In this document: positions 1 through 64,000 of the stretch, in pieces
Position numbering within the stretch: position 1 is the stretch's first letter
Layout of the letters: every line of letters starts with the position of its first letter
NCBI RefSeq assembly: GCF_004339525.1
Contig: NZ_SMGE01000001.1
Coordinates: 6,448,001-6,512,000, forward strand
Direction of reading: 5' to 3'
From: Flavobacterium sp. 90
GTDB taxonomy: Bacteria; Bacteroidota; Bacteroidia; Flavobacteriales; Flavobacteriaceae
Length of the DNA: 64,000 nucleotides
Notes under the pieces: generated by a model
The model's input: only the letters and a program-made list of their open reading frames with translations
What the model was told of the DNA's origin: nothing
Databases searched by the model: none
Made by a program: the position numbers and the translations under genes

Positions 1-41
1 AAATCTTAATTCAAAATAGCCTTTTGAATTAAGATTTTTTT
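1..41 (+). terminator. Rho-independent terminator of an upstream gene
   Basis: A perfect 16-bp stem (1-16 with 22-37), a 5-nt loop and a following T run. It ends a gene that lies to the left of the window. In related flavobacteria ftsH often precedes the LUD/cdsA genes, but that gene is not visible here. Confidence 0.8.
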
Positions 42-48
42 ATCTTTG
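41..48 (+). promoter_or_regulatory. Putative -7 box for the LUD/cdsA operon
   Basis: TATCTTTG matches the Bacteroidetes -7 consensus TAnnTTTG. It lies directly after the upstream terminator and 38 bp before the first ATG of the operon. No convincing -33 box is visible at the usual spacing, since the upstream DNA is the terminator stem. Confidence 0.45.
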
Positions 49-86
49 AACGTTTTCAATTAACATGTAAAGTATTTCATATAAAA

Positions 87-692
87 ATGAATTTTTTCAA
101 AAAAATATTTGGTTCAAGTGATGCCGCTTCCGACGAAGAGAATGAAAGCGAATATGCGGGCAATTCCATTCAGGATAGCCATTTGTCTATAGACGAAAGG
201 TTCATTTTCAATTTTAAGAAAAACGGAGGAAAGTTTTTGTATTGCGAAAACAAACAAGAAGTAGCTGAACAATTTGAAAATATTTTAGAAGAAAACGATT
301 GGTTCGAAAATGAAGTTCTTTGTTATGAACCAGGTCTTTTTCATTTATTAGATGAAAACAAATTACTTTATATTGCACCAACAAGACCAAAATTCCTTTT
401 AGCAAGCTGCGAAAATCTAATTGCTGATGAAGGTTCTATTTTGTTTTCATCAAAACAAATCAGGCAAAACAAACCAAACGAATTACCTGCAAATATTGTA
501 ATTATCGCGACAACAAGTCAGATCCTTTCTATAAAAAGTGATGGTTTAAGCGCCATTAAACGTAAATACGAAAGAGATTATCCTACTAACATTACCACAA
601 TAAAATATTTCGAAAAAGCCAAAGAAGAGGATTTTACACAATACGGAAGTGTTGCCAAGAATCTTTATTTATTGCTCTTAGAAGATCTTTAA
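87..692 (+). CDS. LUD domain protein (LutC/YkgG-like)
   Basis: A 201-residue acidic cytoplasmic protein with an N-terminal serine/acid-rich stretch (about residues 10-35) and a C-terminal LUD (DUF162-like) fold; no signal peptide or membrane segment. LUD proteins of the LutB/LutC type occur in lactate-oxidation complexes, but this single-domain flavobacterial version sits with phospholipid genes and no lutA or lutB is nearby, so a role in lactate use is not supported. It is the first gene of the operon; its stop is one base before the cdsA start, suggesting translational coupling. The family call rests on overall resemblance and gene order, and the biochemical role is unknown. Confidence 0.7.
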   Translation: MNFFKKIFGSSDAASDEENESEYAGNSIQDSHLSIDERFIFNFKKNGGKFLYCENKQEVAEQFENILEENDWFENEVLCYEPGLFHLLDENKLLYIAPTRPKFLLASCENLIADEGSILFSSKQIRQNKPNELPANIVIIATTSQILSIKSDGLSAIKRKYERDYPTNITTIKYFEKAKEEDFTQYGSVAKNLYLLLLEDL

Positions 693-693
693 G

Positions 694-1581
694 ATGAATG
701 AAACACTCAAGAGAACCATTTCTGGTGCTGTTTATATCGCTTTATTACTAACTTCTATTCTGTTTTCAACAGAGAGTTTTATCATTCTTTTTGGTATTTT
801 TCTAATTATTGCAACTTATGAGTTTTGCAATTTAGTTAATATCAATAAAGTTATTTCCATTCTATTTGTTACGTTGTTTTACTCAACGGTTTCTTTAATT
901 AGTTTTTACAGAGCCGAAACGGAGAATTACATCAATAAATTTCTAAAAGATAATATCCAAATTACAGTTGACACAGATAAATTATTTTCTGTTTTACTTA
1001 TAATCACCCTGATTGTTTTTATAAAATGTATTTTCTTTTTGTTTGATGACACTCAAACCATCGGCAAAGCTTCTAAATACATTTATTTGATCGGGTATAT
1101 TATGTTGCCTTTTCTTTTTATCACAAAAATATCTTTCGGAATCAAAGATTATAATCCAAAAATTATTATTGGATTATTTGTCTTAATCTGGACCAATGAT
1201 ACATTTGCTTATCTGGTTGGCAAATCTATGGGTAAACATAAATTATTTGAGCGCATTTCGCCTAAAAAAACTATAGAGGGTTTTCTTGGCGGAGTTGTTT
1301 TTGCTGCATTTGCCGGTTTCTTAATTTCAAAATTATACATACAGCCTAAACCTGAATTTAGCAATAAATCGATCTTAATCTGGATGATAATTGCTTTAAT
1401 TGTTAGCATCTTTGGAACTATTGGAGATTTAATCGAATCAAAATTCAAAAGAGTTGCAGGTGTAAAAGACAGTGGCTCGATAATGCCTGGCCACGGGGGT
1501 GTATTAGATCGACTAGATAGTGTTATATTTGTAGCACCAATTATATTTTTATTTTATCAAATTTTATATTATGTTTCATAA
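694..1581 (+). CDS. cdsA: Phosphatidate cytidylyltransferase (CDP-diglyceride synthase)
   Basis: Makes CDP-diacylglycerol from phosphatidic acid and CTP, the precursor of phosphatidylserine, phosphatidylethanolamine and phosphatidylglycerol. The 295-residue protein is strongly hydrophobic, with about eight membrane segments. The C-terminal family signature is present at about residues 246-280, including KRxxxxKD, the PGHGG turn and DRxDS. The length is usual for bacterial CdsA. The gene ends inside the start of psd (11-bp overlap), so the two are co-translated steps of one pathway. In Bacteroidetes CdsA and Psd supply phosphatidylethanolamine. High confidence from the signature and from the neighbour. 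Confidence 0.95.
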   Translation: MNETLKRTISGAVYIALLLTSILFSTESFIILFGIFLIIATYEFCNLVNINKVISILFVTLFYSTVSLISFYRAETENYINKFLKDNIQITVDTDKLFSVLLIITLIVFIKCIFFLFDDTQTIGKASKYIYLIGYIMLPFLFITKISFGIKDYNPKIIIGLFVLIWTNDTFAYLVGKSMGKHKLFERISPKKTIEGFLGGVVFAAFAGFLISKLYIQPKPEFSNKSILIWMIIALIVSIFGTIGDLIESKFKRVAGVKDSGSIMPGHGGVLDRLDSVIFVAPIIFLFYQILYYVS

Positions 1582-2224
1582 AGAAGGAGGTCCATCCATT
1601 TTATTAGGTACTGTATTTGCTGTTGCCGTAATTTTGCTTGCTGAGAAATTTATTAATATCAGTTGGTTAAGAATACTGGTACAACTAGCAGGTTTATTGG
1701 TTTTGATTATTATTTTACAGTTCTTTAGAAATCCTAAAAGAATTGCAATCAGAAACAGCGATCAAATTCTTGCTCCTGTTGACGGAAAAGTTGTAGTTAT
1801 AGAAGAAGTTTATGAAGGTGAATTCTTCAAAGACAAACGTTTGCAAGTTTCTATTTTCATGTCGCCAATTAACGTACACGTTACACGTTATGCTATGGAC
1901 GGTATTATAAAATTTAGTAAATATCACCCTGGTAAGTTTTTAGTTGCATGGCATCCAAAAGCAAGTGAAGAAAATGAAAGAACAACTGTTGTGATTGAAA
2001 ACGAAACTTTCGGACAGATTTTATACAGACAAATTGCAGGTGCTTTGGCACGTAGAATTGTAAATTACGCACAAGAAGGAATGCAGGTTGTTCAGGGAAC
2101 TGATGCCGGCTTCATTAAATTTGGTTCAAGAGTAGATTTATTTTTACCTTTAGGTACTCCAATTAATGTAGTATTAAACCAAAAAGCAATTGGAGGAAAA
2201 ACCATTATTGCTACAAAAGCTTAA
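1571..2224 (+). CDS. psd: Phosphatidylserine decarboxylase (short, archaeal-type family)
   Basis: Converts phosphatidylserine to phosphatidylethanolamine at the inner membrane using a pyruvoyl group made by self-cleavage. The 217-residue form is the short Psd family. It has two N-terminal membrane segments (about residues 9-50), a PVDGKVV motif, the conserved SIFMSPINVHV stretch with HVTR, and the processing site F-G-S-R with the scissile Gly185-Ser186 bond. The alpha subunit would start at Ser186. The gene overlaps cdsA by 11 bp and its stop codon directly abuts the ATG of the next gene. All catalytic features look intact. Confidence 0.95.
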   Translation: MFHKEGGPSILLGTVFAVAVILLAEKFINISWLRILVQLAGLLVLIIILQFFRNPKRIAIRNSDQILAPVDGKVVVIEEVYEGEFFKDKRLQVSIFMSPINVHVTRYAMDGIIKFSKYHPGKFLVAWHPKASEENERTTVVIENETFGQILYRQIAGALARRIVNYAQEGMQVVQGTDAGFIKFGSRVDLFLPLGTPINVVLNQKAIGGKTIIATKA

Positions 2225-2494
2225 ATGACCGAAAAAGATTTAGATACTCGTTTTTCCGAGGCTGTAGAAACTGCTTTAAAAATGACTCAGGCCTCGCTGC
2301 CACAAGATGTGCAGCTAAGGCTTTATGCTTATTACAAACAGGCAACTTTTGGATCAGCTGTTTACAATCAATCTGAGAATTTTGATTTACGTGATGCCTT
2401 CAAAACAAATGCGTGGATGCAAATAAGTCGTATATCAATCGATGAAGCTAAAGAATGCTATATAGAAATTATTAATTCACTATCATCAAAATAA
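2225..2494 (+). CDS. Acyl-CoA-binding protein
   Basis: An 89-residue protein of the ACBP family, a four-helix bundle that binds long-chain acyl-CoA and buffers it for lipid synthesis. Visible family features are the YAYYKQATFG segment near residues 37-46 and the K-x-x-A-W element near residues 59-63. The length is typical (86-90 residues). It starts on the base after the psd stop codon, placing an acyl-carrier function beside phospholipid genes; this order is common in Flavobacteriia. No signal peptide, so cytoplasmic. Confidence 0.93.
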   Translation: MTEKDLDTRFSEAVETALKMTQASLPQDVQLRLYAYYKQATFGSAVYNQSENFDLRDAFKTNAWMQISRISIDEAKECYIEIINSLSSK

Positions 2495-2502
2495 CTAACA
2501 TT

Positions 2503-3285
2503 ATGAAGAAAAACATTATTCGTTTTGGGATTCTAGCTTCATTTATATTATTATTTTCTTGTAATGATAATAATAAGCTAACCGAAGTTGTAGAAGTTCC
2601 TTTGCCTACAAAAGAAGAAAAAATAACCATTGGATCTCCGAATGATGTAAAAGCAGATCCGGGATCTTTTGAGTTAACAAAACTTCCTTTTTCTTATGAC
2701 GCATTAGCGCCGGCAATAAGAACACTTACAATGGAAACGCATTATTCTAAGCATTATTTAACGTATACGAATAATCTAAATAAAGAGATTTTAAACACTG
2801 AATTTGAAAACTTGCCAATTGAAGATATCTTAAAAAAATTAGACCTCAACAATGCAAAACTTCGCCAAAATGCCGGTGGATATTACAATCACACTTTGTA
2901 TTTTAATATTCTGACTCCAAAAGAGACAACTCCAAAAGATACTTTAGTTGGTTCTATAAATAAAGAATTTGGTTCATTTAGCAACCTTACAAATCAGTTT
3001 AAAGGTCAGGCAACAAAGCAATTTGGTTCTGGCTGGGTTTGGTTAGTCGTTGACAGATACGGAAAACTACAAGTAACAACAACTGATAATCAAGATAATC
3101 CTTTAATGAAAAACGCTTTGATTCCGGGAACTCCTATTTTAGGAATCGATTTATGGGAACATGCCTATTACTTAGATTATCAAAACAGAAAAGGAAGTTA
3201 TATAGATGCTTTTTATCAACATATAAATTGGGAAAAAGTAAACGAAAACTACATAGAGGCTCTAAAGAAAGTCAAAAAAGTATAA
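2503..3285 (+). CDS. Lipoprotein superoxide dismutase (Fe/Mn family)
   Basis: Converts superoxide to oxygen and hydrogen peroxide. It differs from the usual cytoplasmic enzyme of about 200 residues by a lipoprotein signal peptide ending L-F-S-C20 and a linker of roughly 40 residues before the SOD fold, 260 residues in all. Metal ligands can be placed at His80 (METH), His130 (YYNH), Asp216 and His220 (DLWEHAYY). The segment FGSGWVWL also fits the family. It is the last gene of the lipid operon, 8 bp after the ACBP gene and before a strong terminator. I infer a periplasmic, membrane-tethered enzyme that may protect lipids; metal choice cannot be read with certainty. Confidence 0.92.
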   Translation: MKKNIIRFGILASFILLFSCNDNNKLTEVVEVPLPTKEEKITIGSPNDVKADPGSFELTKLPFSYDALAPAIRTLTMETHYSKHYLTYTNNLNKEILNTEFENLPIEDILKKLDLNNAKLRQNAGGYYNHTLYFNILTPKETTPKDTLVGSINKEFGSFSNLTNQFKGQATKQFGSGWVWLVVDRYGKLQVTTTDNQDNPLMKNALIPGTPILGIDLWEHAYYLDYQNRKGSYIDAFYQHINWEKVNENYIEALKKVKKV

Positions 3286-3290
3286 AACAT

Positions 3291-3328
3291 AAAAAAGCTG
3301 ATACAATTAAGTATCAGCTTTTTTTTGC
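3291..3328 (+). terminator. Terminator of the lipid/SOD operon
   Basis: AAAAAAGCTGATAC pairs with GTATCAGCTTTTTT across a short loop and runs into a T tract, six bases after the SOD stop codon. The flanking A and T runs make it symmetrical and potentially active on both strands. Confidence 0.85.
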
Positions 3329-3507
3329 TTCAATTGTATCCACAATTCTTTTGGTTGATAAAAGTAAAAAACAAATATGACAAAAATCATACATTTATGC
3401 CATACATCTACCTACCTTAGTACCAACACAATAAGACTTTAAATCAGAGTGTTTTTTTCACAAGGAAAAATTCTATAAATTATTCTACCCGATATAAATA
3501 AAAAAAA

Positions 3508-6500
3508 TTGAAAATTAAAAATCTCCTTATTTGCTTCATTTATATAATATCCTTTTCATGTCAAAATAAAGAGAATACATCTTCTAATAATAAATCTGAA
3601 ACTAATCAGTTATCTGAAACTTCTCAATTAAAAATACATAACAAAAATTCTGAATCTGTTTTTGATATTCCAAAGACAGCCAATATTGAATATTCATTAG
3701 AACAATTAGACAATACAAAGGGCTTATCTAATAGTTCGATAAATGCTATATTTCAAGATTCTGAAAACTTGCTTTGGATAGGAACCTGGGATGGTTTAAA
3801 TCGATATGATGGAAATAACTTTGAAATTTTCAGACCTGAATTAAACAATAAAAATAGCTTGAGTAATCAGGTTATTCTCAAAATAGATGAGGATAATGCC
3901 GGCAGGATTTGGATATTAACCATACACGGAATTAACCGTTATGATAAAAAAACAGGTGTTTTTCAGCATTATTACTTTTCAAGAGAAAACATTCCGCCTT
4001 TATCTGAAGCTGAATTTAATATGGCTCTTGACTCTTCTAAAAAAGTGTTTTGTGCTGTAAAAGATTGGGGAATTGGTTATTTTAATGGTAATGATTTTCA
4101 GCTATTAAATACCGAAAAACTGCAGAAAAAAGCCGTAAAAAAAATGGAATTTACTTTAAGCGGCGAATTACTTGTGTTGTTTGAAGATAACAAACTTTAC
4201 TCGTTATCCTTTAAAAGTAAATCAACCGAAAAACCTTTTATCTCTAAAATAGAATTGATATCCGATAATATTCGAACATTCGGAATCGTTTCGAAAGAAA
4301 AAATATGCACTGTATCTGTAACCGGAATTAGTAATTTGTATTCTTTTGTTACCAAAGAAAATACATTACTTTCTAAAAAAGATATTGAAAACAGTATAGG
4401 AAATATTCCTGAAGGACTTGTTGCTTCAAGTAAAACCGGATATTACATTATTGATATTAACGGTAATATAATTAATCACAATTGGTTAAAACATCTTGAC
4501 AAACAAAAAACTACGACCTTAATTAGAGGAAATGAAAATATCATTTGGGCAGGAACAGACGGCGACGGAATTATTAAAATGTATCCACTGAGGAAATCGT
4601 TCAACCTCGTTGCAAAATCTCAGGTTCCTGAATTAGACGGAGCGATTGTGAGAACGTTTCTGCAAGTTGATAAAAACTCTTTTTTGGTGGGTACAAAAGG
4701 AAAGGGTTTATTCTGTTTCTCTTCAAGTTTTTATCTTAATCCTGAAAAAGCACTGGAATACAAAAACTATAACGAGAATAATAGTGCCATTAATAATGCC
4801 GTTTTTTCTTTATGTAAAGGACAAGATGGCTTAATTTTTATTGGAACTGATGGTGAAGGAATTTCAATTTTCGATCTAAAAAAATCTAAATTAATTAATT
4901 GGACCAATATTCTAGGTAATAAAGAGTACGATTACTTTAAATCTATCTACTCGATCTATCAGGACGAAGATGGATTTATTTGGCTTGGTACTAACGGATA
5001 CGGAATGATTCGCTGCAAGATCGAACGGTCTGGAGAAAACTTGAAGATTACTGACTTTAAAAAATACCTTGCGGTTAGTAATCAAAAAAATACTTTAAGC
5101 AGTAATATTGTTTTTTCTATAATTCCTAGAGACAAAAACCATCTCTGGATTGGAACTCGATTAGGTGGCTTAAATTTATTTGATAAAAAATCAGAACATT
5201 TTATAGTTTATAAAAACAATCCTGATGATGCTACAAGTTTATCTAATAATGATATTTTGTGTTTACAAACTGATCCCAAAAACAGACTTTGGATAGGAAC
5301 TAGTTTTGGTTTTAATCTATTAAATCCTGTAAAAAAGGATGAAAAAGCAATTTTTAAAAGCTTTACCGTAAAAGATGGACTTCCAAATAATACAATTCAC
5401 GGAATAGTTGTCGATAAAAGAAATAATCTCTGGTTAAGTACCAACTTTGGCTTGTCTAATTTTAATCCTAATCGATTGAAATTTACCAATTACACTAAAA
5501 ATGAAGGCTTACAAAATAATGAATTTGCAGATGGTGCTTTTTATCAGGACTTAAACTCTGAATTTATTTTTATGGGAGGAATTAAAGGTTTTAATTATTT
5601 CCTGCCTCAAAAAATAAAAGAGTCTACTATAATTCCGGATCTTTTTATTGATAAAATTAGTGGTCAAAATCAGCCTATTCCGTATTATCAAGGATTGGTT
5701 ATTACGCCTGATTCAAATACTCATCCATCAATTTTTTTAGACCATAATCAGAACTTTTTTGATATTGAACTCACTGCTTTAACTTATATCAATACTGAAA
5801 AATGTCAATATGCTTATCAATTAATGAATTTTGATAAAGGCTGGAATACGATTAACAACCGACGAATTATTTCTTTTACAAATGTGCCAAAAGGAAACTA
5901 CTCTTTATGGATAAAATGGTCAAATAGTGATGGTGTATGGAGTAAACCGGTTCATGCCATTGATATTTGTGTTAAACCAATATTCTGGCAATCAAATCTT
6001 GCTTTTATAATCTATTCTTTATTGTTTTTGGCTTTTGTATTATTTGTGCTTAGTTATTACAAAAAACGTCAATCATTGACCCAAAATATTCTTTTCAGAC
6101 AAAGAGAAAAAGAACTTCACGAAAACAGACTTACGTTTTTTACAGATATTGCTCATGAATTTCAAACGCCGTTAACGTTAATCGTTGGACCTATTCAAAA
6201 ACTTTCGGAAGCTACAAATCTCAACGAAAAAAATCAGAAATTTATACAAATGATTCAACGAAATTCTTCGCGTTTATTATTCTTAACGCAACAATTACTT
6301 GAATTTAGAAAAGCCGAATATGACTATCTGGAAGTAACAGTGAAAAAATTTGATTTGGTAAACCTAATCGAACAAATTGCCGAGTTATTTGATGAATGGG
6401 CTTTAGAGAAAAACATTCAATACAACCTCAGCATCCCTCCTACTTTACCGGGATGGTTCGACAAAGATAAGATTGAAAAAATAGTGTTTAATGTAATGTC

Positions 6501-7725
6501 AAATGCTTTTAAATATACCCCTGTAAATGGACAAATAGATCTTAAATTTTATATTCAGGATAACGATTTTAAAAAGCTAAACATAACAATCACAAATACA
6601 GGAAAGGGAATTCCAAAAGAGGGATTAGATTCTTTATTTACTCAATTTTTCTTAGCCGATACAAATACTAAGGAAACTGATAACAATATGTTTAGAACCG
6701 GTATTGGTCTTGCATATGTAAAAAAATTAGTTGGTGTATTAAAAGGTGAAATACAAGTTACAAGTACTCTTAATAAAGAAACGACCTTTACAATTTTATT
6801 ACCTTGCCATAAAGAAGCTTTTAGCGAAAAAGAACTAGACAAAGCAATAAGTCCTATTTTAATATCACAACATTTAAAAAATATTTTGGAAGAAAATCCC
6901 ATTAAACTGGAAGACAGTCCAAATAAAATTTTATCGCTCGAAAAACTTACAGATAATCGAAAAGTAATACTAATAGTCGAAGATGAAAAAGATATTCATG
7001 TACTTCTTAACGAATTACTTAGCGAGAAATATAAACTTTTACTTGCCTACAATGGCCTTGAAGCTTTAAAAATTATTGAAGATATTCTGCCAGACATTAT
7101 TATTAGCGATGTAATGATGCCTTTTATGGATGGCGTTGAGTTTTGCAAAAAAATTAAAACGAATCTTAAAACCTGTCATATTCCTTTTATTATGCTAACA
7201 GCAAAAGACTCTGTTGTGCATAGAATCGAAGGCATAGAAAGCGGCGCAAATTCTTATATTCCAAAACCATTTTATCCGGATCATCTTCTCGTAAGAATAC
7301 AAAAACTACTGGAAGAAAAAGAATTAATTTCAAAGCACTTTAAACAAGATACTCTTACCGAAAATCTACCCAATCTAAATATAAATAACGAGGAAAAAGA
7401 TTTTATAAAAAAAATCATTGAGCTTATTCGCAATAATATCGATAACGAAAATCTTCAAAGTTTATTTATCGAAAAAGAATTAGGTATCAGTAATTCGCAA
7501 TTATACCGAAAAACCAAACAACTTTTTGGTTTTACACCAGGTGATTTAATTCGTACCATTCGATTGAAATATGCTGCTGAATTGTTAAGAAAAAACAAAT
7601 TAACAGTATCTGAAGTATGTTATCAATCAGGCTTTAATAATCGCTCATATTTTTATCGTGAGTTTAAAAAACTATATGATTTAACGCCCAAAAATTATCA
7701 GCTCAAATATATATCAAAGAGCTAA
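3508..7725 (+). CDS. Hybrid two-component system sensor/AraC regulator of the PUL
   Basis: A 1405-residue one-protein two-component system (HTCS) that senses a glycan breakdown product in the periplasm and activates the adjacent susC operon. Domain order: N-terminal hydrophobic export segment with a weak lipobox (S-F-S-C18); about a dozen two-component-regulator propeller repeats (repeated WIGT.dGLNRYD-type motifs, residues 60-700); a Y_Y_Y domain (about 730-815); one membrane helix (about 826-850); HisKA with His883 in AHEFQTPL; an HATPase domain with N and G boxes; a receiver domain with phospho-acceptor Asp1201 (SDVMMP) and a conserved KPF lysine; and a C-terminal AraC helix-turn-helix (about 1300-1400). 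It starts with TTG; no better ATG precedes the hydrophobic segment. Its target is probably the repeat pair at 7766-7794. Confidence 0.93.
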   Translation: MKIKNLLICFIYIISFSCQNKENTSSNNKSETNQLSETSQLKIHNKNSESVFDIPKTANIEYSLEQLDNTKGLSNSSINAIFQDSENLLWIGTWDGLNRYDGNNFEIFRPELNNKNSLSNQVILKIDEDNAGRIWILTIHGINRYDKKTGVFQHYYFSRENIPPLSEAEFNMALDSSKKVFCAVKDWGIGYFNGNDFQLLNTEKLQKKAVKKMEFTLSGELLVLFEDNKLYSLSFKSKSTEKPFISKIELISDNIRTFGIVSKEKICTVSVTGISNLYSFVTKENTLLSKKDIENSIGNIPEGLVASSKTGYYIIDINGNIINHNWLKHLDKQKTTTLIRGNENIIWAGTDGDGIIKMYPLRKSFNLVAKSQVPELDGAIVRTFLQVDKNSFLVGTKGKGLFCFSSSFYLNPEKALEYKNYNENNSAINNAVFSLCKGQDGLIFIGTDGEGISIFDLKKSKLINWTNILGNKEYDYFKSIYSIYQDEDGFIWLGTNGYGMIRCKIERSGENLKITDFKKYLAVSNQKNTLSSNIVFSIIPRDKNHLWIGTRLGGLNLFDKKSEHFIVYKNNPDDATSLSNNDILCLQTDPKNRLWIGTSFGFNLLNPVKKDEKAIFKSFTVKDGLPNNTIHGIVVDKRNNLWLSTNFGLSNFNPNRLKFTNYTKNEGLQNNEFADGAFYQDLNSEFIFMGGIKGFNYFLPQKIKESTIIPDLFIDKISGQNQPIPYYQGLVITPDSNTHPSIFLDHNQNFFDIELTALTYINTEKCQYAYQLMNFDKGWNTINNRRIISFTNVPKGNYSLWIKWSNSDGVWSKPVHAIDICVKPIFWQSNLAFIIYSLLFLAFVLFVLSYYKKRQSLTQNILFRQREKELHENRLTFFTDIAHEFQTPLTLIVGPIQKLSEATNLNEKNQKFIQMIQRNSSRLLFLTQQLLEFRKAEYDYLEVTVKKFDLVNLIEQIAELFDEWALEKNIQYNLSIPPTLPGWFDKDKIEKIVFNVMSNAFKYTPVNGQIDLKFYIQDNDFKKLNITITNTGKGIPKEGLDSLFTQFFLADTNTKETDNNMFRTGIGLAYVKKLVGVLKGEIQVTSTLNKETTFTILLPCHKEAFSEKELDKAISPILISQHLKNILEENPIKLEDSPNKILSLEKLTDNRKVILIVEDEKDIHVLLNELLSEKYKLLLAYNGLEALKIIEDILPDIIISDVMMPFMDGVEFCKKIKTNLKTCHIPFIMLTAKDSVVHRIEGIESGANSYIPKPFYPDHLLVRIQKLLEEKELISKHFKQDTLTENLPNLNINNEEKDFIKKIIELIRNNIDNENLQSLFIEKELGISNSQLYRKTKQLFGFTPGDLIRTIRLKYAAELLRKNKLTVSEVCYQSGFNNRSYFYREFKKLYDLTPKNYQLKYISKS

Positions 7726-7765
7726 AACACCACTAAAACACTGATTTACAGAAACAAAAACCACA

Positions 7766-7794
7766 GTGTACACTTTTGAAGAAATAGTGTACAC
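7766..7794. promoter_or_regulatory. Paired GTGTACAC sites upstream of susC, probable HTCS operator
   Basis: The 9-mer AGTGTACAC occurs at 7765-7773 and again at 7786-7794, exactly 21 bp apart, which is two helical turns. The inner 8-mer GTGTACAC is itself palindromic. Direct repeats at two-turn spacing are the usual layout for dimeric AraC-type activators. The pair lies 133 bp upstream of the susC start and just after the regulator gene. No standard TAnnTTTG box is seen between it and susC, as expected for an activator-dependent promoter. Binding by the HTCS is an inference. Confidence 0.55.
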
Positions 7795-7926
7795 GATTTC
7801 CTGTACCCTCAAACTAATTTTATAAACGATAATTAATTCAAACGTTATCGTAAAACCACAAAACAGAATTAACCTTAAAAAACCACAAAAAAACAAACTA
7901 ACTAGTAATTCAATTAACACTTCTTT

Positions 7927-10900
7927 ATGATGATGAAAAATTTTATATTCAAATTATTCCTATTCGGAATGATTATGCTGGGCGGCATTATACAGGCTCA
8001 AACTATTAAAGGTACAGTCTCGGATGTCGACGGATCGATGCCTCAGGTAAACGTAAACGAAAAAGGAACTTCAAACTACGCGACAACTGATTTGGACGGT
8101 AATTATACCATTAAAACTACAAGCGCAAATACTGTATTAATTTTCAGTTATATAGGATACCAAACTCAGGAAGTATCAGTAGCTGGCAAAACAGAAGTAA
8201 ACGTTACTCTTACAACAGATACAAACACTTTAAACGAAGTTGTTATCGTAGGATATACAAGCGAAAAAAAATCTGCAATAACAGGTGCCGTTGCCACAGT
8301 AGATATGGCGGAATTATCTAAAACAAAAGTAGCCGATGTTGGTCAGGCGCTTCAAGGACAAGTTGCCGGTGTTTCGGTTTCGGCAAATACAGGCGCTCCT
8401 GGAGATGGACTTAAAATACGTATTAGAGGTGAAGGAACGCTGGGAAATAATGAAGTCTTATATGTTGTAGATGGTGTTGCCACACGCGATATTTCTTTCT
8501 TGAATATGTCTGATGTAAAATCAATGACCGTTTTAAAAGATGCTGCTGCAACGGCTATTTATGGTTCAAGAGCTGCAGGAGGTGTTGTTATTCTAACTAC
8601 CAAAAGCGGTATAAAAGGAAGATCCAATATTGATGTCGAGTATTATTCCGGAACCAGTTTTGCCACAAATTTACCTAAAATGCTAAATGCAAATCAATAT
8701 CTAACCGTAATGGATCAGGCTTGGCATAACTCTAACAATAATCCTGCAAATGCGCCAAGTCCTTATAGTATTGATAGAGCTAACGGAAAAGTTAACGGAA
8801 TACCTCTATCAGACACAAATTGGTTAAAACAATTATTTGGAGCAGGAAAAACAGACAATGTACAGCTTTCGTTTAGTGGAGGTTCAGAAAAAACACAATA
8901 CTTAATATCTGGTGGTTATTTTGGACAAAACGGTATTGTTGTTGGAGATAAAGACACTTATCAACGTATTAATTTTAGAGCAAATATTAATACGGAAGTT
9001 ACGGATCGTTTTAAAGTTGGAACAAACTTTCAAATTACAAGCAGCAAACAAGATAAAATGTCTTCAAGCGGAGATGCTCCGGGAGTCATTAGACACGCTT
9101 TATTACGTCCTTCTGTATTGGGAGTTTATAAAGATGTAAATGATCCAACCTATAAAGCAAATAATCCTTATACCGATCTTCCATTCTACTTAAACAACAA
9201 TCCTAATGGAGGTTGGAGTCGTAATTATGAACTAACCTCAAATCCAATTGCAATAGTTAATTATACAGATGATGTAAGATCTCTATTTAAAACGTTTGGA
9301 AATGTATATGGAGAATATACTTTCTTAGCTGATAAATCATTAAAATTCAGAAGTAATTTTGGAGCAGAAATCGCTTTTGACCACAATAAAGCTTTTGGAC
9401 AAAATTATGGCGATGATAGTGACAATGATCCAAACGAATTATATCCGGGGCAAGGCAGACAAAACAGACCTTCAAACTTAAACGAAAACCGCGGAGAAGC
9501 AACAACTTTTACTTTTACAAATACGTTAAACTACACTAAAACTCTTGCAGAGAAACATAGCATTAATGCATTATTAGGAGAGGAAACTGTTAATTTCAAT
9601 CAATCTGCTGTAGGCGGAAGCAGAACAAATTATAATAATACATCGGATCCTTTCCGTTATCTTGATTACGGAAGCGATACTGATAAAAACAGTTCGGGAT
9701 CTGCTCAAATGTGGAATCTTATTTCCTTTTTTGGTTCTGCCAATTACGGATATGACAATAAATATTATGTTTCAGGAACTGTAAGAGCTGATGGTTCTTC
9801 TCGTTTTGGACCAAATAACAAATGGGGATTTTTTCCTTCGGTTTCTGGAGGCTGGTTAATGTCCAGAGAAAAATTCATGGAAAGTACAAAATGGATTTCT
9901 AACTTAAAATGGAGAGCCAGTTGGGGACAATCCGGTAATCAGGAAATCCCTAATAATGCCTATGAAACTCTTGTTACTGAAACTGGAGGGATCATTAAAG
10001 TAATTCGTTATGGTAATCCCGATTTAAAATGGGAAACTACTACGCAAACAAACTTTGGTCTTGATTTAGGTGTTTTCGAAAATAAACTGACTTTCACTGT
10101 TGATTATTTTGATAAAACTACCAATGATATTTTGTTAGCAGTAGGATTACCATCAGCAACTGTTGGTCAAATCAATAAAACGTATGTTAATGCCGGAATT
10201 GTTAGCAACAAAGGATTTGAGTTTGGAGCTAATTTTCAAAACAATGATCACGAATTTAAATACGGAATCAGCGGAAATATTGCGACTCTAAAAAATAATG
10301 TTGAAAAACTACAGCAATATGTTACCGAGATTACAGATGATAAAACACATACTAAAACAGTTGTTGGACAACCTATAAGCTCTTATTACGGACTTAAATT
10401 TGATGGTATTTATCAAAATCAGGCTGAAATAAATTCTACTCTGTACTCCAATACAAACGGAGTAAAGCCAGGAGATATCAAATTTAAAGACCTTAATGGA
10501 GACGGACAAATCGACGCCAATGACAGAGCTTTTATAGGAAGTCCAATTCCAAAAATAACTTACGGATTCTCATTTAACGCAGAATATAAAAGATTTGATA
10601 TGTCCTTACTTTTTCAAGGAGTTTCGGGTGTAGATAGATACAATGATTTAAAACAAATTTTAGATTATGACAGCCGTCCTTTTAATTCAACAACTGCAGT
10701 ATTAAATGCCTGGAATGGAGAAGGCACAAGTAATACAACGCCGCGAAATACAATGAATGATAATGGCGGAAGTCAAATTTCGAGCGTGTTTGTTGAAGAT
10801 GCATCTTATTTAAGATTAAAAAATCTTGAAATCGGATACACATTAGACCCTAAGATAATTGGCGACAGATATTTAAGATTATATATCTCCGGTCAAAACC

Positions 10901-11013
10901 TATTGACTTTTACAAAATATACAGGTTTAGATCCGGAATCAACCTCTTTAATAGATCAGGGAACTTACCCACAATCTACTTCAATACTAATGGGTTTAAA
11001 ATTTAAAATCTAA
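7927..11013 (+). CDS. SusC/RagA-type TonB-dependent outer-membrane glycan transporter
   Basis: A 1028-residue outer-membrane receptor that imports oligosaccharides using TonB energy together with its SusD partner. It has a signal peptide (cleavage near the AQ at residues 24-25), a carboxypeptidase-regulatory-like beta domain (about 26-105, ending with the GYxTQEVxV type strand), a plug domain (about 110-230, with the SRAAGGVVILTTKSG end), and a long beta-barrel ending in the hydrophobic strand SILMGLKFKI. It opens with three consecutive ATG codons; the third may be the real start. susD follows 10 bp later. The substrate cannot be read from the sequence; the GH13 and GH130 neighbours suggest a glucose- or mannose-containing glycan. 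Confidence 0.95.
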   Translation: MMMKNFIFKLFLFGMIMLGGIIQAQTIKGTVSDVDGSMPQVNVNEKGTSNYATTDLDGNYTIKTTSANTVLIFSYIGYQTQEVSVAGKTEVNVTLTTDTNTLNEVVIVGYTSEKKSAITGAVATVDMAELSKTKVADVGQALQGQVAGVSVSANTGAPGDGLKIRIRGEGTLGNNEVLYVVDGVATRDISFLNMSDVKSMTVLKDAAATAIYGSRAAGGVVILTTKSGIKGRSNIDVEYYSGTSFATNLPKMLNANQYLTVMDQAWHNSNNNPANAPSPYSIDRANGKVNGIPLSDTNWLKQLFGAGKTDNVQLSFSGGSEKTQYLISGGYFGQNGIVVGDKDTYQRINFRANINTEVTDRFKVGTNFQITSSKQDKMSSSGDAPGVIRHALLRPSVLGVYKDVNDPTYKANNPYTDLPFYLNNNPNGGWSRNYELTSNPIAIVNYTDDVRSLFKTFGNVYGEYTFLADKSLKFRSNFGAEIAFDHNKAFGQNYGDDSDNDPNELYPGQGRQNRPSNLNENRGEATTFTFTNTLNYTKTLAEKHSINALLGEETVNFNQSAVGGSRTNYNNTSDPFRYLDYGSDTDKNSSGSAQMWNLISFFGSANYGYDNKYYVSGTVRADGSSRFGPNNKWGFFPSVSGGWLMSREKFMESTKWISNLKWRASWGQSGNQEIPNNAYETLVTETGGIIKVIRYGNPDLKWETTTQTNFGLDLGVFENKLTFTVDYFDKTTNDILLAVGLPSATVGQINKTYVNAGIVSNKGFEFGANFQNNDHEFKYGISGNIATLKNNVEKLQQYVTEITDDKTHTKTVVGQPISSYYGLKFDGIYQNQAEINSTLYSNTNGVKPGDIKFKDLNGDGQIDANDRAFIGSPIPKITYGFSFNAEYKRFDMSLLFQGVSGVDRYNDLKQILDYDSRPFNSTTAVLNAWNGEGTSNTTPRNTMNDNGGSQISSVFVEDASYLRLKNLEIGYTLDPKIIGDRYLRLYISGQNLLTFTKYTGLDPESTSLIDQGTYPQSTSILMGLKFKI

Positions 11014-11023
11014 TCAACTAACC

Positions 11024-12574
11024 ATGAAAAACATATATATAACAGCGATTATGATTTCGCTACTAACATTCACAAGTTGTCAGGATGAACTAACGACAGA
11101 TCCTGTAGGCGGACAGACTTTTGAACAGGCAAATTCTAAACCAACATTAAAATCTATAGAAACATCTGTAACTTCATCTTACGATATGTTATCCAATAAG
11201 TTAAATCAATTGGCAAATTGGGACTGGAATGCAGGTTTAGTATTTCAAAATGATATTATAATAGAAGATATTGCATCTGATGATATGGAAAAAAAATGGT
11301 CTCCTGATGGAGATCAGCCATGGATGGATGAAATCAATAATTTTACTTTTACTTCTACAAACGGAGGTCCAAACGGATTATGGAAATACAATTATGAAGG
11401 CATAATAAGAACAAACATAGCTTTAGGTTTTCTATTAAACCCGGATATTGAATCTATTACAGGAATAACTACGGAAAGAAAAAATCAATTACTAGGTGAA
11501 ACTTATTTTTTACGTTCTTATTATTATTTTTCACTGGTAACAAATTTTGGTGATGTTCCTTTAATTCTGTCTTCAATAAAAACATATCAGGAAGCTTTTG
11601 ACAAAGCCGTAAGAGCTCCTAAAGAAGAAATATGGAAACAAATTAAAACCGACTTGGAAACGGCAAAAACATTGCTGCCAAACTCAAAATATTCATCGGA
11701 TAAAGAACCTTGGAGAGTTTCAAAAGGAGCTGTTATTGCACTTCTTGCAAAAACTGCTTTGTACAACAAAGATTGGGCAAGTGTAATATCATCAGTATCA
11801 GAATTGCAAACAACTGGTTTTTATAATTTAGATACCAATTATTTTGATAACTTTAGTATGAACACTGAATATACAGATGACGAAGTTATTTTTTCTTACA
11901 ACCACGTTAAACAAGCTGATCCAAGACGAGGAAATGGAATTTGTGCACCTCTTGGATGGGGATTTTTTGCACCAAGTACTGATTTTTTAGCATCATTTGA
12001 ACCAAATGATCCAAGAAAATTATATACCGTAAATGTCCCGGAACAATGGGTTAATAAACTTTTAGGAACTACAAATGGAGGAAATAAAGGCGATGATGAT
12101 GCACCAAACAATAAAGTATTGATTCGTTATGCCGACGTTTTACTTTGGAAAGCAGAAGCACTTAATGAAACGGACAATTATTCAGAGGCAATTAGCCTTA
12201 TAAATCAAGTTAGAACTAGAGCCAGAAATACAGTAACAACCGTTACGATTAAAAGTCAAGATCCTAACTTTCCAGACGATCCGACCAAAATAATTTCGGT
12301 TACTTCTGTTGGACCACCACCTCCTGCCGGAACATTGCCGGACAGACCAATTTCTGGAGATAAAGCTGTTGTAAAAGGATGGTTAATCTCTGAAAGAAGA
12401 GCCGAACTTGGTTTTGAAAGCCATAGAATGGGCGATCTTAAAAGATGGGGAATTGCGAAACAAGTAATGACTGCTCATGGAAAAAATTTCCAGGACAAAC
12501 ATATGCTATATCCAATTCCGCAATCAGAAATAGATGCTTCTGCGGGGCTTTTAACTCAAAACCCCGGATATTAA
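11024..12574 (+). CDS. SusD/RagB-family glycan-binding surface lipoprotein
   Basis: The 516-residue lid and binding partner of the preceding SusC transporter. It has a lipoprotein signal peptide with C19 (FTSC), followed by QDE, acidic residues at +2 and +3 as expected for export to the cell surface in Bacteroidetes. Typical SusD features follow: a helical TPR-like body, RSYYYF near residue 165, and a C-terminal section with ISERRAELGFESHRMGDLKRWG and YPIPQSEID. Length is normal. It lies 10 bp after susC, forming the diagnostic PUL pair. Only one SusD and no SusE/SusF-like protein is seen. Confidence 0.95.
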   Translation: MKNIYITAIMISLLTFTSCQDELTTDPVGGQTFEQANSKPTLKSIETSVTSSYDMLSNKLNQLANWDWNAGLVFQNDIIIEDIASDDMEKKWSPDGDQPWMDEINNFTFTSTNGGPNGLWKYNYEGIIRTNIALGFLLNPDIESITGITTERKNQLLGETYFLRSYYYFSLVTNFGDVPLILSSIKTYQEAFDKAVRAPKEEIWKQIKTDLETAKTLLPNSKYSSDKEPWRVSKGAVIALLAKTALYNKDWASVISSVSELQTTGFYNLDTNYFDNFSMNTEYTDDEVIFSYNHVKQADPRRGNGICAPLGWGFFAPSTDFLASFEPNDPRKLYTVNVPEQWVNKLLGTTNGGNKGDDDAPNNKVLIRYADVLLWKAEALNETDNYSEAISLINQVRTRARNTVTTVTIKSQDPNFPDDPTKIISVTSVGPPPPAGTLPDRPISGDKAVVKGWLISERRAELGFESHRMGDLKRWGIAKQVMTAHGKNFQDKHMLYPIPQSEIDASAGLLTQNPGY

Positions 12575-12590
12575 TTTTTAAAATATCAGT

Positions 12591-12617
12591 CCTAACAGGT
12601 TTTAAAAACCTGTTAGG
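12591..12617. repeat. 27-bp palindromic element, copy 1
   Basis: CCTAACAGGT and ACCTGTTAGG arms enclose an A/T core, giving a hairpin in the susD-GH130 gap. The same 27 bp occurs at 16751-16777 as the exact reverse complement of this copy (four versus five T in the core), and one arm occurs at 18551-18562. It may act as an intra-operon hairpin that reduces downstream expression, but its recurrence suggests a dispersed repeat family. Confidence 0.75.
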
Positions 12618-12649
12618 TTTCGATTCATAATAATATAGAACTAAAAATC

Positions 12650-13708
12650 ATGAAAGATATAGCAAAACGTTTTACAGAAAATCCGTTATTATCACCTAAA
12701 GATATTCCTGCAAGCCGAGAAGGATTAGAAATCACCTGTTTATTGAATCCGGGTGTATTTCAATACCAAAACAAAACCTGGTTAGTCGTGCGTGTAGCAG
12801 AAAGACCTAAACAGAAAGATGATGTTATTTCTTTTCCGATATTAACAGAAACGGGGGAAATTACTATTATCGAAATTCCGAATAATGATCCTGATTTAAT
12901 TGCAACAGATGCAAGAGTAATTAATTATAAAGGAAATGATTATTTAACTACGCTATCACATTTACGTTTATTATGCAGCGAAAATGGGCGTGATTTTTAC
13001 GAACCTGAAAATTATCCATCTCTAGTTGGTGAAGGCATTTTAGAAACATTCGGGATTGAAGATTGCCGAGTTGCCTTAATCGAGGGAACGTATTATTTGA
13101 CCTTTACTTCAGTATCTGATAATGGCGTTGGTGTAGGTTTACGTACTACAACAGATTGGAAAAACTTCCAAAAACACGGTATGATATTACCAGCCCATAA
13201 TAAAGATTGCGCCCTTTTTGAAGAAAAAATAAACGGTTTATTCTATGCTTTACACCGCCCGAGTAGTGTAGATATAGGTGGAAATTATATCTGGATTGCT
13301 TCGTCTCCGGATGGTATTCATTGGGGAAATCATCATTGTATTCTTAAAACACGAAAAGGACTTTGGGACAGTAAAAGAATTGGCGCCGGAGCTGCTCCTA
13401 TAAAAACAGCTAAAGGTTGGTTAGAAATTTATCATGGTGCCAATGAAAATCATCAATATTGTTTAGGAGCATTTTTAATGGATTTAAACGATCCTACAAA
13501 AGTAATCGCAAGAACCGAAGAACCAATTATGATCCCTACAACAAGTTATGAACTAAGCGGATTTTTTGGAAACGTAGTATTTACAAATGGTCATATTATT
13601 GAACCTGATGGAGATACTGTTACAATTTATTATGGCGCTTCTGACGAATTTGTATGCGGAGCACAATTTTCGATCAAAGAGATTCTTTTACTTCTAAAAA
13701 CCAACTAA
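12650..13708 (+). CDS. Glycoside hydrolase family 130 protein (beta-mannoside phosphorylase or mannosidase)
   Basis: A 352-residue five-bladed beta-propeller enzyme of family GH130, which cleaves beta-mannosides either by phosphorolysis or hydrolysis. Family features: NPGV and VVRVAER near residues 33-52, ATDARV, GIEDCR with Asp138 as likely catalytic acid, KDCALFEE, ALHRPS, GAGAAPIKT plus GWLEIYHG, and YYGASD. The usual EDPR is EDCR here. There is no signal peptide, so it acts in the cytoplasm on imported oligosaccharide, matching the MFS permease whose ATG overlaps its stop (TAATG). Whether it is a phosphorylase or hydrolase cannot be decided from the motifs I can see. Confidence 0.85.
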   Translation: MKDIAKRFTENPLLSPKDIPASREGLEITCLLNPGVFQYQNKTWLVVRVAERPKQKDDVISFPILTETGEITIIEIPNNDPDLIATDARVINYKGNDYLTTLSHLRLLCSENGRDFYEPENYPSLVGEGILETFGIEDCRVALIEGTYYLTFTSVSDNGVGVGLRTTTDWKNFQKHGMILPAHNKDCALFEEKINGLFYALHRPSSVDIGGNYIWIASSPDGIHWGNHHCILKTRKGLWDSKRIGAGAAPIKTAKGWLEIYHGANENHQYCLGAFLMDLNDPTKVIARTEEPIMIPTTSYELSGFFGNVVFTNGHIIEPDGDTVTIYYGASDEFVCGAQFSIKEILLLLKTN

Positions 13709-14994
13709 TGTTTAAAAAACTTATATCAGAAATTGACCATTTTAAAAGCCAAACCCATAATTTTCGCATACTAATTTTCACAAATCTGGTCTATGCACTG
13801 GTATTACCTGTAATCGATATTTTTGTTGCCGCTTATATTATGAGGAATTCAAATGATACCTCAAAAGTTGTCATTTATCAATTAGCAATTTATACCGGAA
13901 TTCCGCTTACCTTTTTGTTAAATGGATTCTTATTGAAACATTTAAACATCAAAAAATTATATTCAATTGGAATGATGCTTAGTGGTGTTTCGATGATTAT
14001 CATGATGTCTTTAAAAACACTTGACCTTACCGGAATTGGTATCGCAGGTATTACTATGGGGCTTTCATTTGGTTTGTATTGGGCAAATAGAGATTATCTT
14101 GCTTTGGCAATTACAAACGATGAAAACCGAAATTATTATTACGGTTTAGAAACCTTTATTTATACCATAATCGCTATTGCTATTCCTGCAACAATTGGCT
14201 GGTTTATACAGTCAAAAACAGGCGAAGATCAAAAACATGAAGCCTACGTGATTATTACCGGAATAGTTTTTCTGATTACTATCGCCGCTTCAATAGTTTG
14301 TTACAGAGGTAAATTTGAAAATCCGACACAAAAAAAGTACATCTTTTTCAAATTTCATCCCTTATGGTATAAACTATTGTCGCTTGCTACATTCAAAGGT
14401 TTAGCCCAAGGATTTCTGGTTACGGCTCCTGCAATGCTTATTTTTAAAATATTAGGCGAAGAAGGCGATTTAGGAAAAGCACAATCTATAGGTGCCGTAC
14501 TTGCTGCCATTATTATTTATTTTATCGGACGTTTTTCAAAACCCTCAGATCGAATCAAAATTTTTTCTGCAGGACTAATTCTATTTGCTCTAGGAGCTTG
14601 CATAAACGGATTATTCTTTGATAAAACCGGCGTAATACTCTTTTTATTACTACTGCTAATCGCAAAACCTTTGATGGATTTAGCCTACTTCCCTATTCAA
14701 CTTAAAGTAATTGATATTGTTTCCCGAATCGAAAAAAGAGGCGAGTTTACATACATCCTAAATCATGAAGCTGGTTTATATGTTGGAAGACTTTTTGGAG
14801 CCGGAACTTTCCTGACTTTATACTATGCAGTTTCAGAAGATTTTGCTTTAAGATACGCCATAGGAATCATCGCGCTATTACAATTGTGCTCGATTTTTAT
14901 CAGCAAAAAAATCATAAAACAAGGACTGAAACTTTCTCCGGAAATTGAAACAAACAAAAAAGTACTAGATAAAGTAGCAGTAGATCTGCTTTAA
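13708..14994 (+). CDS. MFS-type sugar permease
   Basis: A 428-residue inner-membrane transporter with about twelve hydrophobic segments, arranged as two six-helix halves and a polar middle loop around residues 205-225. It presumably carries disaccharides released by the periplasmic enzymes to the cytoplasmic GH130 enzyme. An in-frame start 54 bp upstream exists, but the ATG overlapping the GH130 stop codon as TAATG is preferred because it removes an 18-residue polar tail and gives tight coupling. GH130-MFS gene pairs are a recurring PUL arrangement. Substrate is inferred from context only. Confidence 0.85.
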   Translation: MFKKLISEIDHFKSQTHNFRILIFTNLVYALVLPVIDIFVAAYIMRNSNDTSKVVIYQLAIYTGIPLTFLLNGFLLKHLNIKKLYSIGMMLSGVSMIIMMSLKTLDLTGIGIAGITMGLSFGLYWANRDYLALAITNDENRNYYYGLETFIYTIIAIAIPATIGWFIQSKTGEDQKHEAYVIITGIVFLITIAASIVCYRGKFENPTQKKYIFFKFHPLWYKLLSLATFKGLAQGFLVTAPAMLIFKILGEEGDLGKAQSIGAVLAAIIIYFIGRFSKPSDRIKIFSAGLILFALGACINGLFFDKTGVILFLLLLLIAKPLMDLAYFPIQLKVIDIVSRIEKRGEFTYILNHEAGLYVGRLFGAGTFLTLYYAVSEDFALRYAIGIIALLQLCSIFISKKIIKQGLKLSPEIETNKKVLDKVAVDLL

Positions 14995-15008
14995 AATAAA
15001 AACATAAT

Positions 15009-16721
15009 ATGAATACATTTATAAAAATTATTGTCTGTTGTTTGTTTACTTTAAGCCTTACAGCTCAGGTAAAACAACAAAAAATTCCTCGTGTAGATCA
15101 AATGCCCAATCTGCCACAGCCTTTAAAAATAATTGATTATAAAAAACTGGCTTTAGATTTTGATAAAACCGTTTATGATTTTAATGCCAAAGGTAAATTT
15201 TGGCCAATGGTTTGGATGGATGAAACTCAAAAAAACTTCCCGCAAAAAGTTGTAGGATTATATACGGCTGTTGCCGATGTAAGACAAGGACCTGACAAAA
15301 ACAACGGAATGTTTCATGAAGCGCTTGCAACAATGGGAGCAACTTTAGGAGCAACATTAGTTGGAATCGATAAAAACCAGCCCAACCTAAACTATGTTGG
15401 AATGCTTAAAAACTATTTCAATAAAGAAACCAACTGGAATATTATGATGAATAATACCTGTCCGGAAGTTGCACTTTTGGGTGGTGGTTACGGTCGTGAC
15501 TGGTGGTATGATGTATATCCGAATCTTTTATTTTTTGCCGTTTATGATAAGTATCCTAACGAACCCGGATTTACCGAAATAGCAAGAACTATTGCAGATA
15601 AGTTTTATGAAGCCGATGTAATTCTAAATGGCAATTATGACTATTCGTATTTTGATTATAATAAAATGACGCCAATGACAAATCATATTTGTACACAACC
15701 TGACGCAGCTGCCGGGCATGCATGGGTTTTGTATATGGCGTATAAAAAGTTTGGTGATGCTAAATATTTAAAAGGAGCAAAAAGTGCTTTGGCAGCTTTA
15801 GAATCACAATCAAAAAATCCAACTTATGAGGTTTTAATGCCTTTTGGAGCTTATTTAGCCGCCAGAATTAATGCAGAAGAAGGCACAAAATACGACACAA
15901 ACAAAATGCTCGACTGGACATTTGACGGAACACCAATTTGTCGTGAAGGTTGGGGAGCTTTAGTTGGAAACTGGAACGGATTTGATATTTCAGGTACTTT
16001 TGGGAGTACTGTAGATCATGGCGGTTACGGTTTTCTTATGAATACTTATGATGCAGCCTGGCCATTGGTACCAATGGTTAGATACGATCAATCGCATGCA
16101 ACCGCAATTGGAAAATGGATGCTAAATGCAGCAAATGCATCACGCCTTTTTTACCCGCAATACATGCCAAAAGAACATCAGACTATTCCTGAACTTGCCG
16201 AAGTTACTAAAGGAGTAATTGGTTACGAAGGTATTATCAAGCAATCAAGTTATAAAGAATATGAAAATTTAAAGGGTCCGGTGGCACAAGGTGACGGTCC
16301 CCTTTGGGTATTGGGCAAAAATCCTAAAGAATCTCAATTTAGCGTTTACGGAAGTGGTCATGTTGGTATATTTGGAAGCATTATTAAAGCAACAAATGTT
16401 ACAGGAATATTACAACTTGATTTATTAGCAACAGACTTTTTTAGTGATAAAGCTTACCCTTCATACTTATACTACAATCCATATACAGCAAGTAAAACAG
16501 TTACTATAAAAACTGAAAAAGGCAAAAAAGTCGATTTTTATAATACTGTTTCAGGAAGTTTTATTGCTCGAAATGTTACTTCGTCTGCTAAAATAAAAAT
16601 TGATCCATTAAGCTCAGCTGTAATTGTTTGTGTTCCGTCAAGCGGAAAAATAACATATGAAGGTGAAAAAATGCTGGTTGATGGAATAGTTGTGGATTAC
16701 AAATCGCAACAAAAAAAATAA
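15009..16721 (+). CDS. Unrecognised secreted protein of the PUL, possible alpha/alpha-barrel enzyme
   Basis: A 570-residue protein with a signal peptide ending near residues 18-20 (LTAQ). I do not recognise the family. The body is rich in paired helices and aromatic/Gly turns (for example FWPMVWMDE near 65, GGGYGRDWWYD near 160, CTQPDAAAGHAW near 230, VDHGGYGF near 338, AAWPLVPMVRYDQSHA near 350), a pattern seen in six-hairpin glycosidases. The last roughly 120 residues look like a beta-sandwich. It lies 14 bp after the permease and before a GH13 enzyme, so a periplasmic glycan-degrading role is likely but unproven. Conserved Asp/Glu residues in these motifs are candidates for catalysis. Confidence 0.7.
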   Translation: MNTFIKIIVCCLFTLSLTAQVKQQKIPRVDQMPNLPQPLKIIDYKKLALDFDKTVYDFNAKGKFWPMVWMDETQKNFPQKVVGLYTAVADVRQGPDKNNGMFHEALATMGATLGATLVGIDKNQPNLNYVGMLKNYFNKETNWNIMMNNTCPEVALLGGGYGRDWWYDVYPNLLFFAVYDKYPNEPGFTEIARTIADKFYEADVILNGNYDYSYFDYNKMTPMTNHICTQPDAAAGHAWVLYMAYKKFGDAKYLKGAKSALAALESQSKNPTYEVLMPFGAYLAARINAEEGTKYDTNKMLDWTFDGTPICREGWGALVGNWNGFDISGTFGSTVDHGGYGFLMNTYDAAWPLVPMVRYDQSHATAIGKWMLNAANASRLFYPQYMPKEHQTIPELAEVTKGVIGYEGIIKQSSYKEYENLKGPVAQGDGPLWVLGKNPKESQFSVYGSGHVGIFGSIIKATNVTGILQLDLLATDFFSDKAYPSYLYYNPYTASKTVTIKTEKGKKVDFYNTVSGSFIARNVTSSAKIKIDPLSSAVIVCVPSSGKITYEGEKMLVDGIVVDYKSQQKK

Positions 16722-16750
16722 AATCAACTTGCTGGATTTAGTATTAATAT

Positions 16751-16777
16751 CCTAACAGGTTTTTAAAACCTGTTAGG
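16751..16777. repeat. 27-bp palindromic element, copy 2
   Basis: Exact reverse complement of the element at 12591-12617. It sits 30 bp after the stop of the unrecognised secreted protein and 94 bp before the GH13 start. It can fold as a stem of about 12 bp and could attenuate transcription between the two genes. Confidence 0.75.
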
Positions 16778-16870
16778 TATTTTGCTCATTTAGAAATACA
16801 ATTATCTATTTCAAAACAATGTATTTACTTTTTTCACGAATTACACAACGAGTTTATAGTCTCAAATTTT

Positions 16871-18496
16871 ATGAAATATAACCTTTTCAATTGTACTTTC
16901 TTTTTTTTGCTAATGTTAAATATAAACACAATTAGCGCTCAAAAAAAAGCAGACCAAAAATGGTGGAAGGAAGCTGTTTTTTATCAAATCTATATGCCAA
17001 GTTATGCCGATAGTAATGGCGACGGATATGGTGATTTTAAAGGAATGACACAAAAACTGGATTATTTACAAAATCTGGGTATAAAAGGTATTTGGCTTAC
17101 TCCTTTTCTCAAATCTCCAAAAGTGGATAATGGTTATGATGTTGCTGATTATTATGAAGTTGATCCTACTTACGGAAATAAAGCAGATTTTGATACTTTC
17201 ATGAATGAAGCACACAAACGAGACATTAAAGTTATTATAGATATGGTTTTTAATCATACATCTACAGATAGTAAATGGTTTCAGGAATCCAGAAAATCAA
17301 AAGACAATCCGTATCGTGATTATTATATCTGGAAAGATGAACCAAACAATTGGGAATCTTTTTTTGGAGGAACGGCATGGGAAAAAGACACTTTAACCAA
17401 TCAATATTACTATCATAAATTTGATAAAAGAATGGCTGATCTTAATTGGTCAAATGCAAAAGTAGTTACTGAAATCCAGAATGTTTTGCGTTTTTGGCTG
17501 GATGCCGGTGTTGATGGTTTCCGATTAGATGTAATTAACTTTTTGACCACAAACGGAATCACACAAGATAATCCGATGAAAGACGGAAAACAAGATCACA
17601 TCAACGATATTGATCAGAAAGGTGTAAAAGATGCGATGAAAATTATAAAATCTACCGTTAGCGAATATGACAATCGTTTTATTGTAGGCGAAATAGGAAG
17701 TGACAAAATCGAAGTTTTAAAGCAATATCAATCGCAGGATTTGTTAGATGTCGTTTTTAATTTCAACTTTGGAAGTATTAAAGAATTTTCTACACAATGC
17801 ATTTTTGATGAATTGCAAAGTATGGAGAAAAATATGAGCAATTATCCCACTTTATTTTTTGGAAGTCACGATATGCCAAGAATGATTGATCGATTAGCAA
17901 ACGGAAATATTGAGAAAGCAACAGCATTAACCGCCTTGATACTTACTGCAAAAGGAGTTCCGTTTATTTATTATGGTGAAGAGATTGGGATGCATAATAT
18001 TACTGCCCAAAACATTGACGAAATGGTCGATATTCAAGGAAGAACACATTATAAACTGGCGGTCGAAAATGGCAAAAATGATAAAGAAGCACTTCTGGAA
18101 GGCAATGAACATAATCGCGATAAATCACGTAGTCCAATGCAATGGAATGCAAATACTTTTGCCGGATTTTCAAAAGGAAAAACCTGGATTAAGATTAATT
18201 CCGATTATAAAAAAACAAATGTTGCCGTTTTAGAAACTCAAAAGAATTCTATTCTTAACAACTATAAAAAACTCATAGCTTTAAGAAATGAGGAAAAAGT
18301 TTTGCAATATGGAACTTATGAAAACCTTGAATCTTCAAAAGATCAAATTTCATTTACAAGATCTTTCGAAGGTGAAAAAATTACTGTTATAATTAACTTT
18401 GGTTTAAAAAAGGAAGTACATATACCAAAGAATGCCAAGGTTTTAATGGGGAATAAACTTCTAAAATCAAACAGCTTTATTGTTTATAAAAATTAA
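16871..18496 (+). CDS. Secreted GH13 alpha-glucosidase (oligo-1,6-glucosidase-like)
   Basis: A 541-residue GH13 enzyme with a signal peptide (cleavage near residues 22-24, SAQ), so probably periplasmic. The TIM barrel opens with WWKEAVFYQIYMPSYADSNGDGYGD, and the calcium-site-like DxNxDGxGD (residues 46-54) plus IDMVFNH are typical of the oligo-1,6-glucosidase/dextran glucosidase group. The catalytic triad is present: nucleophile Asp220 (GFRLDV), acid/base Glu274 (VGEIG) and Asp334 (SHDMPR). A short C-terminal beta domain follows from about residue 470. It should release glucose from alpha-linked oligosaccharides. The 149-bp gap before it holds the palindrome at 16751-16777. The exact linkage specificity is not determined. 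Confidence 0.92.
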   Translation: MKYNLFNCTFFFLLMLNINTISAQKKADQKWWKEAVFYQIYMPSYADSNGDGYGDFKGMTQKLDYLQNLGIKGIWLTPFLKSPKVDNGYDVADYYEVDPTYGNKADFDTFMNEAHKRDIKVIIDMVFNHTSTDSKWFQESRKSKDNPYRDYYIWKDEPNNWESFFGGTAWEKDTLTNQYYYHKFDKRMADLNWSNAKVVTEIQNVLRFWLDAGVDGFRLDVINFLTTNGITQDNPMKDGKQDHINDIDQKGVKDAMKIIKSTVSEYDNRFIVGEIGSDKIEVLKQYQSQDLLDVVFNFNFGSIKEFSTQCIFDELQSMEKNMSNYPTLFFGSHDMPRMIDRLANGNIEKATALTALILTAKGVPFIYYGEEIGMHNITAQNIDEMVDIQGRTHYKLAVENGKNDKEALLEGNEHNRDKSRSPMQWNANTFAGFSKGKTWIKINSDYKKTNVAVLETQKNSILNNYKKLIALRNEEKVLQYGTYENLESSKDQISFTRSFEGEKITVIINFGLKKEVHIPKNAKVLMGNKLLKSNSFIVYKN

Positions 18497-18497
18497 A

Positions 18498-18538
18498 TTC
18501 TCTTTTTATAAGACTTTCAAAATCTTATAAAAAGAGAA
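18498..18538. terminator. Bidirectional terminator between convergent GH13 genes
   Basis: A perfect 16-bp stem (18498-18513 with 18523-18538) with a 9-nt loop. The arms contain A5 and T5 runs, so it can end transcription of the alpha-glucosidase on the plus strand and of the alpha-amylase on the minus strand. A single arm of the 27-bp palindrome (18551-18562) lies just beside it. Confidence 0.75.
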
Positions 18539-18566
18539 CTATTAAAACAAAAACCTGTTAGGTTAA

Positions 18567-20438
18567 CTATTTCACGTCATAAATAAATGATTCCGAAGGC
18601 GCTATTTCAACGATGACAGTTCCTTCTCCATTCTTTACAACCAAAACATTTTTCTTATTCAAATACAATTGATCTGTAAGTACGTATTCACCATCTTTTA
18701 AATTCCATTTTAGAATAACATCAGATGGAATTTTCAAATTAAAGGCACTTGTTTTTTCAGAAGAAAAATTAGCAACAATTACTAGTTTTTGGCTTTCAGA
18801 CCAACGAACATAAGAATAAATTGATTCGTCGTAACCTTGATTATTCTCACGGTTTACAGATTGAATCTCTTGAAAATCTCCCATTAAAGCTGAACTATTA
18901 ATCGAAAAATTCAGCAATCTTTTGTAAAAATCTCGAAGATTTTTTTCTGAATCTGATAATTTTCCTCAGTCAAATTTTCCTTCATTCATCCAACGCTGAT
19001 GATTTGGAACTCCAATATAATCGAAAATAGAAGTTCTCGAATGCGTTCCAAAACCTGCATCTTCGTTCCCCGCCTCACCTACTTCCTGTCCAAAATAAAC
19101 CATTGTTGGCGAAGTACTAATTGTCGTAGAAACTATCATTAATGGTTTTCCTCTTTCCGGAGTTCCTGCAAACTCAGGACTTGCTAAACGCTGTTCATCG
19201 TGATTGTCTAAAAAATGAAGCATATGATGTTCAATATCAGACATTCTTTTTTGAATATCTGATAATCCATCAGGATTCGATTTTCCGCGAATAACATCTT
19301 TTAGTTTATCATACGTTTCAACTTTATCATACAAATAATCCATTTTTCCTAAACGGATATAATTGCGATATTCATTCGGATTATAAACTTCTGCTAATAA
19401 AAATGCATTTGGATTTTTCATTTTGATCGCCGAATTCATATAACTCCAAAATTCATACGGAACCATTTCGGCCATATCATATCGGAAGCCATCGACACCT
19501 TTTGCCGTCCAGTACAAAGCAATCGATTTAAACTTTTTCCAGGAATCCGGAACGTCTTTATCCTGCCAAAAAGCAAAATGTTCCTGATAAGACTTTTGAT
19601 CAAATCCAGCAGGAAGTTCCGGAAAATCTTTGGAACCATCAGGACGAATTCCGTAATTTACTTTTACGGTTTCGTACCAATCATTCTGATCTGGTTTTAC
19701 TTTTCGCGAACCATTTCCAGTCCATTTTGCGGGATTTTCATCAAAATAACCATCAATCATTGGATTTTTTTCTCCGTTTAACGGAATATCTCCATCCGGA
19801 ATTTCAAAATGAACCTTCGGAATATAATAGAAATTATTATTTCTATCGTATTCAACATTTACATTATCATCGGCACCAAAATCTTTTACACCTTCGGGAT
19901 TATTTTTTCCTTCATATTTACGAGCAATATGATTCGGTACAATATCAATAATTAATTTTAAACCTGCTTTATGAGTTCTGGCAATAAGAGCTTCAAATTC
20001 CTGCAATCTGTTCGCAGGGTTTACAGCCAAATCAGGATTCACATTATAATAATCTTTTACTGCATATGGCGAACCTGCACGGCCTTTTACAACCTCAGGA
20101 TCATCATTTGAAATTCCGTAAGCGGTATAATCATGAACCAAAGCGTGATGTGGAACTCCGGTATACCAAATATAAGTAACGCCTAAATCTTTAATTTCAT
20201 GAAGTGCTTTATCTGTAAAATCATTAAACTTTCCTACACCATTTTCTTCAATTGTTCCCCAAGGTTTGTTGGTTGTATTTTTATTTCCAAACAAACGGGT
20301 AAAAACTTGGTAAACTACAATTTTCTTCTCGGCAGGAACATCTTCTTTGATAGCATTCATTTTTATATCTTTTGTTTTGCATGATGAAAACAGCATTGTT
20401 ACAGCCATTCCTGCAACTACAATTCTTTTATTTATCAT
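18567..20438 (-). pseudogene. Lipoprotein GH13 alpha-amylase interrupted by an in-frame TGA
   Basis: Reading from 20438 leftwards, a 490-codon frame ends at a TGA at 18968-18966, and the same frame then continues without a shift for 132 more codons to a TAG at 18567. The first part carries a lipoprotein signal (C20 in FSSC) and a GH13 barrel with Asp321 (GFRYDM), Glu350 (LLAEVY) and Asp414 (LDNHDEQR). The second part supplies the last barrel helix (GKLSDSEKNLRDFYKRLL) and the C-terminal beta-sandwich. A single base change from a sense codon such as GGA explains the break. The truncated product keeps the triad but loses the barrel end and domain C, so it is probably unstable. A sequencing error would restore a normal 623-residue enzyme. 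Confidence 0.85.
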
Positions 20439-21123
20439 ATCTTTTAATAATCTGAACTTTTGGTCTAGTTAGTAAATCTGGTATTTTAAACCATTTTCTA
20501 AATTTAAACTAAATTTTAAAATTGAAATGAACCCAACTCTTATTTGTTCTGATTTCATTTAAAAAGAGGCAACTACAACGAGAGAGTACTGTATTTTGTT
20601 GATAATTTAAAATAAGGTTCATGGGGACAAAGGTTTTTTGAAATGAATTAAAGATTTAAAAATCTAAAAGAACCATAATAACCGCATAAGTATATTTTTG
20701 TGCCATTAGGCACTAAATATTGGTAGTAAATGAATTCAGGATTGATTTTACGTGCCGTAGGTACGTGACATTTATCAATTTGTTGCGTACCTAACGGCAC
20801 GCTTGGGTAATCATTGAAATTATTACTACCAATATTTAATGCCTAACGGCACAATTCAAGCTACAATTTAAACTCCTACGTGTCCTCTATCTACAAACCT
20901 TTATCTCTTTGAATCTTTGACTTTGAACCTGCAACGCTATGTTAGACGCACTACTGTGCGTCTCTACGATATAAATTACGAATAAAATTCATTTACAAAA
21001 AACGCAAACAAAGCTTTGGACCTTTGCTACTCTGAACCTTTGAACCTAATAAAAAAACCTTTGCGCCTAAAAAGAAACATTTAAATTAATCCTAATAACA
21101 TTATAAGGTTGTAACCTTTTTCA
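20439..21123. other. 685-bp gene-free stretch upstream of the OstA-like gene
   Basis: Apart from the nested inverted repeat at 20700-20852, this region holds low-complexity CTTTGAACC/CTTTGCGCC words (about 20890-21070) and a 20-bp hairpin AGACGCAC-TACT-GTGCGTCT at 20944-20963. A near-identical hairpin recurs at 63577-63596. No open frame, RNA gene or clear promoter for the amylase on the minus strand is visible. Confidence 0.6.
20700..20852. repeat. MITE-like nested inverted repeat
   Basis: Outer arms 20700-20729 and 20823-20852 are reverse complements at 28 of 30 positions; inner arms 20751-20765 and 20786-20801 (CGTGCCGTAGGTACG type) pair with one indel. The 153-bp unit can fold into a long cruciform. 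It encodes nothing. The layout resembles a miniature inverted-repeat element, though no target-site duplication is obvious. Confidence 0.7.
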
Positions 21124-21131
21124 TAAATTTG
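21124..21131 (+). promoter_or_regulatory. -7 box for the OstA-like gene
   Basis: TAAATTTG matches TAnnTTTG and lies 16 bp before the TTG start, predicting a very short leader. A palindrome AAGGTTgtAACCTT (21105-21118) lies directly upstream and could be an operator; that is a guess. Confidence 0.5.
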
Positions 21132-21147
21132 ACAAAAATTTAATCAA

Positions 21148-22830
21148 TTGAAGAAATCACTCTTTTTCATATCCTATTGTTTGCTTTTGTTAAGCGTACA
21201 ATCCATTTTTGCACAAGCGCCAAAAAAAATTATCGTTGAAAACGCTGATCTTTCTGAAGTTAATGAAGTTTTAATACCTGGAGCATTATTATTAAGTGGG
21301 AATGTAAAAATTGACCATGATGGTGTTATACTGACTTGTAATAAAGCCTATTTCTTTCAAAAAGAGAACTACATCAAAGCTTTTGGAAACGTGCAATTAG
21401 TGCAAGGTGATACTTTGTTTCTAAATAGTAAATATGCAGAATATAGTGGGAATCTAAAAAAAGCTTTCGCAACCGGTGATGCCGTTATGAGTTCGCCTGA
21501 TGCAACTTTGCAAACCGATACGATTAATTTTGACCGAAATGTTCAGCAGGTTTTTTACAATACAAAAGGTACAATTGTCAACAAAGACAATACTTTAGTA
21601 AGTAAATCAGGTAGATATTATGTTGCAGAAAAGAAATTTCAGTTCTTAACAGAAGTTACCATAACAAACCCTAAATATGTAATAAAATCTAATCATTTAG
21701 ATTATTACAGCAATTCAGGTCACACCTATCTATTTGGACCATCGACGATTACCAGCAAAACCAATTATATTTACACGGAAAAAGGCTTTTATGATACCAA
21801 GAAAAATCTCGCCCACTTTTTACGGAGATCTTATATAAAATATGACGACAGACTTATAGAAGGCGATAGTTTATATTATAATCGGAATATTGAATTTGCA
21901 TCGGCAACGCGAAATGTAAAAATTACAGATTCTATAAATCGCGGAATTGTAAAAGGTCATTATGCCGAGATTTATAAACTAAAAGATTCCATGTTTGTAA
22001 CCAAAAGAGCGGTTGCAATTAACCTTGTCGAAAATGACTCCGTTTATATTCACGGAAAAAAATTAATGGTAACCGGCAAAGAAGGAGAACGCATTATTAG
22101 AGCTTTTAACAATGTTCGTTTTTTCAAAATCGACATGAGCGGAAAATGTGATTCATTGCATTCAGATACTAAAATTGCCTTGACAAAACTAATTGGAAAC
22201 CCAATTATATGGAACGGCGAAAATCAAATTACCGGTGAAGTTATTCATTTAATTGGTGACCAGAATACCCGAAAATTAGATTCTATGAAAGTACTCAACA
22301 ACACCTTTCTCGTCTCCAAGGACACACTCGGAACCGGTTATAATCAGGTCAAGGGAATCAATTTATTTGGAAAATTTAAAGACGGAAAACTCCATGATGT
22401 AGATGTTATTAAAAACACCGAAGTCATTTATTTCATGCGAAATGATCAGCATGAACTTATAGGAATCAATAAAAATGTAAGTAGTAAAATCAATCTGCTT
22501 CTGGAGAATAATGCCGTAGAAACCATTAGCTTTTTTAATAAAGTCGATGGCGATATTTACCCTGAAGCCGATTTGCCAGAAAATGCCAGAAAATTAAGAG
22601 GTTTGGTCTGGCGTGGCGATGAACGAATAAAGTCTAAAGATGATATTTTTACCGCAGAAGACAATGAACTCAATGACAAATTAATACAAGAAGGAAAAGA
22701 CGAAGAAGCGAAGAACAAAGACGTTCCGATGAAAATCAGGAAAGAAACTTTAGATTACGACAAAAAGAAACCAGCTGTAAAAGCAGCAGCAAAACCTTCG
22801 GCTAAAGCCAAAACTAAAGCAGTAAAATAA
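21148..22830 (+). CDS. OstA/LptA-like organic solvent tolerance protein
   Basis: A 560-residue secreted protein of the OstA/LptA/LptD N-domain family, which forms beta-jellyroll bridges that carry lipopolysaccharide across the periplasm. It has a signal peptide (cleavage near FAQ, residues 21-23) and repeated beta-strand modules such as LSGNVKIDHDGVILTCNKAYF and FGNVQLVQGDTLFLNSKYAEY. The C-terminus is a low-complexity Lys/Ala tail (about 535-560). The start codon is TTG, supported by the promoter box 16 bp upstream and the position of the signal peptide. It is longer than E. coli LptA (about 185 residues), as is usual for the flavobacterial form. A role in LPS export is inferred from the family. 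Confidence 0.88.
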   Translation: MKKSLFFISYCLLLLSVQSIFAQAPKKIIVENADLSEVNEVLIPGALLLSGNVKIDHDGVILTCNKAYFFQKENYIKAFGNVQLVQGDTLFLNSKYAEYSGNLKKAFATGDAVMSSPDATLQTDTINFDRNVQQVFYNTKGTIVNKDNTLVSKSGRYYVAEKKFQFLTEVTITNPKYVIKSNHLDYYSNSGHTYLFGPSTITSKTNYIYTEKGFYDTKKNLAHFLRRSYIKYDDRLIEGDSLYYNRNIEFASATRNVKITDSINRGIVKGHYAEIYKLKDSMFVTKRAVAINLVENDSVYIHGKKLMVTGKEGERIIRAFNNVRFFKIDMSGKCDSLHSDTKIALTKLIGNPIIWNGENQITGEVIHLIGDQNTRKLDSMKVLNNTFLVSKDTLGTGYNQVKGINLFGKFKDGKLHDVDVIKNTEVIYFMRNDQHELIGINKNVSSKINLLLENNAVETISFFNKVDGDIYPEADLPENARKLRGLVWRGDERIKSKDDIFTAEDNELNDKLIQEGKDEEAKNKDVPMKIRKETLDYDKKKPAVKAAAKPSAKAKTKAVK

Positions 22831-23043
22831 TTCTCAGTTTTTAGTATTCAGTCGCAGTTTTCAGTTTACAAAGCCTTGTGATCTTTGCATTTTAATAATG
22901 TAAACTTGATTGCAGCTTTGCAAACTTTGCGTAAATCTTTGCGATCTTTGCGGTTAAATTCAGCCTCAATATCAGTTTACAGCAACTTGAAACAAAAAAC
23001 TCAGAACCTCAGATGCTTAGTAACTTAGAACCTTAAAAAAGAA
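22831..23043. repeat. Intergenic repeat-word cluster
   Basis: The 213-bp gap consists of the words AGTCGCAGTTTTCAGTTTAC, repeated CTTTGCG/ATCTTTGCGG units and CTTAGAACCTTA units. The same words recur at 29850-30090, 40390-40460, 44877-44900, 47412-47570, 48850-48920 and 63530-63560. Non-coding. Confidence 0.6.
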
Positions 23044-24240
23044 ATGAATCCAGATTTTATAAAATACCAGGCGCAAACCTCTCCTTATCCTTTAGGAATG
23101 GAGGTTTCGCACGCCATTGGTTCTTACATTTACGACACCAACGATAAAAAATATTTAGATTTCGTAGCCGGAGTTTCGGCTTGTACACTTGGACATCAAC
23201 ACCCAAGAGTCAATCAAGCCATAAAAGATCAGTTAGACAAATATTCGCACGTAATGGTTTATGGTGAATATTCGCAAAGTCCTGCTGTACAATATTGCAA
23301 ATTACTAGCTTCGCTCCTACCGGAATCTTTAAATAAAACCTATTTAGTAAATTCAGGTACAGAAGCAATTGAAGGCGCATTAAAATTAGCAAAACGAACA
23401 ACAGGTCGTAGTCAGCTTATTTCATGCCACAACGCTTATCACGGCAACACAATGGGTTCTATGAGCGTTATGGGATTTGAAGAACGCAAACAAGCCTTTC
23501 GTCCTTTGCTTCCGGATGTTGATTTTATCACATTCAATAATGAAGCCGATTTAGAAAAAATAACCACCAGAACAGCCGCAATACTTTTAGAAACTATTCA
23601 GGGAGGTGCAGGATTTATTCAGCCTCACGATAATTTTTTACAAAAAGTTCGTAAACGTTGCGACGAAGTTGGAGCGATGATGATTGTTGACGAAATTCAG
23701 CCTGGATTTGGTAGAACCGGAAAACTTTTTGGCTTCCAAAACTACGATGTCATTCCGGATATCGTCGTTATGGGAAAAGGAATGGGTGGCGGAATGCCGG
23801 TTGGCGCTTTTACAGCTTCGGCAGAAAAAATGGATCTTTTAACCGAAAATCCTAAACTGGGACACATTACGACTTTTGGTGGTCATCCTGTCATTGCGTC
23901 AGCATGTCTGGCTACTTTGCAGGAATTAACTGAAACAAACCTTATGACAGAAGCTTTAGAAAAGGAAAATCTCTTTAGATCGCTTTTGGTACATCCTTTG
24001 ATAAAGGAAGTTAGAGGAAAAGGATTAATGCTCGCAGCAATGACTGAGACAGCCGAAATAACCAACGAAGTTATTTTGAACTGTCAGGACAAAGGTCTCA
24101 TTTTATTCTGGTTACTATTCGAAGGATGCGCCATTAGAATAACACCACCATTAACCATTTCTGAAGAAGAAATAAAAGAAGGTTGTACCATAATCCTAAG
24201 TGTTATGGATGAAATCGTAAAAAAAGGGCTAAAAGCATAA
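23044..24240 (+). CDS. Class III PLP-dependent aminotransferase (acetylornithine/GABA type)
   Basis: A 398-residue cytoplasmic fold-type I transaminase of the class III (ArgD/GabT-like) family. Visible motifs are VNSGTEAIEGALKLA for cofactor binding, IVDEIQPGFGRTG with the Asp that contacts the pyridine ring, and MGKGMGGGMPVGAF with Lys245 as the Schiff-base lysine. The substrate is uncertain: no arginine genes are nearby, and the conserved flavobacterial neighbours (OstA-like, TPR, aroE) give no hint. The length is normal and the protein looks intact. Confidence 0.9.
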   Translation: MNPDFIKYQAQTSPYPLGMEVSHAIGSYIYDTNDKKYLDFVAGVSACTLGHQHPRVNQAIKDQLDKYSHVMVYGEYSQSPAVQYCKLLASLLPESLNKTYLVNSGTEAIEGALKLAKRTTGRSQLISCHNAYHGNTMGSMSVMGFEERKQAFRPLLPDVDFITFNNEADLEKITTRTAAILLETIQGGAGFIQPHDNFLQKVRKRCDEVGAMMIVDEIQPGFGRTGKLFGFQNYDVIPDIVVMGKGMGGGMPVGAFTASAEKMDLLTENPKLGHITTFGGHPVIASACLATLQELTETNLMTEALEKENLFRSLLVHPLIKEVRGKGLMLAAMTETAEITNEVILNCQDKGLILFWLLFEGCAIRITPPLTISEEEIKEGCTIILSVMDEIVKKGLKA

Positions 24241-24243
24241 TTT

Positions 24244-24320
24244 GGAGCTATTTCCTGCTATCCGCTTTATTTTTTATCCGCCGCGGCGGAACAAAAGGAT
24301 ATCGCTTCTATCAGGGCTAA
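24244..24320 (+). repeat. Interspersed GGAGCTATTTCC repeat element
   Basis: A compact element starting GGAGCTATTTCCTGCTATCC and ending TCAGGGCTAA, with a perfect 14-bp palindrome TCCGCCGCGGCGGA at 24277-24290. It begins three bases after the aminotransferase stop. I recall similar elements as common interspersed repeats in Flavobacterium; only this copy is in the window. Its G+C peak stands out from the AT-rich surroundings. Confidence 0.55.
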
Positions 24321-24512
24321 GACTCTCGGTTAAAAATAAAATATAATAATAACTAGTAATCTCTTTTTAAAATAAGAAGATTATGACTAAAAACAGAATA
24401 GGAATTCTGTCCATATTGTTAATTAAATTGTTCAAAACAATTAATTTCCTTTCCCCACAACAATAATATGGTTGCCTAAATTTATAACAGGCTAATTTCA
24501 AATAAACAAAGT

Positions 24513-25910
24513 ATGCAATTAAGCAACGAAGAAGAAGATTATAACCTATCCCTATCCAAATTTGAGTCCATGTTAAAAACTAACAAAGTACTCTTTTTTG
24601 ATTCTGAAGAATTTGAAGAAATCATTCTTCATTATTTAGATATAGGTAAGGCTAATTTAGCAAAAAAGGCCTTGAAACTTGCATTAGACCAACACCCAAA
24701 ATCTACGGGCTTAAAATTAGTACAAGTAGAAATGTTGGTTTACGACGACAAACTGGAAATCGCCGAAAAACTCCTGAATGAGTTATATGCAATCGAACCT
24801 AACAACGAGGAAATTTACATCCAAAAAGCTAATATTTGTTCTAAAAGAGATCAACACGAAAAAGCGGTAGAATTGCTTAAAATTGCCTTGCAATATACAG
24901 ACGACTACGCTGATGTGTACAACTTGATTGGAATGGAATATCTGTTTATGGATAACCTTGAGATGGCAAAAGACAGTTTTATCAAATGTCTTGAAGAAGA
25001 TTTAGAAGATCAGTCTGCCTTGTATAATGTGGTTTATTGTTTTGAATTTTTAGATCAAAATCAGGAAGCCATTTTATATCTTAACGATTATATCAATAAA
25101 AACCCATATAGCGAAATCGCCTGGCACCAGCTTGGACGTTTGCATTATGGGGTAAAAGAATACGAAAATGCTATTCGTGCTTTTGATTATGCAACACTTA
25201 TTGACGATGAGTTTTTGGGCGCTTTCATGGAAAAAGCAAAAGCCTATGAACGTCTTAAAAAATACAGTGAAGCAATCGAAAGCTACAACAGAACTATCGA
25301 GTTAGACGATGCAACTTCTTATGCGTTATTGCGTATTGGAAAATGCTATGAAAAACTAGGTAATTCAGCGAAAGCGTTACAATATTACAACCAAACTGTG
25401 CATGAAGATCCGCTTTTAGACAAAGGCTGGATTGCAATTACAGACTTTTATGTTCGTCAAAAAAACTTTCAAAAAGCATTGTTTTTTGTGAATAAAGCTT
25501 TAGCAATCGATAATCAAAATCGTTTGTACTGGAAACGTTATGCGACGATCAATAAACAAATGAACTTTTTTGAAGAAGCTGAATTTGGATACAGAAAAGC
25601 AGTAGAATTTGGAGATTATGCTCTTGACACTTGGTTATTTTGGGTAGATATACTTCAATTTTTAGGTGAATTCGAAAGCGCAATTCAAACCTTATTACAA
25701 GCTTCAGAATATTTTCCGGAAGAAAACGAAATCGAATATCGTTTGGCGGGATTGTATTTTATGATTCAGGACAACACAAAAGCAAAATTTCATTTAAGTA
25801 ATGGTTTGCGTCTAAACTTCGAAAATTATATCTTAATCGAAGATTTATTTCCGGTAGTTTGGTCAAAAAAAATGGTTAAAAATTATATTGAAAAACATAG
25901 AAAAGAATAA
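24513..25910 (+). CDS. Tetratricopeptide repeat protein
   Basis: A 465-residue soluble protein built almost wholly of TPR helices (roughly ten to twelve 34-residue repeats; clear examples are YNLIGMEYLFMDNLEMAKDS near 148 and ALLRIGKCYEKLGNSAKALQYY near 270). It has no signal peptide or membrane segment, so it probably serves as a cytoplasmic scaffold. Its last base overlaps the aroE ATG (TAATG), so the two are translationally coupled. Partner unknown. Confidence 0.88.
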   Translation: MQLSNEEEDYNLSLSKFESMLKTNKVLFFDSEEFEEIILHYLDIGKANLAKKALKLALDQHPKSTGLKLVQVEMLVYDDKLEIAEKLLNELYAIEPNNEEIYIQKANICSKRDQHEKAVELLKIALQYTDDYADVYNLIGMEYLFMDNLEMAKDSFIKCLEEDLEDQSALYNVVYCFEFLDQNQEAILYLNDYINKNPYSEIAWHQLGRLHYGVKEYENAIRAFDYATLIDDEFLGAFMEKAKAYERLKKYSEAIESYNRTIELDDATSYALLRIGKCYEKLGNSAKALQYYNQTVHEDPLLDKGWIAITDFYVRQKNFQKALFFVNKALAIDNQNRLYWKRYATINKQMNFFEEAEFGYRKAVEFGDYALDTWLFWVDILQFLGEFESAIQTLLQASEYFPEENEIEYRLAGLYFMIQDNTKAKFHLSNGLRLNFENYILIEDLFPVVWSKKMVKNYIEKHRKE

Positions 25911-26659
25911 TGATTGATATTTTAAGAAGACGTTTTGGCTTGTTGGGCCGTAATATTAGTTACTCATTTTCAAAAGGATATTTTACAGAAAAATTCAGTG
26001 AAGAAGTTTTTGCTGGCAACAGCTACGAAAATTTCGATATTTCAGAAATTAATTATTTCACTGAATTAGTAAAAAACAATCCCGATTTAAAAGGATTAAA
26101 TGTTACAATTCCATACAAAGAACAAGTTATTCCGTTCTTGCATAAACTATCAAAAAAAGCTGCCTTAATTGGTGCTGTAAATACCATTAAATTCACCAAA
26201 AACGGAGAATTAAAAGGCTACAATACCGATTATTATGGTTTCAAGAAATCATTAAAACCATTATTAGAGCCGCATCACAAAAAAGCACTGATTCTGGGAA
26301 CTGGAGGCGCATCAAAAGGTGTAGCTTTTGCTCTCGATGAATTAGATATTCCGTATACTTTTGTATCGAGAGAATCAAAAGAAAATATCATTGATTACAG
26401 CTTAATCAACGCCACTACTTTTGACAATTTTCAGATTATAATTAATTGTACACCAGTAGGAACAAGTCCAAATATTGAAGCTTGTCCTGATCTTCCGTAT
26501 GAGTTTTTCACAGAGAAACACATTGCTTATGATTTAATCTATAATCCCGAAGAAACTCAGTTTTTAAAAAATGCTAAAGAAAAAGGTGCTACAATAAAGA
26601 ATGGTTATGATATGCTAATTTTTCAGGCAGAAAAAGCATGGAAAATCTGGAATAAATAA
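25910..26659 (+). CDS. aroE: Shikimate dehydrogenase
   Basis: Reduces 3-dehydroshikimate to shikimate with NADPH in aromatic amino acid synthesis. The 249-residue protein shows the family motifs GLNVTIPYKE (catalytic Lys near residue 70), GAVNTI, GYNTDYYGF, the nucleotide-binding loop LGTGGASKGV (about residues 127-136), INCTPVGTSP, and a C-terminal GYDMLIFQAEKAW. It is slightly shorter than E. coli AroE (272 residues), as is normal in Bacteroidetes. It overlaps the TPR gene by one base. Confidence 0.95.
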   Translation: MIDILRRRFGLLGRNISYSFSKGYFTEKFSEEVFAGNSYENFDISEINYFTELVKNNPDLKGLNVTIPYKEQVIPFLHKLSKKAALIGAVNTIKFTKNGELKGYNTDYYGFKKSLKPLLEPHHKKALILGTGGASKGVAFALDELDIPYTFVSRESKENIIDYSLINATTFDNFQIIINCTPVGTSPNIEACPDLPYEFFTEKHIAYDLIYNPEETQFLKNAKEKGATIKNGYDMLIFQAEKAWKIWNK

Positions 26660-26719
26660 AAACAGAACTACAAATAAAACGGTAAAGTTATTTTTGTAAC
26701 TTAGTCTATTCATTAATAG

Positions 26720-27481
26720 ATGGTTATGAGAAAAATTCTACCGTTTTTTTTACTACTTTTTCCATTTTACAATTCAATTCTGGCTCAGGATACTATTAGT
26801 GAGCAGAAAAAAAACATTTATGAAGAAGCACGTTATCATTATTTTCTAAAAACGATATTACTTTTTAATGAGTATTTAGACACTGATACAGGCTCCTTCA
26901 ATACCACACAACTTCGATTCTTGCACCCTATTGCAAATAACGCGTGGAACCTGCGAGTTGATTTACCATTAGTTTCTACAAACACCTCTTCTATAAACAA
27001 AACCGGTATTGGCGATATTGGAGTTGGTATTAGTTATATACCGTATCTAAAATACAATGGCGAAGGAATAGCTTTTCGCGCCAGAGTAATCTCAAACTCC
27101 GCTGTCGATCCTGCCCTTGGATCAGGAAAATGGGTGTTTGCTCCAGCTGTTTTTTACGGAAAATATATAAAGAAAGATCATCTCTTATGGATTGTTTCTT
27201 TAGAAAATCAAATGAGTTTTGCTGGTTCCGACAACAGAAACGATGTAAATCTAACTGCATTTGAGAACTACTTTATGTTTATATTGGGAAAAAACTGGAT
27301 TGCAGCTGATGTCGCCTTTCGATACAACAACACCAATAAAGGTTATCCAAATAATGCTTTTGTAGAATTTGGAAGAAGAATTACCAAAAACGATATGGCT
27401 TATGTTCATCCGAGTGTTGCTTTTGGAGGACATAAAACCTATAACTATGGTATCGAAGTTGGAATGCTTATTTTATTCTGA
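26720..27481 (+). CDS. Predicted outer-membrane beta-barrel protein of unknown function
   Basis: A 253-residue protein with a signal peptide (cleavage near LAQ, residues 21-23) and a body of alternating beta-strands ending with NYGIEVGMLILF, a C-terminal aromatic-ended strand typical of outer-membrane barrels. Glycine-rich turns (GIGDIGVGISYIPYL) suggest about ten to twelve strands. No family is recognised. A second ATG two codons downstream could be the real start. The gene stands alone, 60 bp after aroE. Confidence 0.7.
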   Translation: MVMRKILPFFLLLFPFYNSILAQDTISEQKKNIYEEARYHYFLKTILLFNEYLDTDTGSFNTTQLRFLHPIANNAWNLRVDLPLVSTNTSSINKTGIGDIGVGISYIPYLKYNGEGIAFRARVISNSAVDPALGSGKWVFAPAVFYGKYIKKDHLLWIVSLENQMSFAGSDNRNDVNLTAFENYFMFILGKNWIAADVAFRYNNTNKGYPNNAFVEFGRRITKNDMAYVHPSVAFGGHKTYNYGIEVGMLILF

Positions 27482-27784
27482 ATCGTTTCTGATAATAGAA
27501 AACGGAACTAAATACAACTTTTGAGAACTCTGAGATTTTAAAAGAAAACAAATCATTTTAGATTAAAATATAGACTTGCCACTAATTTTCTTAAAAGTGT
27601 ATAAATTACCCATTTAATTAAACTTCAAAAAAAATAGTAAAAAAACAGATATCACATTACTAAATTACTTCATTAAATAGGAATTTCATCGTAAAATCAT
27701 GTATAAACAAACGATTTATTTTGTATTTAGAAACTCCTTTACTATCTTTCGCTCTGTTTAAAATAAAAACCTTATACATTTAAA
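27482..27784. other. 303-bp gene-free upstream region of the DUF349 gene
   Basis: AT-rich DNA without open frames, repeats or terminator-like stems. TATCTTTC at 27733-27740 is one base off the -7 consensus and could drive the next gene. Nothing else is visible. Confidence 0.4.
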
Positions 27785-29782
27785 ATGTTAGAAGAAAAGA
27801 ATGATAACCTGCAAGAAGCAGACGGAAAATTAGAAATCGAAATTAACGATTCTACACAAGATAATGCAATTGAAACTACTGGTTCTGAAACAGCAACTGA
27901 AAACACAATTTCTGATGAAGAAGTTGTAGTAGAAAACACTGTTGAAACTGAAGTAACAGAAACAGAACATCAAACTGCATTAGATGCTATAACAAATTCG
28001 AACGCCGAAGAAAGTGAAGATGAAACGCTAAAAGAGCGCCATGATATTCCTATGCAGGATTACAACACTTTCTCTCTTGACGCACTTGTTGATGAATTGA
28101 AAAAATTGATCAACGACGATAAAGTGATGTCTGTAAAAGAGCATATCGAAGAGATTAAGAAAGCATTTTTACTACAATACAACCATCTTATAGAGGAGAA
28201 AAAAGAAGAATTCAACGCTTCTAAAGAAGATCCTAACGAAGAATTCGAATATCATTCTCCATTAAAATCTAAGTTTGACGAATATTATAATGTTTTCAGA
28301 GAGAAAAGAAATGCTCATTTTAAACATTTACAAACAAACCTTAAATCTAATTTAGACAATCGACTTGCAATAGTTGAGGAACTAAAAGAACTTATAAATC
28401 CGCAGGAAAACATCAAAGACACGCTTAAACATTTTAATGATTTAAGAGAAAGATGGAAAAATGCCGGAGCAATTCCAAAAGACAAATACAATCACGTTTG
28501 GAATAACTACCATTTTCACGTAGAGAATTTTTACGATTATCTGCATTTAGATCGTGAAGCAAGAGATTTAGATTTCAAATACAATCTGGAACAAAAGCAA
28601 AAAATCATTGCTCGCGTTGAAGAATTAGTAAACGAAACTGATATTAGCAAAGCTTTCCGTGAATTACAAGACTTACACAGAATTTGGAAAGAAGATATTG
28701 GTCCGGTTTCAAAAGAACACCGTGATAGTATCTGGAATAAATTCAGTGAATTGACTAAAAAAATTCATGACAAAAGAGAAATTTTATTCGAAAGCCAAAG
28801 AGCAAACGAACAAAATAATCTTGAAGTTAAGAAAGAAATCATTGGAAAAATTGAGGTTTTAGGAACTGAAAAAGTAAATTCTCACTCACAATGGTTAGTA
28901 CAAATTCAGAAAGTAGAAGCACTTAGAAATGAGTTTTTTGCCGCCGGAAAAGTACCATCAGAAGTAAATGAAGAAACTTGGGCTGCTTTTAAAACTGCCG
29001 TTAGAAACTTTAATTCTTTTAAAAATTCGTTTTACAAAGACATTAAAAAGGATCAAAACGACAATTTAAATAAAAAAATGGCTCTTGTTGCAAAAGCAAA
29101 AGAACTGCAAGAAAGTACAGATTTTGGTGCTACAACTCCTGTAATGAAACAAATTCAGGAAGAGTGGAAACAAATTGGTCACGTTCCGAAAAAATATTCA
29201 GATAAAATCTGGAAAGAATTTAAAGATGCTTGTAATCATTATTTTGATAAATTAAAAGAGCACAAATCAGAAGAAAACGTTGATGAAGTTGCTGCTTTTG
29301 ACAATAAAAAAGCTTACTTAGATATCCTAAGAGCTTACCAACTTACCGGTGATCACAAAACGGATCTTGATGCTATAAAAGCACATATCGAAATCTGGAA
29401 AGGTTACGGAAAAGTTCCTTTTGCAAGACGTCATATCGAAGGAAAATTCAATAAAATTCTTGATGCCCTTTTTGAAAAATTAAGTTTGAGTAAAAAAGAA
29501 ACTGAAATGATGCGTTTTGCCAACAGAATTGATTCTTTATCTGACAGCAATGATACACGTAAATTAGACAACGAGAAGATATTCTTAATGCGTAAAATTG
29601 AAGAAGTTCAAAATGAAATCTTCCAATTAGAGAATAATATTCAGTTTTTCACAAACACGAAAAATGCTAAGAAAGAAAACTCAATTGTTCTTGAAGTTCG
29701 TAAAAACATCGCTATCCACAAAGAAAGCCTTGAAGTTTGGAAAGACAAATTAAAACAATTACGAAATTTAGGTCAGGAATAA
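27785..29782 (+). CDS. DUF349 repeat protein
   Basis: A 665-residue cytoplasmic protein. Residues 1-85 are acidic and low in complexity (Glu/Thr/Asn-rich). The rest holds about six DUF349 helical repeats, each with the pattern FNDLRERWKNAGAIPKDKYNHVW (for example ELQDLHRIWKEDIGPV and IQEEWKQIGHVPKK). A C-terminal coiled coil (about 600-660) follows. DUF349 proteins are widespread in Bacteroidetes and Actinobacteria and their role is not settled. A terminator follows 23 bp after the stop. Confidence 0.88.
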   Translation: MLEEKNDNLQEADGKLEIEINDSTQDNAIETTGSETATENTISDEEVVVENTVETEVTETEHQTALDAITNSNAEESEDETLKERHDIPMQDYNTFSLDALVDELKKLINDDKVMSVKEHIEEIKKAFLLQYNHLIEEKKEEFNASKEDPNEEFEYHSPLKSKFDEYYNVFREKRNAHFKHLQTNLKSNLDNRLAIVEELKELINPQENIKDTLKHFNDLRERWKNAGAIPKDKYNHVWNNYHFHVENFYDYLHLDREARDLDFKYNLEQKQKIIARVEELVNETDISKAFRELQDLHRIWKEDIGPVSKEHRDSIWNKFSELTKKIHDKREILFESQRANEQNNLEVKKEIIGKIEVLGTEKVNSHSQWLVQIQKVEALRNEFFAAGKVPSEVNEETWAAFKTAVRNFNSFKNSFYKDIKKDQNDNLNKKMALVAKAKELQESTDFGATTPVMKQIQEEWKQIGHVPKKYSDKIWKEFKDACNHYFDKLKEHKSEENVDEVAAFDNKKAYLDILRAYQLTGDHKTDLDAIKAHIEIWKGYGKVPFARRHIEGKFNKILDALFEKLSLSKKETEMMRFANRIDSLSDSNDTRKLDNEKIFLMRKIEEVQNEIFQLENNIQFFTNTKNAKKENSIVLEVRKNIAIHKESLEVWKDKLKQLRNLGQE

Positions 29783-29805
29783 GACGCTAAGTTTCTACAA
29801 TAATT

Positions 29806-29842
29806 AAAAAAGGTGTAATGATATTTTCGTTACGCCTTTTTT
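29806..29842 (+). terminator. Terminator after the DUF349 gene
   Basis: AAAAAAGGTGTAATGA pairs with TCGTTACGCCTTTTTT, with two G-T mismatches, ending in a T6 run. It lies 23 bp after the stop codon. Confidence 0.8.
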
Positions 29843-29852
29843 GTTGGGGTCA

Positions 29853-30096
29853 TTTTACCGCAAAGATGCAAAGGTTTTCGCAAAGTTCACAAAGCTAATT
29901 CAACACAACGCTTTGGGAACTTTGCGTTTACTAAGCGCAATCTTAAATAGAAAAACCTTTGCATCTTTGCGGTAAAATTTTATCCCATTTTTAAGATTGC
30001 CGACAATTCAACAACACAAAACTTTGCGAACTTTGCGTTTACTAAGCGTAATCCTGAACAGAAAACTTTGCGCCTTTGCGGTAAAATTCATCCCAA
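29853..30096. repeat. CTTTGCG-family repeats with a 26-bp perfect inverted repeat
   Basis: The 26-bp arms 29853-29878 and 29952-29977 are perfect reverse complements (TTTTACCGCAAAGATGC...). A block of about 75 bp around 29911-29990, containing GCGTTTACTAAGCG and CTTTGCGGTAAAAT, recurs with changes at about 30016-30095 as a direct repeat. It fills most of the 429-bp gap before the OsmC gene. Non-coding. Confidence 0.7.
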
Positions 30097-30168
30097 CATT
30101 TACTTCATTTCAACCCCAAACTTAACACTCTAATTAAATTTCATAAAACTATTCTTTAAAATATTGAT

Positions 30169-30176
30169 TATATTTG
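30169..30176 (+). promoter_or_regulatory. -7 box for the OsmC-family gene
   Basis: TATATTTG matches TAnnTTTG, 35 bp before the ATG. The -33 region is AT-rich without a clear TTTG. Confidence 0.45.
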
Positions 30177-30211
30177 AGAATCAAAAGATTATAAACCTAA
30201 ATTAATATAAA

Positions 30212-30628
30212 ATGAAATTTACAAGAAAAGCAAATGCCAACTGGAAAGGAACCGGTATGGAAGGAACAGGAACTATCAGTACACAAAGTACAACATTAGA
30301 TAATGCGCAATTGTCATTTAAGACAAGATTTGCAGACGGAGTAGGAACAAATCCCGAAGAACTTGTTGCAGCAGCACATTCTGGCTGTTTTACAATGCAA
30401 TTAAGCTTTTTGCTAAACGAAGGAGGTTTTACTGCAGATGATTTAAATACAGAAGCGACAGTAACTTTTGAGGATGGAACAATAACATTAATCCATTTAG
30501 ATTTAAAAGGAAAAGTTTCTGGAATTTCTGCCGAAGAATTTGAAAAGACAGCTGCAAAAGCAAAAGAAATCTGTCCGATTTCAAAACTTTTAAATACAAC
30601 AATTACTCTATCAGCTGCTTTAGTTTAG
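30212..30628 (+). CDS. OsmC-family peroxiredoxin
   Basis: A 138-residue thiol peroxidase of the OsmC group, which reduces organic hydroperoxides. The two catalytic cysteines are visible: Cys59 in AAHSGCF and Cys121 in EICPISK, with NPEEL before the first. The N-terminal strand (ANANWKGTGMEGTGTIS) fits OsmC rather than Ohr. Cytoplasmic and of normal length. It is a single-gene unit with its own promoter box and terminator. Confidence 0.93.
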   Translation: MKFTRKANANWKGTGMEGTGTISTQSTTLDNAQLSFKTRFADGVGTNPEELVAAAHSGCFTMQLSFLLNEGGFTADDLNTEATVTFEDGTITLIHLDLKGKVSGISAEEFEKTAAKAKEICPISKLLNTTITLSAALV

Positions 30629-30649
30629 TCAATACAGTAATCTATAAAC

Positions 30650-30684
30650 AAAAAAATATCCCGCTTTTGACGGGATATTTTTTT
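30650..30684. terminator. Bidirectional terminator between osmC-like and TPR genes
   Basis: AAAAAATATCCCG pairs with CGGGATATTTTTT across a 7-nt loop. It lies between convergent genes and has A and T runs on both sides, so it can serve both. Confidence 0.85.
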
Positions 30685-30705
30685 ATTCAAAAAGAATTAA
30701 AATTC

Positions 30706-31986
30706 TTAGTTCATTGTAGCTTTTAATGCTTTTGCTTCAGCAGTCATTTCTAAAGCTTTATAAACTCCTAATAATGTTTTAGAAACATCTTCATTTTTAG
30801 GATCTAATTCGTTTGCTTTTTTAAGGTAAGGAATAACTCCTCTAAAAACATTTTCTCTTTGTGCTTTTAACACATCGTAACGCTTCATATCTTTTGCAGA
30901 AGTACCCAATTTATTCATTTCATCAATGATTGGTTTCTCAGCCTCTAATTTTAATGCTGCAAGATTAAGATAAGCATTAGTATAGTTTGGATTGATTTCA
31001 ATAGCCTTCAAGTAATATTTTTCAGCATCAGCGCTATTTTTTGCATTACCACTGATTACACCTAAATTAAAAACAAGATCAGCATTGTTTGGTTCTTTTT
31101 CCAAAGCCTGAGTAACTAATGTCTTGTAAGTATCATAGTCTTTAGTTTCAAGATATAAGTTAGCTTCAGAAAGAATCAAAGAAGAATCATCAGGATTTGC
31201 TTTTCTTGCATCAGCGATAGCTTTTTTAGCGTCTTCAGTACGTCCTTTTTGAACTAAGATCAAAGCTAAATTTTTGTAGATCTCACCTCTTTTAGAAGGA
31301 ATAACTTCTGTTTTTGGTTTTTCGTGAGTTCCCAATTTTAAAGCTAAATCTCTTTCTTTTGCAGTATTAAAACCATCTTCATTACCTGAAGCTTTATTTA
31401 CAGCTGTATAAGAAGTACCTTTTCCAGAATAATTCAATTTTTTCAATTCTTCATACATTGGCAAAGCGCTATCATAATCCTGAGCGTTTACTGCTGTTGA
31501 AGCTGCGTAATACAAGTTGATTGTATCTTTTTTGTCTAACAAATAAGCATCATACAATTTTTGAGCACCTTCTTTAACTTTTTTAGCTTGTGTATCTGCA
31601 ATAGCTGAGTTAATAAGCTTTCCTTTAATTTCAGTAATTGAAGCAGCAGCCTGAACTGAATACTTTTGTTTACCTGAAGTTTTCTCAATCTCAATTAACT
31701 TTTTATAGCTTTCAGCCGCAAGAGATAAATTTGCGCCTTCTTCAACTTTTTTATTAGCTAAATCCAAATAAGCATTTCCTTGTACAAAATAGTATTGCGC
31801 TTGTTCAACGTCTTTGGCATTCACTACCAAGTTTTCAGCGTCTTTCAATATTGTAATTGCTCCTTGAGCATCGCCGCCTTTTAACGCTTTTTCAGCACTC
31901 TTAATTTGATCTTTCTGAGCAAAAGTAGCTACAGAAATCAATAATGCTGATGCTAGTATTACATACTTACTTTTCATAATATTCAA
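30706..31986 (-). CDS. Exported tetratricopeptide repeat protein
   Basis: A 426-residue protein with a signal peptide (cleavage near FAQ, residues 22-24) and TPR helices throughout (clear repeats near residues 235-265, 300-335 and 390-415), so it is probably periplasmic. Its start lies 39 bp after the gyrA stop on the same strand with no terminator between, so it is likely co-transcribed with gyrA, an arrangement seen in other flavobacteria. The fourth codon is also ATG and could be the real start. Partner unknown. Confidence 0.85.
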   Translation of the reverse strand: MNIMKSKYVILASALLISVATFAQKDQIKSAEKALKGGDAQGAITILKDAENLVVNAKDVEQAQYYFVQGNAYLDLANKKVEEGANLSLAAESYKKLIEIEKTSGKQKYSVQAAASITEIKGKLINSAIADTQAKKVKEGAQKLYDAYLLDKKDTINLYYAASTAVNAQDYDSALPMYEELKKLNYSGKGTSYTAVNKASGNEDGFNTAKERDLALKLGTHEKPKTEVIPSKRGEIYKNLALILVQKGRTEDAKKAIADARKANPDDSSLILSEANLYLETKDYDTYKTLVTQALEKEPNNADLVFNLGVISGNAKNSADAEKYYLKAIEINPNYTNAYLNLAALKLEAEKPIIDEMNKLGTSAKDMKRYDVLKAQRENVFRGVIPYLKKANELDPKNEDVSKTLLGVYKALEMTAEAKALKATMN

Positions 31987-32025
31987 TTTGTGTATTTAAT
32001 TTTAATTATTCCTGGGTTAAATTTA

Positions 32026-34668
32026 TTATTCTTCAGATTCCTCTTCTTCAGAGTCGTCTTCATCTTCTGTTTCTTCTTCAGAATCGTCATCATCGTCATC
32101 TTCTACGGTTCCGTCGTCTTCAAGAACTTCTAAATCCGGCTTAACTCTTTCGATAGCAGATTCAATAACATTTCCATCTTCATCAAGAACAACTTCTGCA
32201 ACATCATCTTTCATAACTTTTGTTACAGCAGCGATAGAATCTTTACCTTTTAAGTTAATCAATCGAACTCCTTGTGTTGCACGACCCATTACACGTAAAT
32301 CTTCGATAGCCATTCTAATTGTTAATCCTGATTTGTTGATAATCATTAAATCATCAGCATCAGTTACATTACTAATAGAAATTAATTTTCCGGTTTTCTC
32401 CGTGATATTAAGTGTTTTTACACCTTTACCTCCACGGTTTGTAATTCTGTAAACATCTTCTCCATCGTCATCAACTAATTTAGTACGTTTACCGTATCCG
32501 TTTTCAGTTACAACCAAAATCTGCGTATCATTTACATTCTCTTTATCAACTGTAACCATACCAATCACTTCATCAGTATCGTCTTTTAAGGTAATTCCAC
32601 GAACTCCAGAAGCTGTTCTTCCCATCGGACGTGTTTTGGTTTCCTCAAAACGAACTAATTTACCAGACTTAACTGCTAAGATAATTTGGCTTTCTCCGTT
32701 TGTTAATTTTGCTTCAAGTAACTCATCACCTTCTTTAATTGTAATTGCAGCAACACCATTTACCCTTGGTTTAGAATATTTCTCTAAAGAAGTTTTCTTA
32801 ACCTGACCTTGTTTTGTTACCATTACAAGATTATGACTATTGATATAATCTTTGTCTTTTAAATCTTGTGTACAAATGAAAGCTTTTACTTTATCATCGC
32901 TTTCAATATTTACTAAATTCTGAATTGCTCTACCTTTTGCAGTTTTGCTTCCTTCCGGAATTTCGTAAACACGCATCCAGAAACATTTTCCTTTTTGCGT
33001 AAAGAACATCATATATTGGTGATTGGTCGCAACGAACATATGCTCAAGGAAATCCTGATCTCTTGTTCCTGCGCTTTTTTGTCCTACTCCACCTCTATTT
33101 TGAGTTTTATACTCTGTTAAGTTAGTACGTTTGATGTAACCTGCGTGAGAAATTGTAATAACTACATTTTCATCAGCAATTAAATCTTCGATACTTACAT
33201 CTCCACCAGAATATTCGATTGTAGAACGACGTTCATCTCCGTATTTCTCGCGGATTTCTTCAAGTTCTTCTTTAATTAAGTTTGTTCTTAAATCTACATC
33301 TGCCAATAATGCTTTCAAATGCTCGATTAACTTCATTAATTCATCATATTCAGCTCTTAACTTGTCTTGTTCCAGACCTGTTAACTGACGCAAACGCATT
33401 TCAACAATTGCACGTGCCTGAATATCTGACAGATTAAATCTTTCGATTAATTTCTCACGAGCTTCTTCAGTGTTTTTAGAACCTCTGATGATCGCAATTA
33501 CTTCATCAATATTATCAGAAGCAATAATTAAACCTTCTAAAATGTGAGCTCTTTCTTCAGCTTTACGCAATTCAAAACGAGTTCTGCGAACTACTACATC
33601 ATGACGGTGCTCGATAAAATAGTGAATCATATCTTTTAGATTCAACATTTGTGGGCGACCTTTTACTAATGCAATATTGTTTACACTAAAAGAAGATTGT
33701 AATGATGTAAACTTATATAAGGTATTCAAAACTACGTTTGGCGTAGCATCGCGTTTCAGGATATAAACGATACGCATACCGTTTCTATCAGATTCGTCAC
33801 GAATATTGGCAATACCTTCAATTTTTTTATCGTTAACTAAATCAGCCGTACGTTTGATCATTTCGGCTTTATTAACCTGATATGGAATCTCAGTAACGAT
33901 GATACATTCTCTTCCGTCAACTTCTTCAAAACCAACTTTAGCACGCATTACAATACGTCCTCTACCGGTTTTAAAAGCTTCTCGAACACCTTCATAACCA
34001 TATATTACACCACCGGTTGGAAAATCCGGAGCTTTAATATGTGTCATTAATTCGTCAACTTCAATATCATTATTATCAAGATAAGCTAATGTACCGTTGA
34101 TAACTTCAGTTAAATTGTGTGGAGGCATATTTGTCGCCATACCAACTGCAATACCTGTTGCTCCGTTTACTAATAAAGTAGGAACTCTTGTAGGCATTAC
34201 TTTTGGCTCATATAATGTATCGTCAAAGTTCAATTGAAAGTCAACTGTTTCTTTTTCGATATCTGCCATAATATCTTCAGAGATTTTACGCATTCTGGCC
34301 TCAGTATAACGCATTGCTGCAGGACTGTCACCATCGACAGAACCAAAGTTACCCTGACCGTCCACTAATAAATATCGCATACTCCACTCCTGAGCCATAC
34401 GCACCATTGCATCATAAACAGAGGTATCTCCGTGTGGGTGATACTTACCCAGAACCTCCCCTACGATTCTCGCAGACTTTTTGTGGGCAGATCTTGATGT
34501 TACTCCTAAATCATACATTCCGTAAAGAACTCTTCGATGCACTGGTTTCAAGCCATCTCTAACATCAGGAAGCGCTCTCGATACGATTACTGACATCGAA
34601 TAATCAATGTAAGCTGATTTCATTTCATCTTCTATGTTAATAGGAATTAACTTTTCTCCTTCAGACAT
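32026..34668 (-). CDS. gyrA: DNA gyrase subunit A
   Basis: The DNA-breaking and rejoining subunit of gyrase, which introduces negative supercoils. The 880-residue protein has the winged-helix/tower core with active-site Tyr121 in AMRYTEAR, the quinolone-region helix [10 protein letters not shown], the coiled-coil arm, and a C-terminal beta-pinwheel with a GyrA box (QNRGGVGQ near residue 521). The last 40 or so residues are almost pure Asp/Glu (about 842-880), an acidic tail that modulates DNA wrapping in some gyrases. Position 83 by E. coli numbering is Thr rather than Ser, which I take as the lineage norm. It diverges from clpC. Confidence 0.97.
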
Positions 34669-34925
34669 AAGTTGTTATGTTTAAATAATTATATTAGTTT
34701 CAAAGCGTGCCAAGATACGTTTTTTTGGAATTTTTTCAGCTATTTACTTACACTAATTTCAATGATTTATTAACAACTTTATTTTAGCTTTTAGTTAATA
34801 AATTAAGCGTCTTTTAACGCTTTTATTGCTATTTTTTTTGTCTCTTAGCTGTCAGGAGATCTGAAGGGTACGGTTTTTGTTTTTCAAACTGTAATTCACT
34901 AAATTTACAATACCAATTATATATT

Positions 34926-37472
34926 ATGGATGATAATTTTTCACCAAGAGTAAAAGATGTTATTACATACAGTAAAGAAGAAGCCCTTCGTTTAGGACAC
35001 GACTTTATTGGTACTGAACATCTAATGCTAGGCATTTTAAGGGATGGAAACGGAAAAGCTATTCATATACTTAATAACCTAGCAGTCGATTTAGACCATT
35101 TACGCAGGAAGGTAGAAATACTGAGTCCAGCCAACCAGAGCGTTGAAGTAAATGCCGAAAAGAAAAACCTTCATCTTACCCGACAGGCAGAAAGAGCCCT
35201 GAAGACCACTTTTCTTGAAGCTAAAGTATTTCAAAGCTCGTCGATTAGCACAGCTCATTTGCTTCTATGCATCTTACGAAACGAAAACGATCCAACAACC
35301 AAGCTGTTGAATAAACTAAAAATAGATTATGACATAGCTAAAGAACAATATTTAAATATGACTCCAAACGAAGAAGAATTCTTAGAAAACTTGCCAAGAA
35401 ACGAATCGTATAATGACGATTCAGGACAAGATGACAGTCTTAAAGAAAGTAGTTTTAATAATCCCGCCAATAAGTCAAACAAAAAATCTAAAACTCCGGT
35501 GTTAGATAATTTTGGGAGAGATTTAACAGAAATGGCTGAGGAAGGAAAACTAGATCCGGTTGTAGGACGCGAAAAAGAAATTGAACGTGTTTCGCAAATC
35601 TTAAGCCGTAGAAAAAAGAACAACCCACTTCTTATTGGAGAACCTGGAGTTGGTAAATCTGCTATTGCAGAAGGACTGGCGCTACGTATTATCCAAAAGA
35701 AAGTATCTCGTATTCTTTTCCACAAACGTGTAGTAACTCTTGATCTTGCCAGCTTAGTTGCCGGAACAAAATACAGAGGACAGTTTGAAGAAAGAATGAA
35801 AGCCGTAATGAACGAGCTTGAGAAAAATGATGATATTATCCTTTTCATTGACGAAATTCATACTATCGTAGGCGCTGGTGGAGCAACAGGATCTCTTGAT
35901 GCTTCAAACATGTTCAAACCTGCTTTAGCAAGAGGAGAAATTCAATGTATTGGCGCTACTACTCTTGATGAGTACAGACAATATATTGAGAAAGACGGAG
36001 CTCTTGAAAGACGTTTCCAAAAAGTAATTGTTGAACCAACTTCTGTTGAAGAAACGATTGCGATTTTGAACAATGTAAAAGACAAATACGAAGATCACCA
36101 CAATGTAACTTATACTCAGGAAGCAATTGAAGCTTGTGTAAAATTAACAAACAGATATATGTCTGAGCGTTTCTTACCAGACAAAGCTATTGATGCTCTT
36201 GACGAAGCCGGATCTCGCGTACATATTACTAACATTGATGTTCCTAAACAAATTTTGGATTTAGAACGTCAGTTAGAAGAAGTTCGTGAAAACAAAAATA
36301 TGGTTGTTAAAAAACAAAAATATGAAGAAGCAGCCAAACTTCGTGATGATGAAAAACGTATAGAAAAAGACCTTGCCGTTGCACAAGAACAATGGGAAGA
36401 AGATTCTAAAAACAACAGAATTGAAGTTACAGAAGATAATGTAGCCGATGTTGTTTCTATGATGACTGGAATTCCTGTAAACAGAATTGCACAAACAGAA
36501 AGTAATAAACTGGCGAAATTACCTGAATTAATTCAGAATAAAGTAATTGGTCAAAACGAAGCTGTTCTTAAAATTGCACGTTCTATTCAACGCAACAGAG
36601 CCGGACTTAAAGATCCAAACAAACCAATTGGTTCGTTTATTTTCTTAGGTCAGACTGGGGTTGGTAAAACACAATTAGCAAAAGTTCTTGCAAAAGAATT
36701 ATTCGATTCAGAAGATGCGTTAGTTCGTATTGATATGAGTGAATACATGGAAAAATTTGCAATTTCTCGTTTAGTTGGAGCGCCTCCGGGATATGTTGGT
36801 TACGAAGAAGGTGGACAATTGACTGAAAAAGTTCGCAGAAAACCTTATTGTGTTGTTCTTTTAGACGAGATCGAAAAAGCGCATCCGGATGTATTCAATA
36901 TGATGCTTCAGGTTCTTGATGATGGATATTTGACAGATAGTTTAGGTCGTAAAATTGACTTTAAAAACACTATCATTATCATGACTTCTAACGTTGGAGC
37001 ACGTCAGTTAAAAGATTTTGGACAAGGTGTAGGATTCGGAACTGCAGCAAAAGTGGCTCAAGCCGATGATAACTCAAAAAGCATTATCGAAAATGCATTG
37101 AAAAAAACTTTCGCACCAGAATTCTTAAACAGAATTGATGACGTAATCGTTTTCAACGCTTTAGAAAAAGGTGACATTGATTTAATTATCGATATCGAAC
37201 TTGCAAAACTTTATTCTCGTATTGCTGAATTAGGCTACAAGCTAAATCTTACTGACAAAGCAAAAGCATTTATTGCAGAAAAAGGCTTTGACAGACAATT
37301 TGGAGCAAGACCTCTAAAAAGAGCGATTCAGAAATATGTTGAAGATTTGTTAGCAGAAGAAATCATAACTTCAAAAATACATTCAGGTGACGAAATCTTA
37401 ATGGATTTAAAAGATGATTCTCAAGAACTTTCAGTAGAAATCCACAAAGCTGAAGAACCAACAAATCAATAA
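34926..37472 (+). CDS. clpC: ClpC ATP-dependent protease ATPase subunit
   Basis: An 848-residue Hsp100 unfoldase that feeds proteins to ClpP. Domain order: a double Clp N-domain (residues 1-145), a charged linker, AAA module 1 with Walker A GEPGVGKS near 241, a UVR-type coiled-coil insert (KYEEAAKLRDDEKRIEKDL near 460), AAA module 2 with Walker A GQTGVGKT near 575, and a C-terminal D2-small domain. The middle insert marks it as ClpC rather than ClpA or ClpB. It is divergent from gyrA across 257 bp and followed by its own terminator. TAAATTTA at about 34902 may be its -7 box (one mismatch). Confidence 0.95.
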   Translation: MDDNFSPRVKDVITYSKEEALRLGHDFIGTEHLMLGILRDGNGKAIHILNNLAVDLDHLRRKVEILSPANQSVEVNAEKKNLHLTRQAERALKTTFLEAKVFQSSSISTAHLLLCILRNENDPTTKLLNKLKIDYDIAKEQYLNMTPNEEEFLENLPRNESYNDDSGQDDSLKESSFNNPANKSNKKSKTPVLDNFGRDLTEMAEEGKLDPVVGREKEIERVSQILSRRKKNNPLLIGEPGVGKSAIAEGLALRIIQKKVSRILFHKRVVTLDLASLVAGTKYRGQFEERMKAVMNELEKNDDIILFIDEIHTIVGAGGATGSLDASNMFKPALARGEIQCIGATTLDEYRQYIEKDGALERRFQKVIVEPTSVEETIAILNNVKDKYEDHHNVTYTQEAIEACVKLTNRYMSERFLPDKAIDALDEAGSRVHITNIDVPKQILDLERQLEEVRENKNMVVKKQKYEEAAKLRDDEKRIEKDLAVAQEQWEEDSKNNRIEVTEDNVADVVSMMTGIPVNRIAQTESNKLAKLPELIQNKVIGQNEAVLKIARSIQRNRAGLKDPNKPIGSFIFLGQTGVGKTQLAKVLAKELFDSEDALVRIDMSEYMEKFAISRLVGAPPGYVGYEEGGQLTEKVRRKPYCVVLLDEIEKAHPDVFNMMLQVLDDGYLTDSLGRKIDFKNTIIIMTSNVGARQLKDFGQGVGFGTAAKVAQADDNSKSIIENALKKTFAPEFLNRIDDVIVFNALEKGDIDLIIDIELAKLYSRIAELGYKLNLTDKAKAFIAEKGFDRQFGARPLKRAIQKYVEDLLAEEIITSKIHSGDEILMDLKDDSQELSVEIHKAEEPTNQ

Positions 37473-37500
37473 GATAGTTAAGTTTTATAACAGAAATAAC

Positions 37501-37540
37501 AAACCCGTTACGTTTTCATAACATAACGGGTATTTTTTTT
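37501..37540 (+). terminator. Terminator of clpC
   Basis: ACCCGTTA (37503-37510) pairs with TAACGGGT (37524-37531) across a 13-nt loop and is followed by a T8 run, 29 bp after the stop codon. Confidence 0.8.
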
Positions 37541-37612
37541 AGATAATTTACTATCTTTAGTAAAAGCAAATAGCTATTTTTGGCTATTAAATTCTATAAT
37601 AAAAAATAACGT

Positions 37613-38983
37613 ATGCTTCAAAACAAAGTCATTTTAGGTAGCGAAGAATGGTGCTCATTTCCAGAACTAGGAATTCCAACGATCAAAGCTCGTGTGGACT
37701 CTGGTGCCAAAACTTCGGCAATGCACGCCATCAACATAGCTCCTTTTATTAAAAATGATACCAATTGGGTAAAATTTGATATTAATCCTATTCAGAATAA
37801 CATCAAAACCATTATTCATTGTGAAGCTCCGCTGGTTGATAAACGAATTGTAAAAAGCTCAAGCGGATTCAGAGAACATCGTTACGTAATTCAGACACAC
37901 ATTAAACTTGGCGATATCAAATGGCCAATAGAAATGACATTGACCAATAGAGATTCAATGGGTTTCCGTATGCTTTTAGGTCGTGAAGCCATGAGTGGAC
38001 GCGTTTTGGTTGATCCAGAAGAGAAATATTTATTAGGACAACCAACTCCTGAATCTTTAAAGGAATTATACCAAAATTCAGAAAAAGCGACTTCCGGATT
38101 GCGAATTGGTCTTCTTGCCAGTAATCCTGAATTATATAGCAATAAAAGAATCATGGAAGCGGGCGAAATGCGCGGTCATGAAATGCATTTCCTTAATATC
38201 AAGGAATGCTATATGAAATTGGATGCAAAGACACCAGAAATTCATTATCGAGGCGGAAAAATACTAAATCAATTCGACGCCATTATTCCAAGAATTCGAC
38301 CAAGCATTACTTTTTATGGTTGTGCTTTAACGCGTCAGTTTGAAGCTTTGAAGGTTTTCGTTTTAAATTCGGCTACAGCCATAACGCAATCACGAGATAA
38401 ATTATATTCGCTTCAATTGCTTTTGAATAGCGGAATTGACATTCCGACAACTGGTTTTGCCAATTCTCCTTTGGATACTGACAATTTGATTAAAATGGTT
38501 GGAGGTTCGCCTTTAATCGTAAAATTATTAGAAGGAACACAAGGAAAAGGTGTCGTTCTTGCAGAAACTAAAAAAGCAGCAGAAAGTGTTATCAACGCTT
38601 TCAAAAGCTTAAATGCAAATATCTTAGTTCAGGAATTTATTAAAGAAGCCAACGGAAAAGACATTCGTTGTTTTGTAATCGATGGAAAAGTCGTTGCAGC
38701 AATTCAGCGTGAAGCAATGCCTGGCGAATTTAGAGCTAATATTCACCTTGGCGGAACTGCTTCTGTAATCAAAGTTACTCCTGAAGAAAAAAAGATCGCG
38801 ATTAAAGCCGCAAAAGCAATGGACTTAAAAGTAGCCGGCGTCGACATTATTCGTTCTTCAAAAGGACCATTATTACTTGAAGTAAACTCTTCTCCAGGTC
38901 TTGAAGGAATCGAAGGCGCAACAAACAAAGATATTGCCGGCGAAATGATTAGAGCGATTGAAAAAAACTTTAAGCTGATATAA
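37613..38983 (+). CDS. rimK: Fused RimB-like protease domain and RimK-type glutamate ligase
   Basis: A 456-residue two-domain protein. Residues 1 to about 145 match the RimK-associated retropepsin-like (Zn_protease/RimB) family, with [14 protein letters not shown] placing the catalytic Asp at 29 and [13 protein letters not shown] near the domain end. Residues from about 160 are an ATP-grasp ligase of the RimK family, which adds glutamates to the C-terminus of ribosomal protein S6 in E. coli; [22 protein letters not shown] and [15 protein letters not shown] are typical ATP-grasp motifs. In gammaproteobacteria the two activities are separate proteins. The substrate in this organism is inferred. 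A small lipoprotein gene follows 31 bp later. Confidence 0.9.
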
Positions 38984-39014
38984 AGCAGCACAAACATTAA
39001 AGTAAAAAATTTAA

Positions 39015-39635
39015 ATGAAGAAAATTTCGATCTTTCTAATGCTACTTCTAGTGAGCTGCAATAAAAATAATTGCACTACTAATGAAAAAATTAGAAAAAT
39101 TGAAACTGATAAAATAATAGAAACTTTTTTCGAGGATAAATATTTTAAAAACAATAAAGATGCTTACGCAGTTTGTATAGATTTTAAAAAACTCAAAATT
39201 AACACAGAGAGCATATATGCAGAACCAACAAAAAAAGTACAAATTATAAAGCTTCCACCTCGTTCACCAAGAATTCTTCAAAACACTGAAGTTTATATTG
39301 AAAGGCTTTTGAATGCAAATTTAAAGGGCAAAAAAATATTTAAATCTAAAGATTCGATAAACTTTGTAGAACAAAACAATTGCTTTTTTAAATATACCAT
39401 TCCTAAAAAAATAGTAGGAAAGATAAAAACAATACCGGTATCAAAAATAGAAAACGCTACAGATTATATGATATTCTCAATTCCTATTTTTTCTGAAGAC
39501 AACAAAAAAGCCTATATGGAAATTGATTGTTATTCAAAAGAATTACCATATGGAGAATCAGTATACTTAGAAAAAAAAGATAATATTTGGAAAGTAATCG
39601 ATACTAAAACTATCTGGGTCAAATGTCAAGGCTAA
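39015..39635 (+). CDS. Hypothetical lipoprotein
   Basis: A 206-residue protein with a lipoprotein signal ending at C15 (LLVSC). The mature part is rich in Lys, Ile and Asn and contains several cysteines, but no recognised domain. It lies 31 bp after the rimK fusion on the same strand and is closed by a strong hairpin terminator. The gene is more AT-rich than its housekeeping neighbours, suggesting an accessory gene. Function unknown. Confidence 0.7.
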   Translation: MKKISIFLMLLLVSCNKNNCTTNEKIRKIETDKIIETFFEDKYFKNNKDAYAVCIDFKKLKINTESIYAEPTKKVQIIKLPPRSPRILQNTEVYIERLLNANLKGKKIFKSKDSINFVEQNNCFFKYTIPKKIVGKIKTIPVSKIENATDYMIFSIPIFSEDNKKAYMEIDCYSKELPYGESVYLEKKDNIWKVIDTKTIWVKCQG

Positions 39636-39658
39636 AATAGCAATATCCATTAATCGAC

Positions 39659-39700
39659 AAAGCTTTGTCAAAGTTTAAAACTTTGACAAAGCTTTTTTAT
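39659..39700. terminator. Strong near-perfect palindromic terminator
   Basis: Arms of 18 bp (39659-39676 and 39678-39695) are perfect reverse complements separated by a single base, with a T run at the end. The tip must open to form the loop, leaving a stem of about 16 bp. Confidence 0.8.
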
Positions 39701-39726
39701 TTAACTTTAATAAAAATAAAAAAAAT

Positions 39727-40248
39727 ATGCTTTACTCCTATTTAGACATTATTTTAAGAAGTCTTGCTGTCTATTTTTTCATGACAATTGCTTTGCGAAT
39801 TTTTGGAAAAAAAGAACTTTCGCAACTAAATACTGCCGATATTATTCTGATATTATTAATTAGTAATTCCGTTCAAAATGCAATGGTTGGTCCGGACACA
39901 AGTCTTACAGGAGGATTAATTGCGGCTTTAGCTTTATTTGTAATTAATTTTATTATCAAAAAGCTAACACACAAATACAAAGTGATAAACAATTTACTTT
40001 TAGACAAACCTGAGATTTTAATCCATGACGGAAAGCTGGACTTTACAGCATTAAGCAAATTAGACATCTCACACGAAGAACTAAAAGAAGCAATGCGAGA
40101 ACACGGAATCGAATATTTTGGCGATGTAAAGCTTGCTATGCTAGAAATTGACGGTACAATAAGCATTATTTCTGAAGATAAAAAGAATCTGAAACAAACG
40201 CATTACAAACGAAAACACAATCGCAAGAATTTACAGAAACAATCTTAA
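39727..40248 (+). CDS. DUF421 membrane protein (YetF/YcaP family)
   Basis: A 173-residue protein with two or three N-terminal membrane segments (about residues 5-25, 38-55 and 62-80) and a C-terminal cytoplasmic alpha/beta domain (GKLDFTALSKLDISHEELKEAMREHGI). The pattern RIFGKKELSQLNTADIILILLISNSVQNAM is characteristic of DUF421. Members such as B. subtilis YetF occur in spore and stress contexts, but the biochemical function is poorly defined. The C-terminal Lys/Gln/Asn-rich tail is non-conserved. Confidence 0.88.
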   Translation: MLYSYLDIILRSLAVYFFMTIALRIFGKKELSQLNTADIILILLISNSVQNAMVGPDTSLTGGLIAALALFVINFIIKKLTHKYKVINNLLLDKPEILIHDGKLDFTALSKLDISHEELKEAMREHGIEYFGDVKLAMLEIDGTISIISEDKKNLKQTHYKRKHNRKNLQKQS

Positions 40249-40321
40249 AATAAAAATTCCAATCTTTTTAAATTCCAAATTCCAACCCTGAACGTTGCCA
40301 TTGGAATTTGGAATTTCAAAC

Positions 40322-40356
40322 AAAAAAGCTGGTTTCAAATTGAAACCAGCTTTTTT
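40322..40356. terminator. Terminator of the DUF421 gene (copy 1 of a duplicated hairpin)
   Basis: A6 plus GCTGGTTTCAA pairs with TTGAAACCAGC plus T7; 17 bp including the A/T flanks. It lies 73 bp after the DUF421 stop. Confidence 0.75.
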
Positions 40357-40578
40357 TATACATACCGATATCGGATTTTATAAAATACAACGTTTGCAAA
40401 GCTAAATCAACACAAAGCTTTGCGAACTTTGTGTTTTTAAACATACTATTAGATAAAAATCTTAGCGTGCTTTGCGTTTAAAATGATTAATCTACATAAA
40501 ATATTTCATGTTTCTTCACAAGTTTTTTCCCTTTAATCCCTTGGAATTTGGAACTTCAAAAAGATTGGAATTTCAAAC

Positions 40579-40615
40579 AAAAAAGCTGATTTCAAATTGA
40601 AACCAGCTTTTTTTT
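40579..40615. terminator. Terminator of the pit operon (copy 2 of a duplicated hairpin)
   Basis: Same hairpin as at 40322, with one mismatch in the stem (GCTGATTTC against GAAACCAGC). Read on the minus strand it ends in T6, 51 bp after the stop of the phosphate transporter. Confidence 0.75.
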
Positions 40616-40665
40616 ATGTTGACAAAATGCGATTTTAAATCTCACATTTCACAATAATCATTTTA

Positions 40666-41997
40666 TTAAATAAATACACTTAAGATAAAATAAACCAATC
40701 CTGCCAATAAAGCCGAAATAGGAATAGTCAAGATCCAAGCCCAAATTAAACTTACGGTTACTCCCCAACGAACTGCAGATACACGTTTTGTTAATCCAAC
40801 TCCGATGATAGAACCAGTAATTGTATGTGTTGTACTTACCGGAATTTTTAAGTGCTCAGTAAAGTAAAGTGTCAAAGCTCCGGCAGTTTCAGCAGCTACA
40901 CCTTCAAACGAAGTTACTTTTGTGATTTTTGAACCCATTGTTTTCACAATTTTCCAACCACCACTTAAAGTTCCTGCAGCAATAGCAGAATAACATGCTA
41001 ATGGAATCCAACCTGGCATTATTCCTTTTACACCTAAATCATCATTTGGCAAAACAACATCTAACCAAGAATCCATATGAACACCTGGATTAGTATGAAT
41101 ATATACCGCTACAGCAGCAGCAATAATACCCATTACTTTTTGAGAATCATTTCCTCCGTGTCCTAAACTAAAGGCTGCAGAAGATAATAATTGCATTTTC
41201 TTTAAAGCAGCATCTGCCTGATGAAGATTTAAACTACTGAATATTAAGCAAAAAGCACTTACCGTTAAGATAATAAAAGCAACTAAAAACCATTTAATAT
41301 TGTGCGGATCAAAAGCAACACTCCAAAAATGAGATTCAAATCTAGGCTTTTCAATATCAGCGTAAGGAACCATTAAACTACTAACAACCCAAACGGTAGC
41401 AATCATTAAAGCTACTGTAAATATTTTAGGTCCAATAATTTTACGAGAAGCATTTAACAACCAAATCGAAATTAAATAAGAAGCAAGTGCTCCCAATAAT
41501 GGTGCTAAAACAATGAAAGCAATAATGATAATAACTCCTGAAGGCATTCCTCCATCTTTTCCGGCTTTATACCAGCTTACGATTTCGTACCAATAATGAG
41601 TAACTCCATCTTCGCCAACGTAACCAGAAAAACCATGTACAGCGATTGCGTGAGCAACTGCAGCTCCTGCAAAACCTCCAATTAATGTATGCGATGAACT
41701 TGAAGGTATTCCCAACCACCAAGTCAATAAATTCCAACAAATTGCTGCGATAACCCCAGCCAGAATAACAACAAGGTTAATCTCCATAGTGTGCGCTGTT
41801 TTTGCAACAGTATCCGCAACACCAAATCCGAAAACCCAATAGGCCAAAAAGTTAAAAAATGCTGCCCAAAGAACGGCCTGAAAAGGCGTTAATACCTTTG
41901 TAGCAACAACGGTAGCTATAGCATTTGCCGCATCATGAAAACCATTGATGTAATCAAAAATTAAAGCTAATACTATAATAATTATAAGTAGCGTCAT
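40666..41997 (-). CDS. Inorganic phosphate transporter, Pit family
   Basis: A 443-residue inner-membrane phosphate permease with about ten membrane helices. The two inverted family signatures are visible: FDYINGFHDAANAIATVVATKVLTP style at the N-terminus and the matching GGNDSQKVMGI segment near residue 280, plus GIPSSSSHTLIGG and IPVSTTHTITG. It moves neutral metal-phosphate coupled to protons or cations. It lies 32 bp after the DUF47 gene on the same strand, the usual Pit-accessory pairing. Confidence 0.93.
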   Translation of the reverse strand: MTLLIIIIVLALIFDYINGFHDAANAIATVVATKVLTPFQAVLWAAFFNFLAYWVFGFGVADTVAKTAHTMEINLVVILAGVIAAICWNLLTWWLGIPSSSSHTLIGGFAGAAVAHAIAVHGFSGYVGEDGVTHYWYEIVSWYKAGKDGGMPSGVIIIIAFIVLAPLLGALASYLISIWLLNASRKIIGPKIFTVALMIATVWVVSSLMVPYADIEKPRFESHFWSVAFDPHNIKWFLVAFIILTVSAFCLIFSSLNLHQADAALKKMQLLSSAAFSLGHGGNDSQKVMGIIAAAVAVYIHTNPGVHMDSWLDVVLPNDDLGVKGIMPGWIPLACYSAIAAGTLSGGWKIVKTMGSKITKVTSFEGVAAETAGALTLYFTEHLKIPVSTTHTITGSIIGVGLTKRVSAVRWGVTVSLIWAWILTIPISALLAGLVYFILSVFI

Positions 41998-42029
41998 AAA
42001 ATTATAACTTCAGAATGAAATAAATTGAA

Positions 42030-42674
42030 TTAAGAATGTTTTACAGAAATAGATTCCAGTATGTTCGCAACACTCTTACATTTGTCTGTTGCTGATTCTA
42101 AAACAGATAACACTTCTTTATATTTAATAATATTTTTAGCGTCTGTTTCGTTTTCAAAAATTTCAAAAACTGCTTTGTTATAAACGTTATCAGACTTGTT
42201 TTCAAGTTTATTAATTCTTGCACAAGCTTCTTTAATAACATTCATGTTTTTTAAATTGCTCAACTCTTTTACTGCACTGTCAATGTTTTGACAAGCTTCA
42301 AGGTTGATTTCTGTCATCTTTCTGATAGATTTTGTAATCTTATCAACCTGATACAATCTCATTCTGCTTGCTGCACCGTGAAGGTAATCTGCAACGTTAT
42401 CAATTGAAGTAATTAATGTATGAATATCTTCTCTATCAAATGGAGTAATGAAGTTTCTGCTCAATTCAAGATTGGTCTGACGTGTAATGTCTTCTCCTTT
42501 TTGCTCTAACTCATCAATCTTTTGAAAAAGAACTTCTCTTTCTTTCAATGGAAGGTTTACAGCTTCGTGTAAGTTAGAAGCTAATTCAATTAAATTGCTT
42601 GAAGCCTCTTCAAAAAGTGGAAAGAATTTCTTGTCTTTCGGAACTAAAAATTGGAAAATACTGTTTATTGACAT
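42030..42674 (-). CDS. DUF47/PhoU-like Pit accessory protein
   Basis: A 214-residue all-helical protein of the DUF47 family, related to PhoU and nearly always encoded beside Pit transporters. Coiled helices such as IDELEQKGEDITRQTNLELSRNFITPFDREDI (about residues 50-85) and the INKLENKSDNVY segment are typical. It probably regulates or stabilises the phosphate permease encoded next. Cytoplasmic, no signal peptide. It is first in its operon, with a clear -7 box 20 bp upstream. Confidence 0.9.
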   Translation of the reverse strand: MSINSIFQFLVPKDKKFFPLFEEASSNLIELASNLHEAVNLPLKEREVLFQKIDELEQKGEDITRQTNLELSRNFITPFDREDIHTLITSIDNVADYLHGAASRMRLYQVDKITKSIRKMTEINLEACQNIDSAVKELSNLKNMNVIKEACARINKLENKSDNVYNKAVFEIFENETDAKNIIKYKEVLSVLESATDKCKSVANILESISVKHS

Positions 42675-42693
42675 TTTTTTATTTTTGATAGTG

Positions 42694-42701
42694 CAAAATT
42701 A
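42694..42701 (-). promoter_or_regulatory. -7 box for the DUF47-pit operon
   Basis: On the minus strand TAATTTTG matches TAnnTTTG; it ends 20 bp before the ATG at 42674. A GC-poor spacer upstream lacks a strong -33 box. Confidence 0.5.
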
Positions 42702-42722
42702 CTTCAATATTATTTTGTCATG

Positions 42723-44237
42723 TTAAGCCATTGTTAACAAATCGTTTTCAATTTGGAAACTATTCAGGAATGCAACGGTTTTTTCAATATCATAATGTAA
42801 GATTCTATCCTCCTTTACCAAAGGCACAACCTCTCTGTAACTACTCAAAAACATTTCGATAAAATCACTTGATTTCAAAGGTTCTCTGTAAGCAATTGCC
42901 TGCGAAGCATTCATTAATTCGATTGCCAAAATACGCTCTAAATTATCCATAACACGCAAAGCTTTTGTAGCTCCATTCGCTCCCATACTTACGTGATCTT
43001 CTTGTCCGTTGCTTGAAACAATACTATCAATACTTGACGGAGTTGCCAATTGTTTGTTTTGACTCGCAATACTTGCCGCAGTATATTGCGGAATCATAAA
43101 TCCTGAATTCAAGCCCGGATTGTCAACCAAAAATGCCGGAAGATTACGCAAACCTGAAATTAATTGATAGGTTCTTCTTTCAGAAATACTTCCTAATTCT
43201 GCCAAAGCAATTGCCATAAAATCTAAAGCTAAAGCCAAAGGCTGACCGTGGAAATTTCCACCAGAGATAATTTGATCTGATTCAATAAATATATTTGGAT
43301 TATCTGTAACCGAATTAATTTCGGTCTTGAATACTTTTCGAACATAATCAATCGCATCTTTTGAAGCTCCGTGAACCTGAGGAATACAACGGAAAGAATA
43401 TGGATCCTGAACGTGTTTTTTCTCCTGAGCAATGATTTCGCTTCCTTCAAGAAACTCATTGACGCGTTGTGCAGTAACGATTTGCCCTTTGTGAGGACGA
43501 ATAAAATGAATCAATTCGTTAAAAGGTTCGATTCTTCCATCAAAACCTTCTAAAGAGATTGTTCCGATTAAATCTGCTAAATAAGAATATTTATAAGCCT
43601 TCAATAAAATGTGAGCTCCGTAAGCACTCATAAACTGAGTTCCGTTTAATAAAGCCAAACCTTCTTTGGATTGTAAAACGATTGGTTCCCATTTAAAACG
43701 CTTTAGAACTTCAGCAGAAGCTACTTTTTTACCTTCAAAAAGCACTTCTCCTTCTCCTAATAATGGCAAAGATAAATGTGCCAATGGCGCTAAATCTCCC
43801 GAAGCTCCAAGTGAACCCTGAGTATAAATTATAGGCAGAATATCATTATTATAGAAATCAACCAAACGTTGTAATGTTTGCAATTGAATCCCTGAATGAC
43901 CGTAGCTCAAAGATTGAATTTTAAGCAACAACATCATTTTTACAATCTCAGCCGGAACTTCTTCTCCAGTTCCACATGCGTGAGATTTTACCAGGTTTTC
44001 CTGAAGTTGTGACAAGTTTTCATTCGAAATTTTCACACTATAAAGTGACCCAAAACCAGTATTTATACCATAAATAGGTTCAGAATGTGATGCCATTTTT
44101 TTATCTAAATAATCGCGGCATTTTTGCACATTTACTTTAGCTTCTTCTGATAATTCAAGTGTTTTTTGATTAACAATAATTTCTTGTAAAGCTTCTAAAC
44201 CTAAAGTTTCAGTACTTATATAATGGATTTCATTCAT
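42723..44237 (-). CDS. hutH: Histidine ammonia-lyase
   Basis: Deaminates histidine to urocanate, the first step of histidine breakdown. The protein is 504 residues from the chosen ATG at 44237; a TTG start eight codons upstream is possible but adds residues not expected in the family. The self-made MIO cofactor arises from Ala145-Ser146-Gly147 in GSLGASGDLAPLAHL. Other family motifs are YGINTGFGSL, NGTQFMSA, QDPYSFRCIPQVHG and FHGQPLA. No hutU, hutI or hutG gene is adjacent, so the rest of the pathway is elsewhere; a HutD-family protein sits 18 kb away. Its end lies close to the DUF47 promoter. Confidence 0.95.
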   Translation of the reverse strand: MNEIHYISTETLGLEALQEIIVNQKTLELSEEAKVNVQKCRDYLDKKMASHSEPIYGINTGFGSLYSVKISNENLSQLQENLVKSHACGTGEEVPAEIVKMMLLLKIQSLSYGHSGIQLQTLQRLVDFYNNDILPIIYTQGSLGASGDLAPLAHLSLPLLGEGEVLFEGKKVASAEVLKRFKWEPIVLQSKEGLALLNGTQFMSAYGAHILLKAYKYSYLADLIGTISLEGFDGRIEPFNELIHFIRPHKGQIVTAQRVNEFLEGSEIIAQEKKHVQDPYSFRCIPQVHGASKDAIDYVRKVFKTEINSVTDNPNIFIESDQIISGGNFHGQPLALALDFMAIALAELGSISERRTYQLISGLRNLPAFLVDNPGLNSGFMIPQYTAASIASQNKQLATPSSIDSIVSSNGQEDHVSMGANGATKALRVMDNLERILAIELMNASQAIAYREPLKSSDFIEMFLSSYREVVPLVKEDRILHYDIEKTVAFLNSFQIENDLLTMA

Positions 44238-44261
44238 GATGTTTATAATTTTAGACCCCAA

Positions 44262-44659
44262 AATTCAACAAATCAATATTAAAAAGCAACATTTGTTCAT
44301 AATAATTAAAATTAGACGAATACAATTTCTTCGCTTTTATCTATTTGACAATACTAATCACACAAAATCAACTCCTTATTTAGGCTTAGGAATTTAAACT
44401 ATCAGAATTTTGCATCAAAAGGATAAAAAATTTAATTCCTAGTTACCATATAGATTAAATTACATTTATTTTGCAATGTTTTTATTAAAAATCAAGCTAT
44501 TAACTCTTGTCAATCTCAGCAAAAACAAGCCTAATTATACGAATCCATCAATTTATCATATTTTATCTTAACAAAAGCTCAATATTAATTTGATGAGATT
44601 TGAATTATTAAAATATTCGTAAAAAGACAATTAGAGTTTTTCGCTTTTATAAAAAACTG
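44262..44659. other. Gene-free AT-rich region between hutH and the thr leader
   Basis: About 400 bp, very AT-rich, lying between divergent genes. I see no open frame, repeat or terminator. It should contain the hutH promoter, but no TAnnTTTG box is evident on the minus strand. Confidence 0.4.
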
Positions 44660-44667
44660 TACTTTTG
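44660..44667 (+). promoter_or_regulatory. -7 box of the thr operon
   Basis: TACTTTTG matches TAnnTTTG, with a T-rich TTTTTC stretch about 20 bp upstream in the -33 position. It lies 10 bp before the leader-peptide ATG, so the transcript would begin only a few bases before that codon. Confidence 0.6.
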
Positions 44668-44677
44668 AAAAATCAAA

Positions 44678-44779
44678 ATGAAAAGTAACAGCGCAAAATA
44701 TCAATCTACAATGACAACTCAAACTAGAGTTGCAATTGCTGCTACAATTATTTCTACTACAACAACTACTACCCCTTAG
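44678..44779 (+). CDS. thrL: thr operon leader peptide (attenuator)
   Basis: A 33-codon frame whose product ends RVAIAATIISTTTTTTP. It has 11 Thr codons and 3 Ile codons, including six consecutive Thr just before the Pro and stop. Threonine and isoleucine are the end products controlled by the thr operon in E. coli, whose ThrL leader has the same bias. It sits 10 bp after a -7 box and 184 bp before thrA. The final codons overlap a hairpin (44770-44784). I infer ribosome-mediated transcription attenuation. Such tiny genes are usually missed by automatic annotation. Confidence 0.8.
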   Translation: MKSNSAKYQSTMTTQTRVAIAATIISTTTTTTP

Positions 44780-44847
44780 GGGTATACATTTTACATATAA
44801 TCCAGGTTATCTATACTTTTCTCTTGAAAGAAGAAAGGCAATGGGTA
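44770..44847 (+). promoter_or_regulatory. Putative thr attenuator stem region
   Basis: TACCCC (44770-44775) can pair with GGGGTA (44779-44784), enclosing the leader stop codon, or with GGGTA at 44843-44847. These mutually exclusive pairings would be controlled by a ribosome stalled on the Thr run. A T-rich terminator tail is not clear, so the precise terminator is uncertain. Confidence 0.4.
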
Positions 44848-44963
44848 CATAAAAAACATTTACAACGAAAAAAAATAGTCGCAGTTTTTAGTTTCAGTTC
44901 ACAGTTGATAACCATTCAACCTTTGTTACTCAAAATCTTTGCACCTTATTAAAAAACATCAAA

Positions 44964-47411
44964 ATGAAAGTATTAAAATTTGGCGGAACTTCGGTTGCCA
45001 ATGCACAAAATATAAAGCTAGTTCTCGAAATAATAAAACAAAATTCTCAACACGATAAAGTCGCAATTGTTGTTTCTGCTTTAAGCAAAGTCACAGATTT
45101 ACTACAATTAGCGGCATCAAAAGCGGCTGCAAACGACGAAACTTTTAGAGATATCGTTCTTGAAATTGAGAAAAAACATCTTGATACCTTAAAAGAATTA
45201 ATTCCGGTAAGCGAGCAAAGCAGTTTGTTAAGCCACGTAAAAAGAATCATCAATCATTTAGAAACTTTATTGGATGGTTGTTTCTTATTAGGCGAATTAT
45301 CTCCAAGAACTGCCGACACTATTCTGAGTTTTGGAGAATTGTTATCGTCTTACATAATCGCTCAGGCATATCAGCAAATTGAGAAAAATGTAGTTTACAA
45401 AGACAGCCGCGAATTAATCAAAACTGACAGCAACTTTAGTAAAGCAGCTGTGAATTTTGAAATTTCAAACAAATTAATTCAGGAATATTTTGGTGGAAAT
45501 CATTCACAAATAAATATTTTGCCTGGTTTTATCTCGCAAACTCTTGACGGAATTACTACAACTTTAGGTCGTGGAGGTTCTGATTATACTGCCGCAATTA
45601 TTGCCGGAGCACTGAATGCATCGCAACTTGAAATTTGGACTGATGTAAACGGAATGTTTACTGCAAACCCAAAAATCGTAAAACAAGCGCAACCAATTGC
45701 AACAATCTCTTATCAGGAAGCGATGGAATTGTCTCATTTTGGTGCAAAAGTTTTATATCCGCCAACAATTCAGCCAGTTTTAAGAAAAAATATTCCAATT
45801 TTAATCAAAAATACTTTTGAGCCGGAAGCTGTTGGAACTTTAATTTCGAATCAGATTTCATCAAAAGATACAGTTGTAAAAGGAATCAGTCATATCGATC
45901 ATATTTCGCTTGTAACACTTGAAGGTCCGGGAATGATTGGAGTTTCGGGTTCGTCAAAACGTTTATTCGAAGTATTATCTCAGGAAAAAATCAACGTAAT
46001 ATTTATTACTCAAGCTTCTTCTGAGCATTCGATTTGTATCGGAATTTTAAATTCGGATGCTGAAAATGCCGAAGCTGCAATTAACAAAGCGTTTGACGTT
46101 GAGATTTTACAAAACAAAATCGATCCTGCAATTGTAGAAAAAGATCTTTGCATTATTGCTTTGGTTGGTGAAAACATGAAAAATCACCAAGGTTTAAGCG
46201 GAAGAATGTTCAGCACTTTAGGAAAAAACAACGTAAATATCCGTGCCATTGCACAAGGTGCTTCTGAGCGTAATATCTCTACTGTAATCAACGAAAGAGA
46301 CGTTAAGAAAGCACTGAATACTTTGCACGAAAACTTCTTTGAAGAAAACACAAAACAGCTGAATCTATTTGTAATGGGAGTTGGAAATGTGGGTGAAAAA
46401 TTCATCGAACAAATTCACAATCAAAGAAAGTTCTTAAAAGAAAATCTAAAGATTAATGTTCGCGTAATTGCATTATCAAACTCAAGAAAAATGCTTTTTG
46501 ACGAAGACGGAATTTCTTTAAAAGACTGGCAGGCAACTTTAGACAAAGGAGAAGAAGCTATTCCAACAGAATTCATCGCACGTGCCAGAGAATTGAATTT
46601 ACGTAACAGTATTTTCGTTGATATTACAGCAAATGCAAGCGTTTCTGAAATGTATGAGAAGTTCTTAAAAGAAAGTATTGCCGTTGTAACTTGTAATAAA
46701 ATTGCTTGTTCGTCTGCTTATGACAATTATAAAAAATTAAAAAGTTTATCTCGTCAATATAATGCACCATTCTTGTTTGAAACGAATGTTGGTGCGGGAT
46801 TACCAATTATTGATACCGTAAAAAACTTAATTGCTTCTGGCGATAAAGTGCATAAAATTCAGGCGGTTTTATCTGGAAGTTTAAACTTCATTTTCAACAA
46901 TTTCGATAAGAATAATTCTTTTCACGATGTTGTAAAAGAAGCCGGAGTTCAGGGATTCACAGAACCAGATCCAAAAATTGACTTAAGCGGAATCGACGTT
47001 GCGCGTAAAATTCTGATTCTTATTCGCGAAAGCGGTTATGAAATGGATATTGACGCCATCGCAAACGAATCATTCCTGCCTGCAGATTGTTTGGCAACAG
47101 CAAACAACGAAGACTTTTTTGCATCGTTAATTAAACATGCTGATCATTTCGGAAAAATCTACGAAGAAGCTTTAGCCAAAGATTCACGTTTGAAATATGT
47201 AGCACAATTCGAAAACGGAAAAGCAAGCGTTGGTCTTCAATTCATTCCAAAAGATCATCCTTTTTACAATCTGGAAGGAAAAGACAATATCGTACTTTTC
47301 TACACAGATCGTTACGTTGATCAGCCTTTATTGATAAAAGGTGCCGGAGCCGGAGCAGCAGTTACAGCGTCCGGGATTTTTGCTGACGTAATTCGAATAG
47401 GTAATGTATAA
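44964..47411 (+). CDS. thrA: Bifunctional aspartokinase / homoserine dehydrogenase I
   Basis: Catalyses the first and third steps from aspartate to threonine. The 815-residue protein has an N-terminal aspartokinase (MKVLKFGGTSVANA at residues 1-14, GRGGSDYTAA near 205), a central pair of ACT domains for threonine feedback (about 310-450) and a C-terminal homoserine dehydrogenase (MGVGNVG near 474 for nucleotide binding; ETNVGAGLPIIDT near 605). Length is as for E. coli ThrA. It is first in thrABC behind the leader peptide. The gap to thrB is filled by an inverted repeat. Confidence 0.97.
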   Translation: MKVLKFGGTSVANAQNIKLVLEIIKQNSQHDKVAIVVSALSKVTDLLQLAASKAAANDETFRDIVLEIEKKHLDTLKELIPVSEQSSLLSHVKRIINHLETLLDGCFLLGELSPRTADTILSFGELLSSYIIAQAYQQIEKNVVYKDSRELIKTDSNFSKAAVNFEISNKLIQEYFGGNHSQINILPGFISQTLDGITTTLGRGGSDYTAAIIAGALNASQLEIWTDVNGMFTANPKIVKQAQPIATISYQEAMELSHFGAKVLYPPTIQPVLRKNIPILIKNTFEPEAVGTLISNQISSKDTVVKGISHIDHISLVTLEGPGMIGVSGSSKRLFEVLSQEKINVIFITQASSEHSICIGILNSDAENAEAAINKAFDVEILQNKIDPAIVEKDLCIIALVGENMKNHQGLSGRMFSTLGKNNVNIRAIAQGASERNISTVINERDVKKALNTLHENFFEENTKQLNLFVMGVGNVGEKFIEQIHNQRKFLKENLKINVRVIALSNSRKMLFDEDGISLKDWQATLDKGEEAIPTEFIARARELNLRNSIFVDITANASVSEMYEKFLKESIAVVTCNKIACSSAYDNYKKLKSLSRQYNAPFLFETNVGAGLPIIDTVKNLIASGDKVHKIQAVLSGSLNFIFNNFDKNNSFHDVVKEAGVQGFTEPDPKIDLSGIDVARKILILIRESGYEMDIDAIANESFLPADCLATANNEDFFASLIKHADHFGKIYEEALAKDSRLKYVAQFENGKASVGLQFIPKDHPFYNLEGKDNIVLFYTDRYVDQPLLIKGAGAGAAVTASGIFADVIRIGNV

Positions 47412-47570
47412 AGGTGCTAAGGTTCTAAGTTGCTAAGGTTCTGAGTTTTTTTTCAAAACCTAATCTTAGCCTCTTAGAATCTCCGAACCTTAGAAAATAA
47501 AAAATCATGTGGTAAAAATTTGCTAAGCAAAAACCTTAGAACCTTAGCAACTTAGAACCTCAGAACCTTA
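47411..47570. repeat. Large inverted repeat of CTAAGGTTCT words between thrA and thrB
   Basis: Left arm 47411-47450 and right arm 47529-47569 are reverse complements over about 40 bp with three substitutions and one indel, including a 23-bp perfect core. The thrA stop codon overlaps the left arm, and the right arm ends 6 bp before the thrB ATG. In the mRNA this would form a long hairpin. Related words occur at 22990-23035. Confidence 0.75.
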
Positions 47571-47575
47571 ACAAA

Positions 47576-48511
47576 ATGACACAAATAAAACTATTTTGTC
47601 CCGCTACAATTGCAAATCTCTCCTGCGGATTTGACGTACTTGGACTTTGCTTAGACAATGCGGGCGATGAAATGATTGTTCGAAAAGTAGATCAAAAAGG
47701 AATTCGAATCACAAAAATTGTGGGTGCCGATTTACCTTTAGAAACCGAGAAAAATGTTTCGGGAGTTGCGGCTCTTGCAATGCTTGAAGCTTACGAAAGA
47801 GATTTTGAAGCAATAACTTTCGGATTCGAAATCGAAATCTACAAACATATCAAAGCCGGAAGCGGAATTGGAAGCAGCGCTGCAAGTTCTGCCGGAGCCG
47901 TTTTTGGAATTAATGAATTATTAGGAAAACCATATTCTCGCAAAGATTTGGTTCAATTTGCTATGCAAGGCGAGAAATTAGCCAGCGGAAACGCTCACGC
48001 TGACAACGTTGCTCCTGCCCTTTTGGGAGGTTTTACTTTGGTAAGAAGTTATGCTCCGCTTGATATTATCCGAATTGATAGTCCGGAAGAATTGTTTGCA
48101 ACCGTGGTTCATCCGCAAATTGAATTGAAAACTTCGGATGCGCGTTCGGTATTAAAACAAAATGTTTCCCTGAAAAGTGCCATTATGCAATGGGGAAATG
48201 TGGGCGGATTAATCGCAGGTTTATACACCAAAGATTACGATTTGATTGGAAGATCGCTTCATGATGAAATCGTTGAACCTTTAAGAAGTGTTTTGATTCC
48301 GGGTTTTGATCAAATCAAACAAACGGCATTAGAAAACGGCGCTTTAGGTTCGGGAATCTCAGGTTCTGGTCCGTCGATTTTTGCTTTAAGCAGAGGAAAA
48401 AATACCGCAAACCAAATCGCAAAAGCCATGAGCGAGGTTTACGAAAACATGAATTTGCCGTATGAAATTCACGTTTCGAAAATTAATCCGGATGGTGTTA
48501 GGATATTGTAA
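47576..48511 (+). CDS. thrB: Homoserine kinase
   Basis: Phosphorylates homoserine to O-phosphohomoserine. A 311-residue GHMP-family kinase with the N-terminal CPATIANLSCGFDVLG motif, the ATP loop GSGIGSSAASSAGAVFG (about residues 92-108), and the C-terminal LGSGISGSGPSIFAL motif 3. Length is normal. It lies between thrA and thrC, separated from both by structured repeat DNA rather than the usual short gaps. Confidence 0.96.
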   Translation: MTQIKLFCPATIANLSCGFDVLGLCLDNAGDEMIVRKVDQKGIRITKIVGADLPLETEKNVSGVAALAMLEAYERDFEAITFGFEIEIYKHIKAGSGIGSSAASSAGAVFGINELLGKPYSRKDLVQFAMQGEKLASGNAHADNVAPALLGGFTLVRSYAPLDIIRIDSPEELFATVVHPQIELKTSDARSVLKQNVSLKSAIMQWGNVGGLIAGLYTKDYDLIGRSLHDEIVEPLRSVLIPGFDQIKQTALENGALGSGISGSGPSIFALSRGKNTANQIAKAMSEVYENMNLPYEIHVSKINPDGVRIL

Positions 48512-48544
48512 GCTGGAGAGAATTAAAAATTAAAAATTTAGAAT

Positions 48545-48812
48545 TAAAAATTGTTTCTGTCGTTTGTCAGACTGAGCGATTCCGAGGCTTCGGGAGAAGT
48601 CCCGCAAAGTATAGCAATAAAGTTTGTCATTTCGAGGAACGAGAAATCTTCACGAGAAGCTCAACAAAGTATAGACACAAAATGTAACCATACAGTTTGT
48701 CATTTCGATCCCGAAGCTTCGGGAGAGAAATCTTCACGAGAAGCTCGACAAAGATTGGCGATTTAGTTTGCGGAGTTACTTGCGAAGATTTCTCCTCCGT
48801 CGAAATGACAAA
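48545..48812. repeat. GTCATTTCGA interspersed repeat cluster between thrB and thrC
   Basis: Three related units begin near 48557, 48625 and 48699, each with GTTTGTC..., a GAGAAATCTTCACGAGAAGCT-like centre and an AAAGTATAG or AAAGATTGG end. The last unit is bounded by GTCATTTCGA (48699) and its complement TCGAAATGAC (48809) and can fold back on itself through GAGAAATCTTC and GAAGATTTCTC. An open frame here is just repeat sequence. It is followed by CTTTGCG words to about 48925 and CTAAAATCT words to 49013. Confidence 0.75.
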
Positions 48813-49013
48813 AAATGCGCTTAATTAACTAGTAAAATATAAAACAATATTTAAATCACCACAAAGCTTTGCGAACTCTACGTTTTCAAAAGAAACAATT
48901 TCCTTGCGCTCTTTGCGGTTAAATAATAACAACCATTGGAATTTAGAATTTTAAAATTTTGGAATTTATGTTTCAGAAATCTAAAATCTAAAGTCTAAAA
49001 TCTAAAATAAACC

Positions 49014-50303
49014 ATGAAATACTATAGTTTAAACCATAATGCCCCAAAAGTTTCTTTTCAGGAAGCTGTAATACAAGGATTAGCGAGTGATAAAGGATTA
49101 TATTTCCCCGAAAACATCACCGCTTTAGATCCGTCATTTTTTGATAAAATCGAAAGTTTAAGCCACGAAGAAATCGCTTTTGAAGTGATCAAACAATTTG
49201 TAGGCGATGAAATTCCTGCAGAAAAACTAAAAGAAATTATTGCCGATACTTTAGTTTTTGATTTTCCGGTTGTGAAAGTTGAAGAAGGCATTTATTCCTT
49301 AGAATTATTTCACGGACCAACAATGGCTTTCAAAGATGTTGGAGCGCGATTTATGTCACGTTGTCTTGGCTATTTCAATAAAGACAAAAAAGACAGTAAA
49401 AACACCGTTTTGGTAGCAACTTCGGGAGATACCGGCGGCGCTGTTGCAAGCGGATTTCTGGGTGTTGACGGCGTTGATGTTGTGATTTTATATCCGTCAG
49501 GAAAAGTAAGCGATATTCAGGAAAAACAATTGACGACTTTAGGGCAAAATATTAAAGCTCTTGAAGTTGATGGCGTTTTTGATGATTGTCAGGATATGGT
49601 AAAAAAAGCGTTTTTGGATGAAACTTTGGCGCATAAAAACCTAACCTCAGCAAACTCTATAAATATTGCACGTTGGCTGCCACAAATGTTCTATTTTTTC
49701 TTTGCTTACAAAGCTTTGAAAAGCCAAAACAAACCGTTGGTTTTCTCTTGTCCAAGTGGGAATTTCGGGAATATATGTGCCGGAATTATGGCAAAGAAAT
49801 TAGGTTTACCAATCGAACATTTTGTAGCTTCTACAAACGTAAATGATACTGTACCAAGATTCTTAGAAAGCGGAAAATACGATCCAAAACCTTCTAAAGC
49901 TACAATTTCTAACGCAATGGACGTTGGAAACCCAAGTAACTTTATTAGAATTCAGGAATTATATAATAATGATTTAAAAGCTTTCGAAAAAGACTTTTCT
50001 TCTTATAGTTATACTGATGAAGAAACGCTTGTTGCCTTAAAAAACATCTACAAAGTCGACGGTTATATTGCAGAACCACACGGCGCAGTTGGATATTTAG
50101 GTTTAAAGAAAGAATTGCAAAAACATGAAAACGCAATTGGTGTTTTCTTAGAAACGGCACATCCTATCAAGTTTCTTGACGTTGTTGAACCTGCTTTAGG
50201 AATTACACTTCCGATTCCAGAACAAATTAAAAGTGTTATTAATGAGGAGAAAGTGAGTGTGAAGATTGGGACTTATGAGGAATTGAAAGATTTCTTGGGG
50301 TAA
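49014..50303 (+). CDS. thrC: Threonine synthase
   Basis: Makes threonine from phosphohomoserine with PLP. The 429-residue protein has the N-terminal YYSLNHNAPKVSFQEAVIQGL typical of bacterial ThrC, the PLP lysine Lys107 in HGPTMAFKDVGARF, ATSGDTGGAVASGF for phosphate binding, and FSCPSGNFGNICAGI. It belongs to the shorter class II form. Last gene of the thr operon, followed by a palindromic terminator 30 bp downstream. Confidence 0.96.
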   Translation: MKYYSLNHNAPKVSFQEAVIQGLASDKGLYFPENITALDPSFFDKIESLSHEEIAFEVIKQFVGDEIPAEKLKEIIADTLVFDFPVVKVEEGIYSLELFHGPTMAFKDVGARFMSRCLGYFNKDKKDSKNTVLVATSGDTGGAVASGFLGVDGVDVVILYPSGKVSDIQEKQLTTLGQNIKALEVDGVFDDCQDMVKKAFLDETLAHKNLTSANSINIARWLPQMFYFFFAYKALKSQNKPLVFSCPSGNFGNICAGIMAKKLGLPIEHFVASTNVNDTVPRFLESGKYDPKPSKATISNAMDVGNPSNFIRIQELYNNDLKAFEKDFSSYSYTDEETLVALKNIYKVDGYIAEPHGAVGYLGLKKELQKHENAIGVFLETAHPIKFLDVVEPALGITLPIPEQIKSVINEEKVSVKIGTYEELKDFLG

Positions 50304-50327
50304 ACTATTTTTATTAAACAATATTAT

Positions 50328-50363
50328 TAAAACGGCTGAAATTAATTTCAGCCATTTTTTTTT
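50328..50363 (+). terminator. Terminator of the thr operon
   Basis: The perfect 20-bp palindrome GGCTGAAATTAATTTCAGCC (50334-50353), extended by A and T flanks, followed by a T9 run. Confidence 0.85.
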
Positions 50364-50447
50364 AATGCATTCCAATAAAATTATTTTAAGTTAGCAATAA
50401 AAAATATCAAGTACGGAAATCCGTAAAAATTGGCAAGAAAAAATACA

Positions 50448-50455
50448 TATATTTG
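50448..50455 (+). promoter_or_regulatory. -7 box upstream of the DUF4145 gene
   Basis: TATATTTG matches TAnnTTTG, 108 bp before the ATG. It implies a long 5' leader of about 100 nt, in which I see no clear structure. Confidence 0.4.
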
Positions 50456-50563
50456 AAAAGCAAGAAAACAAAATAAACCTTTCTTTTTCTAAATTAATTT
50501 AGATACAATTTTTTGTTTCCTCTGCAAATCAGTTATTGAAAAATCAACTTTAAATTATAATAT

Positions 50564-51214
50564 ATGGCAAGTGTTAATAGTCCAAATGGTGCAAATACGA
50601 CGAATGGCAACCCTGATCAGTGTCCTTATTGTCATAACAAAATAACCCCTGTAAATATTTACAGTTTTCACAATCCAAAAACTCGTTTATTGGATGTATT
50701 GCAAAAATGTCCAAATGAACAATGCTCGCTGACTTTTATTGCATATTACTCACATATTGGAGGTGCTTCTTTTGTTTATACTGGAAAAACCACACAGGGA
50801 AGTTTGATAGGAAAAGTCTTTTCACAAACCATTATTGATATTTCCCTTGCTTTTAATATCATTTATAATCAAGCTTTTACTGCTGAACAACAAGGTTTAG
50901 ATGAAATATGTGGTGTTGGTTATCGTAAAGCTTTAGAATTTCTAATTAAGGAATATGCAATTAAAAATAACCCCGAAAAGAAAGATGCAATTGAAAAGAA
51001 ACTCCTTGGTTCTTGTATTGCAGAACATGTCGACGACACAAGAATCAAAGCAGTTGCAAAAAGAGCTGTTTGGTTAGGAAATGATGAAACACATTATATA
51101 AAAAAATGGGAAGGAAAAAATCTTGAAGATTTGAAAAAACTAATTGAATTAACTGTTCATTGGATTGAAATGGAAGTATTATCCAAAAGCTTTGAAGAAG
51201 AAATGCCTGAATAA
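50564..51214 (+). CDS. DUF4145 protein with N-terminal zinc ribbon
   Basis: A 216-residue soluble protein. Two CxxC-type knuckles (CPYC near residue 21 and CPNEQC near 50) form a zinc ribbon. The remainder is a helical DUF4145 domain, recognised by GVGYRKALEFLIKEYAI near 125 and RAVWLGNDETHYIKKWEGKNLEDLKKLI near 170. DUF4145 occurs alone and attached to nucleases or restriction components in bacterial defence loci, but its activity is not established. It lies 110 bp before a caspase-like gene on the same strand, in an accessory stretch. Function here is unknown; pairing with the next gene is suggestive. Confidence 0.8.
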   Translation: MASVNSPNGANTTNGNPDQCPYCHNKITPVNIYSFHNPKTRLLDVLQKCPNEQCSLTFIAYYSHIGGASFVYTGKTTQGSLIGKVFSQTIIDISLAFNIIYNQAFTAEQQGLDEICGVGYRKALEFLIKEYAIKNNPEKKDAIEKKLLGSCIAEHVDDTRIKAVAKRAVWLGNDETHYIKKWEGKNLEDLKKLIELTVHWIEMEVLSKSFEEEMPE

Positions 51215-51324
51215 TCATTCGGATTTGTTAGCTTAATGCAAAGCTTTTGTTTTCAAAAATTCAAATAATAGTCTTAATTAATTAGTACTAGAACATTGAC
51301 ATTAATACAAACATCTTATTTAAA

Positions 51325-52146
51325 ATGAAACAATTAGAATTCTCACATATTTTTGTAATAGAGAGCTTACGTCCAGAAGACGAACTTACAGGCACAAGAT
51401 TATTTAATCGTGCAATATATCCTGGAATGGTAGATAAGAATTTGGAGTCTAATTGTGATCATATAAATGTGATTTCTAAACAAGATTTTTTTAATGCATT
51501 ATTGAACATAAAACATAAAATTATCTCAGAAAACATTTCTCCAATAATACATTTAGAAATGCACGGCAGTAAAAATGGACTACAGCTTACAAGTCATGAA
51601 AGAATAACTTGGGAAGAATTACAACCAATATTGATTGATTTAAACATATTATGTAAAAACAATTTATTTTTGACTATGGCAACATGTTTTGGTGGATATA
51701 TTTATAATGCAATATCCCCAAGGCTTCAATCTCCATTTTGGGGCTTTGTTGGGCCTTTTGAAGAAGTTGATGAAGATGAAGTTTTAGCAGACTTTACAAA
51801 TTTTTACTTTGAATTACTAAATTCTTTAGACTTGAATGCAGCTGAAATAGCTTTACATCGACAAAATGCTCCAAATGCTTCAAAATTCAAATTCCAAAAT
51901 ATTGAATTTGTTTTTAAAAAGGTATACGAAAACTACGAGTTAAAGCACTTAACTCCTGAACGCATTAAAGAGAGACTTCAACAAATAGAGGAAGAATTTA
52001 GAAAAGCAGGAGAATATCCTGATTGGACATCAGAGAGAATACATACAGTTGCAAGAAATATTATCGTAGACCAAAATGACAAAATTAAAGAAAACTTAAT
52101 GACAAAATTCTTTATGCGGGACATCTATCCAGAGCTAAGGAACTAA
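51325..52146 (+). CDS. Caspase-like (clan CD, CHAT-type) cysteine protease candidate
   Basis: A 273-residue protein without signal peptide. The hydrophobic strand IIHLEMHG ends with His80-Gly81, and a second strand NNLFLTMATC ends with Cys121; the H-G then A-x-C pattern and the 41-residue His-Cys spacing match clan CD proteases (caspases, CHAT). A later segment, FWGFVGPFEEVDEDEVLADFTNFYFELL (about 140-167), resembles the post-cysteine helix region of CHAT domains. The C-terminal 85 residues are helical and charged. No recognised sensor domain is fused. The neighbour is a DUF4145 zinc-ribbon protein. I infer a protease that may act in phage defence or cell death; this is not shown. Confidence 0.6.
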   Translation: MKQLEFSHIFVIESLRPEDELTGTRLFNRAIYPGMVDKNLESNCDHINVISKQDFFNALLNIKHKIISENISPIIHLEMHGSKNGLQLTSHERITWEELQPILIDLNILCKNNLFLTMATCFGGYIYNAISPRLQSPFWGFVGPFEEVDEDEVLADFTNFYFELLNSLDLNAAEIALHRQNAPNASKFKFQNIEFVFKKVYENYELKHLTPERIKERLQQIEEEFRKAGEYPDWTSERIHTVARNIIVDQNDKIKENLMTKFFMRDIYPELRN

Positions 52147-52183
52147 TTAAAATCCCTTTCACCCGCTAACGCGAGCATAGGAA

Positions 52184-52402
52184 TTATGCTATGTAACTTC
52201 CATCTTCAGCAATGTTAAGCGAATCAGCTAACACATGGATAAAAGAATCTTTATCATTTTGACTTTCAAACTTACAATTTATTGCTAAACCAAAATATCC
52301 ATCTTCTATTTCAAAATCAATTTTAGGGCTAAATCCTTTTATAAATTCAGCAACTTTTTTTGTTGCGCTATTTGAACTAGATTGAAAAGCATATTCTATC
52401 AT
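52184..52402 (-). CDS. Small hypothetical protein
   Basis: A 72-residue protein without signal peptide or membrane segment, predicted alpha/beta (KKVAEFIKGF helix, then FEIEDGYFGLAINCKFES strands, then a final helix). No family recognised. It is supported as a real gene by the -7 box TATTTTTG on the minus strand 28 bp before its ATG and by lack of overlap with other genes. It lies convergent to the caspase-like gene and downstream of an XRE regulator. Confidence 0.55.
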   Translation of the reverse strand: MIEYAFQSSSNSATKKVAEFIKGFSPKIDFEIEDGYFGLAINCKFESQNDKDSFIHVLADSLNIAEDGSYIA

Positions 52403-52430
52403 GACGTAATTTTTTTGTTAATACATATAA

Positions 52431-52438
52431 CAAAAATA
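52431..52438 (-). promoter_or_regulatory. -7 box for the 72-residue small protein gene
   Basis: Minus-strand TATTTTTG matches TAnnTTTG, 28 bp before the ATG at 52402. Confidence 0.35.
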
Positions 52439-52610
52439 GTAATTATTTATTAAATGAAAATTATTAATAATTTTTAACTATCAAAAAAAAAAAGAAGCTT
52501 AAAAATTTTGAAAACTTGAAAAACGTAGATAAATAAGTGAATAGCCATAACATAACAGCCCCTGTTAGCGTGAGTGTCCCGCTCATGAACACAAAGTTGA
52601 ACATAAATAA

Positions 52611-52640
52611 AAAAAAGAGACCTCATCAAAGGTCTCTTCT
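52611..52640 (-). terminator. Terminator of the XRE regulator gene
   Basis: On the minus strand AGAGACC pairs with GGTCTCT across an 8-nt loop, followed by a T run, 26 bp after the stop of the regulator gene. Confidence 0.8.
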
Positions 52641-52665
52641 CATTTTAATATATATTCAAAAAACA

Positions 52666-53061
52666 TTATTTCCCGTTCAATAACTTCTCCAAATACTCAA
52701 CTTTATCTTTTTCAGCTTGCACCAAACGTTCGTAAAGTTCTACAACTTTATCTAAAGGATTAAAAGTGCAATTAAAATTACCTGTCGTAGTCGAAAGCGT
52801 ACCATTATCTTGAATGGTATTTCCAATAATATTAAAAACCGCTTCTTCCGAAAAGCTCTTAATTGCTTCAGCAGAAACTCCAAGAACTTTTGCTATCTCA
52901 ATTAATCTTTGTTCGTCTACAGTTTCACTGTTTTCAATAGCCGAAATCGTCTGCTGACTTATTCCTAAAGCCTGCGCCAGAGCTTCCTGTTTCATATCTT
53001 TAAGCTCTCTGATACGGCTTATATTTCTGCCGATATGTTTTGGTTTTATTGCTGTACTCAT
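52666..53061 (-). CDS. XRE-family helix-turn-helix transcriptional regulator
   Basis: A 131-residue protein with an HTH_3 domain at residues 10-65 (IRELKDMKQEALAQALGISQQTISAIENSE, recognition helix near 38-48) and a C-terminal helical segment (about 100-131) likely to mediate dimerisation. The ATG at 53061 lies only 4 bp after a good -7 box, so the mRNA may be leaderless and the gene autoregulated. It could control the small gene downstream or the neighbouring caspase/DUF4145 pair, but operator sites are not evident. Single-gene unit with its own terminator. Confidence 0.88.
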   Translation of the reverse strand: MSTAIKPKHIGRNISRIRELKDMKQEALAQALGISQQTISAIENSETVDEQRLIEIAKVLGVSAEAIKSFSEEAVFNIIGNTIQDNGTLSTTTGNFNCTFNPLDKVVELYERLVQAEKDKVEYLEKLLNGK

Positions 53062-53065
53062 AATT

Positions 53066-53073
53066 CAAAGATA
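53066..53073 (-). promoter_or_regulatory. -7 box overlapping the XRE gene start region
   Basis: Minus-strand TATCTTTG matches TAnnTTTG exactly and ends 4 bp before the ATG at 53061. With the usual distance of about 7 bp to the start point, transcription should begin at or beside the start codon. Confidence 0.55.
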
Positions 53074-53572
53074 TTTAAAATTCTTAGACGAAAATAAGTT
53101 TAAGTAAAAAACAAACTGTTTTTGTAAGATACGCTTTTCATAATTTATATAAATTGACAAATTCGGCTTTAGCCAAAAAATACCAAAGATTCGGCTAAAA
53201 TTATTTCCTAATGTAATTCTGTTTCTTCAGCTAAAGCTCAATGTCATTAAGTTAAGCTTTAAAGAGTAAATTTATTACAAATTAAATCCGTTTTTATCCG
53301 CGTTTTTACGGAGTAAATCTGTTTTATCCGCGTCAAAATTAGCCGCTGATTTTACCGATTCGCTAAAGCGAAAACGCTGATAAAAACGGATTTTTCTATA
53401 TTTTTTTAACCAAATTACTACAAATTAAGACAGATAATATTCCTTAAATATTATTGCATCTTTTACGGCTTCCCGTAAAAAAATAATGGAAATAAAATCG
53501 ACATTTGTCTACAATAAATCAAGGTTGAGAATTACTCAGAAATCAAAATAAACCAAAATCCAAAAACTACAA
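53074..53572. repeat. Gene-free region with an AAATCCGTTTTTATC inverted repeat
   Basis: Holds GGCTTTAGCC/AGCTAAAGCT words (about 53160-53250), a repeat element at 53284-53393 bounded by perfect 15-bp inverted arms (AAATCCGTTTTTATC and its complement) with TTTATCCGCG words inside, and a small hairpin TTTTACGG-CTTC-CCGTAAAA at about 53462-53480. No open frame and no obvious promoter for the next gene. Confidence 0.6.
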
Positions 53573-54568
53573 ATGAAGAAAATTATTCTAAAAACACTTC
53601 TCGCTTTTACTGCGCTATTATTTGTTAATTGCCAAAGTAACGACGATTCTACTAAAACAGAAGCGATTGATCCGAGATTGCCAAATCAGGAAGTTTTTAA
53701 ACCAGCGATACAATTAGTTCCAAAAAAACAAACTGCAAAAAGTACTGGAAAATTAGCTCCGACAACTAAACATCTTGTTAAAATGTATAGTTTTAGATTG
53801 GCAAAAGATCAGGCAGGAAATGAAACTCAAACTAACATTACTGATAATCGTTATACATATGATTCAAAAGGTCGCTTGAATTCAGTTGATAGATATAAAA
53901 ATAACGAATTATATAAAAACATCACAAAATTTAATTTTAATGATGCAAATCAGGTTACAAGCACTTATTATGCTGATATTGTAGCAGAAATTAATAGCGG
54001 AGGTTTTATTTCGAAAGTGACTTCTCCTGACGGAACTGTAACTGATATTTTCTATGATGAAATTGGACGTGATATCAAAGAAGTTGCAAACGGAACTTAT
54101 ATTCAGGAAATTGAAACATTGGAAGATAACGGTGAAATCACTTATACTGAAGTTGAAAATCCGTTAACGGCAACTTACATCTATACTTATGAAGGGAATA
54201 AAGTATACGTTAATATCGTTCAGACTGAAAAGAATTTTGGAACTCTAAAACCGGGAACTACAACTAGCGAATATGAGTATAAAGACAAGATCACAAACAT
54301 AACTTATGAGCTTACAGTAGATTATACTAAAGCGGGAATTTATTCTAGTGAACCAATCTTTAGATGTTATATTTATGATTGGATGCATATTATCGATTGG
54401 AAAATCAAAGCGGTATCTAATGGTGAAACTGAATATGAGCAAAGATACGATTACGAATATGTTTATGACGCCGATGGTTATCTAACCGAATCAAAACGTA
54501 CAACAACTAATATCGCTAATCCGCTTGCTCCTCCATATGTATTAAAAACTTTATATACATACGAATAA
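53573..54568 (+). CDS. Hypothetical lipoprotein with YD-like repeats
   Basis: A 331-residue protein with a lipoprotein signal (C20 in LFVNC) and a following QSNDD, which fits surface export. The mature part contains short beta-hairpin motifs of the type YTYDSKGRLNSVDRYKNN, FYDEIGRDIKEV and YEYVYDADGYLTESKR, resembling the YD repeats of RHS/wall-associated proteins, but only a few and without a toxin domain. Probably a secreted or surface-anchored beta-rich protein. Function unknown. A terminator follows. Confidence 0.75.
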   Translation: MKKIILKTLLAFTALLFVNCQSNDDSTKTEAIDPRLPNQEVFKPAIQLVPKKQTAKSTGKLAPTTKHLVKMYSFRLAKDQAGNETQTNITDNRYTYDSKGRLNSVDRYKNNELYKNITKFNFNDANQVTSTYYADIVAEINSGGFISKVTSPDGTVTDIFYDEIGRDIKEVANGTYIQEIETLEDNGEITYTEVENPLTATYIYTYEGNKVYVNIVQTEKNFGTLKPGTTTSEYEYKDKITNITYELTVDYTKAGIYSSEPIFRCYIYDWMHIIDWKIKAVSNGETEYEQRYDYEYVYDADGYLTESKRTTTNIANPLAPPYVLKTLYTYE

Positions 54569-54577
54569 CAAATCATG

Positions 54578-54614
54578 CAAAAAGCTACAAACTCAAAACT
54601 TGTAGCTTTTTGTA
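54578..54614 (+). terminator. Terminator after the YD-like lipoprotein gene
   Basis: CAAAAAGCTACAA pairs perfectly with TTGTAGCTTTTTG across a 9-nt loop, 9 bp after the stop codon. Confidence 0.8.
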
Positions 54615-54661
54615 TATTTCAATTTATTATGTTTGACTAGTCCTTTTGAAAAAAACTAAGC

Positions 54662-55138
54662 ATGATTTTTTACATTTTTGTTGCACTTTTATCATTAATT
54701 CTTATTTTTCTTCTTTGCAATAAAAGAATCCAATCTTCAATTGAATATGTAAAAAAACAAAGAGCAATTGAATTTAAAAAAAGAACCAATTTAGATTTAT
54801 ATACATTAACGAGATTATCAGCTCCTGCTCCATTTAATTGGGGTTTAGAAACATTCTTATTCAAAAGAAATGTTTTTTATTTTGATAATGATAATCTCTA
54901 TATTACAAAATCAAATGATCCTGTGACTAAATATCCACTTTCAATAATTACGGAAGTAAGAAGAACTAATGTTATGATCAATGATAGAAGAGTTTGGAAA
55001 ATAATCATCAATAATTCTGGGAAACAAATTATTTATAAGATAAGAAGTTATCGCAATTTTGGTGTTTTTTTAGAGAAAATAAAAGAAAATCCAAATGCAA
55101 GTGTAGATGATCAATACATTTGGGGAATATTTGAATAA
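54662..55138 (+). CDS. Hypothetical membrane-anchored protein
   Basis: A 158-residue protein with one N-terminal membrane helix (about residues 2-20) and a cytoplasmic or periplasmic beta-rich domain (residues 60-140) that looks PH-like (FYFDNDNLYITKSNDPVTKYPLSIITEVRR). No family can be named. It is followed 21 bp later by a small lipoprotein gene on the same strand, so the two may form an operon. Confidence 0.65.
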   Translation: MIFYIFVALLSLILIFLLCNKRIQSSIEYVKKQRAIEFKKRTNLDLYTLTRLSAPAPFNWGLETFLFKRNVFYFDNDNLYITKSNDPVTKYPLSIITEVRRTNVMINDRRVWKIIINNSGKQIIYKIRSYRNFGVFLEKIKENPNASVDDQYIWGIFE

Positions 55139-55159
55139 GAATTAATTTTTAAGTAAATT

Positions 55160-55597
55160 ATGAAAACAACCTCGATACTAATTCTATTCCTTTTTATAAT
55201 TATCTCTTGCGCGCCAAAAGATACACCAACTTGTCACTATAAAATTAAAATAAAGAATAATACCAATAAAATACTTTTTATAGGTAAGCCATCAGATAAT
55301 TCTATTTCTATTTTGGATATTAGAGAACATCCTATCGAAGAATCAGTAAAAGCATTTGCAGGTAATAATGGAAATGAAATAGGATCAATTCATTTTATAG
55401 GAAGCGGCAAACCAATGTGCGTTGAAAATATTCTTAGCAAAAAAGACACAATGCGCATTTTTTTATGTGATTCGGTTGCAATTGCTAATAAAAAATGGAA
55501 TGAAGTCAGAGAGAAACATCTTGTGGCTAAAAGTTATAAAATCACTTTAGAAGAATTGCAAAAAACTAATTTTACAATAGAATATAATGGCAAATAA
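55160..55597 (+). CDS. Hypothetical small lipoprotein
   Basis: A 145-residue protein with a lipoprotein signal (C17 in IIISC) followed by APKDTPTC. The mature part is a short beta-rich domain with three further cysteines. No recognised family. It lies between the membrane-anchored protein gene (21 bp) and the serine hydrolase gene (33 bp), all on the same strand. Confidence 0.65.
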   Translation: MKTTSILILFLFIIISCAPKDTPTCHYKIKIKNNTNKILFIGKPSDNSISILDIREHPIEESVKAFAGNNGNEIGSIHFIGSGKPMCVENILSKKDTMRIFLCDSVAIANKKWNEVREKHLVAKSYKITLEELQKTNFTIEYNGK

Positions 55598-55630
55598 TTA
55601 CCAGAACTAAAAACATATATTTACCAAAAA

Positions 55631-56680
55631 ATGAAACACAAGTTCCCTTTTCTTCCTATTACCTTACTCCTATTTTTTGTATCAAATCAAACTATTTTTG
55701 CTCAAAAAGATAATTATAGCGCCAAAATAGACAGTTTGATTAAAACAAGTTCGGTTCGACCTTTTAACGGAGCTATTCTGGTATCTCAAAAAGAAAAAAT
55801 CAAATATTCTAAAGCTTACGGTTATTCAGATTTCACAAAGAAAACACCTTTGAAACTAGATGATCCTTTTGTCATTTTATCAAATAGCAAGCAAATTACC
55901 GCTGTTTTAATTCTTCAGGAAGTCGAAAAAGGGAAAATAGTTTTAATTACTCCTATAAAGAAATATTTACCAAACTTAAAACAACCCTGGACAAGTACTG
56001 TAACTGTCGAAAATTTGTTAAATCATACTTCGGGGATTGCTGATCTTGACAAACCAACGATTTTTCCTGCCGGAACTCAATTTAAATACTCTGATTTAAA
56101 TTATATTTTATTGGCACAAATTATAGAAAGGGTAACTAACAAAACTTACGAAAATGTTGTAACCGAATTGTTCAAAAAGAACAATATGAGAGATAGTTTT
56201 TTTCCGAATGACTCTAACAAAGATGAAGTTGTAAACGGTCGCCAATTTTCAAAAGACAATACAACCAAAGAAATAAAAGGTGTTATTGTTCCCCGAGAAA
56301 GAATTCCTGCTGCAGGACTTGTCAGCACGGTTGAAGATTTAGCTATTTGGAACAATTTATTGCATAATGCCAAACTTTTGAACGTAGGAACTTATGGCAG
56401 AATGACTTCTTATACGATCACAAATCAACATTCGGTTTTTGGCGATAAAGAAATTGGTTATGGATATGGAATCCGAATAAACGATGAATCAAAAATCAAA
56501 GAATTTGGTCATACCGGAATTGTGCCCGACCAAGGATTTACATCGGTAAATTTATATTATCCAAAAACTCAAACAAGCATCATTATTCTGGAAAACCAAG
56601 CTTTTGACAATTTAGATATCTCTTATTATTTTGAATCCGAAATAAGAAAGATTGTATTGAATAGTGGATTGTTGGATTAA
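55631..56680 (+). CDS. Serine hydrolase, beta-lactamase class C/PBP-like
   Basis: A 349-residue exported protein with a signal peptide (cleavage near FAQ, residues 23-25). The active-site S-x-x-K motif is SNSK near residue 84, the tyrosine motif is YSDLN near 157 (usually YxN), and the third box is HTG near 297. This is the class C beta-lactamase/esterase/D-peptidase superfamily; family members are often not antibiotic-hydrolysing. Other normal landmarks are LLNHTSGI and AAGLVSTVEDLAIWN. The likely role is periplasmic peptide or ester hydrolysis; no resistance claim is made. Confidence 0.9.
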   Translation: MKHKFPFLPITLLLFFVSNQTIFAQKDNYSAKIDSLIKTSSVRPFNGAILVSQKEKIKYSKAYGYSDFTKKTPLKLDDPFVILSNSKQITAVLILQEVEKGKIVLITPIKKYLPNLKQPWTSTVTVENLLNHTSGIADLDKPTIFPAGTQFKYSDLNYILLAQIIERVTNKTYENVVTELFKKNNMRDSFFPNDSNKDEVVNGRQFSKDNTTKEIKGVIVPRERIPAAGLVSTVEDLAIWNNLLHNAKLLNVGTYGRMTSYTITNQHSVFGDKEIGYGYGIRINDESKIKEFGHTGIVPDQGFTSVNLYYPKTQTSIIILENQAFDNLDISYYFESEIRKIVLNSGLLD

Positions 56681-56707
56681 AATTAATTTGTTGAAGAACA
56701 TCAAACA

Positions 56708-57034
56708 ATGAACAGAAAATACAATTTTGAAAAATTTGAATTAGTTAAAAGTTTACTGAGAATTGCATCAAAGTTTTTAATTTTAATTCTCTCGTTTGCC
56801 ATAATTATTACTCTATTTGCCGGCGCGATGGAAAGTTTCTTTATAAATTATTTCATCGTTTTTTTATCGCTTTTCATTTTGTTTTTATCCGGTTTAACTT
56901 TATTAGTTATTTCGTTTTGTTATAAATTAAAGAAAGAAAAAGTCTTCTATAATATTAAAAAAGAGCTAATTCTTTTTCTGATATCACTTGCAAGTCTGCT
57001 GATTTTAAGCGCAATTATAAATTTTAAAATGTAA
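56708..57034 (+). CDS. Hypothetical small membrane protein
   Basis: A 108-residue protein with three predicted membrane helices (about residues 18-40, 45-68 and 85-105) and a basic N-terminus. No recognised family. It lies 27 bp after the serine hydrolase gene on the same strand. Confidence 0.6.
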   Translation: MNRKYNFEKFELVKSLLRIASKFLILILSFAIIITLFAGAMESFFINYFIVFLSLFILFLSGLTLLVISFCYKLKKEKVFYNIKKELILFLISLASLLILSAIINFKM

Positions 57035-57089
57035 ATTAATATTTTCTTTTTATTACAAAATCAAATTAGCTTTTTGTAAGCATAATCAT

Positions 57090-57097
57090 TATGTTTG
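57090..57097 (+). promoter_or_regulatory. -7 box for the methyltransferase/FAD-oxidoreductase pair
   Basis: TATGTTTG matches TAnnTTTG, 18 bp before the ATG, with TTTTTG about 14 bp upstream, closer than usual for a -33 box. Confidence 0.4.
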
Positions 57098-57115
57098 GTA
57101 ACGTAAAAACTACTT

Positions 57116-58057
57116 ATGAAGAGACGAAATTTTATTAAATCAACATTGCTTTTTGTTACTTCTGTACAAATGTTTCCTAATACGATATTGAGCTTTGCAA
57201 CAGAAGTTCATAGTAATTTCAAATACATTTACACCAATTCTAAGCTTAAAAATCAGTTCTTTTTGTTTTTGAAAAACGTCTTTAATTTATATCCGGAAAC
57301 TGAATTCCATAAATTAATTTACGACAATACCATTTCAAAAACTACAGATAAAGAAATTTATATTGCAACACAATCAAAACTAGACGACATTACGCCTATT
57401 TTGTCAGGTCTTCGGTATCAACTTCCGGCTTTGATGCATCAAAAAAATGAAATGTCTGTAGAAACCGTTGCTTTACTTGGCGAAGGAACTTCTTATAATG
57501 GTTATCTAGAAATTGGTTCTTCGGGCAGATATCTGGATTATCTTGAAGAAAGTATTTCCATTAAAGGAAAAAGATATTATGCTGATGGTCGAAAACCAAA
57601 ATATTCTTTTACCGAAATGGTCGAGCGCGGTCAAATTGCCGTTGGAGCAGAATATATTCAGTTTACTAATTACGAAACTAAATTTGCAGATCATGTACCC
57701 AAAAATAGTTTAGATCTTGTCACGGTATATATAGGTTTTCATCATTGTCCAATAGATTTACGCACGCAATACATTTCGTCTATCAGAGATACAATGCGAG
57801 TTGGCGGAAAACTTATTTTAAGAGATCATAATTGCGATACCGAAGATCAAAAAGTCTTAGTCGCACTTGCGCATGATGTTTTTAATCTGGGTGTAAATGA
57901 AACTTGGGAATACAATGCCAAAGAGGTCAGAAACTTTTATTCGTTAGACTTTATTTGTGATTTTGTAGAAAAAATTGGATTCAAATTCACTAAAAAAACA
58001 TTGTATCAAAAAGGAGATCCTACCAAAAATGCTTTGATGGTTTTCACAAAAATCTAA
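57116..58057 (+). CDS. Tat-signal class I SAM methyltransferase
   Basis: A 313-residue protein whose N-terminus (MKRRNFIKSTLLF) is a twin-arginine signal with hydrophobic core to about residue 28. The body has a class I methyltransferase fold: glycine loop YLEIGSSGR (Glu132-Gly134), LDLVTVYIGFHHCP near 195, and MRVGGKLILRDHN near 230. Export of a SAM-dependent enzyme is unexpected because SAM is not normally available in the periplasm; the N-terminus may instead be an uncleaved membrane anchor. It lies 20 bp before a FAD-binding oxidoreductase gene and is probably co-transcribed. Substrate unknown. Confidence 0.75.
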   Translation: MKRRNFIKSTLLFVTSVQMFPNTILSFATEVHSNFKYIYTNSKLKNQFFLFLKNVFNLYPETEFHKLIYDNTISKTTDKEIYIATQSKLDDITPILSGLRYQLPALMHQKNEMSVETVALLGEGTSYNGYLEIGSSGRYLDYLEESISIKGKRYYADGRKPKYSFTEMVERGQIAVGAEYIQFTNYETKFADHVPKNSLDLVTVYIGFHHCPIDLRTQYISSIRDTMRVGGKLILRDHNCDTEDQKVLVALAHDVFNLGVNETWEYNAKEVRNFYSLDFICDFVEKIGFKFTKKTLYQKGDPTKNALMVFTKI

Positions 58058-58077
58058 TTATTTTTCTACACATTTTT

Positions 58078-60594
58078 ATGAAGAAAATCTATCGCTTTAT
58101 TCTATTTATAGTTACTTATTTGCTAAAAATAATAAAACTGATTTGGTCAGGAATTAAAAGCGCTATTCGGTTTATTAATAGAAAAAAGCGCAGAGCAATT
58201 CCGTTTTATGGTTTTCTATTATTTGTTTTATACATTTTCTTACTGATACAATTTTCAGGAGATTCAAAATTCAATACCGTTATTGAGGATAAAACGCTGA
58301 ATGATATTACCCAAATAAATCCAATTCAGGCTAATAAAATTATAAGACCAAAAACGGAAAATGAAATTATCGATGCTATAAAAAATACAACAGGACCAAT
58401 TTCTATAGGCGGAGGAAAATACAGTATGGGCGGACAAACTGCTTTTGAAAACAGTTTGCATATCGATATGAGATCTTTCAATAAAATTGTAAAGATTGAT
58501 ACAACCAAAAAGCAAATTACGGTTCAAGCAGGAATTCGCTGGAGAGACATTCAAAAAGTAATCGATCCGTTGAATTTATCGATAAAAATAATGCAAACCT
58601 ACTCTAATTTTACCGTTGGCGGCGCTATATCAGTGAATTGCCACGGAAGATATATTGGTCATGGTCCAATTATTTCATCGGTTTTAGAATTAAAAATAAT
58701 TACTGCAAAAGGTGATATTATAATTGCCAATCGAGAAGTAAATCAAGAGGTTTTTAATGCTGCAATTGGCGGTTATGGCGGAATTGGTGTTATTGCCGAA
58801 GCTACTTTGCAATTGGTTGATAATGAAAAAGTAGAACGTTTTCATCAAGTAATGGATATTGAAGATTATAAAGCCTATTTCGATAAAAACATTCGGAATA
58901 ATACCAATGTTGTTTTTCAAAATGGTAATTTATATCCGCCGAAATACGATAAAATAATGAGTATTTCCTGGGAAAAAACTACAAAACCATTAACAGATAC
59001 AGAACGATTAATACCCGAAGATGAAAATTATTTACTGGAATCAAGAGTTTCGGGAATGGTTTCCTGGGGAAATTCAGGAAAATGGATTCGGGAATATACG
59101 ATTGATCCATTGTTTTATTTTCCGGAAATAGTACGATGGAGAAATAAGGAAGCTAGTTATGATGTTAAGGAATTGGAACCTGCTTCTCGCGAAAAGGAAA
59201 CATATGTTTTGCAAGAATATTTTATTCCGGTTGAAAACATAAAATCATTTATCCCGAAAATGAGTGCCATTTTTCAAAATAATAAGGTAAATGTCATCAA
59301 TGTTTCCCTAAGACATGCTTTGCCGGATCATGAAAGTTATCTTTCGTGGGCAAACAAAGAGGTTTTTGCCTTTGTAATTTATTATAAGCAAGGAACAAAT
59401 CAGGAAGCAAAAGACGAAGTAAAGAAATGGACTCTTGAAATGACTGACGCAATTTTGAGCGAAAACGGAACCTGGTACCTTCCTTATCAGCCTCATGCAA
59501 CTATTGAACAGTTTCAAAAAGGATATCCAAATAGTGCTAAATATTTCGAAATAAAAAACAAACTCGATCCGGATCAACGCTTTACAAATAAATTACTGGA
59601 CAAATATAATCCTTATGCCAAAAACAATTTGTCGGTCGAAAAAAAGAAAATAAAAGATTATTTCCGAGCCGAAGAACAAACAATTCTCACGGTTCCGGAA
59701 TGGTATTTAGTTTATAACCCGAAAGAATATGCTGATTATCTAAAAAGCGGTAAAAACCCGTCTGATTTTCCATTCTATAAATCAATTGATGAATATTGGA
59801 AACTTTATGATCGTTCGCTGAAATTAACTTCAAAAGCATATCCAGAAAACAGTGAATACAAAACAATGTTGCAAGTCATTGGCGCAAGTATGACAATGGA
59901 ATATGGCGCAAAAATTATCTATGAAAATACAACGGGACGTTTCTTTTCGTTATTTGCCGAAAAACAAATATCAAAACAAGAACAAACAATAATTGAAGCT
60001 CAAAGCGCTTACAGTGATTTTATATATCAAACTGCTTGGTATGAATTTAATTTTCTTGATTGGATTAAAAAAGTGTGGAATGTCTCTGATAATTCGAATT
60101 GCAGTACTTTAAGAAAATGGGAAAGAACATTACTTTTTACATTTGAGTTTTCGTTTAAAGCTTTTTATTCGCAACTTATTCAATGGGCTGCGCAATCAAC
60201 ATACGAAACGCCTTCGAATCTTATCTATTTAATAGTTTCAAATACTGACGCCATTAAAGAAAATAAAGACTTGAAAATCATTAAAAAAGGAAACGATAAA
60301 ATGATTATTGCCGTGACGCGATGGGGAGCTTTTACAACTGAAATGATTAAACTTTCGAATCAGGATGTGAAAATTTATGAAATTTCCGGAAATGATGAAA
60401 TTGCAGTTTCTACAATAATGGACAATTCGAAAAATATAAATCTCGCAAATACAAAATTATTGTATCAATCAGGAATTGTTACAGATGACAAACTAAAAAG
60501 AAATGTTTATTTTTTGCCTGTCGATAAATTATTGCCTTTTATAAAAAAAGCCAAAAACGAAAGCGTTACGATCGAACACGTTTATGATTATTAA
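58078..60594 (+). CDS. Membrane-anchored FAD-binding oxidoreductase with large C-terminal extension
   Basis: An 838-residue protein. A basic N-terminus and one membrane helix (about residues 40-61) precede a PCMH-type FAD_binding_4 domain (about 85-260; ISIGGGKYSMGGQ near 108-120, TVGGAISVNCHG near 181). In many relatives the turn reads GGRHSMGG with a flavin-linked His; here it is GGKYSMGG with Tyr115, so covalent attachment at that site is unlikely. An oxidase-type substrate domain follows and ends near DPDQRFTNKLL (about 500). The last roughly 310 residues form an extra helical domain I do not recognise. Substrate unknown; the paired methyltransferase suggests a lipid or sterol-like substrate only by analogy. 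Confidence 0.8.
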   Translation: MKKIYRFILFIVTYLLKIIKLIWSGIKSAIRFINRKKRRAIPFYGFLLFVLYIFLLIQFSGDSKFNTVIEDKTLNDITQINPIQANKIIRPKTENEIIDAIKNTTGPISIGGGKYSMGGQTAFENSLHIDMRSFNKIVKIDTTKKQITVQAGIRWRDIQKVIDPLNLSIKIMQTYSNFTVGGAISVNCHGRYIGHGPIISSVLELKIITAKGDIIIANREVNQEVFNAAIGGYGGIGVIAEATLQLVDNEKVERFHQVMDIEDYKAYFDKNIRNNTNVVFQNGNLYPPKYDKIMSISWEKTTKPLTDTERLIPEDENYLLESRVSGMVSWGNSGKWIREYTIDPLFYFPEIVRWRNKEASYDVKELEPASREKETYVLQEYFIPVENIKSFIPKMSAIFQNNKVNVINVSLRHALPDHESYLSWANKEVFAFVIYYKQGTNQEAKDEVKKWTLEMTDAILSENGTWYLPYQPHATIEQFQKGYPNSAKYFEIKNKLDPDQRFTNKLLDKYNPYAKNNLSVEKKKIKDYFRAEEQTILTVPEWYLVYNPKEYADYLKSGKNPSDFPFYKSIDEYWKLYDRSLKLTSKAYPENSEYKTMLQVIGASMTMEYGAKIIYENTTGRFFSLFAEKQISKQEQTIIEAQSAYSDFIYQTAWYEFNFLDWIKKVWNVSDNSNCSTLRKWERTLLFTFEFSFKAFYSQLIQWAAQSTYETPSNLIYLIVSNTDAIKENKDLKIIKKGNDKMIIAVTRWGAFTTEMIKLSNQDVKIYEISGNDEIAVSTIMDNSKNINLANTKLLYQSGIVTDDKLKRNVYFLPVDKLLPFIKKAKNESVTIEHVYDY

Positions 60595-60644
60595 AATAAT
60601 TTAAAACTATAGAGAAATTTTTTCTGATAATATTGATCATTCAA

Positions 60645-60896
60645 ATGCTATGTTATGGATTGGTTGATCATTTTAAAATCAAATATGGTCGTCTCATAAT
60701 TCTATCAATATTTCTATTACTTTTTTTAATTGTCTTTCCTATTTATTTTCGGGTTGATGATGAACCTAAAGATTCTTTATATTGCTTTTATAATGCATTT
60801 GCTTACTTTGAAATTTATTGGAATATTGGAATAACTGTTGTTTTGTTGACTCATTTTACTTATTGTTATTTACTTAATCGAAAAGCAAGAAAATAA
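60645..60896 (+). CDS. Hypothetical small membrane protein
   Basis: An 83-residue protein from the ATG at 60645 (a TTG four codons earlier is possible) with two hydrophobic segments (about residues 19-38 and 52-72). No family recognised. It follows the FAD oxidoreductase by 50 bp and may belong to the same transcript. Confidence 0.45.
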   Translation: MLCYGLVDHFKIKYGRLIILSIFLLLFLIVFPIYFRVDDEPKDSLYCFYNAFAYFEIYWNIGITVVLLTHFTYCYLLNRKARK

Positions 60897-60900
60897 TTAA

Positions 60901-60970
60901 ACCATTTTGGCTAAAGCCATTCCGCAAATAGTATATTTAACTCCTCCAGCTAAAGCAGGAGGCAATTCAA
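60901..60970. repeat. GGCTAAAGCC / CCTCCAGC...GGAGG repeat element
   Basis: Two hairpins, TGGCTAAAGCCA (60908-60919) and CCTCC...GGAGG with an AGCTAAAGC loop (60943-60962). Similar GCTAAAGC words lie at 53160-53250. The element sits 26 bp before the next ATG. Confidence 0.6.
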
Positions 60971-60995
60971 ACTTCAAAATTATAACTATAGAACT

Positions 60996-61583
60996 ATGCT
61001 AAAAAAAATCATTTTCTTGTCACTAATCATCTTGACATCTTGTCGGGATAATGAAACTACTCAAAGAAATTCTGAGGAACCAAAAGCATTCGAAGAAAAA
61101 AGTATTGATATCGGAAGATTTAGAAAAGGTAATGATTTAGTCGAAGATTTATATCAGGAACTTGTAGACAAATCTCCAGAATTGACATCTTTAGAAAATG
61201 AGTTAAGTCAGTTAAATAAGAGAGATACAGTAAACATTTTTTATAATTATAATCAAAAATCTAATGATTACTACAGAGACGCAAAAAACCAAATAAATAA
61301 TATAACGGATAGCGTAATGAAACAGAAGATTTTAAATTTAATTACGAAAAGTAACGATAAATATGTCTCTCAAAAAGCTGATCTGAAAAATTTAATGAAT
61401 ACTATCAATGAAAAACGAAACGAGATAAATAATTATCATAGTGCTTTGAAAATTATTCTAACGATTCCGCTTATTGAGCAATATCAAAAGCAACATTTAC
61501 CAAATAAAGCTCCTTATGAAAAAGTAATTAAAAAAGAAGACCTATTATTTGAAAAAATAAAAAACATTACTCCAAAATATTAA
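60996..61583 (+). CDS. Hypothetical coiled-coil lipoprotein
   Basis: A 195-residue protein with lipoprotein signal (C16 in ILTSC) and long charged helices, including a likely coiled coil at about residues 55-150. No recognised family. Its stop codon is 21 bp before the favoured GNAT start on the same strand. Confidence 0.65.
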   Translation: MLKKIIFLSLIILTSCRDNETTQRNSEEPKAFEEKSIDIGRFRKGNDLVEDLYQELVDKSPELTSLENELSQLNKRDTVNIFYNYNQKSNDYYRDAKNQINNITDSVMKQKILNLITKSNDKYVSQKADLKNLMNTINEKRNEINNYHSALKIILTIPLIEQYQKQHLPNKAPYEKVIKKEDLLFEKIKNITPKY

Positions 61584-61604
61584 TTGGAAAGAAATATTAT
61601 TACC

Positions 61605-62111
61605 ATGATTACAAAAGCAACATTACAAGACATTCCGGCATTAAACCTATTAATCAACTCCGCTTACAGAGGTGAAACTTCTAAAAAAGGCTGGACTACA
61701 GAAGCCAATTTATTGGAAGGAAAAAGAACAAACGAAGAAGAATTGACAGAAACGATTCTGGATCCTAAAAATACTATTCTAAAATACACCGAAAATAATC
61801 AGATTATTGGGTCGGTTTTATTGGTAGAGAAAGAACATCAATTGTATTTGGGAATGCTAACTGTTTCTCCTGAATTACAAAATAGCGGAATTGGCAAAAA
61901 AATGTTGGCTGAAGCCGAAAATCATGCTAAATCTTTAGGATTGTCAAGTATTATTATGACCGTAATTTCGGTTCGCGAGGAACTTATTGCGTGGTACAAA
62001 CGTCACGGTTATGTTGATACTGGTAAAAGGGAAGCTTTTCCTGAAAGTGAAATTCATGTTACGATTTCTGAAAAACCTTTGGAGTTTATTTATTTTGAAA
62101 AGAAAATTTAA
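61605..62111 (+). CDS. GNAT family N-acetyltransferase
   Basis: A 168-residue acetyl-CoA-dependent transferase. The acetyl-CoA loop Q-N-S-G-I-G-K is present after the LGMLTVSPEL strand (about residues 85-105), followed by the helix KKMLAEAENHAKSLGL and the WYKRHGYVDTGKRE motif. The ATG at 61605 is preferred over a TTG at 61584 because it starts right at the domain (MITKATLQDIPAL). Substrate not predictable. Cytoplasmic. Confidence 0.88.
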   Translation: MITKATLQDIPALNLLINSAYRGETSKKGWTTEANLLEGKRTNEEELTETILDPKNTILKYTENNQIIGSVLLVEKEHQLYLGMLTVSPELQNSGIGKKMLAEAENHAKSLGLSSIIMTVISVREELIAWYKRHGYVDTGKREAFPESEIHVTISEKPLEFIYFEKKI

Positions 62112-62163
62112 GCGTTTAGAAAGCAATCCGTTTTACTTTTGATTTCTTATTAAAAATAAAAAA

Positions 62164-62712
62164 ATGAACATAAACCTTTTCCCTAAAAAAGATTGTAAAG
62201 CTTCTATTTGGAGTGGCGGATTGACATATGAATATATGATATATCCGAAAACAGCAAACTATGCCGATAGAGATTTTGTATTCAGAATAAGCAGCGCTAC
62301 AATAGAGGAAGTACCTTCTAAGTTTACCAAATTTAAAGGCTTTTACCGATATTTGGTTATGCTTGATAACTCCTTACATATTGAAATTAACAAAGAAAAA
62401 AAGATATATGAGAAATATGAAATCATGGAATTTAATTCGGATGATGAAGTAACTTCTTATACAAAAGGCATTGATTTTAATTGGATGGTTTCTGAAAAAA
62501 TACGCCATCACAAATTGAAAATAACGAATATAAATCAAAATTATAATGCTGAAATAATAGTTCTATTTTCTTTAGATACAACAACTATTACAGTTAATGA
62601 GAAACAATACGATCTGGAACCTTATGATTTATTAGTCATTGAAAACCCAGAAAAAGAAAATGTAATGCTCCATTTTTCTACTGAATGTCTCACTGGAATA
62701 TTAGATTTTTAA
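62164..62712 (+). CDS. HutD/Ves-family cupin protein
   Basis: A 182-residue protein of the HutD/Ves family: WSGGLTYEYMIYP near residue 16, DRDFVFRISSATIEE near 38-52, and a second beta half with EPYDLLVIENP. HutD proteins are two-cupin proteins often linked to histidine utilisation in proteobacteria, where a regulatory or ligand-binding role is suggested. Here it lies 18 kb from hutH and next to a GNAT gene, so a hut role is not supported by position. No signal peptide. Confidence 0.8.
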   Translation: MNINLFPKKDCKASIWSGGLTYEYMIYPKTANYADRDFVFRISSATIEEVPSKFTKFKGFYRYLVMLDNSLHIEINKEKKIYEKYEIMEFNSDDEVTSYTKGIDFNWMVSEKIRHHKLKITNINQNYNAEIIVLFSLDTTTITVNEKQYDLEPYDLLVIENPEKENVMLHFSTECLTGILDF

Positions 62713-62749
62713 TTAGATTAGACACGAGACTATCTAAAATATTTAATAA

Positions 62750-63448
62750 ATGAAAAGAAATACAATTTTAGGTTTTGTACTATTTATTCTTTTTTCCTGT
62801 ACCAATCACAAGAACGAAATTAAAAATGTCACACCAAATAAAGTGACTAAATCTGAACATAAAAAAACTACTGAACCTGAAAACATTTCGAAACTGGTTA
62901 AATCAGAAATAGAACCTTATGATTTTGATACAATTTTAAAAAATGGTTATCATTTATCTTATCGTGTTTACAAAGACAATGTTGAAGGTGATTCTTTGCA
63001 AAGTTTAACTTTGGTCAAAGGAAATCGTGACATTAAAACACTTAGCGAAACCAGCTATCCAATGCTTCATAAAAACCTTGGACATATTGCAGCTGATTTT
63101 GGAGATTCCTTTCTTTTTGTACAATCGTATGGTTCCGGAAATCCTGATGAAATGCAATTAATAAAAAAAGAAAATGGTATATCGCTAAAAGAAGGAGTTA
63201 TAGTTGATTTAAAAGAAGATCAAAAAGTGCTGCTCTATATTGAAAACCTTCATGAGGCAAATGAAGAACTTAGATTATTAGATCTAAAAAACAATACTGA
63301 AAAACTTATTACAGATTTTAATAATTTGTCATGCACGAATGCTGGAGGCTTACGAAATTGTGTAAAAATTGATACTGTAACACAAAAGGAAATAGTTATA
63401 AAAACAGATTCTGAAGAAGATCATATTTTAAAAAGATACACTCGTTAA
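62750..63448 (+). CDS. Hypothetical lipoprotein
   Basis: A 232-residue protein with lipoprotein signal (C17 in ILFSC) and a Lys/Asn/Glu-rich linker to about residue 50. The remainder is beta-rich (VIVDLKEDQKVLLYIENLHE, NLSCTNAGGLRNCVKI) with two cysteines that could pair. No family recognised. It follows the HutD-family gene by 37 bp on the same strand. Confidence 0.65.
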   Translation: MKRNTILGFVLFILFSCTNHKNEIKNVTPNKVTKSEHKKTTEPENISKLVKSEIEPYDFDTILKNGYHLSYRVYKDNVEGDSLQSLTLVKGNRDIKTLSETSYPMLHKNLGHIAADFGDSFLFVQSYGSGNPDEMQLIKKENGISLKEGVIVDLKEDQKVLLYIENLHEANEELRLLDLKNNTEKLITDFNNLSCTNAGGLRNCVKIDTVTQKEIVIKTDSEEDHILKRYTR

Positions 63449-63624
63449 TCGAATTAACATTTTGCCACGAAAGCAAAAAGCGCGCAAGTTTTTTTAATCT
63501 CACAAAGTCGTAGAGTCGCAAAGAAAAATAAAACTTTGCGTCTTCGCGACTTTGCGAGATTTTTTAATCATAGCCAAGACGCACTGCTGTGCGCCTCTAC
63601 AGAAAAACCTTTGTCGCTTTGTAC
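63449..63624. repeat. Intergenic CTTTGCG and AGACGCAC repeat words
   Basis: Contains CTCACAAAGTCGTAGAGTCGCAAAG and its approximate complement CTTTGCGTCTTCGCGACTTTGCGAG (about 63500-63562), giving an imperfect hairpin between convergent genes, then the 20-bp hairpin AGACGCAC-TGCT-GTGCGCCT (63577-63596), nearly the same as at 20944-20963. Confidence 0.6.
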
Positions 63625-63686
63625 CTCAGCACCTTTTCCACTCAGCACCTTTTCCACTCAGCACCTTTTCCACTCAGCACCTTTTC
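63625..63686. repeat. 16-bp tandem repeat (about four units)
   Basis: CTCAGCACCTTTTCCA is repeated at 63625, 63641 and 63657, with a fourth, changed copy from 63673. The stop codon and last codons of the Crp/Fnr gene lie within the fourth copy. Confidence 0.85.
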
Positions 63687-64000
63687 TTAATCTTTGACAA
63701 AAACTCATGTGAAACACCTAAATAAGATGATAAATTCCTGTTATTGATCTTATCGGCTTTTTGCGAATATCTCTCGATAAACTCCAAATATCTCTGTTTC
63801 GAAGTTTTGTTTAATACATCCAAAAGCCGCTGCTGAATGGCAATGTTAGCTCTTTCGACCATAAGAATATGAAACTGAATTAGCTTTGGCACTTGTTCAA
63901 ACAAGAGCACTTTATTGGCTTTGCTTATCACTAAAATCTCGCTGTCTTCAATTGCCTTGATGTTGTAGGTTGTAGGCTTTTGATGATAGAAACTTTCGAG
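63674..64000 (-). CDS. Crp/Fnr-family transcriptional regulator, 3' part
   Basis: The frame is open from the right window edge (64000) to a TGA at 63674, so only the last 108 codons are present and the true start lies outside. Visible are the end of a cyclic-nucleotide-binding-like beta roll (TYNIKAIEDSEILVISK), the long dimer helix (about HILMVERANIAIQQRLLDVL), and a C-terminal HTH (NRNLSSYLGVSHEFLSKIKKR). The SRYLEFIERYSQ-type segment is common in flavobacterial Crp/Fnr proteins, where it reads QRYLEFIERYSQ here. The stop codon is supplied by the 16-bp tandem repeat. An internal GTG could be mistaken for a start. Confidence 0.85.
   Translation of the reverse strand, partial: LESFYHQKPTTYNIKAIEDSEILVISKANKVLLFEQVPKLIQFHILMVERANIAIQQRLLDVLNKTSKQRYLEFIERYSQKADKINNRNLSSYLGVSHEFLSKIKKRC

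Follow-up and report, generated by a model that had tools for sequence, protein, structure and literature searches.

What do two adjacent genes in the window (the whole stretch of 64,000 nucleotides analysed here, positions 6448001-6512000 of a Flavobacterium genome) do: act together against viruses, or does one of them act by itself? The first (50564-51214, + strand) encodes a DUF4145 protein of 216 aa, predicted to be a zinc-ribbon and HEPN-type protein, and the second (51325-52146, + strand) a protein of 273 aa, predicted to be a stand-alone caspase-like (clan CD) cysteine peptidase. Their coordinates bear out the original prediction of two same-strand neighbours, 110 bp apart. The protease, with one match in its genome (6.65 Mb, single contig), probably acts against viruses by itself and not as one half of a fixed pair of genes, since its relatives often appear singly beside very different anti-virus systems.

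Both genes lie in an accessory block of about 2.1 kb (50505-52603), which is one of the alternative contents of a variable slot behind thrC and also contains a 72-aa ORF (52184-52402, - strand). These approximate boundaries are set where homology to genus mates stops and restarts: in blastn comparisons with four genomes of the genus (L081-L084), homology through thrC ends at 50504, 50476, 50316 and 50477, and it restarts at 52604, 52604 and 52605 in three of the four, the first of these right-edge matches reaching only 52779 and the fourth genome being without the XRE side of the slot. In each of the four genomes the slot is filled by different accessory genes. The cargo in genomes of the genus other than the window's presumably includes kinase-like and HNH-like genes and others, as judged from motifs. 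An XRE/Cro-type regulator gene (52666-53061, - strand; HTH_3, E 5.8e-15) forms the right flank of the slot; the stretch homologous to it is kept in L082 and L084, partly in L081, and absent in L083. Since homology restarts at 52604-52605, this gene is a conserved flank rather than part of the accessory block. The 72-residue gene and the XRE regulator had both been named as neighbours in an accessory stretch; both are present, but the regulator lies outside that stretch by blastn. As a part of a module it was discarded, homologous DNA continuing beyond the slot. Between block and regulator, a pattern scan alone indicated a terminator-like hairpin for both strands (52612-52641). Rfam at gathering scores gave no match across 50200-53200, and the block edges carry no repeats convincing as an insertion signature. 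For the 72-aa ORF, there was no match in Pfam, PADLOC or PHROG and a single sub-threshold one in NCBIfam (E 0.13); tblastn over the collected loci returned only copies of the window's own locus.

The protease is predicted to consist of a core (residues 1-195) and a helical tail (196-273). A motif H76-x-E78-x-H80-G81 (51550-51567, + strand) ends the strand formed by residues 73-82, with H80 as the predicted catalytic base, and the predicted catalytic cysteine, C121 (codon 51685-51687, + strand), stands just past strand 115-119. His80-Gly81 and A119-T120-C121 are present with the 41-residue spacing that had been claimed for them. Of the six-frame ORFs in 20 control windows that reach 200 aa or more (129), two have HG...C at about the same spacing and none has HxExHG...C; because of this rarity, the HG...C arrangement is more than chance.

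H76, H80, G81 and N107 are conserved in all 48 aligned members, E78 is kept in 45 and replaced by D in three, C121 is present in all 47 members reaching that position (L052 is truncated), and G123, found in 43 of the 48, is not invariant; this invariance is partly by construction, because 33 relatives had been fetched by patterns on HxExHG or N..L..C. The less biased relatives are those found by profile, those on plasmids and the nine (seven from the genus, two from the family) that make up alignment A1 together with the window protein; in its ten sequences H76, E78, H80, G81, C121 and G123 are invariant. The 48 members represent 48 of 49 loci, with L036 left out for want of a closed ORF, and include the window's own protein and four near-identical pairs (44 members at 85% identity). 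Identities of the relatives to the window protease range from 21 to 35%. His80 and Cys121, whose conservation the original prediction had made decisive for its caspase-like reading, are therefore conserved, and the predicted fold, the topology and the invariant His and Cys all agree with that reading.

In the prediction the protease has the caspase alpha/beta fold of clan CD, His-Gly ending one strand and Cys following the next, and its fold relatives include legumain. Sequence matches are faint: the single sequence gave Peptidase_C13 (PF01650) at E 0.05 over residues 74-128, with 13.6 bits vs a cut-off of 22.8, and a C13 match was obtained for one of ten family members. When the A1 profile was compared with the PDB, GPI transamidase (a C13 peptidase) appeared at E 0.025, H80 falling on GHG and C121 on DTCQG; a profile of 32 sequences (A2) gave no peptidase there and matched only by its helical tail (best E 0.11). 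No match to CHAT (PF12770) at E <=1 was found for the window protease or for any of the ten members, nor any match in single-sequence scans of PADLOC and NCBIfam. The protease does match PHROG 38219, a family without assigned function (E 3e-11). Filing it under CHAT or C13 was rejected on these grounds, there being no PF12770 match for the one and a score below the Pfam cut-off for the other; caspase topology and the conserved Cys also fit better than a metalloprotease reading of HxExH. The assignment as a clan CD caspase-like peptidase, predicted from the modelled fold, holds. The versions of Pfam, NCBIfam and PADLOC that were searched do not name the family; with no description of it recognised in the open-licence PMC literature, it is apparently undescribed.

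By whole-protein search, relatives occur in seven of 397 other genomes of the genus; we found two solid ones in 298 other genomes of the family, and six of 295 other genomes of the phylum carry one, so that the protease is present in about 2% of genomes. A family-level match in G064 (E 4e-4) covers only residues 120-255, lies within an open frame of 806 aa and was discarded as probable chance. The pattern search returned 33 contigs titled Bacteroidota or Proteobacteria, some overlapping genomes already found. Relatives were further detected in 20 plasmid records and three viral contigs, and none in the phage collection. From this distribution, the protease appears as a scattered, rare and horizontally moved gene. 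On a Klebsiella plasmid (NZ_CP096816.1), a distant relative with 22% identity is flanked by repB on one side and a metallophosphoesterase/AAA ATPase pair on the other; relatives of this kind occur in 16 Klebsiella plasmid records, of which 12 measure 109-117 kb. At another locus (L047:9522-10438) the homologue is split over two overlapping ORFs and apparently broken.

For ten genomes we compared the ORFs of 100 aa or more lying within 6 kb of the protease (79) with 191 control ORFs drawn from those contigs at 20 random windows of 12 kb (sets of 87 and 104); this controlled comparison is small, and its tallies are pooled across windows. Among the best 25 of 159 PADLOC families tallied for the neighbours, at least five of the 79 ORFs match at E <=1e-60, to RT_UG13a, SIR2-pAgo, HEC-05, PDC-M16A and a type II methylase. 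At the same threshold there are no matches among the 87 ORFs of the first control set, for which the tally is complete, and only PDC-S02 models, eight with one member each, in the second, i.e. at least one and at most eight of 104 ORFs among the best 25 of 83 families. Weaker PADLOC matches among the controls include BrxH, DpdF, PsyrT, PD-T4-9_C and others. A strong defence neighbour is seen in five of the ten surroundings (L012, L013, L014, L015 and L018) and, among the matches listed, in none of the window's own, L016, L017, L019 and L020.

Defence neighbours were also recorded as DRT UG13a, HEC-05, PDC-M16A and Mrr; one relative lies beside an EcoO109I-type restriction gene and methylase, and on a Burkholderia plasmid a nucleotidyltransferase and a CBASS-annotated phospholipase are found within 5 kb of the protease. 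Pfam revealed AbiTii and HipA genes near relatives, in a tally of the best 25 of 121 families over 106 of 109 selected ORFs (omitted were the longest ones of L035 and L050, ~1960 aa each, and the protease piece L047:9522-9758). Ten neighbour proteins examined individually were hand-picked. On a viral contig (L098:5456-10804), genes which, going by their motifs, presumably encode an OLD-like ATPase and a UvrD-like helicase, in a Gabija-like arrangement, immediately precede the protease. Ordinary genes adjoin the protease at several loci (lysyl-tRNA synthetase-like, comM-like, ribonucleotide reductase and polysaccharide genes), so the defence context is frequent, not universal. At L045:8854-10819, for example, the protease directly follows the gene for the ribonucleotide reductase small chain. 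Any constant partner gene was ruled out, no gene family being near the protease in more than six of 39 loci; the most frequent recurring neighbour family is HTH regulators, in at most six of the 39.

We favour, with some confidence, the reading that the protease is a single-gene clan CD peptidase (caspase/CHAT type, dyad His80-Cys121) acting as a horizontally moved immune effector. To this point the modelled caspase fold, the conserved dyad, the predicted core with its helical tail, the rare and scattered spread and the frequent defence neighbours. The protease would rest inactive until a phage product or infection signal binds to it or to its tail and switches it on; it would then cut one or more host or phage proteins, and the infected cell would no longer support the phage. 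The adjacent DUF4145 gene would be a separate HEPN-type zinc-ribbon defence or phage gene in the same slot. As a candidate switch for the protease, neither a sensor domain nor a constant partner gene was found. The question posed by the family is how a caspase core that is conserved, some 270 residues long and located next to many unrelated systems, with neither a fused sensor seen nor a constant partner, is restrained and triggered; small size and conserved dyad make the protease easy to test.

A different answer would be that the protease is an accessory effector using whichever adjacent system does the sensing (SIR2, Argonaute, DRT or CBASS). Very different systems indeed adjoin it in different genomes, sometimes closely. 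At L042:6813-10489, the same place as L018, a SIR2-Argonaute gene lies 53 bp upstream of a shortened protease copy (165 aa) that has retained His and Cys and lost the remainder of the core. The protease of L129 stands 49 bp behind a gene for what we take, from a glycine-rich motif, to be a SIR2-like protein, for which Pfam gave no SIR2 match. However, many loci, the window included, have no complete known system alongside, and gene order and strand around the protease differ between loci; we therefore hold a borrowed sensor to be unlikely. A parallel may be seen in trypsin-nuclease pairs, which according to passages of one paper are common to unrelated defence systems (PMC12799240).

The DUF4145 protein has cysteines in the arrangements C20-x2-C23 and C49-x4-C54, so that of the two CxxC knuckles claimed one (C20/C23) stands and the second is a Cx4C (C49/C54). 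The DUF4145 domain itself is matched at E 9.8e-4, but its 19.6 bits fall below Pfam's cut-off of 23.1 bits. The protein carries G172-N-D-x-x-H177, with Gly172 in all 36 rows of the DUF4145 alignment A7 and Arg in L085, and it lacks the Rx4-6H RNase motif of HEPN. In HEPN RNases N-x3-H is preceded by an arginine; Gly172 takes its place in this subfamily, whose RNase activity is doubtful because of this replacement. Zinc-ribbon fusions and restriction-modification operons of DUF4145 HEPN proteins figure in parts of the literature (PMC3710099). The protein is encoded in eight of 398 genomes of the genus, 46 records of the phage collection and 15 plasmid records; its gene, common and independently mobile, belongs to phages and defence islands and has no obligate partner. 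The claim that DUF4145 proteins occur in bacterial defence loci, and the protease in a defence context, is supported for each gene. A second DUF4145 domain is encoded elsewhere in the window's genome (G000:C1:529532-529810). On a Chryseobacterium plasmid (L217:3023-8773), genes for a nucleotidyltransferase, a pore-forming effector, DUF4145 and HsdR stand in a row, directly preceded by a DUF4062 gene.

The two genes might nevertheless form a module, in which infection would make the protease cleave or otherwise activate the HEPN-type zinc-ribbon protein, or would make that protein set the protease free, in a Canu-like manner. Such a paired module had been proposed in the original prediction, and the same strand and close spacing within one replaceable block are in its favour; it mostly fails on the counts. 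In the genus sample (n=398), eight genomes have the protease, and the window's genome alone has both genes. Within the phylum sample (n=296), seven have the protease, three the DUF4145 protein and two both, namely the window's genome and G915, a distant Bacteroidota genome; the DUF4145 profile with which this co-occurrence was counted had been built with the G915 protein included. In both genomes the genes, of the same subfamily, are adjacent, with the order reversed in G915. There (locus L132:8351-10052) the protease gene comes first and the zinc-ribbon DUF4145 gene second. A nearby ORF of that locus is presumably Vsr-like, by its motif. A DUF4145 profile run over 49 protease loci matched the window and L132 and no others. 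A zinc-ribbon DUF4145 gene lies no more than 700 bp from the protease in three of 43 loci (the window, L132 and L099), hence in two of 42 other loci, where the 43 omit L036, the truncated L052, the near copies L033, L048, L093, L097 and L128, and repeat retrievals of contigs already included (L012-L015, L017-L020). The gene of L099 belongs to a different subfamily and is 668 bp off on the opposite strand.

No plasmid record is common to the 20 with the protease and the 15 with the DUF4145 protein, none of the 46 phage records with DUF4145 has the protease, nor is it present in any of 80 stretches of viral contigs that carry the DUF4145 protein; stretches around seven other genus copies and four plasmid or phage copies of DUF4145 gave no match to the protease profile. 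Together with the genus counts, this non-overlap rules out obligate pairing. Only 24 of 198 phylum genomes yielded a DUF4145 domain, in a search that missed the window's own copy, and chance adjacency is therefore unlikely genome-wide; yet both genes favour defence islands, by which adjacency is inflated. The rate of two in 42 lies above that expected by chance, in a comparison that is genome-wide and not island-matched, and marks an association, though no obligate pair. As a check on the proposed module, co-occurrence thus speaks against it in that the genes are rarely together, and for it by the adjacency in G915 and the nearby gene of L099. This recurrence counts mildly for a partner and against the one-gene reading. 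Judged from sequence, the two genes are occasional companions, their pairing weakly supported, and a two-gene module is of low probability.

Decidedly improbable, in our view, is a bolder combination, a caspase-HEPN module in which the zinc-ribbon protein, devoid of the RNase arginine, would sense phage nucleic acid and unleash the sensor-less caspase core, or be its gated substrate; gene order could flip, as in G915, and in most genomes the partner would have been swapped for another sensor, e.g. SIR2-Argonaute. If true, a bacterial caspase would here be used as an exchangeable effector cartridge. We regard as very unlikely that the protease serves housekeeping, stress or maturation (legumain-like processing or toxin-antitoxin control): such a role is compatible with its fold relatives, which include legumain and, at a weak sequence level, GPI transamidase, with ordinary neighbours at several loci and with a cyanobacterial caspase homologue that cleaves an antitoxin, according to part of one source (PMC7935541), but the gene is patchy, rare, plasmid-borne and often adjoins defence genes.

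The single-gene immune effector that we favour can be compared with known systems. In passages of two papers, caspase-like immune proteases belong to multi-part systems, namely type III CRISPR, gasdermin/CARD, NLR, Thoeris and Canu (PMC12799240, PMC12847820). The SAVED-CHAT protein of type III CRISPR (PDB 8tl0) has a fused SAVED sensor, whereas the window protease has no SAVED or CHAT match in Pfam, and none of the four window genes scanned is a CRISPR gene. Csx29/TPR-CHAT (Craspase, type III-E) resembles it in the His-Cys dyad, its two residues being, in the parts of the sources used, 42 (H585/C627; PMC9729208) or 43 (H615/C658; PMC10028731) positions apart and those of the window protease 41; the TPR-CHAT protein of Craspase, however, is bound to an RNA-guided complex, whereas the window protein is a bare protease core. 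Canu, whose caspase-family protease is likewise bacterial and located in defence islands (an excerpt of PMC12799240), comprises an Ig-like domain, CanB and a gated MBL-fold nuclease, and the four window genes scanned include none of these; where Canu has the adjacent nuclease and CanB, the neighbours here are the DUF4145 gene, the 72-aa ORF and the XRE gene. Type IV Thoeris, whose caspase-like effector is said to degrade cellular proteins (part of PMC12847820, citing Rousset 2025), has a TIR gene in its operon, whereas none lies beside the window protease, which may nevertheless belong to the same family. Borvo is a defence system to which a CHAT protease is assigned, listed as PF12770 in the portion of PMC10952713 concerned. 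The window protease matches neither PF12770 nor PADLOC. Borvo, which we take to be a single-gene system, may be an exception to the multi-part rule. Bacterial caspase-like immune proteases are already known; what is new here is a family without the sensors or partners that the systems compared possess.
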